In this document: in pieces, positions 1 to 41,837 of the stretch
Position numbering within the stretch: position 1 is the first letter of the stretch
How the letters are laid out: each line of letters starts with the position of its first letter
NCBI RefSeq assembly: GCF_016907915.1
Contig: NZ_JAFBCW010000026.1
Span: forward strand, 1 to 41,837
Length of the DNA stretch: 41,837 nt
Source: Desulforadius tongensis
GTDB taxonomy: Bacteria > Bacillota > Desulfotomaculia > Desulfotomaculales > Desulfohalotomaculaceae
Direction: 5' to 3'
Program-made: the position numbers and the translations under genes
The notes under the pieces: model-generated
What the model was told of the DNA's origin: nothing
Database searches by the model: none
Seen by the model: the letters and a program-made list of their open reading frames with translations, nothing else

Positions 1-7
1 TTTTAGA

Positions 8-230
8 TTTTTCGTCGATGAAGTGTCGCAAAGACACGCAGTGAAAGTCGGGCGCAGAGACGGAAAACTATTTCAGGTAGAGGTAACACCTCTCTTAGGG
101 TAGTACGGCTGAACCTCGCGTTCAACGGCGGGACATTCTTTGGAATGGCCCACCCTTTGCATATCCGAAAGGGTATGACCTAGCAGTTGAAGCCTGTGAC
201 GCTGCCGCCCGTTTTAGTCGGAACGGGTGA
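8..230 (+). ncRNA. Structured RNA, HEARO / IscB omegaRNA-like, without a neighbouring iscB
   Basis: No coding frame explains this stretch, but it is packed with short perfect helices. An outer stem pairs 8-16 with 59-67 and encloses the hairpin 23-27/33-37 (GTGTC-GACAC). Further hairpins are 79-84/88-93 (AGAGGT-ACCTCT), 111-114/120-123, 134-138/143-147 (CATTC-GAATG), 152-158/168-174 (ACCCTTT-AAAGGGT) and 208-213/222-227 (CCCGTT-AACGGG). Short segments such as GTCGCAAAGACAC and CTATTTCAGGTAG recall HEARO RNAs, the omegaRNAs of IscB nucleases, which normally lie directly 5' of iscB. That likeness is from memory and unverified. Here the next gene is unrelated, so this may be a solitary copy. The guide-bearing 5' end would lie at or beyond the window edge. 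Alternatives are a cis-regulatory leader or an unknown ncRNA. Structure is well supported, the family name less so. Confidence 0.5.
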
Positions 231-291
231 AAAACTCTATCATTGCTTAACTTTTGTAGCTTTTGATAGGTTTTAGAAACCAGGCTGTTAT

Positions 292-879
292 ATGTCTGAA
301 GGAAAAATTAAAACGGCACTGGAAAAGGCACTGGAACGCTCAGAAAAATTTCGCCAAGTATCAACAGAAGAATTAAAACTGATGGAGTATAAACCCCGGG
401 GAAACAGCCTGGCCGGCAGCTTCTTGATTAAAAATACAGACCTCGCTGCTGAGCTGGCACAAGTTCCGGATGATATCCGTTCCTACGTTAAACAGGGTAT
501 AGAAGAAACACTGCTTAAAAATATTACATTACCGGAAAATGAAAACGCAAAACAATTAAGTAAAAAAGCATTAGCAGGTTTTACTTACATCAAGGAAGAT
601 CTAGAAGGGTTAAACCATATTATCGGCGAGTTAGAATACCTTTTTAATTATTATCAACAGGCGGCGGAACAAGCTAAAGCCACAGTTCGTGCCCAACTCC
701 ACCAGCAATTTATGGCTGCCAAACAGCAGTTGGAAGCCCAATATGGCGGAGCAGTTGAAATTAATTTAGAAAATCAACCGGAATTCCAAAATGAATTGAG
801 GAAGGTTATGAGCAGCCTTAACCAGCGCTTTGAAGGGGCACTTCAGCAGGCTAAAGCGAAGATAGCAGCACTGAAATAA
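292..879 (+). CDS. Uncharacterised helical protein, 195 aa
   Basis: I do not recognise a characterised family. The product has no signal peptide or membrane segment and looks almost entirely alpha-helical, with a Gln/Ala-rich second half (about residues 115-195) likely to form a coiled coil. It lies 30 bases upstream of the gene at 910 on the same strand, and the two probably form an operon that ends at the stem-loop at 1784-1826. The ATG at 292 has no convincing Shine-Dalgarno sequence. It falls about 60 bases after the structured RNA, so the upstream region may have been replaced by that element. No later in-frame start looks better. Function is unknown. Confidence 0.7.
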   Translation: MSEGKIKTALEKALERSEKFRQVSTEELKLMEYKPRGNSLAGSFLIKNTDLAAELAQVPDDIRSYVKQGIEETLLKNITLPENENAKQLSKKALAGFTYIKEDLEGLNHIIGELEYLFNYYQQAAEQAKATVRAQLHQQFMAAKQQLEAQYGGAVEINLENQPEFQNELRKVMSSLNQRFEGALQQAKAKIAALK

Positions 880-909
880 ATTAAAAAAGAGCTATAAGGG
901 GGCGGTATA

Positions 910-1773
910 ATGTCACAGCAGCTGCTGACCACTGCCGAGGTGTGCAAAACCCTTGGAATCACCCCCAGTAAATTGCGCAGGCTAACCAGCGAAGGTTACC
1001 TGGAAGTGGAAGAAATAGCTCAAATGAAACACGGTAAAATGCATCTATTTAAACCGGCGCTGGTGAAAAAACTGCTGCCTGAAATGCCCCGTATTTTAAG
1101 ACGCTGGTACTCAGAAGAAAATGCCCAGGTAGGGGCCAAACAGGCAGCAGCATTACGAGCCAACAGAAGGTATTCTGTTCAAAGCATCAAGTCTCAAAAG
1201 GATGAATTTTTAGCATCACTGGACCTGGCTCCGGAACGAATCGGCCGCTTAATGCGGGCTTCATACTACCTGTTTCATTTAAATCATTACGCCAAAGCTG
1301 GTATTAATTATTTATATGATTTAAAAGAACAGGTACTAAAGTGTTTTGTTGAAAATTATAATGCAGATGATGGCTTAAAAGTTTATTATGTCCAAGGCGG
1401 TCAAAGAGTGCAGTTATGTCCCGCTTGTAAAAAGAAAGCTCGTAGACAGCGGTTAAGCTATGGTGATTATGCCCGCGCCACCGGGGGATGTTCCCGGTGT
1501 ACCAAAGACGATCACTTTTACAGTTTATATGAGTTTGTGCTGGAGTATGCCGAACATCGTTTTTGTTTTCACACCCCCTATACCGTAGCTAGAAAATGGT
1601 TTAAAAACCAGGACATACCTATAAAGTTTAAAGCCTCTCGTTACGAAATGGGCACTACCTTTGGCAGACCGGTTTTAGAACCGGAAGCTAAAGCCATACC
1701 CCTAAACGAAGTGGTTGAGGAACTGGAGAAGTTCTTAAATTATATCAATGATAGGTCTTTTATAAACACATAA
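910..1773 (+). CDS. Putative HTH / zinc-knuckle regulatory protein, 287 aa
   Basis: The start follows a good ribosome site (AAGGGGGCGG). Residues 5-50 (LLTTAEVCKTLGITPSKLRR) read like a MerR/excisionase-type winged helix-turn-helix, where a DNA-binding protein chooses its site. The middle holds two Cys pairs, CPAC and CSRC, about 20 residues apart, which would make a four-Cys zinc ribbon around residues 170-200. The rest is helical and basic. I do not know this combination as a named family. The pairing with the helical protein upstream suggests a two-gene unit, perhaps a regulator or a DNA-associated structural protein. DNA binding is inference from the N-terminal motif only. Confidence 0.65.
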   Translation: MSQQLLTTAEVCKTLGITPSKLRRLTSEGYLEVEEIAQMKHGKMHLFKPALVKKLLPEMPRILRRWYSEENAQVGAKQAAALRANRRYSVQSIKSQKDEFLASLDLAPERIGRLMRASYYLFHLNHYAKAGINYLYDLKEQVLKCFVENYNADDGLKVYYVQGGQRVQLCPACKKKARRQRLSYGDYARATGGCSRCTKDDHFYSLYEFVLEYAEHRFCFHTPYTVARKWFKNQDIPIKFKASRYEMGTTFGRPVLEPEAKAIPLNEVVEELEKFLNYINDRSFINT

Positions 1774-1783
1774 AGTTCATTAT

Positions 1784-1826
1784 AAATAACATTAGCCCTA
1801 CCGTGCTGGTAGGGCTAATGTTATTT
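1784..1826. terminator. Bidirectional intrinsic terminator
   Basis: A 19-bp perfect stem (1784-1802 with 1808-1826, loop GTGCT) has A-rich and T-rich flanks on both sides. It ends the gene pair at 292-1773 on the plus strand and trpB on the minus strand. The trpB stop codon lies inside the right arm. Confidence 0.85.
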
Positions 1827-3000
1827 ATTTTAACATGTGAAATACCTGATCAACATCTTTGTCACCACGACCGGATACGTTTACAACAATAATCTGATCC
1901 CTGGGTAAACCCGGTGCCATTTTAATTGCTTGGGCCACCGCATGGGCACTTTCCAATGCCGGAATTATACCTTCTGTACGAGATAATTCTTTAAATGCTT
2001 CCAGCGCCTCATCGTCATTAATAGCCACATAATCTGCCCTGCCGGTGGCCTTGAGGTAACTGTGCTCCGGTCCCACCCCGGGATAATCCAAGCCGGCGGC
2101 AATGGAATGGGTAGGCAGTGGTTCGCCATTTTCATCCTGCATTACATAGCATTTAAAGCCGTGCAGTATTCCCGGTTTACCGGCACACAAGGGCGCAGCA
2201 TGCCTGCCCGTTTCTAACCCCTGCCCCCCCGGTTCAACACCAATAATTTTAACTTCTTTATCTTCAACAAAGGGATGAAACAAACCAATGGCATTACTGC
2301 CGCCGCCCACACAGGCCACCAGGTAGTCCGGCAGGCGATTTTCCTTTTCTAATATCTGAGTTTTAACCTCGTTACCAATCACCGATTGAAAATGCCTTAC
2401 AATCGCCGGATAAGGGTGCGGTCCCACAGCAGAACCCAGCATGTAATAGGTATGGTCGGCATTGGCCACTAAATCCTCCAGTGCTGCATCCACCGCATCC
2501 TTTAAAGTACGGGTGCCCGTGGTTACCGAAACCACTTTAGCCCCCAGCAGTTCCATGCGGAACACATTGAGAGCCTGGCGCTTGGTATCTTCTTCACCCA
2601 TGTATATAACACATTCCATATTAAACATGGCACAGCCCGTAGCCGTGGCTACACCATGCTGCCCGGCTCCGGTTTCAGCAATCACTCTTTTAGCGCCCAT
2701 TTTTCTGGCCAGCAGCACCTGGCCCATCACATTATTAATTTTATGCGAGCCGGTGTGGTTGAGGTCTTCTCTTTTGAGATATATTTTGGCACCACCCAGT
2801 TTTTTAGTTAACCGCTCTGCAAAGTATAAGGGACTGGGCCGCCCTACATACTCCTTAAAATAATAGTTAAGCTCGGCAATAAAATCTGGGTCATCTTTAA
2901 AGCGGAGAAACGCCGCCTCCAGATCACCCAGTACGCTACCCAGTTCTTCAGGGACATAGGAACCCCCAAAATCACCATAAAAACCTTTTAAGCTGCTCAT
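1825..3000 (-). CDS. trpB: Tryptophan synthase beta chain
   Basis: TrpB joins indole and serine to give tryptophan using pyridoxal phosphate, normally as an alpha2-beta2 complex with TrpA. The 391-aa length is typical. HTGSHKINN carries the cofactor lysine at residue 87, the same position as in the enteric enzyme, and the phosphate-binding loop GGGSNAIG follows near residue 231. The opening [13 protein letters not shown] is TrpB1-type rather than TrpB2. An AGGAGGAG ribosome site precedes the ATG. The gene stands alone: no trpA or other trp gene is nearby, and it has its own promoter and terminator. With an indole-producing tryptophanase encoded at 15855-17243, a role in indole salvage is possible, but that is inference. 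Confidence 0.95.
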
Positions 3001-3054
3001 CTCTTCTCCTCCTTGCCTTTCTAATTCTAACCTCAGCTAGAGTAGATTGTCGTC

Positions 3055-3083
3055 ATTATAACATCAGCAAAGGAAATTGACAA
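3055..3083 (-). promoter_or_regulatory. Sigma-A-type promoter for trpB
   Basis: Read on the minus strand: -35 TTGTCA (3083-3078), a 17-base spacer and -10 TATAAT (3060-3055), about 55 bases before the trpB start codon. I see no T-box or TRAP-like leader in the short untranslated region. Confidence 0.7.
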
Positions 3084-3425
3084 TAGTTAATTAATTTACC
3101 AAAACAAATAAAACCCTAATGATCCTGCAGTCTGGATTAAACAACCTAAACTTCCAGTTCCAACCATAAACCTGCCGGGTTAAGTTTTGGCCGCTGCTTT
3201 TTTAACGCTCTTCTTTCACAAATTTCAGTCTGCGTTTTCAGTCGGCGAAGTGAACCCTTTAAATAACCTTCCTAATTAATTACATTTATTTTTTATCTAT
3301 ATATTTTATACTAAGAAGATTTAATGAAAATAATATTATAATTATAGTAGGTGTATATTTTGTTATAAAATTGAATTTAGGGAAAAATAAATATGTAAAC
3401 AATATTATCATATAAAGAACAACCA
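3084..3425. other. AT-rich intergenic stretch, no gene seen
   Basis: No credible coding frame with a ribosome site, no tRNA and no strong stem-loop was found. From about 3240 on, base composition becomes very AT-rich and stays so through the two small membrane-protein genes to 4330, unlike the surrounding housekeeping genes. This hints at acquired or fast-drifting DNA. Confidence 0.5.
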
Positions 3426-3758
3426 TTACTTTATGAATAAATTTTTTCCAATGTATCTTTTAAATATATTATCTATAAAGTTATCTAACCGGAAGTAAAA
3501 AACAGCTAAAGCAATCACTATATTTACAGTTATTATAAAATACAAATAAGATACATCAACCAAATTAAAATTATTGCTGATATTTATTGATGATATTATT
3601 AATAAAAAAAATATAGATATTAGCTGTGTTTTGCTTAATATATTGAAAAATATATTCTTTTTTTCGTTGTTCATGCCGTAAAAATGAGGAGTAAAAATAA
3701 AATATAAAAAGGTGAGCAAGTATAAATATTTACTTGGGTTATCTAAAATAAAATTCAT
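3426..3758 (-). CDS. Small hypothetical membrane protein, 110 aa
   Basis: The frame encodes three hydrophobic helices (about residues 10-30, 45-60 and 70-92) separated by Asn/Lys-rich loops. It is very AT-rich with Ile/Phe/Asn-heavy composition, unlike neighbouring genes. An AAGGAAGG ribosome-site-like sequence lies 13 bases before the ATG, slightly far. I recognise no family. The low-GC composition and lack of related neighbours suggest an orphan or acquired gene. A non-coding alternative cannot be excluded. Confidence 0.4.
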   Translation of the reverse strand: MNFILDNPSKYLYLLTFLYFIFTPHFYGMNNEKKNIFFNILSKTQLISIFFLLIISSINISNNFNLVDVSYLYFIITVNIVIALAVFYFRLDNFIDNIFKRYIGKNLFIK

Positions 3759-3815
3759 TTAAAAACCAAATCCTTCCTTTCTTGGGGAAAAACACCGGAA
3801 GCGCACCACTATATT

Positions 3816-4025
3816 CTAAGATTTATCTTTAGATAACTGTTCAAATATTTTCTTATTTAAATTAATTAGTTCATCCAATTTATCTATTATCGCTTCTTCT
3901 CGCTTGCGTCGAAGTTTTAGTCCATTTATTACTTTCCGATATATGCTGTATAAAAGGAATATCAGTAAAATAATCGTGAGAATATTAAATAATTGCCATA
4001 AAAGCGAAATATTAAATAATTCCAT
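3816..4025 (-). CDS. Small membrane protein with coiled-coil tail (DUF4083-like)
   Basis: The 69-aa product has one N-terminal hydrophobic segment (about residues 8-28), a basic stretch (KLRRKREE) and a C-terminal amphipathic helix (IIDKLDELINLNKKIFEQL). This layout resembles the short DUF4083 proteins of Firmicutes, whose function is unknown. The basic residues after the membrane span predict a cytoplasmic tail. A clear ribosome site (GGAAGGTGAT) precedes the ATG. It lies 57 bases upstream of the 110-aa membrane protein on the same strand, and the two may be co-transcribed. Confidence 0.55.
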   Translation of the reverse strand: MELFNISLLWQLFNILTIILLIFLLYSIYRKVINGLKLRRKREEAIIDKLDELINLNKKIFEQLSKDKS

Positions 4026-4248
4026 TAAAAAACATCACCTTCCCAATTTACATTTTAGATATTTCCCTTTCATTTAAAGTCACCTTCTTTAACAAAAAAA
4101 TGACTACAAACCCATTTTTTCTTTATTAATTGTTAAAATTCGGCCATTTCAGGGCGTTTCTTTAGCCAAAAATTCTGAAAATATGCCTTTTATACAGCAA
4201 ATTCTTGAATAATTGGCCAAATACCTTCCCACACCAGTAAAAAATAAT

Positions 4249-4306
4249 AAAATTTTCCGTCGCCCCCGGAAGTTTTTCTCGCTATTGCAGGTCGACGGAA
4301 AATTTT
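4249..4306 (-). repeat. Long palindromic stem-loop downstream of cotJC
   Basis: Two 14-base arms (4249-4262 and 4293-4306) are perfect inverted copies of AAAATTTTCCGTCG, separated by a GC-rich 30-base centre containing a run of five C. It lies just past the end of the cotJ operon and could serve as its terminator. The large ordered loop looks more like a dispersed palindromic element than a plain terminator. The rest of the gap 4026-4336 shows nothing else. Confidence 0.5.
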
Positions 4307-4336
4307 TTGCGTTTTAAAATAGATTTTTGCATTAAA

Positions 4337-4909
4337 TTAGTAATATTTTTTACTGTTCAAAAATCCCTGTACATCGTTCAATGCTTCGCCAAAGCGCTGG
4401 AAGTGCACCACTTCTCTCTCTCTCAAAAATCTCAAACCATCTTTTAACAGCGGGTCGTCGGTAAGTTGAATTAGCTGTTCGTAGGCCTGGCGGGCTTTTT
4501 GTTCCGCTGCCATATCTTCAGTTAAATCGGACACCGGGTCCCCCTGGGCCTGAATATAGGTAGCGGTCCAAGGTACCCCGTTGGGATCCACGTAAAATAA
4601 AGCACTGTTGTGCACTGCATAGTGCCCACCTAAGCCTTCCCGTTTTAAAACTTCCAGTGGTACATCTTTAAGCAGTTTATATATCATGGTAGCAATCATT
4701 TCCAGGTGAGCCAGTTCTTCGGTCCCAATGTCGGTAAGCAGCCCTTTAGCTTTTTTTGTCGGCATGCTGTAGCGCTGGTTCATATAGCGCAAGGCGGCAG
4801 ACAGTTCACCGTCCGGCCCGCCATATTGGGTAAGTAAATATTTAGCCATTTTCACATCGGGTTTACTTACCCGGATGGGGTATTGTAGTTTTTTCTCATA
4901 TATCCACAT
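4337..4909 (-). CDS. cotJC: Spore coat protein CotJC, manganese-catalase-like
   Basis: CotJC belongs to the manganese catalase / ferritin-like superfamily and is laid down in the spore coat, where it may remove peroxide. The 190-aa product starts MWIYEKKLQYPIRV and has the family pattern of Glu and His ligands on a four-helix bundle: ELSAALRYMNQRYSM, GTEELAHLEMIATMI, EQKARQAYEQLI and REREVVHFQRFGEAL. Its ribosome site AGGAGGG overlaps the cotJB stop codon, so the two genes are translationally coupled. It is the last gene of cotJA-cotJB-cotJC and should be expressed in the mother cell during sporulation. Confidence 0.93.
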   Translation of the reverse strand: MWIYEKKLQYPIRVSKPDVKMAKYLLTQYGGPDGELSAALRYMNQRYSMPTKKAKGLLTDIGTEELAHLEMIATMIYKLLKDVPLEVLKREGLGGHYAVHNSALFYVDPNGVPWTATYIQAQGDPVSDLTEDMAAEQKARQAYEQLIQLTDDPLLKDGLRFLREREVVHFQRFGEALNDVQGFLNSKKYY

Positions 4910-4923
4910 AGGGTAAGTCCCTC

Positions 4924-5181
4924 CTAGTATTCAATTTCCCATGGCCAGGGCGTTTCAATCCATCCCCAGGGGTACTGTACCGGGGTATAACCGCAGACAC
5001 TTAGCGCTCCACAGTATGCTTCATATTCCCGTTTTAAATGATTAACTTTATCACAAGCATTTATATAGTCATTATAAGCCTCAAGATCTTCCGGATGGGT
5101 ATCTAAATAAAGCCCTAATTCTAACTGAACAAAACTCCACTCCATAAGTTCGCTGAGCAGTTCCTTACATCTCATATGCAT
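4924..5181 (-). CDS. cotJB: Spore coat protein CotJB
   Basis: The 85-aa length and the motifs ELLSELMEWSFVQLELGLYLDTHP and YPWGWIETPWPWE match CotJB, a small coat-assembly partner of CotJA and CotJC. The start at 5181 has GGAGGG upstream with a rather long spacing of about 12 bases. The second in-frame ATG two codons later is possible. It sits between cotJA (21 bases upstream) and cotJC (14 bases downstream) in the usual order. Confidence 0.92.
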   Translation of the reverse strand: MHMRCKELLSELMEWSFVQLELGLYLDTHPEDLEAYNDYINACDKVNHLKREYEAYCGALSVCGYTPVQYPWGWIETPWPWEIEY

Positions 5182-5202
5182 AACGCAGCATTCCCTCCTT
5201 AT

Positions 5203-5778
5203 TTAGCGCTGCTTTTTACGCAGCATTGGCGGTCTTTTATTACAGTACGGTATAGGTACCACCGGAGGTTTTCTGTCGGGGTAATAAGGACTGTACAGTT
5301 CTGGGAAAAGCGTTCCCTTTTTCTGTGCTTCACACGGTGAATAGGTGCGCCCGTATACCTGCCAGGGAATGTGCGCATAACCCAGGCACTGCAATGGATA
5401 GTAGTAACCGGGATAGGGGTAAGGCGCACACTTATAACCGGGGCCCTGGCAGGGGTCATCCGGGTAATCAGGGTAGTCAGGATATTCCGGGCAGCCGGGG
5501 TGCTCAGGGTAATCAGGACATCCCGGGCAATGATCCGGGTAATCTGGATATTCTGGGCAGCCAGGGTAACATTGTTCTTTTGCTTCCTGTGGTTCTGTAT
5601 TCATCTGCTCGTCATTTGACTTTATTTCTTGATCCGTTTCTGTCATTTTTTCAGCTTGTTCTTCTTTCACCGGTTCAAGCTGTACCGGTTCTGCTGCGGG
5701 GGGTTCCGGGGCTGCTTTAGGCTTTTTAAAATGCTCTTCTTTATCCCCGTTTGGTCCGGGTTTGAAGATAATCTTCAT
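5203..5778 (-). CDS. cotJA: CotJA-type spore coat protein with Pro/Tyr/Cys-rich extension
   Basis: The C-terminal 60 residues carry the CotJA signature (HIPWQVYGRTYSPCEAQKKG, then TLFPELYSPY). Classical CotJA is about 80 aa, while this one is 191. The extra N-terminal part has an acidic, Glu/Pro-rich linker (residues 10-68) and then about 45 residues of near-repeats built on PGCPEYPDYPD. Such Tyr- and Cys-rich repeats suit oxidative or disulfide cross-linking in the coat, which is inference. A strong GAAGGAGG site precedes the ATG. Upstream at about 5803-5811 the minus strand reads CATAGTATA, which resembles a mother-cell sigma-K -10 element, but I see no clear -35. First gene of the cotJ operon. 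Confidence 0.85.
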   Translation of the reverse strand: MKIIFKPGPNGDKEEHFKKPKAAPEPPAAEPVQLEPVKEEQAEKMTETDQEIKSNDEQMNTEPQEAKEQCYPGCPEYPDYPDHCPGCPDYPEHPGCPEYPDYPDYPDDPCQGPGYKCAPYPYPGYYYPLQCLGYAHIPWQVYGRTYSPCEAQKKGTLFPELYSPYYPDRKPPVVPIPYCNKRPPMLRKKQR

Positions 5779-5901
5779 AATGCAACCTCCTTCGACTTTT
5801 TTATATACTATGAACCAATGCCATCATTTGCCACATGCAGCAAATATTCTCTTTCAACAAAATAGTTAAGCCCAAACAGCCCCTTTAAAAAGTCCACCAA
5901 T

Positions 5902-5925
5902 AAAAAAATCCTCAAATTGAGGATT
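5902..5925 (-). terminator. Intrinsic terminator of the iron transporter operon
   Basis: Stem AATCCTCA/TGAGGATT (5907-5914 with 5918-5925) is followed on the minus strand by a T run (complement of 5902-5908), just past the stop of the ATPase gene. Confidence 0.8.
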
Positions 5926-5947
5926 CGAAAATAGAAAATGTCAATGT

Positions 5948-6979
5948 TTAACCACCGGCAATATATTGATAACTTTTAACACTAAATCTTACCCATTGAT
6001 TAACGTATAGTGGAACCGAAGCACTTTGATAGCAAATCAATTCCCCGCTTAAACCGTCAACTTTTAGTCGTACTTCGGTATATTGTCCTGCAAAATTACA
6101 GGCAGCCACTTGAGCATTAAATTTACCCTGCTCTTCAATAATTATCTGGTCCCTGCCAATAGACAGCCAGCCATGTTGGGCTTTACATTCCCCCGGTAAC
6201 GGGAATTTACCTAAGGGCGTTTCCAGAATATTATTCTGCACTTTTGCCGGCAGTAAGTTAGACTTAACTAAAAATCCAGCCACAAATTTGCTTATGGGGT
6301 TATGATAGATTTCATAAGGAGTACCATACTGTTCAATAACTCCCTGGTTCATAATCACCATCTTATCTGCCACAGACAGTGCATCCTGCTGATCGTGGGT
6401 AACTAAAACAGTGGTAACCCCGGTAGATTTTACTATCTGCTTTATCTCTTCTCTCATTTCATACCTAAGTTCGGCATCCAGATTGCTAAAGGGTTCATCC
6501 ATCAATAACACAACCGGGTCCCTTGCCAGCGCCCTGGCCAGTGCAACCCTCTGCTGCTGCCCCCCGGATAACTGGTGGGGAAAACGGTTTTCATAACCCT
6601 CTAAATTTACCAGTTCAAGAAGCTGCTGCAATCTTTCTTTACGCTTTTGTTTGCCCTGCTTTAAACCAAAAATTATATTCTCACCAACCGTTAAATGAGG
6701 AAACAGAGCATAATCCTGAAAAACCATTCCTATGCCCCTTTTCTCCACTGGAATGTAAACATCCTTAGAAGACACAACCTTACCGTTGATATAAATTGCA
6801 CCTTCATCCAGTGTCTCAAACCCGGCAATTAAGCGCAGAGTAGTAGTTTTACCACACCCACTGGGCCCCAACAAGGCTAAAATTTCACCTTTTTCCACCA
6901 TAACGCTAAAGTATTTTACCGCGGGCTTTGGGCTGCCGTTATATCGTTTTGTAACATTATCCATCTTTATTACACTCAT
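5948..6979 (-). CDS. fbpC: Ferric iron ABC transporter, ATP-binding protein
   Basis: This is the cytoplasmic ATPase that powers Fe3+ import. It has Walker A (GPSGCGKTT), the Q-loop (VFQDYALFPH), the signature LSGGQQQRVALARAL, Walker B (VLLMDEPFSNLD) and the switch His in VTHDQQDA. A C-terminal TOBE-like regulatory region follows (residues about 245-343). This matches the FbpC/AfuC branch of the MalK-like family. I take the ATG at 6979 (MSVIKMDN), which has AGGTGG seven bases upstream. A GTG two codons earlier is too close to that site. It is the third gene of a binding protein-permease-ATPase operon and follows the permease by 11 bases. Iron as substrate rests on the Fur-controlled promoter and the FbpA-type binding protein. 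Confidence 0.9.
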   Translation of the reverse strand: MSVIKMDNVTKRYNGSPKPAVKYFSVMVEKGEILALLGPSGCGKTTTLRLIAGFETLDEGAIYINGKVVSSKDVYIPVEKRGIGMVFQDYALFPHLTVGENIIFGLKQGKQKRKERLQQLLELVNLEGYENRFPHQLSGGQQQRVALARALARDPVVLLMDEPFSNLDAELRYEMREEIKQIVKSTGVTTVLVTHDQQDALSVADKMVIMNQGVIEQYGTPYEIYHNPISKFVAGFLVKSNLLPAKVQNNILETPLGKFPLPGECKAQHGWLSIGRDQIIIEEQGKFNAQVAACNFAGQYTEVRLKVDGLSGELICYQSASVPLYVNQWVRFSVKSYQYIAGG

Positions 6980-6990
6980 TATCACACCAC

Positions 6991-8553
6991 CTAATATTTA
7001 CTCAATACCCACCGCAGCGGCAGGATAGACACCAGCAGTATCAGCAGCGCACTGGGGGCTGCCAGTTCATAAAAACCCTCGCTGGCCTCAATCCAAATTC
7101 GTACCGCCAAAGTATCCAATCCCGCCGGCCTTAACAAAAGAGTAGCCGGCAGTTCTTTAATTGAACTGACAAATACCAAAGCCCCGCCGGCCAATACCCC
7201 CGGTTTTACTAAAGGTATTATCACCTGAATAATTACCTGCCAGGGCCGTTTGCCCAGGCTTAGCGCTGCTTCATCCAACCGGGGAGATATAAGACTCATT
7301 GCCGAATCCCCGGCCTGCATGGCCTGGGGTAAAAAACGCAAAATATACGCAGTAATTAACATAGCCGCCGTCCCATAAAGAAAAGGTATATATTTTATGT
7401 AAACAAATACCACCCCTAGGGCTACAATAACGCCGGGCAAAGCATAACCGGCATAGCTTATTTTATCCACTATTAAACTTAACCGGGATGGATATCTGGA
7501 TTTCAAATAAATTAATGGCAGTGAAAGCAGCATGCAAATTACCGCTGCCAGTGCGGATATGGAAAAACTATTCCACATATACCGGAAGAATTGAACATCC
7601 AGTACTCCTTTGGCAATTCCTATCCAACCCCAGTATGCAATTACCCCCAAAGGCAGTACTACAAAACTAAAAACTGCTAAATTGACCAAAACCAAAGCAG
7701 GCCATTTCCACCTGCCCAAACCATATATTTTGCCGGTACGATAATTTCTCTCCGTTTGGTAAAATTTCATTTTTTCTCTTGATTTACTTTCCAACCAGAG
7801 AAACACCAGCGTTATGGCTATTAATATAAAACTTAAGATAGCTGCCCCGGAACGATCAAAACTTCCCATTTGAAAGTAAATAGCTGCGGTAAAAGTGGGA
7901 TAACGCATCATTGCCACTGCACCAAAATCAGACAATATATACAGTGCCACTAAAATGCTTCCGGCACCAATGGCAGGTCGTAAAGCAGGCAGAATTACTT
8001 TTAAAAAAGTTTTTCCAGCGTTCAGACCGCAGCAGCGAGCTGCTTCTTCAAAATTTGTATTCATTCTTTTTAGGGCAGCACTGACAATTAAATACACATA
8101 CGGGTAGGTAAATCCAGTTAAAACAAATGCTGTGGGACCAAAGGTAAATAAATCGAACAGCGGGTTTCCCAACCAGTCATGCAGTAACCCCCTGGGGCCA
8201 AATATAATTATGTAACTGATTGCTCCCACATAGGGCGGAATAACCAGCGGTAAAGCCAAAACCCAACTCCAAAACCTTCTGCCAGGCAGATCGGTCCGGT
8301 TTACCAACCAGGCCAAAACCACCCCAATAATGCCGGCCATAAGGGTTACTGTCAATGTCATAGTCAAAGTACTCCACAACAATTCCGGCACCCTGGTATC
8401 TAACAGCCTCATCCAGCGCTCAATGCCACTCTGGGCGGCCCTAACAATTACATATAGGATGGGTATAAACATTGCCGCCCCTATGACTGAAGTGCCCAGG
8501 TACAACATTGGTGCAGCCTTTTTTCCAATCATGTCAGATGCAGGAAGGCCCAA
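6991..8553 (-). CDS. fbpB: Ferric iron ABC transporter, permease (fused two-domain)
   Basis: The protein forms the membrane channel of the iron importer. It is 520 aa with about 12 membrane helices and two copies of the permease domain, each with the EAA coupling loop (EEAARCCGLNAGKTFLKVILP near residue 185 and DEAALSLGKRPWQVIIQVIIP near 430). The duplicated form is typical of FbpB/SfuB. The start is uncertain. A TTG at 8553 has GGAAGG nine bases upstream, and an ATG at 8532 (MIGKKAAPML) lacks a clear site. Both lie inside or just beyond the hairpin 8540-8572, so translation may be damped relative to the binding protein. Confidence 0.9.
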   Translation of the reverse strand: MGLPASDMIGKKAAPMLYLGTSVIGAAMFIPILYVIVRAAQSGIERWMRLLDTRVPELLWSTLTMTLTVTLMAGIIGVVLAWLVNRTDLPGRRFWSWVLALPLVIPPYVGAISYIIIFGPRGLLHDWLGNPLFDLFTFGPTAFVLTGFTYPYVYLIVSAALKRMNTNFEEAARCCGLNAGKTFLKVILPALRPAIGAGSILVALYILSDFGAVAMMRYPTFTAAIYFQMGSFDRSGAAILSFILIAITLVFLWLESKSREKMKFYQTERNYRTGKIYGLGRWKWPALVLVNLAVFSFVVLPLGVIAYWGWIGIAKGVLDVQFFRYMWNSFSISALAAVICMLLSLPLIYLKSRYPSRLSLIVDKISYAGYALPGVIVALGVVFVYIKYIPFLYGTAAMLITAYILRFLPQAMQAGDSAMSLISPRLDEAALSLGKRPWQVIIQVIIPLVKPGVLAGGALVFVSSIKELPATLLLRPAGLDTLAVRIWIEASEGFYELAAPSALLILLVSILPLRWVLSKY

Positions 8554-8572
8554 TGTTTTTGGGCCTTCCTGC
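8540..8572 (-). promoter_or_regulatory. Intercistronic stem-loop between binding-protein and permease genes
   Basis: A 14-bp perfect stem (8540-8553 with 8559-8572) and a five-base loop lie 16 bases after the stop of the binding-protein gene. No T run follows on the minus strand. A processing or 3'-end-protecting hairpin that keeps binding-protein mRNA in excess is more likely than a full terminator. The stem includes the GGAAGG that would serve the permease TTG start. Confidence 0.65.
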
Positions 8573-8588
8573 CGCTCCTTTCTCTGTA

Positions 8589-9629
8589 TTATTTAATTTC
8601 AAGGGCCAAACCCGATTCTTCAATTAGTTGTTTAGCGTCGTTCCAAACAGGTCCAATTTCCTTCAGCGGCATATCCATTATTTTATATTCATTAATTTTC
8701 TTGGCCTCCGGTATTGCTTCAACATCCGGGTGTAAAGGCACTTCTTTACTGTTATAAGCAAACACTTTCATTTGTTCCGGCTGCAAAAGGAAATCAATAA
8801 ATTTCTTAGCATTATCCATATTGGGCCCACCTTTTATCAACGCTACCCCGGCCGCATTAACAAATACACCCATTCCATCCTGATCGGGATATATAACCCC
8901 TACATTGTTATCCTTATCTTCATACAGCTGCTGGTGGTAATAATAGTTGTTTACTAAACCAAACTTAAATTCCCCGGCACCAACTGCCTTCCTAATATCG
9001 GTATGTCCTTTTGTAATTGCACCGGCATTCTCTGCAATATCTGACAACCATTTTTTGGTTTTTTCATCGCCCCAAACAGCCCTTAGCGCGGCCACGTGAG
9101 CCACCATAGAACCGTTACCACCACGGGTAATGGCAAATTGTCCCTTCCATTTAGGATCAGCTATCTCTTCCAGTCTCTTTGGCATTTCTTCCTCAGTAAT
9201 TAAATCCTTGTTATACATCAAAACCCGGGAGCGAGCTGACAATCCCACCCACGAGCCGTCGTCAGCTCTGAACTTAGCATCAATTACCTCTAGGGCCTTT
9301 GAATCATTTGGCGCTAATGCCCCCTGGAGCCTTAAGTATTCCATAGCCCCTGTATCATTGGAGAAAAAGATGTCTGCCTGCGGGTTATTCATCTCTTCTA
9401 AAATTTTGTTTACCGAAGCCTCATCACCGGTCAGCAGCTTGACCTTAATTCCTGTTTCAGCCTCAAAGGCATCCAGTAATGGCTTAACAAACTTTTCTTT
9501 CCTGGCCGAGTAAACCACCAACTCACCGGCTTCTTTCGTTTTCCCCTGCAGCTGTTCACCGCATCCCACCGCAATGAGCAGCAGCATAGACATGACTAAA
9601 AATAAAATTAAACCCTTTGCTTTTTTCAT
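8589..9629 (-). CDS. fbpA: Ferric iron ABC transporter, substrate-binding lipoprotein
   Basis: The start is the ATG at 9629 (MKKAKGLILF), with AAGGGGGAT upstream. The frame remains open further upstream, but that part overlaps the promoter. A lipoprotein signal ends LLLIAVGC, with Cys23 as the lipid-bearing residue. The mature part is an FbpA/FutA-type bilobal iron-binding protein: ELVVYSARKEKFVKPLLDAF near the N terminus, FFSNDTGAMEYLRLQGAL, and a conserved Tyr pair (NNYYYHQQLY, about residues 215-224) that in this family ligates Fe3+. It binds ferric iron outside the membrane and delivers it to the permease encoded downstream. Expression should be iron-repressed through the two Fur boxes at 9659-9696. 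Confidence 0.92.
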   Translation of the reverse strand: MKKAKGLILFLVMSMLLLIAVGCGEQLQGKTKEAGELVVYSARKEKFVKPLLDAFEAETGIKVKLLTGDEASVNKILEEMNNPQADIFFSNDTGAMEYLRLQGALAPNDSKALEVIDAKFRADDGSWVGLSARSRVLMYNKDLITEEEMPKRLEEIADPKWKGQFAITRGGNGSMVAHVAALRAVWGDEKTKKWLSDIAENAGAITKGHTDIRKAVGAGEFKFGLVNNYYYHQQLYEDKDNNVGVIYPDQDGMGVFVNAAGVALIKGGPNMDNAKKFIDFLLQPEQMKVFAYNSKEVPLHPDVEAIPEAKKINEYKIMDMPLKEIGPVWNDAKQLIEESGLALEIK

Positions 9630-9658
9630 TTGTGCATCCCCCTTAGCTGTCATATAAT

Positions 9659-9701
9659 TGATAACTGTTATCAGTATAATGATAACGGTTATCATTGTCA
9701 A
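9659..9701 (-). promoter_or_regulatory. Consensus promoter with tandem Fur boxes
   Basis: On the minus strand the promoter is TTGACA (9701-9696), a 17-base spacer, then TATACT (9678-9673), all consensus-grade. A 9-1-9 inverted repeat, AATGATAACGGTTATCATT (9678-9696), fills the spacer exactly. A second 7-1-7 repeat, TGATAACTGTTATCA (9659-9673), sits just downstream, centred 21 bases from the first, two helical turns. Both match the Fur box and not the DtxR/IdeR site. Iron-loaded Fur bound here would block polymerase. Confidence 0.9.
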
Positions 9702-9899
9702 TGGGATGCCGTTTTAGCAGCTTAGTTCGCAAATAAACCGGTATGCATTTTAAAGCCAGAAGCCTTATTAACCCCGCCATAACAACGGAAATAATATCAA
9801 AATAAACTTTTTTACCTGCATATATCACTGAACGGATTAATTTAACCAGCACTTAAATTAAGAAACATTGAACTGCTTCTTATAACTTAACCATCCTAA

Positions 9900-9928
9900 T
9901 TGACCCCTGCAGGGGTTCATATTATGAT
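9900..9928 (+). promoter_or_regulatory. Sigma-A-type promoter for the DUF815 ATPase gene
   Basis: TTGACC (9900-9905), a 17-base spacer containing the palindrome CCCCTGCAGGGG, then TATGAT (9923-9928). The gene begins at 9976. The palindrome inside the spacer could be an operator, but no known site matches. The remaining stretch 9702-9899 holds nothing else I can support. Confidence 0.65.
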
Positions 9929-9975
9929 GAAAATACTAATATGGAAAGTAATAATTTTGGGAGTGACATGACACT

Positions 9976-11250
9976 ATGAACAGCAGCAGATTGAGCAGTG
10001 AAGTTAAAAAGCTCACTGTCTTTCGTCAATTACTGGAGGACAGCGTTATGCAGGCAATGCTTAACTTTTTAGATTCCGGCAGCAGCAATAAAGAAAGTGC
10101 CTATGGAGAGTTATATTATAAACTGACACTGGCCGCAGAAAAAAATTTTTTATTTGTAAAAAACGGCTGGCAAAATCATCTTTTAAATTTAATTTTATAT
10201 CACGATAACCCCTTTACCCGCCAGGCCGCCTTCGGCCGGCACATCAGCCCATCGCTGTACAGAGCAGCTGAACATGATCTGCAGATTTTACATCACTTGT
10301 TCCAATTGGATATAGCATCACCGGTACCTTGGGATGAAATGTTTACTGAAAATAATAAATCAGAACAAATTTTTAGTTTTACTAAAAAAATAATCCAATC
10401 CCTGGTTGCAGCCAAAAGCTGGGAAAATTGTGTTCACTCTTTAATAGACTACTACTCTGCAGCGGGAGCGGGCATATTCGGCCGTTATCATACTTTACGT
10501 TGGGATGGAGAACGGTGCAGCATTGTAGGAGTAAACAGCCCCGACCCGGTTAAACTTACAGACCTCATCGGCTACCAGCGTGAAAGACAAACGGTGCTGG
10601 ACAATACAGAAGCATTTTTATCCGGGAAAACAGCCAACAATGTTCTATTATACGGCGACCGCGGTACCGGTAAATCATCCACTGTAAAGGCATTGGCAAA
10701 TGCATACGGAGAAAAAGGCTTACGCCTAATAGAAATACCCAAACAATACCTGTCCGATTTCCCGGTCATTATTAATAAATTAAGTAATCGCGCCCAGTAT
10801 TTTATTTTGTTTGTTGATGATTTATCCTTTGAGGATTTCGAAGTGGAGTACAAAACTTTAAAGGCCGTACTAGAAGGCGGCGTAGAAGCCAGGCCCAAAA
10901 ATGTTCTGATATATGCCACCTCTAACCGGCGGCATTTGATTAGAGAAAGTTTTAGTGAACGTCAGCAGGATGATGTACACGCAGCAGACACCATGCAGGA
11001 AAAACTTTCTCTATCCGACCGCTTCGGCCTGGTGGTAACCTTTTCGGCCCCGGGTCAAAAACAATATTTGGAAATAGTGGAAGGATTGGCAAAACAGCGG
11101 GGGTTAAGAATTAAAAAAGAAGAACTGCACAGGCGGGCACTGCAATGGGCACTAAATCACAGCGGCCGTTCAGGCAGGACGGCAAGGCAGTTTATTGATT
11201 ATTTGACAGGCAGTGAATTTCATCGACTTAATCAGCATCAACAGCTTTAA
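9976..11250 (+). CDS. DUF815 family AAA+ ATPase
   Basis: The C-terminal half is a P-loop ATPase with Walker A GDRGTGKS (residues 227-234), Walker B FILFVDDL (276-283), a sensor-type ATSNRRHL and the DUF815 ending SGRSGRTARQFIDYL. The N-terminal 190 residues are helical. DUF815 proteins are related to DnaA/DnaC-like loaders, but their role is not established. GGGAGTG lies about a dozen bases before the ATG. A three-codon frame (ATGACACTATGA at 9968) overlaps the start, which might allow re-initiation. The gene stands alone, and its last 23 bases overlap the convergent gene at 11228. Confidence 0.88.
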   Translation: MNSSRLSSEVKKLTVFRQLLEDSVMQAMLNFLDSGSSNKESAYGELYYKLTLAAEKNFLFVKNGWQNHLLNLILYHDNPFTRQAAFGRHISPSLYRAAEHDLQILHHLFQLDIASPVPWDEMFTENNKSEQIFSFTKKIIQSLVAAKSWENCVHSLIDYYSAAGAGIFGRYHTLRWDGERCSIVGVNSPDPVKLTDLIGYQRERQTVLDNTEAFLSGKTANNVLLYGDRGTGKSSTVKALANAYGEKGLRLIEIPKQYLSDFPVIINKLSNRAQYFILFVDDLSFEDFEVEYKTLKAVLEGGVEARPKNVLIYATSNRRHLIRESFSERQQDDVHAADTMQEKLSLSDRFGLVVTFSAPGQKQYLEIVEGLAKQRGLRIKKEELHRRALQWALNHSGRSGRTARQFIDYLTGSEFHRLNQHQQL

Positions 11251-11806
11251 TCTTTTTTATCGTACCTTCCCATACAATATACGGCCGGTGATCTTCCTGT
11301 TCCCGTTCTTTGGAATCCATTTTCACCAGGTCATAAATTCGCTGATCTTTCAATAATTCCTGCCAGCACTGGGCCACTGCCTTTATAAAGTCCTTTCTTA
11401 ATGGTATTTTCTCTGTTATCAGCGGGCAGGAATAGGGTAATGGCAGTGTTTCGTAAATCAACAGCAGGGTATCATCTCCCAGCAGGTGAGGTGCAAGGGG
11501 AAATAAACGGCAGCTGAGCGGCCTTTTTTCCCTGGGGCAGGGTTTGGTACAGCGCACGAAATACACCGGGTAACTCCATGAAGGTGGGAATTCGTCTTCC
11601 ACCGGGTGACGCCGTTCCCACCGCAACCAATCTTCTTTCCCGGTAAACATCACTTCTTCCCCGGGAAAAAGGTACATCCCCAATGTGTTTTCTTTGTCCG
11701 GTTGACAGCATATGCTGCGGCACAAATTCCCGCAGTCACCCTGCAGCGGGGTAACATCACCAGTAAGGTTGTATAATTTCTTATAGTCCACAGTCTTTTT
11801 AGTCAT
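11228..11806 (-). CDS. Cys-rich putative metal-cluster protein (YkgJ-like), 192 aa
   Basis: The product is soluble and has Cys clusters GDCGNLCRSICC near residue 25, VRCTKPCPREKRPLSCRLFP near residue 100, and a later YSCP. This spacing resembles the YkgJ / zinc-or-iron-sulfur cluster-binding families of unknown function. No catalytic motif is visible. The gene follows the pseudouridine synthase gene by 21 bases. There is no clear ribosome site, and a TATAAT lies only 8 bases before the ATG, so either coupling to the upstream gene or a near-leaderless mRNA is possible. Its 3' end overlaps the DUF815 gene tail to tail. Confidence 0.7.
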   Translation of the reverse strand: MTKKTVDYKKLYNLTGDVTPLQGDCGNLCRSICCQPDKENTLGMYLFPGEEVMFTGKEDWLRWERRHPVEDEFPPSWSYPVYFVRCTKPCPREKRPLSCRLFPLAPHLLGDDTLLLIYETLPLPYSCPLITEKIPLRKDFIKAVAQCWQELLKDQRIYDLVKMDSKEREQEDHRPYIVWEGTIKKIKAVDAD

Positions 11807-11827
11807 GGTTTTATTATATCACAGCCA

Positions 11828-12706
11828 TCAATAATTAAGCAGGTTTTGTATATCCCGCGGCAGTGGCGATTGTAATGAAAGTAATGCACCAGTTACCGGG
11901 TGAGTTAAACTTACCCGGTAACAGTGCAGGGCCTGCCTGTTTATCCCCTCATTCAGTCCCCCGTAAAGGCTGTCCCCCAGCAGCGGATGTCCAATGTGGC
12001 TCATATGTACTCTTATTTGGTGGGTACGCCCCGTTTCTAACTGCAGCTTTACCACCGTGTTATTCCCACAATACTTCTCCACTTGATAGCGGGTTACCGC
12101 TTTTCTTCCACCGCAGTCCACCGTGTGTTTTATTTTACTGTCCCGGCAGCGTGCAATGGGCAGGGCAATTACAGCCTGCAGCTGCTTTAACATGCCGTGC
12201 ACCACCGCCAAATACTCCCGTTGAAAATCAATGCTGTGCAGCTGCTGTGACAGGCGGAACCCGGCATAAGGATGCTTTGCTATCACCACCAGGCCGGAGG
12301 TGTTCCGGTCTAAACGTGATACCGGGTGAAAAGTTCCTTCAATATTGTTTTTACGGTAATGGTGCAGCACTGCATTGGCCAGCGTATTGTAGGGTTCGTG
12401 CTTTAACGGGTGTACCAGCATATGCGGGGGCTTATTCACCACCAGCAGGTGCCGGTCTTCGTAAATAATGTCCATGGGTATGGGCTGGGGTTCGATACCG
12501 GTATTTGGGGTTAATTGAATGTCAATACTTAATATGTCTCCTTCTTTCAGCCGCTGTTTCAGGTAAACGGGCCGGCCGTTTAAACATACACCGGAGCATC
12601 TCTTTAACCGGCGTATCATAGTCTGAGAAAAACCCAGTTTTTTGCGCAGCAGTTTTTCTGCACTGTACCCTGATTGATCCTCGGTAACCCTGTGGGTTAT
12701 TTTCAA
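11828..12706 (-). CDS. RluA-family RNA pseudouridine synthase
   Basis: The enzyme isomerises specific uridines of rRNA or tRNA to pseudouridine. The catalytic motif HPVSRLDRNTSGLVVIAKH contains the essential Asp. An S4-like RNA-binding region precedes it (KKLGFSQTMIRRLKRCSGVCLNG), and the C-terminal LETGRTHQIRVHMSHIGHPLLGD is also diagnostic. Length fits RluD/YhcT-like members, but the target site cannot be assigned. I prefer the TTG at 12706 (MKITHRV), with GAGGTG six bases upstream. The GTG three codons earlier is part of that site. Confidence 0.9.
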   Translation of the reverse strand: MKITHRVTEDQSGYSAEKLLRKKLGFSQTMIRRLKRCSGVCLNGRPVYLKQRLKEGDILSIDIQLTPNTGIEPQPIPMDIIYEDRHLLVVNKPPHMLVHPLKHEPYNTLANAVLHHYRKNNIEGTFHPVSRLDRNTSGLVVIAKHPYAGFRLSQQLHSIDFQREYLAVVHGMLKQLQAVIALPIARCRDSKIKHTVDCGGRKAVTRYQVEKYCGNNTVVKLQLETGRTHQIRVHMSHIGHPLLGDSLYGGLNEGINRQALHCYRVSLTHPVTGALLSLQSPLPRDIQNLLNY

Positions 12707-12759
12707 AATTTTCACCTCGAAAAATAATTATAACTTATAATTGTCAATACATAACAAAA

Positions 12760-12786
12760 AAGACCAGGCTTTCCTACCCTGGTCTT
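12760..12786 (-). terminator. Terminator of the Asp-Gly tRNA operon
   Basis: Nine-bp stem AAGACCAGG/CCTGGTCTT (12760-12768 with 12778-12786), followed on the minus strand by six T, directly after tRNA-Gly. Confidence 0.85.
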
Positions 12787-12788
12787 AC

Positions 12789-12863
12789 TGGAGCGGAAGA
12801 CGGGATTCGAACCCGCGGCCCTCGCCTTGGCAAGGCGATGCTCTACCACTGAGCTACTTCCGC
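12789..12863 (-). tRNA. tRNA-Gly (GCC)
   Basis: A 75-nt cloverleaf including encoded CCA. Acceptor GCGGAAG pairs with CTTCCGC, the anticodon loop is TTGCCAA, and the T loop is TTCGAAT. It is identical to the copies at 12997 and 22879. Confidence 0.97.
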
Positions 12864-12867
12864 ACGG

Positions 12868-12943
12868 TGGCGGAGCTGACGGGACTTGAACCCGCGATCT
12901 CCGGCTTGACAGGCCGGCATGTTAACCACTACACCACAGCTCC
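12868..12943 (-). tRNA. tRNA-Asp (GTC)
   Basis: A 76-nt cloverleaf with encoded CCA. Acceptor GGAGCTG pairs with CAGCTCC, and the anticodon loop is CTGTCAA. Same as the copies at 13076 and 23044. Confidence 0.97.
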
Positions 12944-12996
12944 ACCTTCAAGTCAATTACCTTTTCATTTTACATTATCTTAACCAAAAAATCAAC

Positions 12997-13071
12997 TGGA
13001 GCGGAAGACGGGATTCGAACCCGCGGCCCTCGCCTTGGCAAGGCGATGCTCTACCACTGAGCTACTTCCGC
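12997..13071 (-). tRNA. tRNA-Gly (GCC), second copy
   Basis: Identical to the gene at 12789-12863, with anticodon GCC and encoded CCA. Confidence 0.97.
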
Positions 13072-13075
13072 ATGA

Positions 13076-13151
13076 TGGCGGAGCTGACGGGACTTGAACC
13101 CGCGATCTCCGGCTTGACAGGCCGGCATGTTAACCACTACACCACAGCTCC
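13076..13151 (-). tRNA. tRNA-Asp (GTC), second copy
   Basis: Identical to the gene at 12868-12943. It is the first gene transcribed from the promoter at 13192-13220. Confidence 0.97.
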
Positions 13152-13191
13152 ACATTGTTTAATCAGTTGTGCTGTTCCAGCGGCAACTATT

Positions 13192-13220
13192 AATTTACAC
13201 TATTTAGAACTAAAAGTCAA
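13192..13220 (-). promoter_or_regulatory. Promoter of the tRNA Asp-Gly-Asp-Gly operon
   Basis: On the minus strand: TTGACT (13220-13215), a 17-base spacer, TAAATT (13197-13192), about 40 bases before the first tRNA. Confidence 0.7.
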
Positions 13221-13298
13221 CAGTTTTTTTAACACATTAATAATTTTTTTCTTAGTTCTCCGGATAAAACCCGGGAAATATTAATCTGCATTCACCGG

Positions 13299-13329
13299 GT
13301 AAGGCCACAGCAGTTCGCTGTGGCCTTAC
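13299..13329 (-). terminator. Stem-loop after hslO, probable terminator
   Basis: Thirteen-bp perfect stem (13299-13311 with 13317-13329, loop AGTTC), 30 bases past the hslO stop codon. No T run follows on either strand, so it may act in 3'-end protection instead. Confidence 0.5.
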
Positions 13330-13358
13330 CCCTATCACAAAACCGTTCCTGTTTTTGC

Positions 13359-14234
13359 TTACTTTTCAGCCTCGGCCAATATCTTTTGCAAGTCACTTTT
13401 ACTGAAATGGTACTTTTGAGCACAAAAATGGCACTGCAGTTCTGCCTCTCCCTGTTCTTCTATCATGCTGGTAAGTTCTTCCCTGCCCATGCTGATTAAA
13501 ACCCTTTCCAACCTTTCCCGGCTGCAGCTGCAGGAAAATTGCACCGGGGATTTATCCAGCACCTTAACCGAAAGTTCTTTAGTCAGCATGTCAACCATAT
13601 CCTCCGGTGTGGCACCCCGGTCAACAAGACTGCTCACGGGGGGCATTGATGCTAAGCCCTGTTCTAATTTCTGCAGCACATCTTCCCCTGCCCCGGGCAT
13701 AAGCTGCAGTATTAATCCTCCCGCCGCCCGTACACTGTTATCTGTTTCCACCAGCACACCCAGTGACACAGCCGACGGGGTCTGTTCAGACTTTAATAAA
13801 TAGGCGGCCAAGTCTTCTCCTATTTCTCCCGATACCAGCTGCACCGTTCCGGTGAAGGGCTCTTTAAGGCCCAAATCTCTGCTGATAGACAGCGTTCCCT
13901 TACCAACGGCAGCCCCCACTGCCAGTTTCCCCTTTACACTGGGCAGGTGTACCTGGGGATTCTGTACATAACCCCGCACATTGCCACGGGCATCAGCTGT
14001 AACCACTATGGCCCCCAGCGGCCCATCCCCCAGTACCCTGATGGTTATTAGGTCTTCCCCTTTCATGTTGGCCCCCAGCAGCAGCGCGGCGGTCATTGTA
14101 CGTCCCAGGGCAGAGGTGGCAATGGGCCAGGTGTTATGACGCCGGCGGGCCTCTTCAACTAAATTAGTGGAAACACAGGCATAGACTCTAAATTGCTCGT
14201 CACTGCCCACAGCTTTTATCAAATAATCCTGCAT
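13359..14234 (-). CDS. hslO: Redox-regulated chaperone Hsp33
   Basis: Hsp33 is a cytosolic holdase switched on by oxidative unfolding. The 291-aa product has the N-terminal chaperone domain and, near the C terminus, the four zinc cysteines as CSCS and CHFC, whose oxidation releases zinc and activates the protein. Segments such as ATSALGRTMTAALLLG and GDGPLGAIVVTAD fit the family. I place the start at the ATG at 14234 (MQDYLIKAVG), with AAAGGA ten bases upstream. A GTG three codons earlier abuts that site. It is a single-gene unit. Confidence 0.95.
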   Translation of the reverse strand: MQDYLIKAVGSDEQFRVYACVSTNLVEEARRRHNTWPIATSALGRTMTAALLLGANMKGEDLITIRVLGDGPLGAIVVTADARGNVRGYVQNPQVHLPSVKGKLAVGAAVGKGTLSISRDLGLKEPFTGTVQLVSGEIGEDLAAYLLKSEQTPSAVSLGVLVETDNSVRAAGGLILQLMPGAGEDVLQKLEQGLASMPPVSSLVDRGATPEDMVDMLTKELSVKVLDKSPVQFSCSCSRERLERVLISMGREELTSMIEEQGEAELQCHFCAQKYHFSKSDLQKILAEAEK

Positions 14235-14287
14235 AATTCTCACATCCTTTCCGCTACATTATACCACTGGTGTAAAAAAATAAAAAA

Positions 14288-14316
14288 GCCAAGGCAGCTT
14301 TGTGTTCTGCCTTGGC
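14288..14316 (-). terminator. Terminator of the tryptophanase/transporter/small-ORF unit
   Basis: Ten-bp stem GCCAAGGCAG/CTGCCTTGGC (14288-14297 with 14307-14316), followed on the minus strand by TTTTTTA. It lies nine bases after the stop of the 44-aa gene. Confidence 0.9.
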
Positions 14317-14325
14317 CTGTGTTGT

Positions 14326-14460
14326 TCAGGGGATTGAACCGCAGGACATTGCCGGGGATGTATGTCTAAGGTTTTCGGTTTTTCGATTGTACTTTTCTCC
14401 CATCAGCTCAACCGTCTTTCCCTGCCCCAAAGCTTTATTATCTTGCGTTCTTTTAGCCAT
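14326..14460 (-). CDS. Small hypothetical protein, 44 aa
   Basis: The gene begins with an excellent ribosome site (GAGGAGGAATT) and ATG, reads MAKRTQDNKALGQGKTVELM and ends at a TGA followed at once by a strong terminator. It is hydrophilic and basic, with no membrane segment, one Cys near the end and an extended N terminus. Size and composition recall tiny spore or nucleic-acid-associated proteins of Firmicutes, but I cannot name a family. It lies 29 bases after the transporter stop, so it is probably the last gene of that transcript. The ribosome site and terminator make it a real gene in my view. Confidence 0.65.
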   Translation of the reverse strand: MAKRTQDNKALGQGKTVELMGEKYNRKTENLRHTSPAMSCGSIP

Positions 14461-14489
14461 TTTAATTCCTCCTCAATGATTTTATATTT

Positions 14490-15809
14490 TTAAATACCTC
14501 CCATAACGATACCCATTACCAGTATAAAAACAGCCACTCCGGTGAAGATGTATTTTGCCAACACTTCCCACCACTCCCCCAGGGGCCTGGCCGCACCTTT
14601 GTTCACCTGTTCTCTGGCTCTCTTTGCCCCATAAATCCAGAAGAAAACTATCGCAGACAATACCGCCCCAAAGGGAACGATGTAAATGGTAACCACATCT
14701 GCAAAGCTGCCAAAGAGATTCAGGTTAATATCCAGGGGTATACCAATAAGGAATCCTACAATTGTTACAATAAAAGCACTTTTAGTTCTGCCCCACCCGG
14801 TACGATCTATTATTGCCTCTACCGGTACTTCCATTAAATTAAGGGCTGAGGAAAGGGCAGCAAATACAACTGCAACAAAGAACAGAATACCAAAGATATA
14901 CCCTCCGGGCATCATTTTAAATATAAAGGGCACTGTAATAAAAAGCAGCGGGGGACCGGCCTGAACATCAAGGTTAAAGGCAAAGGCTGCCGGAATAGTT
15001 ACCAGCGCCGCAAGTAATGATGCTATGGTGGTGTAAAATGCTGTGTTCAGCGCCGATGAAGGTATGTCTTCACTTTCTTTTAAGTAGCTGCCATAAACCA
15101 GCATGGCAGCACCCCCCAGGGAAACGGTGAAAAAGGCCTGTCCCAGTGCCATAACCCAGGTAATGGGCTTACCCAAGTAGGACCAATCCGGTACAAATAA
15201 GAAACTTACTCCTTCCTGGGAACCGGGAAGAGTTAAAGATCTAACCATCAAGATAGCTAAAATTATAAACAGGGCCGGCATCATATATTTATTTGCCGTT
15301 TCAATACCATCTTTAACTCCCATTCTGATAATAACCAGGGTTACCACCAGCGCTATAAAATGCCACAAAATGCTTTCCGGTTTTCCGGCAAAAGTGCCAA
15401 AAAAGGCTGGTATATCCATGGTGTTAAAGGCCCCGGTAATGGACAGCACCAGGTATTTGAGTATCCACCCCACTACAATAAGGTAGAACACAAATACCCC
15501 GCTGACCCCCAGCACCGGAATAATTCCCAGCGCCGCACCGGTGCTGCCTTTCATGCCCCTTTCTTCAAACACCTTTTCGTAAGAACCAATGGCCCCCTTT
15601 TGCTGGCTTCTACCAAAGGCAAATTCCCCCATCAATCCCGTTACGCCCAGCACAAAAGTAAAAACCAGGTAAGGAACCAAAAAGGCGGCCCCACCAAATT
15701 GCCCTATCCGCCAGGGAAACATCCAGATACTGCCCAAACCCATGGCAGCGCCAATACAGGCCAATATAAATCCCGTTTTACCAGACCAAGTTTCACGCTC
15801 TTCAGTCAT
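14490..15809 (-). CDS. Sodium-dependent NSS-family amino acid transporter (TnaT-like)
   Basis: The 439-aa protein has about 11 membrane helices and the unwound first-helix motif ACIGAAMGLGSIWMFPW, where NSS/LeuT-family carriers bind Na+ and the amino acid. The GGAA segments (FGGAAFLVPYLVF, SLGGAAMLVYGSYL) and the EVPVEAIID loop also fit. Bacterial members carry hydrophobic amino acids, and the Symbiobacterium TnaT carries tryptophan. It lies 45 bases downstream of tryptophanase in the same orientation, so tryptophan is the likely substrate (inference). A GAGGGGAT site precedes the ATG. Confidence 0.9.
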   Translation of the reverse strand: MTEERETWSGKTGFILACIGAAMGLGSIWMFPWRIGQFGGAAFLVPYLVFTFVLGVTGLMGEFAFGRSQQKGAIGSYEKVFEERGMKGSTGAALGIIPVLGVSGVFVFYLIVVGWILKYLVLSITGAFNTMDIPAFFGTFAGKPESILWHFIALVVTLVIIRMGVKDGIETANKYMMPALFIILAILMVRSLTLPGSQEGVSFLFVPDWSYLGKPITWVMALGQAFFTVSLGGAAMLVYGSYLKESEDIPSSALNTAFYTTIASLLAALVTIPAAFAFNLDVQAGPPLLFITVPFIFKMMPGGYIFGILFFVAVVFAALSSALNLMEVPVEAIIDRTGWGRTKSAFIVTIVGFLIGIPLDINLNLFGSFADVVTIYIVPFGAVLSAIVFFWIYGAKRAREQVNKGAARPLGEWWEVLAKYIFTGVAVFILVMGIVMGGI

Positions 15810-15854
15810 ATTATCCCCTCTTTTCCCGGTTAAGCAGTTACCTTTGCTGGTTCC

Positions 15855-17243
15855 TTACTGAACAGGCCTTAACCTGGCAGTGAAGTGTCTTAAAATTTTA
15901 GGCTCATAGGTAAACTCCAGGCCTTTTAAAGTGCCGGCCTTTTCTTTAATGTTTATTAATCCGTCTGCAACTATATCCAAATGGGTGTAGGTGTATACCC
16001 GGCGGGGAATAGTCAGTCTCAGTAATTCCAGCGGTGATTCCAGGTTTTCACCGGTATCAGGGTCTCTGCCCAGCAAAAATGAACCAATCTCTACGCCCCG
16101 TACCCCAGCATCCAGGTACAGCTCGTTTGCCAACGCCTGGGCCGGAAATTGATAGTACGGTATATGAGGGAGAATTTTTTTAGCATCTACAAATACAGCA
16201 TGGCCGCCGGTGGGGTATTGAATAGGAATTCCCCCTTCCCTCAGCCTTTCTCCCAAATATTTAACATGTCCAATTCTGTACTCAAGGTATTGGTAATCAA
16301 TCCCTTCATAAAGTCCCCTGGCCAGCGCTTCCATATCTCTTCCCGCCAGTCCCCCATAGGTTACAAAACCTTCCATCGGCACCACCCGGGAGCAGGCTTG
16401 GTTATATAGTTCCTCATCTTCTTTTATACCTAAAAGTCCACCAATGTTAACAATGGCATCCTTTTTAGCACTCATGGTAAAACCTTCAACATAGCTGAAC
16501 ATTTCCTTGATTATTTCCTTAATGGATTTATCGGCATAACCCTCTTCTCTCTCTTTTATAAAGAAAGCATTTTCAGCAAATCTAGCCGCATCTATAAATA
16601 TCCTTATATTGTATTTTTTGGCAATTTCACTTACTTTTCTAATATTATTCATGGATACAGGCTGTCCACCGGCACTATTACAGGTAATGGTAATTACGAT
16701 AAAGGCAATTTTTTCTGCACCTTGTTCATTAATAAAAGCTTCTAATTTTTCTAAATCAAAATCACCCTTAAATGGATGGTATTTCTCAGTGTCAAAGGCA
16801 TCTTCAATTACCATGTTTACAGCCCGGCCGCCGGCCAATTCCACATGGGCTTTGGTTGTATCAAAGTGCATATTGCTTATTACATACTGTCCCGGTTTTT
16901 TAATTAAAATGGGAAACAAAACCTGCTCCGCACCCCTACCCTGGTGAGTGGGAATGGTAAAATTGTAGCCAAAAATATCTTTAACAGCATTTTTAAGATT
17001 GTAAAAGTTTCTGCTGCCGGAATAAGCCTCGTCTCCCTGCATCAGGCCGGCCCACTGGTAATCACTCATGGCACCGGTACCGCTGTCTGTTAAGAGGTCA
17101 ATGTACACTTCTTCTCCTCTTAATAAAAATAAGTTATATCCCGCTCGCTCCAAAGCGGCTTCCCTCTCCCGGCGGGATATTCTCTTGATTGGTTCTACCA
17201 TTTTAATTCTAAAAGGTTCCGGTATAGGTCTAATTTCACTCAC
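15855..17243 (-). CDS. tnaA: Tryptophanase (tryptophan indole-lyase)
   Basis: This PLP enzyme splits tryptophan into indole, pyruvate and ammonia. The 462-aa length fits. Key segments are [13 protein letters not shown], the cofactor-binding [32 protein letters not shown] and MSAKKDA with the Schiff-base Lys (about residue 261). The close relative tyrosine phenol-lyase has an Arg in GVRSMERG that binds the phenol OH. Here the matching segment is [16 protein letters not shown], which is tryptophanase-like, so indole-lyase is preferred. It starts at GTG with AGGAGGGAG upstream. I see no TnaC-like leader peptide in the 150-base gap. First gene of a catabolic unit with the transporter, divergent from ridA. 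Confidence 0.92.
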
Positions 17244-17394
17244 GCTGCTCCCTCCTGTTAAAAGAAGAATTTATTATTATAATTCCCCAGCGCTCACTTC
17301 CAATGCATTTTATTGAACAAAAGCGTTTAATAATCTTCAAAACAAGTGTAAATATTAACATTAAATTATTAAGATTATGGGAGGTAAAACAATT

Positions 17395-17799
17395 ATGCAC
17401 GAGCACAAAATAATTCAAACTGACCAGGCCCCGGCCGCCATCGGACCTTACTCCCAAGCCGTTAAATTTGGCTCAATGGTATTTGTATCCGGACAGCTGC
17501 CGGTTGATCCCGCCAGCGGTAATATCGCCAACACCATCCAGGCACAGACCCACCAATCTTTAAAAAATGTAGAAGCAATTTTAAAACAAGCCGGATGTTC
17601 GCTAAAAAACGTAGTTAAAACAACGGTATTTATTAAAAACATGGATCAGTTTAGTGAACTTAATGAGGTTTACAGCCAGTATTTTAGGGAATCCCCACCG
17701 GCCCGGGCCTGTGTGGAAGTGGCCCGGCTGCCGAAGGATGTTTTGGTAGAAATTGAAGCTGTGGCCTTTATTCCACCGGAACACCCCAGCAGAGGATGA
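17395..17799 (+). CDS. ridA: RidA family reactive-intermediate deaminase
   Basis: RidA hydrolyses enamine/imine intermediates such as 2-aminoacrylate to ketoacids and ammonia, protecting PLP enzymes. The 134-aa product has the family hallmarks GPYSQAVKFG, FVSGQLPVDP, ARACVEVARLPKDVLVEIEAVA with the conserved Arg, and forms a trimer in known members. I use the ATG at 17395, with GGGAGG ten bases upstream. An ATG at 17377 overlaps that site. It is divergent from tnaA across about 150 bases. Tryptophanase passes through aminoacrylate, so the pairing makes biochemical sense (inference). Confidence 0.94.
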   Translation: MHEHKIIQTDQAPAAIGPYSQAVKFGSMVFVSGQLPVDPASGNIANTIQAQTHQSLKNVEAILKQAGCSLKNVVKTTVFIKNMDQFSELNEVYSQYFRESPPARACVEVARLPKDVLVEIEAVAFIPPEHPSRG

Positions 17800-17805
17800 A
17801 AAGCA

Positions 17806-18012
17806 GGTGGCCTTTTGTACAAGTGAGCGTTTATGGATGAGCCGCTGCCAAACTAAGGGAGGGATGCCGGTGGAGGCAGGGGCCGCACAGGAAGTGCGGC
17901 ACCGGCATTTGAGCCAGGGAAGGCGAATATGCCGGGAACGTGTGCGCAGCCGGCAGACCGAGCGCTAAGTTTGGCCGGCGAAGGAATTTAAGCGAACGTT
18001 ACAAAAGCCACC
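17806..18012 (+). ncRNA. Highly structured non-coding element of unknown family
   Basis: The region between ridA and the next terminator folds into a closed multi-branch structure. P1 is GGTGGC (17806-17811) plus TTTTGTA (17813-17819) with TACAAAA plus GCCACC (18000-18012), 13 bp with one bulged C. P2 is GCCAAACT (17847-17854) with AGTTTGGC (17968-17975). P3 is ATGCCGGT (17864-17871) with ACCGGCAT (17901-17908), enclosing the hairpin GCCGCAC/GTGCGGC (17882-17888 with 17894-17900). P4 is TGCCGG/CCGGCA (17930-17935 with 17950-17955). P3 and P4 arms are interchangeable. It is GC-rich and no reading frame fits. I cannot match it to RNase P, SRP, tmRNA or a known riboswitch. The strand is uncertain, and it could instead be a dispersed DNA repeat. 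Confidence 0.6.
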
Positions 18013-18046
18013 AGCTTAGAACCGCAGCATTTTTCAGGGTAACTTA

Positions 18047-18086
18047 AAAAGGCCCTATGGTATATATTTGTACCATAGGGCCTTTT
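18047..18086. terminator. Bidirectional intrinsic terminator
   Basis: A 16-bp perfect stem (18047-18062 with 18071-18086) has four A on the left and four T on the right. It terminates ridA and the structured element on the plus strand and the HD-GYP gene on the minus strand, whose stop lies in the right arm. Confidence 0.9.
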
Positions 18087-19326
18087 AGCACCTTGTTTTA
18101 TTGATATCCATACTGCAGGCTTCTTTAAGTTCATGCAATTGATTATAGTTTTCCAAAAGCAGGTTCACCCATTTAGCATCTAAATCCCCCGCTTTAACTT
18201 TTTCCAGTAATATTTGTTCTACTTTATGCCGGGACAAACCCAACCGGTAGGGCCTGTCCTCCACCAGGGCGGAAAAAATGTCGCTGACAGCCATTATTCT
18301 GGATTCTGCACTTAATTTTTTACCATCTATGCCAAAGGGATAACCCCTGCCATTTAAACATTCGTGATGATAGGAAGCCCACAGGTTTATTTCCTCAAAC
18401 CCTTCCACCATTTCTAAAATACGATAGGTGTAATAGGTATGGCATTTTATAATATTGTACTCTTCTGGCGTCAACCGGCCGGGTTTTTCCAATATTGATT
18501 CCGGCACCGCCAGTTTTCCCAAATCGTGCAGCAGCCCAGCCACCCGCATGGCCCGGCAGTGATCGCGGGAAAAACCGGCCAATTCGGCCATCTCCCCGGC
18601 CACCAGGGATACCAACCGGGAATGCACATGAGTAAAGCGGCTCTTGCCGTCAATTACCCGGGCAAAAACCTCACCGACACTTAAAAGTTCCTCCATGCTG
18701 ACATTTTTTCTGCCCGGCTTAATCCGGCTGAGCAGTATTCTTTCATAATTACCGCCGGTTAAATCCAGCCAGAAACTCTCCCTCCGGGCCAGGTCCACCA
18801 GTGCCAGTACAAGCTGGGGATCAAAAAAAACCCCGGCCAGAGAAGTAATTTTTTTTATAATTTCATCCCTCTGCTGCAGTATGTACCGGCCGCTGTCAAT
18901 TAACACGTCTACCCGGTCGGCCAGGTGAATTATCCTGCTGGCCAAAGGTATGCTTTCCCCGGCCAGCCCGGTTTTATTTTTACCATCCCACCGGTCATGA
19001 TGGCAAAGTATAACCACAGATAGAGGCTTGAGCAGCGGTGAAGAATTTACAAGCCGCTCACCGCGCATACAGTGGTCATAAGTGTTTTGAACTTCAAAAT
19101 CCACCAACCTGGCCTTTTCAGTAAAGTTAATGGTTCCAATATCATGCAATAGCGAAGCGCAAACCACTTCACTGGTTTCATTTTCATTAAGCCCTATTTT
19201 CCGGGCTATTTGCTGGGCTATTAAAGCAACTCTGATATGGTGTTTCATTAATCCCTTTCCGGTAAAATCCAAGGCTGTGGACAGGGCAAATAACAGTTTA
19301 TAATAATCGATATTCAAATCTTTCAC
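18085..19326 (-). CDS. HD-GYP domain protein, likely cyclic-di-GMP phosphodiesterase
   Basis: HD-GYP enzymes hydrolyse c-di-GMP. The product has two HD-type domains. The first (about residues 20-185) has the H...HD pattern with SLLHDIGTINF and CHHDRWDG. The second (about 230-390) has the full HD-GYP set: GLLHDLGKLAVPESIL, the KCHTYYTYRIL helix, YHHECLNGRGYPFG and VSDIFSALVEDRPYR. There is no membrane segment or receiver domain, so it is cytosolic. The start is taken as GTG at 19326, seven bases after AGGTGG, with a TTG one codon earlier as the alternative. It is divergent from yigZ. Given several chemoreceptor-type proteins nearby, a link to motility is possible. Confidence 0.88.
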   Translation of the reverse strand: MKDLNIDYYKLLFALSTALDFTGKGLMKHHIRVALIAQQIARKIGLNENETSEVVCASLLHDIGTINFTEKARLVDFEVQNTYDHCMRGERLVNSSPLLKPLSVVILCHHDRWDGKNKTGLAGESIPLASRIIHLADRVDVLIDSGRYILQQRDEIIKKITSLAGVFFDPQLVLALVDLARRESFWLDLTGGNYERILLSRIKPGRKNVSMEELLSVGEVFARVIDGKSRFTHVHSRLVSLVAGEMAELAGFSRDHCRAMRVAGLLHDLGKLAVPESILEKPGRLTPEEYNIIKCHTYYTYRILEMVEGFEEINLWASYHHECLNGRGYPFGIDGKKLSAESRIMAVSDIFSALVEDRPYRLGLSRHKVEQILLEKVKAGDLDAKWVNLLLENYNQLHELKEACSMDINKTRC

Positions 19327-19459
19327 CAAATTCCCACCTCTATTGGGGTTAATAACAATTTATGTTATTTATCTTGTTGCGGAATACTGCCGGGGCTGGA
19401 AGTTTACCCTTGCTTTAATAAACTTAAGTATTTTAATATTTACTGGGAGGGAAAAGAAT

Positions 19460-20074
19460 ATGAAAAACAGCTATTTAACTTTACAACAGCCGGTTCAAAC
19501 AGAAATTATCATTAAAAAGTCTCGTTTTATCACATCTGCTTCCCCGGTTGATAATGAGGATGAAGCCAATGCATTTATAGAACAAATTCGCACTGAACAC
19601 AGTACCGCCACCCACAATGTGTTTGCTTATGTCATCAACGAGCAGGTTCAGCGTTTCAGCGATGACGGCGAGCCCAGCGGTACGGCCGGCAGGCCGGTAT
19701 TAGAAGTAATCAACCGCAAAGGATTGTCTAAAACGGCACTGGTGGTTACCAGGTATTTCGGGGGAATAATGCTTGGCGCCGGTGGTTTAGTGCGGGCGTA
19801 TTCAGAAGCGGCGGTAAAGGGTATTGAAACAGCGGGAATAGTAGAAAAACTACTGCACCGGCAGTTGAACATCACCATGGACTATCACTGGATAGGCTTG
19901 GTAAAACGCGAGGTGGAAAATGCCGGGGCAAAACAACTCCATATCCAGTACCTCCAGCAGGTCAAAATGCAGTTTTACCTGCTGCCCGATGCCGCAAAGA
20001 GTTTAACTCAAAAGCTAATCGAGGCCACCGCTGCACAAATTAATATTGAGGAAGGGCCGTTATCTTACATATAA
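19460..20074 (+). CDS. yigZ: YigZ/IMPACT family protein
   Basis: The 204-aa protein has the N-terminal UPF0029/IMPACT domain, with FSDDGEPSGTAGRPVLEVI and VTRYFGGIMLGAGGLVRAYS, and a C-terminal DUF1949 ferredoxin-like domain. The family is conserved but its biochemistry is unsettled, with proteolysis-related or translation-regulation roles proposed. I choose the ATG at 19460, with GGGAGG ten bases upstream. The frame is open further upstream, but that part looks non-coding. It is a single-gene unit ending at the stem-loop 20144-20167. Confidence 0.9.
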   Translation: MKNSYLTLQQPVQTEIIIKKSRFITSASPVDNEDEANAFIEQIRTEHSTATHNVFAYVINEQVQRFSDDGEPSGTAGRPVLEVINRKGLSKTALVVTRYFGGIMLGAGGLVRAYSEAAVKGIETAGIVEKLLHRQLNITMDYHWIGLVKREVENAGAKQLHIQYLQQVKMQFYLLPDAAKSLTQKLIEATAAQINIEEGPLSYI

Positions 20075-20143
20075 CTGTGCACCGCATCCCTGCCAGAACA
20101 TGAAAAAGATTGCCCGCCTCTCCGCCAAGGCCAACCACCCTGT

Positions 20144-20167
20144 AAGGGCTTGGGTAATCAAGCCCTT
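20144..20167. terminator. Terminator between convergent yigZ and the 150-aa membrane protein gene
   Basis: Nine-bp stem AAGGGCTTG/CAAGCCCTT (20144-20152 with 20159-20167), weakly T-rich on the plus side. Confidence 0.6.
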
Positions 20168-20173
20168 GCTTTA

Positions 20174-20626
20174 TCAATTTGCCGTTTTTTGGGGCAGTAC
20201 CACCGTCCACTTTTCCGGGTGCCGGGCAATCTTACCCGTCTCTGTGTTCTGCAGTACAAAAGCAGATTTTTGGTAGAGGTCTTTTAAATTTTCCTCGGAT
20301 TTAAGTATCTCCTCCCGGGTGTAATTGATGGCTGTGTTTTTCAGATACTTCCACACCATATAGCGCACATACACTGCTGAAATTGTAATTAACAGGCCGT
20401 ACAGCCACGGGCTCACAAAAAATATGCAGTACAGGCCGATAATTAAAGAATAACCGGCCATGGTGGACAATGTGCGCAATCTGAGCAGGAACTTGGATAA
20501 TTTTATTTCTCCTTTATAAATTTTTTCATTGTAGTGTTCAATACTCTTGCGCCGGTCTAATTTAATCTTTATTTTATTGTTTTGTACCATTTCTTTCAGT
20601 ACGTCAAAACGTGTTGGTTCAAACAT
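20174..20626 (-). CDS. Hypothetical two-helix membrane protein, 150 aa
   Basis: The product has a charged N-terminal region (residues 1-45, rich in Lys/Glu), two closely spaced hydrophobic segments (about 54-73 and 75-93) and a soluble charged tail of about 55 residues. Both ends would be cytoplasmic. A GAGGTGGGTG ribosome site precedes the ATG. No family is recognised and it is transcribed alone, convergent with yigZ and divergent from the chemoreceptor gene at 20823. Confidence 0.65.
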   Translation of the reverse strand: MFEPTRFDVLKEMVQNNKIKIKLDRRKSIEHYNEKIYKGEIKLSKFLLRLRTLSTMAGYSLIIGLYCIFFVSPWLYGLLITISAVYVRYMVWKYLKNTAINYTREEILKSEENLKDLYQKSAFVLQNTETGKIARHPEKWTVVLPQKTAN

Positions 20627-20822
20627 GCTGCTTCACCCACCTCACTGAGTACTAAACTATATATTCAACTTAATACTAAATAATCCTTTTTGCTGTTATG
20701 TGTAATAATGACCGGGACGGGATATTTGTCTGAATGTTTTGATATAAATTTATTTACACACTATTTCTATATATTGTAATATATATATAATGTTTAAATT
20801 ACAACCGGGAGGTGATGAAGCC

Positions 20823-22403
20823 ATGGTAAAAAGCTATGGTGGATTAAAGTTTAAATTCGGAGTTTTGTTTCTCGGCGTAATGCTCGCTTTCTCCGGGACC
20901 ATGGGTATCTTAATGTACAGCGTCATCAAAAAGGAAACAAGCATCGCGGCCATGGAAAAAGCAAAGAGCGACCTGGCCATGGGGAAAGAATTAATTGATG
21001 AATGGTATCCAGGTCCTTGGCATGTTGAAGGAGACAAGCTTTATAAAGGCGACATTCTGATGAACAAAAACTATGCTGTTGTAGACAAAATCGGCCAGTT
21101 AACCGGTGACACGGTAACTATTTTTCTGGGCAGCACCCGCATTACCACCAATGTTATAAAAGATGACGGCAGCCGTGCCGTGGGCACCACCGTTTCAGAC
21201 TTAGTGGCGGAAACGGTTTTAAAAAAGGGTAAAGATTATTACGGCGAAGCCAATGTTGTAGGCAAAATTTACCAAACGGCTTATACACCGATAAGGGACA
21301 GCAGCGGCAATATTATCGGTATTTGGTATGTGGGAGCTTCCAAAGAATTTGAAAATGCCATGATCAATTACGCTTTAAAATATATTATTTTCGGTTCCGC
21401 CGTTCTTGTGGTTTTGGGCATCCTGGCACTGATTTTCTTTACCAAAAAAATCATCACTACACCAATAGCTTCGCTAATTAACTGTGTAGAACGAATTGAA
21501 GCCGGCAGCTTGGATGTACAGATAGATGAAAACACAGGGGATGAGCTGGGCCGGCTGGGTCACGCCTTTAACAGCATGACCGGCAAATTAAAAGAAATAA
21601 TGACCAAAATGTCGGATTATGCCCACAGCCTGTCCTCCCAGGGGCAGCAGCTGTCCGCCGTCAGCGAAGAGGTTTCCGCTTCCATACAGTCTATATCTTC
21701 AACATCTGCCCAATTAGCTGCTTCAGCAGAACAGGAGTCCGCCAGCGCAGGTATGGCACTGCAGGCAGCAGAAAAAGTTAAAGCAGCTGCCGAAAGGATT
21801 ATGGATAACAGAAAGAATATAGTGACCAAAATTAATAGTATTAAATCCACCGTTAATAAAGGGGCTGAAACTGTAAGAAGTTTGAACAATAAATCAGCAG
21901 AGATCGGCCAAATAATTGATACCATCAACAATATTGCAGAACAAACCAACATGTTGGCTTTAAATGCCGCCATTGAAGCTGCCAGGGCGGGAGAACACGG
22001 CCGGGGGTTTGCAGTGGTGGCCGATGAGGTTAGAAAACTGGCGGAGCAGTCATCTTCTGCTGCCGGCAGCATTGAAGAAATAATTAAACAAATTCAGCTG
22101 GAAACCACACTGGCCGCAGATGCCATGGCCCGGGGAACCATTGAAGTGGAAGAAGGAGTCGAAGCCATTGAAGTGTCCGGCAGGGCAGTGGAAGAAATTT
22201 TAGAGCAGGCCCATATCAGCACCGATATGGCCCACAAGATGGCTCAGGTGTCTGAACAAAACAATGCTGGTATTCAAGACCTGGCCCAATCCACCGAGCA
22301 GAGCAGCGAGGCTATGCAGCAGGTAGCTTCTGCCGCTCAAAGCCTAACCAAAATTGCCGAAGAGCTGAACACCTTTGTTTCTGAATATGCCATAAATAAA
22401 TGA
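20823..22403 (+). CDS. Methyl-accepting chemotaxis protein with single Cache domain
   Basis: This is a membrane chemoreceptor that senses a ligand outside the cell and signals to CheA/CheW. It has a first membrane helix (about residues 11-33), an extracellular single-Cache domain of the sCache_3 type (about 34-180, with [17 protein letters not shown] and [19 protein letters not shown]), a second helix (about 187-207), a HAMP domain (to about 265) and a C-terminal signalling hairpin with tip [21 protein letters not shown] take the ATG at 20823 with GGGAGGTGAT upstream. The ligand is unknown, though this Cache class often binds small carboxylates. The 5' region is AT-rich. A strong terminator follows. 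Confidence 0.93.
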
Positions 22404-22437
22404 TTAACGGTACCGCTTTAAAATGTTATTAAATGCA

Positions 22438-22467
22438 AAAAAACCTTCAGCATGCTGAAGGTTTTTT
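22438..22467. terminator. Bidirectional terminator between chemoreceptor and tRNA genes
   Basis: AACCTTCAGC and GCTGAAGGTT form a near-perfect palindrome (core 22442-22463) with an A run on the left and six T on the right. It serves the chemoreceptor gene on plus and the Leu-Cys tRNA operon on minus. Confidence 0.88.
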
Positions 22468-22469
22468 AA

Positions 22470-22545
22470 TGGAGGCGACGCCCGGATTCGAACCGGGGAA
22501 TAAAGGATTTGCAGTCCTCCGCCTTAGCCACTTGGCTACGTCGCC
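22470..22545 (-). tRNA. tRNA-Cys (GCA)
   Basis: 76 nt with encoded CCA, acceptor GGCGACG/CGTCGCC, anticodon loop CTGCAAA. Confidence 0.96.
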
Positions 22546-22554
22546 AGATTTAGA

Positions 22555-22643
22555 TGGTGCCGGAGATCGGACTTGAACCGATACGGTGATTGCTCACCCC
22601 AGGATTTTAAGTCCTGTGCGTCTGCCAATTCCGCCACTCCGGC
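22555..22643 (-). tRNA. tRNA-Leu (TAA)
   Basis: 89 nt with a long variable arm, encoded CCA, acceptor GCCGGAG/CTCCGGC, anticodon loop CTTAAAA. Confidence 0.96.
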
Positions 22644-22673
22644 AGGAAATTTATCAGCCACCAAGCAGTATTT

Positions 22674-22702
22674 AGTTTAACAAAAATTTTCTCTTTAGTC
22701 AA
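22674..22702 (-). promoter_or_regulatory. Promoter of the Leu-Cys tRNA operon
   Basis: On the minus strand: TTGACT (22702-22697), 17-base spacer, TAAACT (22679-22674), about 30 bases before tRNA-Leu. Confidence 0.7.
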
Positions 22703-22745
22703 GTAGAATTTTTAGCTAATAAAAGGTTTTGTAAAATCAAAATTA

Positions 22746-22774
22746 TTGACGATTTTTGTCGATAGTGCTAGAAT
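22746..22774 (+). promoter_or_regulatory. Orphan sigma-A promoter
   Basis: TTGACG (22746-22751), 17-base spacer, TAGAAT (22769-22774) on the plus strand. No plus-strand gene lies downstream, only a terminator-like hairpin at 22802-22827 and then tRNA genes on the opposite strand. Confidence 0.6.
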
Positions 22775-22780
22775 AGTTGC

Positions 22781-22827
22781 TGTCAGCATTAATAGCCATC
22801 CCCCGGCCCCTGCCGGGTATTTTTTTT
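22781..22827 (+). ncRNA. Possible very short transcript between orphan promoter and terminator
   Basis: The start site would fall near 22781. CCCGGC/GCCGGG (22802-22807 with 22812-22817) followed by TATTTTTTTT forms a textbook terminator, giving an RNA of about 45-50 bases. No reading frame with a ribosome site fits. It could be a small RNA, a decayed attenuator or a chance arrangement. Confidence 0.35.
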
Positions 22828-22848
22828 GTATCTGTTAAGGGGGGATAA

Positions 22849-22876
22849 AAAAACTACCTTGTATTAGGTAGTTTTT
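22849..22876. terminator. Terminator of the Asp-Phe-Gly tRNA operon
   Basis: Stem AAAAACTACC/GGTAGTTTTT (22849-22858 with 22867-22876) with A and T runs on both sides. Confidence 0.85.
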
Positions 22877-22878
22877 AA

Positions 22879-22953
22879 TGGAGCGGAAGACGGGATTCGA
22901 ACCCGCGGCCCTCGCCTTGGCAAGGCGATGCTCTACCACTGAGCTACTTCCGC
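22879..22953 (-). tRNA. tRNA-Gly (GCC), third copy
   Basis: Identical to the copies at 12789 and 12997. Anticodon GCC, encoded CCA. Confidence 0.97.
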
Positions 22954-22963
22954 ATATTTTTAA

Positions 22964-23039
<76 letters not shown>

Positions 23040-23043
23040 AAGA

Positions 23044-23119
23044 TGGCGGAGCTGACGGGACTTGAACCCGCGATCTCCGGCTTGACAGGCCGGCATGTTA
23101 ACCACTACACCACAGCTCC
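23044..23119 (-). tRNA. tRNA-Asp (GTC), third copy
   Basis: Identical to the copies at 12868 and 13076. First gene of the Asp-Phe-Gly operon. Confidence 0.97.
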
Positions 23120-23152
23120 GCTTCACTGCCAGCATCATCGCTGACATACATT

Positions 23153-23181
23153 AGTATACAAAAAGTAAGATTACTTGTCAA
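23153..23181 (-). promoter_or_regulatory. Consensus promoter of the Asp-Phe-Gly tRNA operon
   Basis: On the minus strand: TTGACA (23181-23176), 17-base spacer, TATACT (23158-23153), a near-perfect strong promoter about 35 bases before tRNA-Asp. Confidence 0.85.
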
Positions 23182-23192
23182 TTAGTAATATT

Positions 23193-24059
23193 TTATTTTT
23201 TGCTGCCAAACTGCAGTATTATTTCCCGCACCAGTTTAGCTGCCAGCAGCGCGGTACGTTCCGATTGGTCGTACACCGGGCTTACTTCTACCAAGTCAAA
23301 GCCCACCAGATTTAAACCCTTTAGCATATGCACAGCCCTTATTATTTCCCCAGCAGTACAGCCGCCCGGTTCCGGTGTGCCGGTACCCGGTGCATAAGCC
23401 GGATCCACAACATCAATATCCAGTGTTACATAAACAGGACGATTTTGCAGTTCTGGCAGCACCCTGCTCAAAGGTTCCAGCAGTTGATCTATGTACATGT
23501 GGGTATGCTGCCGAGCAAAGGCAAACTCTTCCCTGGTGCCGGAGCGGATACCAAATTGATACACATTCTCCCCACCGACAAAATCAATGGCCCGGCGTAT
23601 TACGGTGGCATGGGAATATGTCTCACCCAGGTAGTCTTCCCGCAGGTCGGCATGGGCATCAAAATGCAGCAGCGCCAAACGATCATACCTTTTGGCTGCC
23701 TGCTCAACAGCGGGCAGACTTACCAGGTGTTCGCCCCCCATTAAAAGGGGCAGTTTACCGTCATCCATTACCTGACCAATCGTCTCCCCAATTCGTCTTA
23801 AGCTTTCGGCAACATGCCCAAAGGGTATGGCAACGTCACCGGCATCAAAATATTTATAATCTGCTAAATCTTTATCCAGGTAAACGCTGTATTCTTCCAA
23901 GCCGTAAGATACCGCCCGGATTTGCTGCGGGCCCTGGCGGGTACCGGGACGAAAACTGGTGGTAAAGTCCATGGGGGCACCCAGCAGTACCAGCGAGGCC
24001 TCTTGATAATTGGATGTGCTACCCATAAAATCTGTACATTTTTCCACCAGCGGCAGCAT
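23193..24059 (-). CDS. speB: Agmatinase (ureohydrolase family)
   Basis: Agmatinase cleaves agmatine to putrescine and urea with two Mn2+ ions. The 288-aa product shows the ureohydrolase metal motifs GGEH, DAHADLR and DIDVVDPAYAPGTGTPEPGG. Family neighbours include arginase and formiminoglutamase. Its position behind arginine decarboxylase and spermidine synthase genes makes agmatine the likely substrate. AAGGAGAG precedes the ATG. Last gene of pdaD-speE-speB. A hairpin in the 90-base gap after speE may modulate its level. Confidence 0.93.
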   Translation of the reverse strand: MLPLVEKCTDFMGSTSNYQEASLVLLGAPMDFTTSFRPGTRQGPQQIRAVSYGLEEYSVYLDKDLADYKYFDAGDVAIPFGHVAESLRRIGETIGQVMDDGKLPLLMGGEHLVSLPAVEQAAKRYDRLALLHFDAHADLREDYLGETYSHATVIRRAIDFVGGENVYQFGIRSGTREEFAFARQHTHMYIDQLLEPLSRVLPELQNRPVYVTLDIDVVDPAYAPGTGTPEPGGCTAGEIIRAVHMLKGLNLVGFDLVEVSPVYDQSERTALLAAKLVREIILQFGSKK

Positions 24060-24117
24060 ATAAAATCTCTCCTTTTAGCTGTAACTTTTTAAACTGCTCA
24101 ATTAATAATTATTGCTA

Positions 24118-24142
24118 GTTTGGGCCCCCCAAGGGCCCAAAC
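24118..24142. terminator. Stem-loop between speE and speB
   Basis: Ten-bp GC-rich stem GTTTGGGCCC/GGGCCCAAAC (24118-24127 with 24133-24142) right after the speE stop. The minus strand lacks a T run after it, so partial termination or mRNA protection is more likely than complete termination. Confidence 0.5.
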
Positions 24143-24149
24143 TTGATTT

Positions 24150-25001
24150 TTATTTCAGCAGCTCTTGTACAAAGGGCGGCAGTTGGAATGCCGCTTTATG
24201 AATTTCCGGAGTGTAATAACGGGTTTCATAACCGGGAAACTTGTCCGCCACAAACTCCAGCGGATCGTGCTTTTTGGAACCCATGGTAAATGTCCACATG
24301 CCGCCGGGATAAGAAGGAATAAAGGCCAGCATTACCCGGGTAATGGGAAAGATACTGGATATATCTTTGTGTACTCTCCGAATTAATTCCTGGTTAAACC
24401 AGGGAGATTCGGTTTGAGCTACAAAAATTCCGTCTTCAGTTAGCGCTTCATAAATGTTTTGGTAAAATTCCTTGGCAAATAACCCCACCGCCGGGCCAAT
24501 GGGGTCGGTGGAATCTACACATATTATGTCGTAAGTGTTTTTACGTTCCTGCACGTGTTTTATGCCATCTTCATAACGAACTTCCACCTTTGGATCGTCC
24601 AAGGCACAGCTGATTTCCGGCAGGTATTCCCGGGCATTTTCCACCACTCTGGCATCAATCTCTACCAGGGTTGCCTTTTCTATGGTAGGATATTTAATTA
24701 TTTCTCTAATGGTACCACCATCGCCACCACCGATAACCAGGGCTTGTTTGGGATTACCATGGGTGTTTAAAGCCGGGTGAGTAATCATTTCATGGTAAAC
24801 AAACTCATCTTTAATCGTGGTTTGAATAATTCCGTCTAAAAACAGCACCCGCCCAAAGGGCAGTGTATCAACCACTGCCAGGTGTTGATAGGGTGTTTGC
24901 TCGGTATGCAGGGTACGGGCAGCCTGCAAGCTTAAGCGCATGGTTGGTGTTTGATCTTCAGTGGCCCACAAATCAAAAACATGTTTTTTTTGATCGAACA
25001 A
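24150..25001 (-). CDS. speE: Spermidine synthase (polyamine aminopropyltransferase)
   Basis: SpeE transfers the aminopropyl group of decarboxylated SAM to putrescine. The 283-aa protein has the N-terminal beta domain, the [11 protein letters not shown] nucleotide loop, the acidic [18 protein letters not shown], and the catalytic [13 protein letters not shown] and QTESPWFN segments. It begins at TTG with AGGAGG seven bases upstream and lies 13 bases after pdaD, so it is translationally coupled. SAM decarboxylase (speD), needed for its second substrate, is not in this window. Confidence 0.95.
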
Positions 25002-25014
25002 TTAAATACCTCCT

Positions 25015-25473
25015 TTAATACCAAAGCGGTACTGCCGCCAGGCAGCAGCCTATCTTTTCTACCTTGTGCTCCACCGCCGTAATTTTCATATCCACCAGCT
25101 CCATACCCCTGGTTTCAAAGGCTTCTTTCAGCATGTTCTCAATGGCCCTGCTGGCTTCTTCTCTGGTGCACTTACCTGAGAATTCCATAATCACACCAAA
25201 GGTATCTTTAGAAAGCCCCACACCCACCGCAGCAGCAATGGTTTCACCGGGTACATCGCTGATAATATAACCGTAAGCAGTGGGTACCAGGGAACCGGGT
25301 GGCAGCACCAAATCTGGATCGTATTCTGCACTGGGGGGCAAAATACTGCTGACACGCAACAGGTTAACATTGCCAATTTTCGCTTTGAGAAGTGCATTGT
25401 CAAAGGCAGTTAATTTACTGCGCCCTTCTGCGCTAGCAGCGGTTACAAAATATTTTTTTGGTGTAGGCAGCAT
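25015..25473 (-). CDS. pdaD: Pyruvoyl-dependent arginine decarboxylase
   Basis: The enzyme decarboxylates arginine to agmatine using a pyruvoyl group made by self-cleavage. The 152-aa proenzyme carries LLRVSSILPPSAEY. By analogy with the archaeal enzyme the chain should break between Ser42 and Ser43, and Ser43 becomes the pyruvoyl group. LPPGSLVPTAYG and the ending KIGCCLAAVPLWY also fit. GAGAGGGG precedes the ATG. First gene of the polyamine operon, with a TATAAT-like -10 in the upstream gap but no clear -35. Confidence 0.93.
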   Translation of the reverse strand: MLPTPKKYFVTAASAEGRSKLTAFDNALLKAKIGNVNLLRVSSILPPSAEYDPDLVLPPGSLVPTAYGYIISDVPGETIAAAVGVGLSKDTFGVIMEFSGKCTREEASRAIENMLKEAFETRGMELVDMKITAVEHKVEKIGCCLAAVPLWY

Positions 25474-25635
25474 TGGAAAAACCCCTCTCTTATACCAATT
25501 TTCTATGAAACCACCATCATATTATATCAGATGATGTAAAAAAATAAACTGTTTTTTGTACGGAATAGTTAAAGCTTTAGCGTGGCAATATAATTTATGA
25601 AATTTATTTTAAATTACCCATAGAGGAGGTTGTTT

Positions 25636-26127
25636 ATGAGTAAAACTGTAGTAGGTACTTTCCCCAACAGGGAGCAGGCTGAAAGAGCAGTAAATGAACT
25701 GCGCCAGCAGGGTTTTGACCAGGAAATTTCTGTAGTGGCAAAGGAAGAGGAACATAGGCAGGATGAAGGGGCTTTAGATAACGGTCAATTCACCGGCGGT
25801 GACAGCGTTGGTGACGGTGCTACCACCGGCGGCGCCCTGGGAGCACTGGCCGGTTTGGCAGTGGGTGCCGGGGCACTGGCCATCCCAGGCCTTGGACCAC
25901 TGCTGGCAGCAGGCCCGTTGGCCGGTATGCTGTCCGGTGCCGCAACCGGCGGCCTGGCAGGGGGACTGATTGACTTCGGCATCCCGGCAGCTGAAAGTAG
26001 GGAATACGAAGAAAAGGTTAAACAGGGACACACTTTGGTGGCGGTTCAAACTGACCAAAGCCGGGTAAACCAGGCAGCAGAAACGCTGCGCAGGTATGAA
26101 GGTGAAAAGGTAGAGGTGCACGGGTAA
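25636..26127 (+). CDS. General-stress YflT/17M-type protein with glycine zipper, 163 aa
   Basis: The N-terminal 30 residues (TVVGTFPNREQAERAVNELRQQGF) match the general-stress-protein 17M / YflT-like alpha-beta domain, which also reappears at the C terminus (EEKVKQGHTLVAVQTD...AAETLRRYEGEKVEV). The middle (about 60-115) is Gly/Ala-rich with GALGALAGLAVGAGAL-type repeats, a glycine zipper that may pack in or on the membrane. Function is unknown. I start at the ATG at 25636 with GAGGAGG six bases upstream. Single gene, followed by a terminator. Confidence 0.8.
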   Translation: MSKTVVGTFPNREQAERAVNELRQQGFDQEISVVAKEEEHRQDEGALDNGQFTGGDSVGDGATTGGALGALAGLAVGAGALAIPGLGPLLAAGPLAGMLSGAATGGLAGGLIDFGIPAAESREYEEKVKQGHTLVAVQTDQSRVNQAAETLRRYEGEKVEVHG

Positions 26128-26138
26128 GGTTTTATTTA

Positions 26139-26160
26139 AAGCCGGGAAAAATCCCGGCTT
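26139..26160 (+). terminator. Intrinsic terminator
   Basis: Nine-bp stem AAGCCGGGA/TCCCGGCTT (26139-26147 with 26152-26160) after the stress-protein gene. It also faces the convergent gene at 26187. Confidence 0.75.
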
Positions 26161-26186
26161 ATGTTTTCAGCACCATTGGTAAACGC

Positions 26187-27044
26187 TCACCGTTTTCTCT
26201 TTATCTCATCGTAAATTCTTTTATACACAAGGGCATCTTCCGCCTGGCGGCCGCTGGATTCGCAGATTATTACCGGTTCCATGTTTCTTTCAATTATTAA
26301 TTCCGCCAGCGGAGTAAAATGGGGGCCAAAATCCGTTTCCAATGTGGTACGATGTTTCTTTTCCCCTCCCTTGGTAAACTCTATGGGGCTAAAATGAATA
26401 TGCAGGTTTTTCAGAGCTTGTTCTCCTAAAACAGCACTTATTTTATCCAGCACTCCGGCAAAACTTTCTTTATCAGTTAGGCTGCCCTGGGTTACAGCAT
26501 GTAAATGGCCAAAATCCACACAGGGTACCACATTATCTGCCACTGTACAGAGATCTAAAATTTCATCCAGTGAGCCCATTTGGTTAACTTTACCCATTGT
26601 CTCCGGGGCCACTTTTATATGCCCCAGCCCTTCCTCTGCCGCTTCTTTTAACACTTCCGCCAAGGTGGATTTAGCCCGCCGGTAACTTGCTTCCCGGTCT
26701 TTTCCCGTGCCGCCGGGGTGCAGCACCACAGTGGTGGCACCCATCCAGAGAGCCGCCCGCAGGGATTTTAATATGTGTCCTTTGGTTTTTTCTTTTATTT
26801 GAGGGTCTTCTGTGCTCAGGTTTATATAATACGGCGCATGAATGCTTAAAGTTATATTATTAGCCCGGGCTTCTTCCCCCAGCCGGCGGGCAAAGTCTTC
26901 TTTTATTCGTACTCCCCGGGAACACTGGTACTCGTAAGCGGTCAATCCCATTTCCGCCAGCCAGGCCGGCATTTTTAAAGAACTTTTATTCCCCTGTTCA
27001 TAAAAGGAATCTGAATTTCCGGCTGCACCAAATTTTATAGCCAT
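26187..27044 (-). CDS. Endonuclease IV-like TIM-barrel protein
   Basis: The 285-aa product fits the AP endonuclease family 2 / xylose isomerase-like barrel: LSIHAPYYINLS, VVLHPGG, KVAPETMGK, CVDFGHLHA and HIHFSP provide metal-binding His, Glu and Asp residues at strand ends, as in Nfo. True endonuclease IV would cut at abasic sites in DNA. Sequence and length are compatible, but some relatives are sugar isomerases, so the exact role is moderately sure. The start is the ATG at 27044 with GGAGG eight bases upstream. It is divergent from the peptide-binding protein gene. Confidence 0.8.
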   Translation of the reverse strand: MAIKFGAAGNSDSFYEQGNKSSLKMPAWLAEMGLTAYEYQCSRGVRIKEDFARRLGEEARANNITLSIHAPYYINLSTEDPQIKEKTKGHILKSLRAALWMGATTVVLHPGGTGKDREASYRRAKSTLAEVLKEAAEEGLGHIKVAPETMGKVNQMGSLDEILDLCTVADNVVPCVDFGHLHAVTQGSLTDKESFAGVLDKISAVLGEQALKNLHIHFSPIEFTKGGEKKHRTTLETDFGPHFTPLAELIIERNMEPVIICESSGRQAEDALVYKRIYDEIKRKR

Positions 27045-27194
27045 GTTAAAAACCTCCAAACTGTTATTCTTATATCATAACGTAATAATGGTAAAAATAA
27101 CAATGTTTTTGTAATATTATCACCGCCGGCAGGTAATAGGTAGAAATTGGAATAATATATATTGTAAAACCTAAAACATCCGGGAGGTTGGCTT

Positions 27195-28775
27195 ATGTTA
27201 AAAATAAAATGGCTGCGCCGGTTAGTTTTGCTGCTGGCTTTTCTCTTTTTTATTGCTGCCCTGGAAAAAAACGGTGTTGTTAATACCACCGCGCCGCCGG
27301 CTAAAAATACAGCCCAAGACAGCCTGATTATTTTAACAGACCGGCAGTGGATTACCCTGGACCCCGCCATGGCAGCAGACCCGCAATCGGCAAAGATAAT
27401 TAATAACATCTTTGAAGGGCTGGTTAAATACAAGCCCGGTTCTGTGGAAGTGGAACCAGCCCTGGCCACCGGGTGGCAGGTGGAGCAGGATGGCAGGGTA
27501 TGGATATTCCACCTGCGCCGCGGGGTTAAATTTCACGACAATACGCCTTTTAATGCCCAAGCTGTAAAGTTTTCTGTGGAGCGGGTTATGGCCGGAAAGG
27601 AAATTATGCCCTATTCGGAAATGGTTTTTGGTATGGTGGACAAGGTTGAAGTTTTAAACGATTACACAGTTAAGTTTGTATTAAAGTATCCTTACGCGCC
27701 TTTTTTGCAGAATTTAGCCATGCCCTGGGCTGCACCCATGGTCAGCCCCACCGCTGTTAAGAAATTGGGGCTGGATTTCGGCCGCAGCCCGGTGGGCACC
27801 GGTCCTTTTCAGCTGCAGAAGTGGCAGGATGAACGGTTGGTGCTGACGGCCAATGAAAACCACTGGAAACAGGCGCCGTTCATTAAAAAAGTACTGTTTC
27901 AAGCGGAAGCGGATAACCGGGAAAGGTTAAAAAAACTGGCCACCGGCAGGGTTGATATTGTGGACAACATTTATTTACCAAAGCTTTCTGCCAAGCAGTT
28001 AAAAAATACAGTACCGGTACAGCAAACCAGTGCTTCCATCAATTATTTAGGGTTTTATACAGATAAAGCACCATTTAATTCCAGCCGCCTGCGCCGGGCC
28101 GTGACCATGGCCGTTAACCGTGAAAAGCTGGTGCAGGAATTATACAACGGTTCCATTCTCCCGGCGGAAAGTTATATTCCTGCAGGCATACCGGGGCACA
28201 GTAAAAAACTGACCCAGTATCCCTACAATATTGATGAATGTAAAAAACTGTTGGAGCAAAACGGCTATGCCGGCGGCATGAATTTAACTTTAATTACTTA
28301 TCAAGGTCCAAGACCTTATAACCCGGCAGGGGGCGAAAAACTGGCCCAGGCCATAAAAAAGCAACTGGCGTTGGCCGGTATTAATGTTAAGATTAAAGTT
28401 TATCCCTGGCCGGAGTACAAAAGGGCTTTAAAACGCCGGGAGGGAGATTGTTTTTTATACGGTTGGGTAGGAGATAACGGGGATCCGGACAATTTTTTGT
28501 ATACTTTATTAACCACACCACAAATTAAACGGGGTTTGAACCCGGCCGGGTATTCCAACCCCCAGGTGGACAGAATGCTGGCCAGCGCCCGTCAGGTTAC
28601 AGATCCCAAATTGAGGCAGCGCATATATTACCATGCCCAGCAAATCATTTTACAAGACGCACCCTGGATTTTATTTAATTACGGTTATGACAGCGCACTG
28701 ATCACAAAAAATGTTAAAAACTTCAAGCTCCAGCCCACCGGTGGATACTACCTGTACGGGATATATAAATCCTGA
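27195..28775 (+). CDS. Family 5 (peptide/nickel-type) ABC substrate-binding protein
   Basis: The 526-aa protein has a hydrophobic N-terminal export segment (residues 7-22) and then the DppA/OppA-like bilobal fold: LDPAMAADPQSAKIINNIFEGLVKY, the family signature GRVWIFHLRRGVKFHDNTPFNAQAVKFSVERV, and GTGPFQLQKW. Such proteins capture peptides, nickel complexes or other solutes outside the membrane. There is no lipobox Cys after the hydrophobic segment, so it would be anchored by an uncleaved helix or secreted. No permease or ATPase genes are adjacent. GGGAGG lies eight bases before the ATG. Confidence 0.88.
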   Translation: MLKIKWLRRLVLLLAFLFFIAALEKNGVVNTTAPPAKNTAQDSLIILTDRQWITLDPAMAADPQSAKIINNIFEGLVKYKPGSVEVEPALATGWQVEQDGRVWIFHLRRGVKFHDNTPFNAQAVKFSVERVMAGKEIMPYSEMVFGMVDKVEVLNDYTVKFVLKYPYAPFLQNLAMPWAAPMVSPTAVKKLGLDFGRSPVGTGPFQLQKWQDERLVLTANENHWKQAPFIKKVLFQAEADNRERLKKLATGRVDIVDNIYLPKLSAKQLKNTVPVQQTSASINYLGFYTDKAPFNSSRLRRAVTMAVNREKLVQELYNGSILPAESYIPAGIPGHSKKLTQYPYNIDECKKLLEQNGYAGGMNLTLITYQGPRPYNPAGGEKLAQAIKKQLALAGINVKIKVYPWPEYKRALKRREGDCFLYGWVGDNGDPDNFLYTLLTTPQIKRGLNPAGYSNPQVDRMLASARQVTDPKLRQRIYYHAQQIILQDAPWILFNYGYDSALITKNVKNFKLQPTGGYYLYGIYKS

Positions 28776-28868
28776 TAATTTACCAATAAATGGCGCTTAT
28801 ATACTCTTTCCATTAACACATAATATTGTTAGCTATACCAATCATTTTAAATTTAGGGAGGTAGCAGC

Positions 28869-29525
28869 ATGCAACAACAAATGCAGCAGGTACAGCAGCA
28901 GTTGAACAGCCTGCGCCAAAATTTAAACAGTATTTCTCAAATGGCCAGCCAATTGTCTCAAACGGAGCAGAACAACGCCCAGCAGCTTCAGCAGATGGGG
29001 CAAATGGAAGGAACCGCCAGCCAAAAGCTGCAGCAAATCAATCAAATATGCCAGCAGGCCAACCAAAGCCTAAGCCAGCTGGCCAGTCAAACCCAACAAA
29101 TAACCCAGCAGTTAGGACAGCAGCAGCAAGTTGGCCAGCAGCAGCCCTTCGGCCAGTACAACCAACCGGGAACGCAGCAGCAACAGCAGCCTTACAGCCA
29201 GTGGAACCAACAGCAATTTAACCAGCAGCAGCCTTACAGTCAGTGGGGACAACAGCAGCAATTCAGCCAGCAGCAACAGCAGCAAAAGCCTTTCAGCCAG
29301 TATAATCAACTGGCAGTGCAGCAGCAGCCCTACGGCCAGTGGAACCAACAGCAGCAATTCAATCAGCAGCAACAGCAGCAAAAGCCTTTCAGCCAGTACA
29401 ATCAACTGGCAGTGCAGCAGCAGCCTTACGGCCAGTGGAGCCAACAGCAGTACGGCCAAATTGGTACCAATCAATTTGGCACCACCGGCTATGGTTTACA
29501 ATTCGGACAGCAGTATCGACAGTAG
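28869..29525 (+). CDS. Gln/Tyr-rich low-complexity, prion-like protein, 218 aa
   Basis: About residues 1-85 form a Gln-rich amphipathic coiled-coil-like region (QQLNSLRQNLNSISQMASQL). Residues 85-218 are a low-complexity domain of Gln, Tyr, Trp, Phe, Asn and Ser with PYSQW and PFSQYNQ modules. A 32-residue unit is repeated exactly in phase, with a 96-base offset (near 29287 and 29383). There is no signal peptide. It has a good GGGAGG site and a terminator, so it is a real gene. I recognise no family. A spore-surface, adhesive or phase-separating role is speculation. Confidence 0.75.
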   Translation: MQQQMQQVQQQLNSLRQNLNSISQMASQLSQTEQNNAQQLQQMGQMEGTASQKLQQINQICQQANQSLSQLASQTQQITQQLGQQQQVGQQQPFGQYNQPGTQQQQQPYSQWNQQQFNQQQPYSQWGQQQQFSQQQQQQKPFSQYNQLAVQQQPYGQWNQQQQFNQQQQQQKPFSQYNQLAVQQQPYGQWSQQQYGQIGTNQFGTTGYGLQFGQQYRQ

Positions 29526-29528
29526 CAC

Positions 29529-29550
29529 AAACGGGGCCCCGGCCCCGTTT
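29529..29550 (+). terminator. Intrinsic terminator
   Basis: AAACGGGGCC/GGCCCCGTTT (29529-29538 with 29541-29550) immediately after the Gln-rich gene. The innermost pairs would open to form the loop. Confidence 0.7.
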
Positions 29551-29680
29551 GCTGTTATTTCAGCACATATCTTCAAAACTGGTATGTATCTGACAATTCA
29601 CACCCCTTAACAAAATTTTACTGAAAATTTATAATATGGTTAATAACTTTGAACAGATAGTTTACAAGGGGGTGAACACT

Positions 29681-29926
29681 GTGGCCAAGGCTTTACGTGA
29701 GGGAGCAGCATATAATCAAAAGGACATCATTGATTTTTTATCGGAATTTTCTATGTTTAAGGACCGGGTGGAAAAAAAATTTAAGGACGTGGCCAACGAA
29801 CTGAAAGGCAAAAGTAATGAACACGATTTATGGGTCAGCCTGTATTTAATTGCCACTGATTATGCCGAAGATACAATTAACAAGCGTCAAAAACAGGTAC
29901 CTGAAAAGGTGCCAAAGGTATCATAA
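29681..29926 (+). CDS. Small helical hypothetical protein, 81 aa
   Basis: I choose the GTG at 29681, with AAGGGGGTG upstream, over an ATG 45 bases earlier that has no ribosome site. The product is charged and helical (QKDIIDFLSEFSMFKDRVEKKF, then DVANELKGKSNEHDLWVSLYLIATDYAEDTINKR), soluble, with no Cys. No family is recognised. It is a single gene ending at a shared terminator. Confidence 0.6.
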   Translation: MAKALREGAAYNQKDIIDFLSEFSMFKDRVEKKFKDVANELKGKSNEHDLWVSLYLIATDYAEDTINKRQKQVPEKVPKVS

Positions 29927-29931
29927 CGAAA

Positions 29932-29957
29932 AAAAACCGGGGTATACTCCGGTTTTT
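29932..29957. terminator. Bidirectional terminator
   Basis: AAAAACCGG/CCGGTTTTT (29932-29940 with 29949-29957) with flanking A and T runs, between the 81-aa gene and convergent degV. Confidence 0.85.
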
Positions 29958-30015
29958 TCAAGGTTCGAAACGGCAATCGGGAAATTGATGCTCATCGTGC
30001 ATATAACCGCTTGTT

Positions 30016-30864
30016 TTATTCGTCGTCTTCATAAAAAACAACACCAATCAAACCGGGACCGGTGTGTACTATCATTGACGGGCCGATCTGTCCAAAGGCT
30101 GCTAAATCCAGGTTAGGCAGCTGCAGTTTGTCTAATACACTTTTTGCCTCTTCTAAAGCACCGCCGTGCATAACAGCAAATTTCAGCTTTTTGCCTTTAG
30201 CATACTCTTTAACAATTTCTACTATCTTATTGAGGGATCGTTTTCTGCCTCTAACTTTGTCATAAGTATAATACTTACCTTCTTCATTAATGGATATAAT
30301 CGGCTTTACATTTAACATCTCACCAATTGTTCCGGCAACGTAACCGATTCTGCCGCCTTTTCTTAAATATTCCAGGGTTTTGACCACAAAAAACACTTTG
30401 ATCTTCTTTTGCAATTTACGCACTCTTTCTACCACTTCATCGAAGTCCATTCCTGACTGTACCAGTTTCTTGGCTTCCAGCACTAAAAAACCCATGCCCA
30501 TGGACAAAGCCTTGGAGTCTATCACTTCTATATTAATAATATCCTTCATCTGCCGGGCAACAGACTTAACCATTTGGTATGTACCACTAAGGCCGCTGGA
30601 AATGTGTATGCATATCACATCGGTAAAACCTTCTTGAGCTAGCTTTTCAAACAAACTAATGGCCTCACCGGGTGAAGGCATGGATGTTTTGGGAATTTCC
30701 CGCTCAAAATTCTCATATACCTCTTCGGGCTGTATTTCTACCCGGTCAATATACTGCCTGTCTTGGTAGACAATTTTAAGGGGCAGCAGCTTAATTCCAT
30801 ATTTTTCTATTTGTTCTTTTGCAATGTCACAGGTACTGTCAGTAACAATAGCTATTTTAGACAT
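30016..30864 (-). CDS. DegV family fatty-acid-binding protein
   Basis: DegV/FakB-type proteins bind a fatty acid that is then phosphorylated by FakA. The 282-aa product opens with MSKIAIVTDSTCDI and has the DegV landmarks TSMPSPGEAISLFE, HISSGLSGTYQM, DSKALSMGMG, KTLEYLRKGGRIG and HTGPGLIGVVFY. I start at the ATG at 30864 with AAGGAGTG upstream. The frame stays open for 21 further codons without a ribosome site. No fakA is nearby. It is divergent from the FBP aldolase/phosphatase gene. Confidence 0.92.
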   Translation of the reverse strand: MSKIAIVTDSTCDIAKEQIEKYGIKLLPLKIVYQDRQYIDRVEIQPEEVYENFEREIPKTSMPSPGEAISLFEKLAQEGFTDVICIHISSGLSGTYQMVKSVARQMKDIINIEVIDSKALSMGMGFLVLEAKKLVQSGMDFDEVVERVRKLQKKIKVFFVVKTLEYLRKGGRIGYVAGTIGEMLNVKPIISINEEGKYYTYDKVRGRKRSLNKIVEIVKEYAKGKKLKFAVMHGGALEEAKSVLDKLQLPNLDLAAFGQIGPSMIVHTGPGLIGVVFYEDDE

Positions 30865-31034
30865 TATATATTCACTCCTTATTAAACAGGGATTACTTCG
30901 ACATAAAAGTTCTTTTTCCTTTGTCATTTTAATATTTTAAAAATTCATTTAATTATCCCTGCTGCTGACAGTCATTTTTTAGTATTCCGCACGTAATTAT
31001 ATATAATAGTATAATCTGGCAAGGGAGGTTCTGC

Positions 31035-32129
31035 ATGGGTAAGGAAATTACCGTTTCTGTAATTAAAGCAGATGTAGGTGGATACGTGGGACACTCAAGC
31101 GTACACCCGGAACTGCTGGCCAAGGCTAAGGCCATGCTTGACGGGCGACCGGAATTAATTGATTATTATGTTACACATGTTGGTGATGACATAAATTTAA
31201 TCATGACTCACCAACTGGGGTGCAATGCCGGGAAAATCCATCAACTGGCATGGGATACCTTTGTTGCCTGCACCGATGTGGCCCGTAAGCTGAAGCTCTA
31301 CGGTGCCGGCCAGGATTTATTATCCGACGCGTTTTCCGGCAATATCAAGGGAATGGGACCGGGTGTGGCAGAAATGCAGTTTGAAGAACGAAAGAGTGAA
31401 CCCATTATCATTTTTATGGCTGATAAAACTGAACCGGGCGCTTGGAATTTACCTTTATACAAGATGTTTGCCGACCCCTTCAATACCATCGGACTGGTTA
31501 TTGACCCCAACATGCATGACGGGTTTGAATTTGAAGTTAGAGATTTAATAAAAAACCGCGAGGTTACTTTTTCCGCCCCGGAGGATATTTATGACATGCT
31601 GGTGCTCATCGGAGCACCGGGACATTACTGCATTAAACGGGTCTTTCATAAAAAAACCGGGGAAATTGCCGCCTCTTCTTCCACCCAGCGTCTTAATTTG
31701 ATGGCCGGGCGTTACGTGGGCAAGGACGACCCGGTGCTGATAGTACGCTGCCAAAGCGGACTGCCGGCAGTGGGAGAAGTTTTAGAACCCTTCGCCAGCC
31801 CCCACATGGTATCCGGTTGGATGCGGGGATCCCACAGCGGGCCATTAATGCCGGTGGGGCTTAAAGATTGTGCACCCACCAGGTTTGACGGTCCGCCCCG
31901 GGTGGTGGCCTTAGGTTTTCAATTGGCAGACGGCAAACTGCACGGCCCGCAGGATTTCTTTGCCGATACCGCTTTCGATTTAGCTCGTCAAAAGGCCAAC
32001 GAACTGGCCAATTATATCCGCCGCCTGGGGCCCTTTGAACCCCACCGCCTGCACCTGGATGAAATGGAATACACCACCATGCCCCAGGTACTGGAAAAGT
32101 TAAAAGAAAGGTTTAAAGATTTAAGGTAA
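31035..32129 (+). CDS. fbp: Bifunctional fructose-1,6-bisphosphate aldolase/phosphatase (archaeal type)
   Basis: This unidirectional gluconeogenic enzyme condenses triose phosphates to fructose bisphosphate and then dephosphorylates it to fructose 6-phosphate. The 364-aa product shows TVSVIKADVGGYVGHSSVHP at the N terminus, THVGDDINLIMTH, GMGPGVAEMQFEERKSEPI, the metal-rich FMADKTEPGAWNLPLYKMFADPFNT, and RFDGPPRVVALGFQ near the C terminus, all typical of the class V FBPA/P family of archaea and deeply branching bacteria. GGGAGG precedes the ATG. Single-gene unit. It suggests an autotrophic or acetogen-like carbon economy (inference). Confidence 0.95.
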   Translation: MGKEITVSVIKADVGGYVGHSSVHPELLAKAKAMLDGRPELIDYYVTHVGDDINLIMTHQLGCNAGKIHQLAWDTFVACTDVARKLKLYGAGQDLLSDAFSGNIKGMGPGVAEMQFEERKSEPIIIFMADKTEPGAWNLPLYKMFADPFNTIGLVIDPNMHDGFEFEVRDLIKNREVTFSAPEDIYDMLVLIGAPGHYCIKRVFHKKTGEIAASSSTQRLNLMAGRYVGKDDPVLIVRCQSGLPAVGEVLEPFASPHMVSGWMRGSHSGPLMPVGLKDCAPTRFDGPPRVVALGFQLADGKLHGPQDFFADTAFDLARQKANELANYIRRLGPFEPHRLHLDEMEYTTMPQVLEKLKERFKDLR

Positions 32130-32140
32130 ATGTTAATTTA

Positions 32141-32175
32141 AAAACAACAGGGGCCCCCAAAACCCCTGTTGTTTT
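32141..32175. terminator. Bidirectional intrinsic terminator
   Basis: A 13-bp perfect stem (32141-32153 with 32163-32175) has A and T ends. It ends fbp on plus and the IPP isomerase gene on minus, whose stop lies within the right arm. Confidence 0.9.
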
Positions 32176-33250
32176 AGTCTTTTACCTGCAGTTCATTTTT
32201 ACGGGCATACTTACCAATATCAATACCCCTGGCCTTCAGCCACTGGGCACTGTTACCGGTAATTACAACCGGTACCTGCTGCAGTGCCTGAATACCAGCC
32301 GCCCCACACATCATCATTATTCTACGCAAACCGTTGATCAGCTGTTGTATATGATTAACCAAACCCTCACTGCCCTGTTCTATTAAGGTTTGTAAAAAGG
32401 GCCTGGAAATACCGGTTAAATCCGCACCCAGAGCGATGGATTTACTAATATCGTAAGAGGTACGCAGCCCTCCCGATGCAACTATTTTCACGGGCAAATT
32501 CAGTTCCTTAGCTTCTACTATACTGGTTACAGTAGTAATACCCCAGTCACTGACATCTCCCATAAATTGACGGGAATTTTCCTTACAGCGCTCTTCTTCA
32601 ATGGTAATAAAATTGGTTCCTCCCCGCCCGCTGATGTCAACTATCCTTACTCCGGCCTGATAAATTTGCTGAACGGTTTCCATAGACATGCCAAAACCCA
32701 CTTCTTTAACAATTACCGGAATGTCTATCTGCCGCACCAGGGCTGATATATTGGAAGCAATACCGCGAAAGTTCCTGTCCCCTTCGGCCATGGCCAGTTC
32801 CTGGGGAACATTTACATGCAGCTGGAGGGCATCTGCTTCTACCATCTCTATTGCCCTTTGGGCTTCATCCACTGTGCAGTGGGCACTTAAATTGGCTATC
32901 ACCACGCCACCGGGATTTTCTTTTCTTACCACTTGAAAGGTATCAATGACACCGGTATTTTCCAAAGCAGCCTTTTGAGAACCCAGGGCTATAGCCACTC
33001 CCGTTTCTCTGGCCGCCCTGGCCAAGTTTTTATTTATTTCTTTCACCGCGGGGTGCCCGCCGGTCATAGCGTTAATCACCAACGGGGCTGCAAGTCTTTT
33101 CCCCAGGAATATACACGAAGTGTCAATTTCATCCCAGTTAACTTCCGGTATAGATTTGTGCAGCAGGTGCACATCCTTAAACCCCGCCTCTGCCAGGTCG
33201 GGTTTGTTAAGGGCGTTTTTAATATGGTCAATTTTGCGGGACTGTCTCAA
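32174..33250 (-). CDS. fni: Type 2 isopentenyl-diphosphate isomerase
   Basis: This FMN- and NAD(P)H-dependent enzyme interconverts IPP and DMAPP for isoprenoid synthesis. The 358-aa product has RKIDHIKNAL at the N terminus, INAMTGG, LGSQKAAL, LHVNVPQE, the FMN loop KEVGFGMS, DISGRGGTNF and ASGGLRTSYDISKSIALGAD, all hallmarks of the family. The start is TTG with AAAGGGG eight bases upstream. Single gene. Confidence 0.95.
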   Translation of the reverse strand: MRQSRKIDHIKNALNKPDLAEAGFKDVHLLHKSIPEVNWDEIDTSCIFLGKRLAAPLVINAMTGGHPAVKEINKNLARAARETGVAIALGSQKAALENTGVIDTFQVVRKENPGGVVIANLSAHCTVDEAQRAIEMVEADALQLHVNVPQELAMAEGDRNFRGIASNISALVRQIDIPVIVKEVGFGMSMETVQQIYQAGVRIVDISGRGGTNFITIEEERCKENSRQFMGDVSDWGITTVTSIVEAKELNLPVKIVASGGLRTSYDISKSIALGADLTGISRPFLQTLIEQGSEGLVNHIQQLINGLRRIMMMCGAAGIQALQQVPVVITGNSAQWLKARGIDIGKYARKNELQVKD

Positions 33251-33437
33251 ACGGCGAACCCCTTTCTTTAATCTGCAACTATTTTATCTTTTCCGCACTA
33301 TAATAACAAGTCTTTGTCATTTCAAAAATAATTTACCTTTCTTATAATAAGGGTTATTTTCCGGTGGGATACCTTCATATAACTTAGGTAAAGAACCGGT
33401 AAGGGCATTTTACAAACAAAACGAAAGGAGGAAATTA

Positions 33438-33695
33438 ATGAGAAAACACAAAACCATTACCATCAGCTTACCCACAGAGATGGTTGATTATCTGGATCAA
33501 CGAATTGCCGAAATTAACCGGAACACCTTTGAAGAAACCAACCGCAGCAAATACATACGTTTTTTAATTCGCAAAGATATGAGTTCCAGCACTTTGATTA
33601 AAAGCAGCAAAACCGTTTCCAGCCCGGCAGAAAATCCGTCCCAGGAAATGGAGTATTACCATTCCCTGCTGGAATTGGGAGGTTATAAAAGGTAA
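33438..33695 (+). CDS. Ribbon-helix-helix (CopG/MetJ-type) DNA-binding protein, 85 aa
   Basis: The N-terminal 50 residues have the RHH pattern: a short strand TITISLPTEMVDYLDQRI, then a turn and NRSKYIRFLIRKDM. The C-terminal 35 residues are Ser-rich and flexible. Such proteins bind operators as dimers and are often antitoxins or plasmid or spore regulators. AAAGGAGG precedes the ATG. There is no clear toxin partner, only a 21-codon frame follows at 33791. Target unknown. Confidence 0.75.
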   Translation: MRKHKTITISLPTEMVDYLDQRIAEINRNTFEETNRSKYIRFLIRKDMSSSTLIKSSKTVSSPAENPSQEMEYYHSLLELGGYKR

Positions 33696-33790
33696 GCCTG
33701 ACATATAAAACCTGAGCATTAATTATATATTTTCAGTATAAACCGCTGCCCGCCAACATATATCTTTACTAGACAGACGGGGGGTGATAA

Positions 33791-33856
33791 ATGGGGAAAG
33801 TCACAGCTGTTCGGTTGCATTATATAATATCCGTTAAAAGATATTGTAAATTGTAA
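33791..33856 (+). CDS. Possible 21-aa small protein
   Basis: A tiny frame beginning MGKVTAVRLHYIISVKRYCKL is preceded by GGGGGTGAT, a strong ribosome-site match only a few bases from the ATG. It is basic with one Cys. Nothing else occupies the 217-base gap. Size alone makes it doubtful. Confidence 0.25.
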   Translation: MGKVTAVRLHYIISVKRYCKL

Positions 33857-33883
33857 ATAAAAGAATTCCAGGACAAATTTTTA

Positions 33884-33912
33884 AAGGCCGTTTCCTCCCA
33901 CGAAGCGGCCTT
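33884..33912 (-). terminator. Terminator of the CCA-adding enzyme gene
   Basis: Eleven-bp stem with one G-U pair (33884-33894 with 33902-33912), followed on the minus strand by TTTAAAAATTT. Confidence 0.75.
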
Positions 33913-35340
33913 CTATTTCATTAATTTTATTAATATCTCCCGGGCATACCGCAGGGCCTCTTCCCTGGTTTTTACCACCCCGTCAATTTGGGCCCCGGTA
34001 ATTTCATCCAGCAGCTGACCGATTTTTTTAGACGGGCGCAAACCCAAGTACTGTTTTAAATCACTGCCGTCCACCAGCTTGGGCGGGTTTACGTATTTTT
34101 CCCGCTGATTAATTACTAAATTAAACATCTTTATAATGTAATCCCGGTAGGCTTTTAAACCATTAAAATTACCGGTGGAAGCATAGGTGCTGCTGACATC
34201 TGCCAGCGACAGCAAGAGACAGTGGTATATGTAACCATCCAGTTTTTTAAACAAACGATATCGGGCTGCCCCGGTAACCTTGGATTGGTTAAATAACTCC
34301 AACGGCCGCATATGATTTTCCACCAGTAAAGTCAAAACCCGCTTTTCTATATTGCTCAACCGCACCCGGTCAGCAAAGGAGGCCGCGTAACGAACTCCCT
34401 CTTTTTCGTGCCGGTAGAAGATTATTCTGCCGCCCTGCCGGGTAGAAGCAGCTGTTTTGCCCACATCGTGTAAAAGGCAGGCCAGCTTTAGAATTACCCA
34501 GTGGGACCGGTTTGCTGCCAAGCTCCGGTTTAATTTATTTTCTATTTCCTCCAGTATATCTTTAGGCAGCTGCCCCTGGTTAATTATTTTTTCTAAGTAA
34601 TGCAGTGTTTTTAAACTGTGCTCCCACACATTATCCCGGTGATAACAATTTTGTGCCGTATTTTTCATTTCTGCAACCCGGGGAAATAGGACGCTCCATA
34701 AATTCACCTTATCATCAGCCAGTTTAATATATTGGCAGCTGTTTTTGTTCTCCAGTATTTTACTTAACTCTTCCAGTATTCTTTCGCCGCTCACCTGCCG
34801 CAGCTTATCCACACTGCCGGCCATGGCACTTAACGTAAGATCATCTATTTTAAAATTCAGCCGGGCAGCTAAACGAAAGGCTCTTAAAACACGCAGGGGA
34901 TCATCTGAAAATGCTTTTTCAGCGGTCATTTTAATATTTTTTTGCCGTATATCTGCCCTGCCGTTTAAGGGATCTATAATCTGCATTGGGGTTATTGTTT
35001 TGTTAACCGGTATGGCCATTGCATTGATAGTAAAGTCCCGGCGGGCAGCGTCTTCTTCAATGGTTTTACCCTTCAGGGCTGTAAAGTCTATTTGAACAAC
35101 TTTTCTGTTTTTAACCACTACCCTGGCTGCCTTGTTCTTTTCATCCAGCAGTATGTATCTGCCCCCCAAAGCACCGGCTGCAGAACGGGCTACCTCCAAA
35201 ACATTTTTATTGACGGCTATGTCAATATCATCACTGGTTTTTCCCAGCAGCATATCCCGGACAAAGCCCCCCACAACATAACCGGTGGCTTGATACGCGT
35301 CCAGTGCGTTTTGTAAAATAGCCATTAAATTTTTCACCAC
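33913..35340 (-). CDS. CCA tRNA nucleotidyltransferase / poly(A) polymerase family with HD domain
   Basis: The enzyme uses the class II nucleotidyltransferase fold: GGFVRDMLLGKTSDDIDI supplies the metal-binding acidic pair, RRDFTINAMAI the flexible loop, and DPLRVLRAFRLAARL the RNA-binding neck. A C-terminal HD domain with CLLHDVGKTAAST adds a phosphohydrolase-like region, as in many Firmicute and proteobacterial CCA enzymes. All tRNA genes seen here already encode CCA, so repair of the tRNA end, or poly(A) addition, is the likely job. It starts at GTG after GGGGGAACT, and the next codon is also GTG. Length 475 aa. Confidence 0.9.
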   Translation of the reverse strand: MVKNLMAILQNALDAYQATGYVVGGFVRDMLLGKTSDDIDIAVNKNVLEVARSAAGALGGRYILLDEKNKAARVVVKNRKVVQIDFTALKGKTIEEDAARRDFTINAMAIPVNKTITPMQIIDPLNGRADIRQKNIKMTAEKAFSDDPLRVLRAFRLAARLNFKIDDLTLSAMAGSVDKLRQVSGERILEELSKILENKNSCQYIKLADDKVNLWSVLFPRVAEMKNTAQNCYHRDNVWEHSLKTLHYLEKIINQGQLPKDILEEIENKLNRSLAANRSHWVILKLACLLHDVGKTAASTRQGGRIIFYRHEKEGVRYAASFADRVRLSNIEKRVLTLLVENHMRPLELFNQSKVTGAARYRLFKKLDGYIYHCLLLSLADVSSTYASTGNFNGLKAYRDYIIKMFNLVINQREKYVNPPKLVDGSDLKQYLGLRPSKKIGQLLDEITGAQIDGVVKTREEALRYAREILIKLMK

Positions 35341-35364
35341 AGTTCCCCCAAATTAATGTTATTA

Positions 35365-36432
35365 CTAGGCAGGTGTTTCTCTTTTATTACCAATCACCGC
35401 CATAACCAGCAGTACCATGGGTAATACCCACTCAAAGGAAGCTCCCAAATAAGCAAGGTTTACAGCAAAGGTCGCTGTTTCCAGATTACTTTTCGGTATT
35501 AAAGCCACGGCTATCACTATCACTGCCAGGGGCGGTAAAAAATATCTATAATCCCGCAGTTTGAATAATTTTTCCAATGTATAGCAGGCCATAAAAATAC
35601 TGGAAGATATAACACTAAAAGCACTGGCTACCCAAAAGGCCATATACGGCGCATCAACCGGTACTGCCACTACGCGAATTAAGAAAATAACAGGCCAGTT
35701 CATCCGGGCAACTTCCTCGGAACTGAAAACTAAAATAGCCAATACAGTCACAATTGTATAAACTATTGTAACAGATACCAGTGCATAAATCCCAGCCAGC
35801 ACTCCCCCTTTTGGGTTCTGCAGGTGCGGGTAAGCAAAGGCAAAGATAATAAACCCGGCAAAGGAAGATTGAATGTTCAATAATCCTTCCACCCAGGAAA
35901 TCGTTCCCCTCTCCCACAGGGGTAATAAATTTCCCCAGTCCACCTGCGGTAAAATCACCAGCATTACAGGGAAAAAAATTAACATCTTAATCACAAATAA
36001 AATTAAGTTAACCCGGGCCAGCACTTCCAAACCATGATATACCGCATAAACAGAAATCAATACCATTACTCCCATCAATACCAGTGGAGGGGTGCTGGTA
36101 TAAACGGTGGTATTGCCCGCATTTGCTACTCCCCTGGCTACAAGGCTGGCCAACAAGGTAAAATAAATTATCAACAGAACTGCTATTATAGTACCGGTAA
36201 AGCCCCCCAACACCTTTTTAGTTAAATCAATAAAATTAACGTTGGGAAAACGCCGGCATACCAGCGCTAAAAATAAAATTTGAATTACACTGTAAAGACC
36301 AACTGCCACCACCACCAACCACCCCCCCGGCCCGCCAATACCGGCAGCCACCTGGGGTAGGGAAAGAATCCCGTTGGCAATAACACTGCTGGCTACTAAC
36401 GTTATTAATTGAACCCGGGAAATTCGCATCAT
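35365..36432 (-). CDS. GerAB-type spore germination permease
   Basis: The 355-aa protein has ten predicted membrane helices of the endospore-germination permease family (APC superfamily), with the start MMRISRVQLITLVASSVIANGILSLP and a central ENP-type segment LLPLWERG. In GerA-type receptors the B subunit senses the germinant in the spore inner membrane. No A or C subunit gene is adjacent, so it is an orphan B subunit. GGAGGG lies eleven bases before the ATG. The gene is followed by cca on the same strand after 24 bases. Confidence 0.9.
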   Translation of the reverse strand: MMRISRVQLITLVASSVIANGILSLPQVAAGIGGPGGWLVVVAVGLYSVIQILFLALVCRRFPNVNFIDLTKKVLGGFTGTIIAVLLIIYFTLLASLVARGVANAGNTTVYTSTPPLVLMGVMVLISVYAVYHGLEVLARVNLILFVIKMLIFFPVMLVILPQVDWGNLLPLWERGTISWVEGLLNIQSSFAGFIIFAFAYPHLQNPKGGVLAGIYALVSVTIVYTIVTVLAILVFSSEEVARMNWPVIFLIRVVAVPVDAPYMAFWVASAFSVISSSIFMACYTLEKLFKLRDYRYFLPPLAVIVIAVALIPKSNLETATFAVNLAYLGASFEWVLPMVLLVMAVIGNKRETPA

Positions 36433-36498
36433 TGACGTTTAAACCCTCCTAAATATTAGTCATTTCCCGCATTCAAACAGAATACTACTAAATAATTA

Positions 36499-36525
36499 AG
36501 CCCTGCGAAAAAAATCCACAGGGCT
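36499..36525 (-). terminator. Terminator of the hydrogenase-chemoreceptor gene
   Basis: Stem AGCCCTG/CAGGGCT (36499-36505 with 36519-36525), followed on the minus strand by TAATTATTTAG, just past the stop of the gene at 36558. Confidence 0.65.
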
Positions 36526-36557
36526 GTACACATTCAGGCAGAGTTTTATCTTTGATG

Positions 36558-38489
36558 TCATCTAGTTATTGTCTTTAAATTTTCTGCAGAGGCATATAAC
36601 TCCTCAGAAGAGGCAGCAATTTGCTCTGCCACCGCCGCCTGGGAATTGGCCAATTCTCTCACCTGCTCCGATTCTTTTGTCAGTTGAACTATCAGCTGAT
36701 TCAACTCCGCTTGTATTGCGGCCACATTCCGGCGGTAATCTTCTACATTTTTAAGCTTCTCGCTGGTATCCTCAGACAGCTTGCCCACTTCTTCCGCTAC
36801 CACGGCAAACCCCCTACCGGCTTCACCTGCCCGGGCTGCTTCAATTTGAGCATTAAAACTGAGCAGCTTGGTCTGCCCGGTAATTTCCGAAATACTGTTG
36901 GTAATTTCTGTGAAATAATCAAAGATTTTTATTATCGAAGCCAGTTTATTCCGCAATTGTTTTATTTCTTCTGCTTGACTTTCCACGTAATTAAGCAGTT
37001 TAGTACTCATTTCGGCATTACTTTGATTACCTGTGGCTATTTCATCAATAACAGTTATTAAGGACTCGGTATTCTCCAGCAGCACTTTATTTGTTTTCTC
37101 GGCCTCATCGCGCATTTTTTGTGCCCATTCTTTTTGATAGATAATGCAGCCCCCCGGGGTGTTTTCACCGTTGTACACCGCCATCGCCCGTTCCCGGCAG
37201 GTTCTGTACCCACAGGCCCTGCAGTTCAGTTCATCCTCTTTGGTAAACTTACCGTCCTGCTCCAATATCGCTTTAATTTCACTTTCAGAGGGGATTTTTT
37301 TATGACAAAGTCTGTTCTCCCATGTTCTGGTAAATTTATTGCTGCTGATCAGTTCTTCCACCGTCTGCACCCACTTTTGAAACTCCGGGGCCTGCACAGT
37401 ATTCTTGACCAGTACCTTATAATCTTTATACTTTCTAAGCAAGCCCTGCCGCTGGGCCTTTTCAAAACGTTTTTGGGTGTAGCCGGCTACAATACCTTTG
37501 GCTTCTAACAGGTCACATTCAACCCCCATGGCTTTACCTACAATACACCCCTCGCAGTACAAAATATCAATCAGGGTAGGATAGCCCTTTAAACTCCCGG
37601 CTTTTTTTCGCCCGGCCATATGGTTTAAAAACTCAATAGTTCTGCTTTCACCTTCTATAATTAAAACATCACTGCCAATGGGATTTATCTGCAGGGCATC
37701 GGAAAACAACTCCAGTGTCTTTGTCAGGCCGCCGGAAATAGGGAAACCGGCACCGTAAAAGGCCTGTATACCGTCAAATTCTGTTTCGTTTAAAACAGCG
37801 GGTGTAATTTTCCTCTCATCTATCAGTTCTATTAATTCTTCAAAGGTTAACACTTCATCAAAGAGCCCCAGCTTTTCATCCAACAATTCTGATTTTTTGG
37901 CAACACAGGGGCTGGCACCAACAATACTAATACTGCCTTGGTTCCAATGCCTGGCCAGCACTGCCTGGGCTGCCATGGGGCTTAATATTGGTGCAAATTC
38001 ATCAATTAGTTCCGGTGTATGTTTTTCAATATAGTTCATCAATGACGGGCATGGGCTGGTAATTACATGGGTATTTTCTTTTCCTTTTGTTTTTATCTGC
38101 TTATCAATATAGTCCAAGTAAACCTTGGTAACCACATCGGCTCCAAAAGCAGATTCGTACACCAGTTTAAATCCCAATTTTTTCAGTGCAGCACAAAACT
38201 GTTCCGGGGTACAGTGATATTTTTTCTCCGCCACTATCACATATGAAGGGGCCAGAACAATGGCACAGCGGTCTCTTTTTAAAAGCTGCTTAACATTTTC
38301 AACACCTTTGATATATTTTTTAGCTCCTTTTGAACAAACAGTTGTACACAGACCGCAGTTAATACAGCTTTCTTTAATAACTTCCCCTACACCATTATTA
38401 AAGGCAATGGATTTGGTTTCACACACCTGCAAACAGGCAGAACATTCCTTACATTTTTCTTTTTCTGTATAGACAATACCATCAATCAC
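36558..38489 (-). CDS. [FeFe]-hydrogenase-like sensor fused to a chemoreceptor signalling domain
   Basis: A soluble 643-aa fusion. Numbered from the GTG at 38489, two [4Fe-4S] ferredoxin motifs use Cys 13/16/19/23 and 42/45/48/52. The hydrogenase H-cluster domain follows (about 75-385), with TSPCPS (Cys147), [10 protein letters not shown] (Cys195) and YCEGC (Cys312/315), so all four cluster ligands exist. The usual TSCCP is changed to TSPCP, losing the proton-transfer Cys. A CRAC-x4-C...GGC [4Fe-4S] module (about 423-448) comes next, then a chemoreceptor signalling hairpin with tip [20 protein letters not shown]. No membrane helix. This suggests sensing of H2 or redox, not H2 turnover. The frame is open to 38561 with a weak ribosome site, and the longer start is possible. 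Confidence 0.88.
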
Positions 38490-38644
38490 TAAAAACCCCG
38501 TCCTCCCCCATTGAAATTCAAAATTTTGAGTTATTTTAGTCATTTTAAAATTAAACACCAATCTCCAAATTCCTACAAAGTTTCTATAAAAACTTTTTAT
38601 TCCTACTATTATACCCTGCTATTCACGGGTTATATAAATTTAAA

Positions 38645-38683
38645 AGCCCACCGGGTTTCACTTACCAGTGTCCGCGGCGGGCT
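38645..38683 (-). terminator. Terminator of the chemoreceptor gene at 38690
   Basis: Arms 38645-38653 and 38675-38683 pair on the minus strand as AGCCCGCCG/CGGTGGGCT (one G-U), followed by TTTAAATTT. Confidence 0.7.
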
Positions 38684-38689
38684 GCAACC

Positions 38690-40558
38690 CTACTTATACT
38701 CGCTATTAATTTGAAACCGAGCAGCCATTTGCTGCAGTTCATTTGTCCACTGGGTTAACGTTTCTACCGCAGAAGCAATTTCCTGCATGGCCGCGGTGGA
38801 TTCTTCTGTTATTCCGGTAGCATTTTGAACGGCAGCGGAAACCTGCTTGGTTCCCGAGGCAATTTCTTCAATTTCATCTGCCAGTATTTTAACTTTGTCA
38901 ATTATCTGTTCAAATGATTGGGCTGTATTATTCACTATTTCTACACCTGATTGCACTTTGTTTACAGTTTCTCTCATCACCTCCCCGGCTTTATTACTTT
39001 CTGCTTGAACACTGCTCAGCAGTTCCTGAATCTCTGTGGTAGATTTGGAAGACATTTCAGCCAGTTTTCTAACTTCCTCCGCCACCACTGCAAAGCCTTT
39101 ACCGTGTTCCCCCGCCCTGGCCGCTTCAATGGCAGCATTCAAGGCCAATAAATTTGTTTGGTCTGCAATTTGAGTGATACTGGAAACAATCTCACCGATT
39201 TTAGCGGTGGTTTTATTTAACCCTTGTATTACAGCGGCAGTGTTGTAGGTTGACCGGCTGATATCGTTCATCTGCTCATGCACTACAGCCATATTTTGCT
39301 GGCCCTTTTCAGCTTCACCAACCGTTTCATCTGCCGATTCCTTTATCGTTTGACTGTTTTGTGCCACCTGTTCCATGGTGGTGGCCACTTCCGTCATAAT
39401 AGACGAAATTTCACTGGCATTGGCAGAAGTCTCCTCGGTGTTGGCAGAAAGCTCTTCCGCAAAAGCCGATAAATTATTGGACTTTTCATTAATACTAAAG
39501 GCCATTTCTTCCAGGTTGGCTTTCATTTTATTCAATGCACTGCTGAGAACACCTATTTCGTCCTTTGAGCTGTTATTCAGCCGTTCTACAGTTAAATTCC
39601 CCTGGGCGATCTCTTCAGCAAATTCAGTTGCTGCCTGTACCTGGCCGGCAATTTTTCTGCTAAAGATAACAGAAATAACAACAGCCACAAGAATGGCAAT
39701 AACCACAACCGTGATGGAAGTCAACCAAAAACGTTCTTTTATCTTCTGAAGGGATGATATATCCTCCTCAATACCCAGCATGCCGATAACTTTTTCACCG
39801 GTGGCATTTTTTAAAGGAATGTAAACCTTCATATAATTCTGTTCCACAGTCCGGACAGTTTCTCCGTTAGATACCCGCTGATAAATGGACTTATCTTCCA
39901 AGGACCGACCGATTTTATCTTTATTTTCTTCGCTGGAAGTACTGATAAGCACATCCCGGTTGTATAAAGCCACGCCAGCGGAAACAGACTCTTCAATTTC
40001 ATTTAAAAAGCGGCTGTCAAGCCCCAATTGAAAAGTACCGATAACCCTTCCCTCTGATTTAACGGGTACCAAAGCCCGCATCGCCAGGCCGCTGCTGCCG
40101 AACTCCAAACCTGCAGCCTCTTTCCCCTGTAGGGATGCCCGGATAGAATCATTGCTGCTCTTGTCATCACCGAACTTGCCGGGGTTGTGGGCCCTAAAAA
40201 ATACTACCCCTTTTTTATCCCCAAATTCAAAAACATCTACCTGGTGTTCTCTTTTTAACCGCTCATAAATTGGTTTGGCCTTTTCCGCTAACAAAGCCCG
40301 GTCATTATTTTTAAATGCTGATGTCAGTTCTTGTTCTTGAACGTACCACCGGGCCAAATTCAGCAATTCATTCGATTTTTCTTCCAATTGACGGTTAGCA
40401 GCTGAAACAGCCCTTTCCAGCTGGGCATTAAGTTCCCGTTCTAACCCGGACTCGGCCTTTTGGTACAGGATAGAAAAAATTATTATCGATGGAATAGCTG
40501 ACATTAATACCATTAAAAACAGGAGTTTATACTTTAGTGATAATCTGTTGTAAGCCAT
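38690..40558 (-). CDS. Methyl-accepting chemotaxis protein with large extracellular Cache-type domain
   Basis: The 622-aa receptor has a first membrane helix (residues 11-31), an extracellular sensor (about 32-278, with the Cache-like [20 protein letters not shown] and [15 protein letters not shown], and [12 protein letters not shown]), a second helix (about 280-301), a HAMP domain (to about 355) and a signalling hairpin with [22 protein letters not shown]. Ligand unknown. GGGGGTTG precedes the ATG. It lies upstream of the hydrogenase-chemoreceptor fusion on the same strand, with a terminator between, so they are neighbours rather than a tight operon. Confidence 0.92.
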
Positions 40559-40697
40559 CTATGCAACCCCCAATAATTATTTTGAATTAAAACTATTTTT
40601 CTTGAATTGAAGTTATTCTCCGTTTAGCTAATAAATCCTCTTTCGGTTAACAGTTCTTATGATGGTAATTGCTGCTAATTGTAAATACTGGAATAGT

Positions 40698-40782
40698 GTT
40701 TCAATCCTCACCGGGGTGGTTACCCCGGTGCTACCGGCCCGCTTCCACCAGATGAAACCACAGACACTTTGTTTCAATCCTC
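40698..40782 (+). CRISPR. Relic CRISPR: one full repeat, one spacer, one truncated repeat
   Basis: A 37-base repeat (40698-40734) begins GTTTCAATCC, contains the hairpin CACCGGGG/CCCCGGTG (40709-40716 with 40723-40730) and ends CTAC. A 36-base spacer (40735-40770) follows, then a second repeat that keeps only its first 12 bases (GTTTCAATCCTC, 40771-40782) before running into the cas3 remnant. The period of 73 is normal for CRISPR arrays and the opening sequence is common in type I and III repeats. With one complete copy the exact repeat boundary is approximate. Confidence 0.75.
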
Positions 40783-41213
40783 TATTGTATTTATCTGTAT
40801 CAAAGTGGGCTTCGGTATCCAAGCAGTCAGCATCCACCAGCGCAGAAAACAGCATGCGTAAAAATAATTCCAATGAAGTGTAAGATTTCTTGATGTGTTC
40901 CGGCAAATTCAGCTTGTATGCAGGCTTTATATTAGGGATATTTTCGCATACCAGCTGCAGCAATTTTTTAACTGCACTGTCATCTTTCTTTTTATTAATT
41001 AAGTCTACCAGTTCATATCGATCTGGCAGACCACCGTGCTGGGCAATTATTGGAAAAGACAATATTTCTAGAAACGGCAGAGAAAATACCGCCCCGGCAC
41101 TTTTACCCCAAATGATTGTGCAAACTGCAATGTAAGTTCAGCCACTGCTATTAAGCGGTCCAATAGCGAGTGTCTTTTCCCTGACTATTTTCTGAATGCG
41201 CTATATATTCAAT
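40783..41213 (-). pseudogene. cas3: cas3 HD-domain remnant, several lesions
   Basis: Read on the minus strand from 41213, the sequence gives IEYIAHSENSQGK, shifts frame by two bases, then reads RHSLLDRLIAVAELTLQF. A stop follows, then in another frame LEILSFPIIAQHGGLPDRYE and later LFLRMLFSALVDADCLDTEA. These match successive parts of the Cas3 HD nuclease of type I CRISPR systems. The damage includes an ATT where the start codon should be (after GAGGTGAT), the frameshift, loss of the central segment that carries the HD metal motif, and truncation after DKYNR by the CRISPR repeat. The helicase half is gone. It is clearly non-functional. Confidence 0.8.
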
Positions 41214-41723
41214 AGTTATCACCTCACTATATCTATTTTTAACATTATAACAAAAGCTGAAGACAACAGGTTGTCTGAATGCATAATTAAAATCTTTAAT
41301 ATTAAAATCAGAGCATTGTTTAACAAGGTTAGATTAAATAAGTTGTTAAAATCATTAACCCCCGTCCTCTCTCATATGATATAGTCTAGTAAAGCGGAAA
41401 GGCGTAATTTTTTTATGGACATTTTATATCTAATGATCAAACTATTTATATAGGCTGTCGCACTAACAATTTCGATTATTCCAGGCATAATTGTTGGTTA
41501 TTTGGGCGAACTTTAAGCAACCTTGCAGAAGATTTTTGCTGTCTTTCCTTGTAGGTTTATGATTGGGAAGTTAACTGTACTGATTGTTTTGGTTATGGAA
41601 GGATACAGTGATGGAGAGAAAAATACACCAAAAGAAGCAGTTACAGGAAAGAAACTGCTAACGTTGAAAGAAAAACTGATATTGATAAAGAAAGTATGAA
41701 ATTGGAAGAATAGAATGTAAAAA
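41214..41723. other. AT-rich debris between cas3 relic and IS end
   Basis: No intact gene. On the plus strand near 41415 a frame starting MDILYLMIKLFI is broken by a TAG and then continues as a hydrophobic stretch (AVALTISIIPGIIVGYLGEL), perhaps a decayed small membrane protein. A 34-codon frame near 41596 has no ribosome site. The whole stretch looks like decaying DNA. Confidence 0.4.
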
Positions 41724-41837
41724 GTTTTGTGTAAATGGTAATAATTACAAATAAAGGAGATGACCATTTATGCAAAACTTGCAGGACAAAACCATAAGAG
41801 AACTGACCAAGGATTGCCGTACCGTAGACGACGTACA
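41724..41837 (+). mobile_element. Left end of a probable IS256-family insertion sequence (runs off window)
   Basis: GTTTTGTGTAAATGG at 41724-41738 resembles the terminal inverted repeats of IS256-family elements (often containing TGTGTAAA), about 45 bases before a transposase-like start codon. The right end and target duplication lie outside the window. Confidence 0.45.
41770..41837 (+). CDS. Partial transposase, probably IS256 (Mutator-like) family
   Basis: Only the first 22 codons are present (MQNLQDKTIRELTKDCRTVD...), preceded by AAGGAGAT at a suitable distance. The opening resembles IS256-type transposases of Clostridia, which use a DDE active site further on. The fragment is too short to see catalytic residues, and the gene is cut by the window edge. 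Confidence 0.5.
   Translation, partial: MQNLQDKTIRELTKDCRTVDDV

Follow-up and report, generated by a model that had tools for sequence, protein, structure and literature searches.

The stretch analysed here (the window) comprises 41,837 nucleotides of Desulforadius tongensis DNA (contig NZ_JAFBCW010000026.1). Directly after its ridA gene, in the sense orientation, lies a compactly folded element followed by a terminator-like palindrome (Table 1). The folded part, at 17797-18020 on the + strand, reaches -102.7 kcal/mol at its free-energy minimum, with a z-score of -7.10 and none of 200 dinucleotide shuffles being as stable; the z-score of the - strand is -6.08. The architecture runs from helix P1 to helix P6 and includes two adjacent hairpins with ANGGA loops, set in a three-way junction. 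The P4 inner stem, which pairs GGCAGGG with CCCTGCC in the family, is broken in the window copy, where GTGTGCGC replaces CCCTGCCG; thus, this copy is probably slightly decayed. Elsewhere in the window, two tRNA genes are tandemly duplicated at 12787-13156 (162-base unit, 98% identical), and repeats of ~53 and ~96 bases at 29135-29466 seemingly encode a glutamine-rich stretch.

Table 1. Parts of the element and its flanks in the window.
Feature	Position	Strand	Basis or remark
Left-end repeat motif, 2 mismatches to GCACCANCAGNGGATNAAAA	17783..17802	+	includes ridA stop codon; motif scan of host genome
P1 5' arm, AAAAGCAGGTGGCCTTTTGTA	17799..17819	+	fold; covariation
P1 3' arm, TACAAAAGCCACCAGCTT	18000..18017	+	fold; 34-copy covariation
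P2 5' arm, GCTGCCAAACT	17844..17854	+	8-copy and 34-copy covariation
P2 3' arm, AGTTTGGCCGGC	17968..17979	+	8-copy and 34-copy covariation
P3 5' arm, ATGCCGG	17864..17870	+	fold; 8-copy covariation
P3 3' arm, GCCGGCA	17949..17955	+	fold; 8-copy covariation
P5 hairpin, GCCGCAC-AGGAA-GTGCGGC, loop with GGA	17882..17900	+	fold; aligns to first TwoAYGGAY hairpin
P6 hairpin, CCGGCAT/ATGCCGG stem and purine internal loop	17902..17935	+	fold; aligns to second TwoAYGGAY hairpin
Inner hairpin of P6, GCC-AGGGAA-GGC, loop with GGA	17913-17924	+	
Right end of the repeat, AGAACCGCAGCATTTTTCAGGGT	18018..18040	+	recurs at right end of other copies and in internally deleted derivatives
Terminator-like palindrome 3' of the element	~18047-18086		

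The original prediction, made from this sequence by itself, had placed a multi-branched element at 17806-18012, after ridA. The repeat is longer than that interval, extending from a left-end motif at ~17783 to a right end at ~18040. The position relative to ridA likewise needs adjustment: the left-end motif takes in the ridA stop codon (17797-17799) and provides both the stop and the final residues of the protein. Thus, the insertion has reshaped the C-terminus of RidA.

The fold of the element is kept by compensatory change. In an alignment of 34 copies, two-sided changes are present in 53 of the 59 base pairs (482 cells in all, a number reached by none of 500 shuffles), and standard pairs occupy 93.0% of 1936 cells, versus a shuffled mean of 66.3; pairing falls to 31-40% when the partners are slid by 1-3 columns. 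An alignment of 8 copies contains a compensatory change in 15 of the 59 pairs, and the stems that had been predicted are therefore genuine and at the place proposed for them, with the suggested covariation check borne out in both alignments. The sequence of P1 differs almost wholly between copies with the pairing kept: its 7-bp inner part is 97.7% paired across the 34 copies and shows two-sided changes in 7 of 7 pairs, and the enclosing stem (helices 3, 4 and 7) is paired in 94-99% of cells, 19 of its 22 pairs showing two-sided changes. A protein-coding reading, offered by a 71-aa ORF that overlaps the element (17753-17968), was rejected, because the alignments show indels and compensatory changes that render the ORF meaningless; the element is non-coding, as had been proposed.

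With regard to the strand, G-U cells outnumber A-C cells by 67 to 28 in alignment A3 and by 74 to 31 in A4, and, in well-paired columns, by 42 to 11 in A5 and by 24 to 18 (a small excess) in A6. Such an excess is expected if the + strand RNA is under selection; the model used for fitting these alignments was itself a + strand one, and this leans in the same direction. A3 includes two antisense matches and one fragment, which were taken out before A5, and truncated copies were excluded from A2 and A5; A6 has one copy twice (L190 and L237), and A7 has two secondary partial matches.

Genome comparison revealed what a view of a single sequence could not, namely, that the element is a dispersed repeat rather than a one-off gene. 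A DNA search of 41 genomes yielded matches in four: the host genome (18 scored), G004 (9), G023 (2) and G016 (1). Neither the DNA search nor model scans found the element in G001 and G002, the remaining two genomes of the host genus. A covariance model built from eight full-length copies (R1) was used for the copy-number check that had been suggested, and gave 30 matches at E<=0.01 in the host genome, five of them above 200 bits and one at 120 bits, with about six near full length. Across the order, R1 matched 23 of 113 genomes; four genomes scanned more closely contained 24, 31, 39 and 16 matches. A second model (R2), built from 34 diverse copies (alignment A5) including the window copy, L031, found the element in 50 of 113 genomes and 34 of 55 genera of the order, and in 102 of 398 genomes and 70 of 266 genera of a phylum sample, 94 of the 102 at E <=1e-10; the E-values of both models rest on a short calibration. 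Among the named carriers are records of Desulfofundulus, Desulfovirgula and Thermanaeromonas.

The left-end motif recurs at 89 sites of the host genome with <=3 mismatches (42 with <=2), versus 4 for a reversed-pattern control, often in short derivatives that are internally deleted and keep both ends. As judged by simple ORF calling and with truncated copies excluded, 58 of 82 copies are co-directional with the upstream ORF, and for 39 of these the next ORF also points the same way. When the 494 ORFs surrounding copies at 60 loci were compared all against all, no recurrent neighbour gene emerged: the largest cluster consisted of spurious ORFs inside the element, and several others represented a single syntenic locus (f81, see below). 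The window copy had no match among phages and plasmids, and viral contigs had none to one exact pattern, which is a weak test.

At the Rfam gathering thresholds, the window yielded tRNAs only, and a scan of 411 bases at E up to 10 yielded no family for the element beyond a CsrB match of 10.1 bits. These scans agree with the earlier statement that the element is not RNase P, SRP RNA, tmRNA or a known riboswitch. The family, which had been considered unknown, can nevertheless be named from its relatives: in 4 of 20 relatives' loci, RF01731 (TwoAYGGAY) scored above gathering exactly on the element, with 66.7 bits in L231, 63.4 in L251, 54.5 in L229, and 51.9 and 44.1 in L070. A laxer scan of eight loci gave 51.1 bits for L074, 42.7 for L226, and 42.0 and 37.6 for L243, and no RF01731 match at E<=1 for L031 (the window copy), L060, L062, L235 and L254. 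In a 241-base scan, both hairpins of the window copy aligned to both hairpins of the RF01731 model, with a score of 22.5 bits, below the gathering threshold of 43; this is the best Rfam score of the window copy, which passes no Rfam threshold. L070 and L074, both above gathering, share alignment A5 with the window copy. Thus, with relatives scoring 51-67 bits, the window family appears to be a divergent, mostly unrecognised branch of TwoAYGGAY. The window copy is a remote TwoAYGGAY member through these intermediates and not by its own score, and its membership in the TwoAYGGAY superfamily is very probable. The loops of the window copy read AGGAA and AGGGAA and those of the family CA(N)GGA(N)G, the strict AYGGAY being present in part of the family only. 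Separately, L235:1612-1707 matches RF03531 n00280, an sRNA of Clostridioides difficile, at 46 bits, below the threshold of 65.2. In the report by Weinberg and co-workers, TwoAYGGAY is listed as a probable RNA that is not cis-regulatory, with a range covering human gut, gammaproteobacteria and Clostridiales (PMC2864571).

Across three alignments, GGA is present in the P5 loop in 33/34, 30/34 and 29/32 rows and in the P6 loop in 33/34, 33/34 and 29/32 rows, ranking among the most conserved unpaired positions. Both loops conform to ANGGA and the stems are free to vary, as expected of a site for a CsrA dimer. Gardner and Eldai are reportedly the authors of a 2014 prediction that TwoAYGGAY RNAs bind CsrA. 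That work also notes tandem G-A pairs (PMC4333381), and in the literature, as far as its text was accessible, we found no experimental test of the predicted binding. Whether CsrA is the partner of both loops we regard as an evenly balanced question. The host genome has two CsrA matches. In the phylum sample, CsrA (PF02599) was detected in 92 of 102 element-positive versus 193 of 296 element-negative genomes (Fisher p 4e-7, with descent ignored); the association within the order, based on R2, is weaker (34 of 50 versus 28 of 63, p 0.014, descent again ignored). Carriers with no detected CsrA amount to 10 of 102 in the phylum sample and 16 of 50 in the order. The ten of the phylum sample, identified by eye from two lists, mostly keep the GGA loops (copies of 8 of the 10 genomes, with G341 and G364 outside). 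In G404 (L252:1501-1717), which has no detected CsrA, both loops are altered together, from GGA to CACAC, a single case that is compatible with one partner for both loops.

There is little doubt that the family is mobile. Genome G077 carries ten copies in 259-260-bp units with inverted ends, which we take to resemble those of IS10. Six of the ten are flanked by exact 9-bp target duplications and a seventh by one with 1 mismatch; none occurs at 8 or 10 bp, and in the control 0 of 90 pairs fell within 2 mismatches. Two 139-bp units of the same genome have the same ends and no matching core. Among the G077 copies outside this 9-bp subfamily, 3 of 14 exceed the control, of which L111 looks like a third-subfamily duplication and L112 like a chance or repeat match. 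In G033 (Soudan_19), direct repeats above the 95% control accompany 8 of 26 copies; several of these are duplicated terminator stems of 18-27 bases, and one of the eight (44 bases) takes in the end of another copy. No target duplications were found for the subfamily of the window copy. Thus, one and the same core is flanked by ends of at least three kinds. In G077, G012 and G033, pattern scans, which would miss inexact ends, uncovered no autonomous parent, as no two ends lay as far apart as those of a complete insertion sequence. For the subfamily that targets terminators, an IS1182-like origin was considered and drew no support from either a pattern scan or the literature. Such clear signs of mobility are new for a TwoAYGGAY-type RNA, the accessible parts of the literature on the family containing no mention of it that we could find.

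Some copies depart from the standard form or position. Three G077 copies of ~310 nt (L109:3017-3327, L120:6202-6515 and L127:3064-3376) contain unrelated sequence inserted within or next to the inner hairpins, and four G033 copies of the same length (L148, L141, L146 and L130) have a common insertion, which differs from that of G077, as though it had travelled along with the element. Several G077 insertions with the presumed IS10-like ends (L119, L121, L122, L123 and others) are located a short way upstream of a TTGACA-like box that precedes the next gene, a position that may simply be one in which insertions do no harm.

Four congeneric genomes (G195, G229, G334 and G464) have the element between S41 peptidase and glycerate kinase genes (f81; L225, L226, L227 and L228, around 4000-4330), apparently as a single copy, a status that rests on phylum scans in which five candidates were scored per genome and per-genome counts are lower bounds. 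These copies are 89-95% identical, versus 47-84% at fourfold sites of three neighbouring genes, and, by this comparison, the sequence at the locus is under strong constraint. This likeness might also be the result of gene conversion or of repeated insertion at one site; descent is the simpler account, because the site is common to all four genomes. In G229 (L226), the element lies in inverted orientation between its P1 arms.

The explanation we favour, with a probability of about 0.55 for the whole of it, is that the window element is one copy, slightly decayed, of a non-autonomous mobile element with a TwoAYGGAY-type RNA core and CsrA-binding loops. The element would be moved in trans by transposases recognising its ends, with insertions mostly behind genes and transcription by read-through. 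Its two GGA loops would dock on opposite faces of a single CsrA dimer, and each transcribed copy would either take up CsrA, acting as a sponge, or place the host transcript under CsrA. Against this explanation count the broken P4 and low RF01731 score of the window copy, the failure to find a partner transposon or a recurrent neighbour gene, and the retention of GGA loops in genomes with no detected CsrA; inversion in place at one orthologous locus also sits oddly with a role that depends on host transcription. The absence of a recurrent neighbour, the inversion and the loops retained without detected CsrA would all be at home in a selfish repeat with a structure of its own: either its RNA would bind some partner that is not CsrA, or its compact fold would make intergenic insertions harmless, with no gain to the host. 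The mobile subfamilies, the many internally deleted derivatives keeping both ends and the absence from the congeneric G001 and G002 point the same way. Nevertheless, we consider such a repeat rather doubtful, as the identity of the f81 copies, well above that of neighbouring fourfold sites, is hard to explain without a function there, and the same CsrA-type loop is kept by two separate hairpins.

Constraint could instead operate on DNA, the element forming an ssDNA hairpin for a transposase or recombinase, as do REP, attC and the ends of IS200/IS605. The P1 arms do behave like inverted ends, including in the inversion between them, and the Soudan_19 copies are inserted at terminator stems; however, the excess of G-U over A-C in all four alignments (small in A6), the predominant co-orientation with the upstream ORF and loops that match an RNA-protein motif make this account unlikely. 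The location in the window, directly behind ridA in sense orientation and with a terminator-like palindrome downstream, would suit a cis-acting 3'-UTR element of ridA or its convergent neighbour, serving as a terminator or in stability or antitermination, but the same element recurs at dozens of unrelated places with no recurrent neighbour family, and a locus-specific role of this kind is highly unlikely. As to the two-state switch that had been raised in the original prediction, the TGCCGG/CCGGCA arms shared by P3 and P6 are indeed present in the window copy, whereas across the 34 copies the alternative pairing holds in 52-57% of cells, versus 92% for the native P6, so that we give the switch next to no credence.

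TwoAYGGAY has been an orphan family since 2010, and the window family adds to it many members, a full architecture that includes an outer stem, and the unexpected trait of mobility. In Clostridia-like genomes, much of this family is missed by annotation based on Rfam. If CsrA binding holds true, transposons carry the binding site of a global regulator, and copy number amounts to a natural experiment. Tentatively, and with the odds against it, the element might be a transposable RNA regulator: a CsrA-binding domain placed on several unrelated transposon ends, present in dozens of copies per genome and in many genera, which would repeatedly place operons under CsrA or set the level of free CsrA through copy number, with a single copy domesticated in some lineages.

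Among known systems, MITEs, which are non-autonomous derivatives of insertion sequences, resemble the G077 subfamily, whose 260-bp units have inverted ends and duplicate 9 bp of the target, and share with the family the internally deleted derivatives; unlike MITEs, the window family has as its interior a deeply conserved folded RNA, held between at least three kinds of ends with no parent found. IStrons, in which a group I intron is combined with an insertion sequence, also join a structured RNA to DNA-transposon mobility (PMC4227781), whereas the window family has neither an Rfam-recognised intron core nor a transposase gene, and its copies lie between genes rather than inside them. CsrB/RsmZ-type RNAs, which sequester CsrA, likewise present GGA in hairpin loops as paired sites, and CsrB belongs to the same Rfam clan as TwoAYGGAY; in contrast to these RNAs, the window family has only two sites in a compact junction, its copies are dispersed and mobile, and its binding of CsrA is predicted only. 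With TwoAYGGAY itself (RF01731, clan CL00106), the family shares two adjacent hairpins with AYGGAY-like loops inside one stem: relatives of the window copy match the whole model or its hairpin part, and tandem G-A motifs, described in PMC4333381, are also visible here as GCGA/GAGC and CTGA/GAA. The window branch differs in its long outer stem and repeat ends, which lie outside the Rfam model, and in being multicopy and mobile.

Follow-up and report, generated by a model that had tools for sequence, protein, structure and literature searches.

A soluble chemoreceptor with a sensory-type [FeFe]-hydrogenase core in Desulforadius tongensis, a putative receptor for H2

Introduction

Anaerobic life relies on H2 as a central currency, yet the literature searched offered no receptor demonstrated to mediate H2 chemotaxis. 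Candidates have nevertheless been named among the sensory [FeFe]-hydrogenases. HydDB (2016) defines an [FeFe] group C2, called 'Chemotactic (putative)', which may sense H2 via methyl-accepting chemotaxis proteins (PMC5037454). Matches to this group were met in a study of Clostridium acetogens and were discarded there in validation (PMC9431212), and in a review the sensory role is considered putative (PMC8924675). For chemoreceptor-fused hydrogenases the literature searched yielded no experiment. Published traits of HydS-type proteins are the replacement of the proton-relay Cys by Pro, a Ser at the Met353 position and a C-terminal Cx2Cx4Cx16C motif (PMC10055695; PMC8163306), the last of these having been described for both TmHydS and TamHydS (PMC8163306).

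The locus considered here lies in a 41,837-nucleotide stretch of DNA from Desulforadius tongensis, the whole of which is referred to as the window. The initial annotation proposed that one of its genes encodes a soluble H2 or redox receptor feeding the CheA pathway, and doubted how well such a chemoreceptor output had been described. That doubt is resolved by the HydDB entry, on account of which the kind has to be regarded as already known since 2016, if as a putative one. The fusion is a well-formed member of this known, putative kind, and its most useful features are an altered L3 motif and the swapping of its output domain among relatives.

The gene and its surroundings

The gene is a single uninterrupted open frame on the minus strand (window 36558-38561), which runs for 667 codons from a TTG at 38561 and for 643 codons from an in-frame GTG at 38489 (36558..38489). 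A Shine-Dalgarno-like GGGGGAGGA (38501..38509, minus strand) stands 11 bases ahead of the GTG, and residues 1-25 of the 667-codon frame are disordered in an AlphaFold2 model, so that the protein probably starts at the GTG and is 643 amino acids long. Residue numbers given here nonetheless refer to the 667-codon frame throughout. The claim that all of the domains reside in one polypeptide is borne out by this frame and by the placing of the Pfam domains within the same protein. A frameshift or assembly artefact is ruled out by the recurrence of the same fusion, at 57-67% identity, in relatives from the same order, and in eight relatives in total.

The upstream neighbour (38690..40558, minus strand) is a membrane chemoreceptor with dCache_3, HAMP and MCPsignal domains in Pfam. 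Between the two genes lies a stem-loop followed by TTTTAAATTT (38645..38683, minus strand; z -2.9), a likely terminator, and a second terminator-like stem-loop is found just past the stop codon of the hydrogenase-like gene (36499..36525, minus strand; z -4.9). The positions of these predicted elements suggest that the gene is probably transcribed alone, as its own transcript. A search for a riboswitch in the upstream gap returned no Rfam match in the window except tRNAs, and no further hydrogenase gene was found within the window.

Domain architecture and predicted fold

From its N-terminus the protein has two [4Fe-4S] ferredoxin motifs and an [FeFe]-hydrogenase H-domain, followed by a [4Fe-4S] module of the form Cx2Cx4Cx16C and, last, a short chemoreceptor hairpin, all encoded on the minus strand. 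The ferredoxin motifs (38322..38465) contain Cys 37/40/43/47 and 66/69/72/76; the ferredoxin Pfam models at residues 30-80 score slightly under their curated cut-offs, but all eight Cys are there and bear out the two clusters originally proposed. The H-domain (37536..38264) is matched by PF02906 (Fe_hyd_lg_C) over residues 100-342 with E=1e-36. The C-terminal module (37143..37229), with Cys 447/450/455/472, is recognized both by its motif, as found in HydS proteins, and by the FeS domain PF04060 at residues 445-473 (E=2e-8). The remainder of the protein (36564..37145) is predicted to be helical from 473 to 666, with a hairpin tip near 574, and matches MCPsignal (PF00015) at residues 510-662 (E=7e-20). 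The absence of a membrane segment, also asserted initially, holds true in a 19-residue hydropathy scan, which reveals no membrane-type hydrophobic segment; the highest value is 1.27, as against 3.15 in the upstream membrane receptor.

The fold was modelled with AlphaFold2 on a 61-row alignment, with a mean pLDDT of 85. The first 420 residues of the model match [FeFe]-hydrogenases (CbA5H, Z 38.7; CpI 4xdc, Z 35.0, with about 366 residues aligned), and the hydrogenase fold of the core is thus shown by prediction. In the model the helical stretch of residues 473-666 immediately follows Cys472, which is the final ligand of the C-terminal cluster.

H-cluster motifs and the shortened L3 loop

In L1 (TSPCP, 38046..38060, minus strand) Pro170 occupies the position of the proton-relay Cys, C299 of CpI, and the cluster ligand Cys171 is kept. 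The change from TSCCP to TSPCP was correctly noted at the outset, and so was its interpretation as a trait expected of a sensor, which is published for HydS-type proteins. It is no novelty, since the relay position of the sensory hydrogenases in HydDB is occupied by Pro in about 10%, by Ala in about 43% and by Cys in 17% (PMC10055695). A different change in L1 is seen in a number of group-A-type homologues (L001 and L002 in the D. tongensis genome, together with L126, L130, L139-L141, L143 and L146-L155), which have TSCSP, with Ser in place of the second Cys, a ligand of the [4Fe-4S] part of the H-cluster. In L2 of the fusion protein (ASPCVAKK, 37893..37916, minus strand) Cys219 and Lys222 are kept and Ser217 lies at the Met353 position.

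The departure is found in L3 (YCEGC, 37545..37559, minus strand), where Cys336 and Cys339 are spaced C-x2-C and not C-x3-C, the canonical spacing of group A-type enzymes, so that the loop has one residue fewer than that of structurally characterized hydrogenases. The initial annotation counted all four cluster Cys; they are indeed all there (171, 219, 336 and 339), but the spacing of the last two is a caveat that it did not mention. Among the eight other Fe_hyd proteins of the genome, C-x3-C is found in seven (L001-L006 and the HydS-type L008), with the eighth, L007, having CCDGC. Among 80 named relatives, however, C-x2-C is found in 53, most of which are histidine-kinase sensors.

The shortened L3 calls the loading of the H-cluster into question. 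It favours a less likely alternative, in which the hydrogenase fold would carry [4Fe-4S] clusters only, without a [2Fe] subcluster, and what it reports to CheA would be not H2 but the redox state of the cytoplasm, the charge of ferredoxin, O2 or NO. Against this, all four ligand Cys, even the one next to the deletion, fall in columns that do not vary over the 61 rows of the alignment. The point has a wider bearing: if a C-x2-C L3 could not hold an H-cluster, many annotated 'sensory hydrogenases' would not sense H2.

Maturases and gene neighbourhoods

The same alternative draws on the distribution of the maturases. HydG was found in 36 of 53 genomes with C-x2-C sensors versus 22 of 27 with C-x3-C sensors (Fisher p=0.29). 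It is missing in 17 of 50 C-x2-C genomes, of which 16 are also without HydF over the cut-off and 13 without HydE, and a hydrogenase-like protein without maturases has been reported in Desulfitobacterium hafniense (PMC9888536). Yet 16 of these 17 genomes also hold group-A-type hydrogenase genes, so that the maturase gaps are not specific to the C-x2-C sensor, and HydG is likewise missing from 5 of the 27 C-x3-C genomes. Co-occurrence with maturases was therefore set aside as uninformative for the presence of an H-cluster. D. tongensis itself has all three maturase genes, with hydG, hydE and hydF adjoining one another (G000:C24), and among nine order-level relatives with a window-type core HydG is found in eight and missing in one incomplete genome. 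A bolder form of the alternative, likewise unlikely, is that the C-x2-C branch has a non-standard iron-sulfur site assembled in part or entirely independently of HydEFG, with the hydrogenase fold re-used as a chemotactic receptor for redox state or another gas.

Two further observations concern the maturases. Many genomes (L126-L155 and genomes G062-G109), most of them from Ignavibacteria, together with that of Desulfocucumis palustris, combine sensors and group-A-type hydrogenase genes with a lack of above-cut-off HydG and HydF, and mostly of HydE, in the contigs covered, contig gaps being a possible cause. HydG matches beside two Lachnospiraceae fusions (L114 and L121) were discounted, as a whole-genome search for L121 gave only a sub-cut-off HydG relative, apparently on the same contig and in the same place.

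The neighbourhoods of the sensor genes differ with the output domain. Among named kinase-type loci, 34 of 41 are flanked by a group A hydrogenase gene, often directly adjacent, which ties the sensor family to H2 metabolism; since C-x2-C is common among these kinase sensors, the short L3 fits an H2-linked role. None of the 12 named chemoreceptor-type loci, by contrast, has a group A-type hydrogenase gene within about 6 kb. This difference points to an action of the chemoreceptor type on behaviour and not on a hydrogenase operon; it also leaves the hairpin output without operon support for an H2 function.

Relatives and the exchange of output domains

A search for the same domain order in other genomes, as the initial annotation had advised, was successful. 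The same fusion is carried by eight relatives in Desulfotomaculum-type Firmicutes, drawn from order-level relatives and named records; one of these (L014) is without an internal stretch, one (L018) runs into the end of its contig and one (L049) is split. The last, from Desulforamulus aquiferis (L049:1759-3596), is present as two overlapping frames in a draft genome, either a broken gene or a sequencing error.

In other proteins, for example in Desulfocucumis palustris, a core of 61-65% identity is joined not to the hairpin but to HisKA, HATPase and receiver domains. A tree of 94 sensor cores groups seven window-type chemoreceptor fusions with support and places six kinase fusions as their sister, all 13 together having an SH-aLRT of 99. 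With a hairpin on one set of cores and a kinase plus receivers on their closest sisters, outputs have been swapped on one sensor core, providing a natural swap experiment in which a near-identical sensor is coupled to a chemoreceptor hairpin in some species and, in others closely related to them, to a histidine kinase.

A separate group of chemoreceptor fusions, mainly from Lachnospiraceae, has a C-x3-C L3, whereas the window's group has C-x2-C, and the two are separated in the tree by the kinase-fused sisters. Their hairpins can be aligned gap-free; identity to the window hairpin is 26-35% in the other group, compared with 19-29% for the receptors of the D. tongensis genome. This gap-free alignment and slightly higher likeness make a single gain followed by a swap to a kinase possible, with two gains the other possible history. 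Desulfocucumis palustris (L046:5998-12120) has both a kinase-type sensor and, one gene later, a second chemoreceptor-fused hydrogenase resembling the other group.

Other outputs are also encountered. Sensory hydrogenase cores are fused to an NtrC-like sigma-54 activator ending, judged by motif, in L026, L059, L060, L068, L082 and L083, and to GGDEF and HD-type domains in L023, L024 and L007, the latter in the D. tongensis genome (G000:C11, about 54.7-57.1 kb). Pfam matches to GGDEF (E=4e-43) and HD_5 (E=6e-41) make this last type a possible H2-to-cyclic-di-GMP protein; no literature joining [FeFe] hydrogenase, GGDEF and sensory was found. At L045 a gene for a GGDEF/HD-fused sensory hydrogenase directly precedes a chemoreceptor-fused one.

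The hairpin and the chemotaxis system

The genome encodes chemotaxis partners for a chemoreceptor. Its three CheW-domain matches represent one CheA and two CheW, as the initial annotation had recommended be checked along with hydEFG, and CheA, CheW, CheB, MotA/MotB, flagellin and hook proteins are encoded on G000:C38. The 18 genuine MCPsignal matches correspond to 18 chemoreceptor genes.

It is improbable, in our estimation, that the hairpin is decaying, or is a coiled coil with no part in chemotaxis, and has lost its coupling to CheA. Its score of 75 bits is the lowest of the 18 MCPsignal matches, deviations in its tip include F for L and Q for A, and the split copy in D. aquiferis could be viewed in the same light. 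However, the tip retains the canonical N-x3... pattern in the alignment, and relatives conserve the hairpin at 58-62% identity with both arm length and tip kept. The C-terminal arm of 94 residues from the tip is also in keeping with other soluble receptors of the genome, four of which (L167, L169, L170 and L172) have arms of 87-98 residues, compared with 140-161 in the membrane receptors. That the protein is a slow catalytic hydrogenase with an acquired chemoreceptor tail and H2 turnover as its main job can be largely dismissed, for although TamHydS, which also has no relay Cys, slowly turns over H2 (PMC8163306), the loss of this residue, the conservation of the hairpin and the presence of eight other Fe_hyd proteins in the genome all argue otherwise.

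Proposed mechanism

The reading we favour, and hold with rather better than even confidence, is that the protein is an H2-responsive soluble chemoreceptor that uses a sensory-type [FeFe]-hydrogenase core as its sensor and feeds CheA. What was first proposed stands as regards a soluble sensor on the CheA pathway, in a genome with maturases and chemotaxis genes; the H-cluster and H2 sensing stay putative. The sensor core would be matured by the cell's HydEFG and would bind H2, or report the H2/ferredoxin redox state, at low turnover, with electrons passing from the core to its [4Fe-4S] clusters. A redox change of the C-terminal cluster might then shift the packing of a dimeric hairpin, the junction between Cys472 and helix 473 being the presumed site where it becomes helix movement. 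The hairpin would contact CheA and alter its activity, and so direct swimming toward H2-rich places or away from them. The clade thus represents a soluble candidate for an H2 chemotaxis receptor.

Comparison with known systems

The protein combines features of two established classes. Like sensory [FeFe]-hydrogenases of the HydS-like groups C and D, it has ferredoxin motifs, a Cx2Cx4Cx16C module, ligand Cys and no relay Cys; like methyl-accepting receptors, it has a hairpin with a conserved CheA/CheW-contact tip, in a genome with CheA and CheW.

By domain make-up it is likened to HydDB group C2, with which it shares a sensory-type H-domain linked to methyl-accepting chemotaxis signalling and a proposed role in H2 sensing, although the chemoreceptor fusions found here fall into a C-x3-C and a C-x2-C group. 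Thermotoga maritima HydS (group C, M2f) has the same two ferredoxin clusters, H-domain, Cx2Cx4Cx16C motif and loss of the relay Cys, but ends in a PAS domain where the window protein ends in a chemoreceptor hairpin. Thermoanaerobacter mathranii TamHydS (group D, M2e) shares the Ser at the Met353 position, the C-terminal Cys motif and, if the gap lies between the two L3 Cys, a Leu at the Met497 position; no signalling domain is fused to it, and it is encoded together with a bifurcating hydrogenase. Closest of all in core identity are the histidine-kinase fusions (L015-L017 and L046-L048), which have near-identical L1-L3 motifs and differ in their output, HisKA, HATPase and receiver domains replacing the hairpin.

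Follow-up and report, generated by a model that had tools for sequence, protein, structure and literature searches.

A non-functional type I-C CRISPR-Cas remnant in Desulforadius tongensis, probably left by a deletion that joined a broken cas3 to the far end of its array

Close to one end of a contig of Desulforadius tongensis, a broken piece of cas3 runs straight into the interior of a CRISPR repeat, beyond which lie one spacer and one complete repeat. We read this feature as the relic of a type I-C CRISPR-Cas locus, no longer functional, in which a deletion joined the broken cas3 to the far end of the array, and put the probability of this reading at about 93%. The window (the whole stretch of DNA analyzed, 41,837 nucleotides) is the entire contig C26 of a draft genome of 2.58 Mb in 61 contigs, 99.6% complete. 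Read along the minus strand, the cas3 remnant comes first, followed by the partial repeat, the spacer, the full repeat, about 140 bases and then a chemoreceptor gene:

41172-41213, minus strand: first piece of cas3 (N-terminus), in a third frame (tblastn, frame 2), without a start codon at the first-Met position
41101-41181, minus strand: second piece of cas3, in another frame (tblastn, frame 1)
40783-41101, minus strand: third piece of cas3, an open frame that runs to the repeat (tblastn of intact Cas3c, frame 3)
40783-41213, minus strand: the cas3 remnant as a whole (Cas3c profile match and alignment to intact Cas3 proteins)
40771-40782, minus strand: partial repeat, joined to cas3 and consisting of the repeat's last 12 nt
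40735-40770, minus strand: spacer of 36 nt, giving a repeat-to-repeat spacing of 73 nt
40698-40734, minus strand: full CRISPR repeat of 37 nt, type I-C class, with a perfect 7-bp stem
38690-40558: chemoreceptor gene with dCache_3 and MCPsignal domains

Farther along, at 36558-38561 on the minus strand, a 667-residue protein combines an iron-only hydrogenase large-subunit domain and Fe-S domains with a C-terminal chemotaxis signalling domain; it may be a soluble sensor of redox state or hydrogen.

The open frame next to the repeat had been called a cas3 pseudogene by a sequence-only reading of this DNA, which was to be given up if profile searches found no Cas3 homology. They did find it: the best PADLOC models for the frame are Cas3c (43.8 bits, E 2.5e-12; also E 1.5e-10), with general Cas3 models matching more weakly. 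In tblastn, the intact Cas3 proteins of 11 loci match the region with up to 82.8 bits, compared with a best score of 25.8 bits when the remnant was shuffled 100 times. Matches to the cas3 open frame occur in 7 of 41 genomes (relatives plus the genome itself, which is one of the seven), neither of the genus's two other genomes being among them. Across the phylum, 68 of 398 genomes, again counting its own, have matches to the cas3 part, and the best relatives are 38-45% identical.

How the gene is broken can be read from its alignment to intact relatives. The clearest alignment, to the protein of locus L045, consists of three collinear pieces in three frames, with residues 13-32 at 41228-41172, 30-56 at 41181-41101 and 92-199 at 41101-40799. 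Within the first piece (41172-41213), residues 1-13 of the L042 protein align as well as residues 13-32 of the L045 protein, and the place of the first Met of L042 reads Ile; the start codon is gone. A frameshift lies at about 41172-41181. At about 41101 some 35 codons are missing, among them those of the HD motif that all 11 intact relatives have (scored as HD or HA). The third piece keeps the DAD..DTE motif, but the HH motif shared by all 11 intact relatives reads QH in it, the first His being lost. The remnant then stops at the repeat, before the helicase. The loss of start codon, reading frame and HD motif, all claimed from the sequence at the outset, is thus visible in these alignments.

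The repeat was compared with those of nine other loci (L019, L020, L025 with one exact copy, L039 and L041-L045) and is identical to them at 25-30 of 37 positions. The ends are common to all, and all seven stem pairs are kept even though the bases differ, the changes being paired. No real 37-nt repeat could be extracted from L038 or L015-L018 (top count 1 or 2), and these were omitted from the repeat counts. The 12-mer of the partial repeat has two copies in the window, both at the remnant, where about 0.005 would be expected. Because the 37-nt repeat has a single copy in the genome at up to three mismatches, it is not a dispersed element there; a dispersed, non-CRISPR repeat was the second finding that had been named as fatal to a CRISPR reading.

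Inspection of the loci of the best relatives shows the arrangement from which the remnant seems to derive. The intact operons have the order cas3, cas5, cas8c, cas7, cas4, cas1, then the array, and the remnant is oriented in the same way, cas3 first and array last. Six of the eight best-relative loci (L039, L041, L042, L043, L044 and L045, from L038-L045) have arrays built of exact 37-nt repeats belonging to one class. A similar array sits at the contig edge of L038, and the short contig of L040 is without one. At L042 the six proteins were checked and are Cas3c, Cas5c, Cas8c, Cas7c, Cas4c and Cas1c, and at L019 (Geobacillus proteiniphilus) Cas5c, Cas8c and Cas7c adjoin a repeat of the same class; gene names in the remaining loci come from position and first residues. 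L015 and L016, two loci from the same taxonomic order with weaker Cas3 matches, have a shorter repeat. With the intact I-C operons (L019 and L041-L045) the remnant shares Cas3c homology, the 3' end of the 37-nt repeat, the 7-bp stem, gene order and orientation. Its repeat spacing of 73 nt also compares with 70-75 nt in the intact arrays, save for single values of 69 and intervals spanning at least two units. It differs from them in having a broken cas3 and in lacking all that separates the first part of cas3 from the last repeat-spacer unit. The I-C kind of Cas3, together with a repeat of the class and spacing found in I-C operons, points to a type I-C locus as the source.

What remains is not a working I-C system. 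Cas3 lies in three frames, without HD motif or helicase, and searches for Cas8c (TIGR01863) and Cas5c (TIGR01876) gave no match in the genome, both recovering the control, Deinobacterium chartae. From the place in cas3 equivalent to the junction, six intact operons extend 7.0-7.5 kb to the first repeat and 7.5-9.9 kb to the last exact repeat, some of the arrays running beyond the stretch measured. The structure would follow from a single deletion of about 7-10 kb that started within cas3 and ended within a repeat of the array. Lost with it would have been the rest of cas3, cas5c, cas8c, cas7, cas4, cas1, cas2 (presumed in the relatives' loci), the leader, and every spacer except the last. Intact I-C loci place their array after the cas genes, so what survives here should be the oldest, leader-distal unit, and the full repeat at 40698-40734 is probably the leader-distal terminal repeat.

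The deletion possibly went through a few bases shared by cas3 and the repeat. At the place of the large junction, six of the 11 intact Cas3 proteins (L015, L016, L018, L040, L043 and L044) have Arg-Gly, codons for which could have up to 5 nt in common with the repeat. At the site of the HD deletion, the same bases close one piece in one frame and open the next in another. Both cas3 junctions could fit deletion between short shared sequences; the best relatives, at 38-45% identity, are too distant to give the ancestral bases. Loss of the start codon, the frameshift and the HD-motif deletion could each have come before or after the large deletion. The core of the sequence-only reading, a collapsed locus in which a deletion fused the inside of a repeat to cas3, is borne out by the alignment, the 12-nt partial repeat and the intact I-C operons. 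It can be sharpened to subtype I-C, a deletion of about 7-10 kb and a surviving unit that is probably leader-distal.

A search for other arrays with the same repeat and for an intact type I system, proposed with that reading, gave no further copy of the repeat and two complete type I-B systems of different kinds. Both genomic copies of Cas1 belong to these systems, one in each, and both systems have other repeats. The one on C13 (L012) comprises Cas6, Cas8b, Cas7b, Cas5b, Cas3b, a Cas4-Cas1 fusion and Cas2, with an array; the one on C8 (L013) comprises Cas8b, Cas7b, Cas5b, Cas3b, Cas4b, Cas1b and Cas2b, also with an array, in a list drawn up without a search for Cas6. Loss of the I-C locus was presumably tolerated because these two systems remain. 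Just past the C8 array, L013:17503-18078 (plus strand) has a partial-length match to the MADS defence model mad2 (E 7.4e-25).

The proposed comparison with related strains yielded no complete locus. No strain with an intact locus at this site was found. The repeat is missing from both other genomes of the genus; at up to three mismatches it is found in one of 113 genomes of the order, its own. In G002, the region with a homolog of the neighbouring 667-residue gene has no GATTGAAAC repeat, and its neighbourhood differs.

Could a nearby insertion sequence have removed the locus? An IS-like end about 500 bases from the cas3 start had been noted earlier as a possible mark of the loss:

41709-41837, plus strand: left end of an insertion sequence of the Mutator/IS256-like kind, truncated where the contig stops; a neighbour, outside the remnant

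The element is real. The sequence common to other copies starts at 41709, five other contigs contain parts of it, and a related copy (L062) has a 219-residue open frame matching PF00872 (Mutator-family transposase). Removal by this element, through an adjacent deletion or recombination between copies, could draw on the further, partly truncated copies, and an insertion sequence might have been at the junction and later departed tracelessly. Its suggested role is nevertheless unsupported and such an origin quite improbable: the insertion sequence lies 5' of the cas3 remnant, opposite the large cas3-to-repeat junction, and since neither cas3 junction contains one, it does not explain the loss. 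Copies of Mutator-family elements, some truncated, are present in C11, C47, C31, C4 and C2 of the same genome as well as at the window end; C26, C31 and C47 terminate in such matches, which suggests that the assembly breaks at these copies.

Another possibility is that the lone unit is a functional mini-CRISPR of the CreA/CreR kind, whose crRNA-like RNA would guide Cascade to a host promoter. One spacer and 1.3 repeats adjoining cas3 recall such an arrangement. The partial repeat at 40771-40782 also retains the 11 nt that would form the type I-C 5' handle, 11 nt being the length given for the I-C crRNA handle in an excerpt of PMC3727216. In a folding computation the full repeat can form its hairpin, and the whole unit has a z of -1.4. 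What makes such a function very improbable is that the genome has neither Cas8c nor Cas5c, and so no I-C Cascade, its remaining systems being I-B with other repeats. Moreover, the available part of PMC9458426 describes CreA repeats as degenerated, whereas the full repeat here has an unbroken stem. It is still harder to credit that the handle-spacer-repeat unit is transcribed from the old cas3 promoter and acts as a crRNA-like regulator through an outside Cascade (from a plasmid or phage) or the resident I-B systems. With TTC as the PAM, the seed has no exact match in the genome and three places with one mismatch, none of these on the window contig; for the genome, simple arithmetic predicts about three, and a backward control gave 0. 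Within the window the seed has four matches, itself included, against 2.7 expected.

That the cas3 piece and the array end come from separate places and were brought together by the assembly is most improbable. The assembly is indeed a draft of 61 contigs, but the repeat and the cas3 piece are found nowhere else in the genome, leaving no second place to borrow from; the two sides of the junction probably share no more than a few bases, and the other cas3 lesions fit decay. A chance open frame beside a chance repeat, for which one could cite that the 144-residue frame has no Pfam match at E 0.01, can be set aside as negligible, since profile and pairwise matches lie far above the shuffles and Cas3 and the repeat independently point to the same I-C lineage.

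That the spacer is a fossil record of a past invader stays a supposition, for searches of phages, plasmids, viral contigs and 113 genomes of the order turned up no convincing protospacer. By blastn it has three weak matches to phages (E 5, none covering 80%) and one to plasmids (E 4). The exact 36-mer is absent from the viral contigs searched, and two degenerate back-translated patterns gave no matches. At up to three mismatches the only match among the 113 genomes is the window itself, and no self-target was found. One viral contig, L046, has a 20-nt seed match and was rejected as a source, only 23 of the 36 spacer bases matching.

Losses of this type have been reported elsewhere. In Haloquadratum walsbyi HBSQ001, according to an extract of PMC3119063, nearly the whole CRISPR locus was deleted, cas genes and most of the array together, leaving a few units; the leader and first repeat were kept there and a sister strain has the full locus, whereas here the leader is gone, a cas3 piece is kept and no intact sister was found. 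The H. walsbyi remnant is termed vestigial in a passage of PMC3404096. Among evolved lysogens of Pseudomonas aeruginosa PA14, one deletion at the CRISPR2 locus starts in cas3 and takes in the array; from what is given in part of PMC11406979, it is much larger (60.5 kb) and arose in the laboratory under self-targeting, while here no self-target is apparent. Isolated cas loci and arrays are discussed as possible remnants in a section of PMC5294841, and degenerate CRISPR systems in Bifidobacterium are mentioned in one of PMC4521832. The D. tongensis locus is a clean further example of this already known kind of CRISPR-Cas loss. It gives a base-level picture of one route, a multiply broken cas3 joined to the interior of a repeat, and adds an example to the turnover of redundant immune systems without changing any concept.

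A degenerate pattern of the repeat, run across genome contigs, matched seven stretches. The matches include two Geobacillus arrays, the short two-repeat stretch L025, and L024, in which one repeat at a contig end adjoins cas5-8-7-like open frames (named by eye). Lone 37-nt repeats of the same class occur at L021:7487-7523, L022:1059-1095 and L023:2855-2891, on contigs labelled Binatia, Desulfotomaculum and Acidobacteriota. In the stretches covered around them there is no second copy (at least 22 of 37 positions) except an overlapping reverse match in L023, and these single repeats are candidates for other remnants or ectopic repeats.
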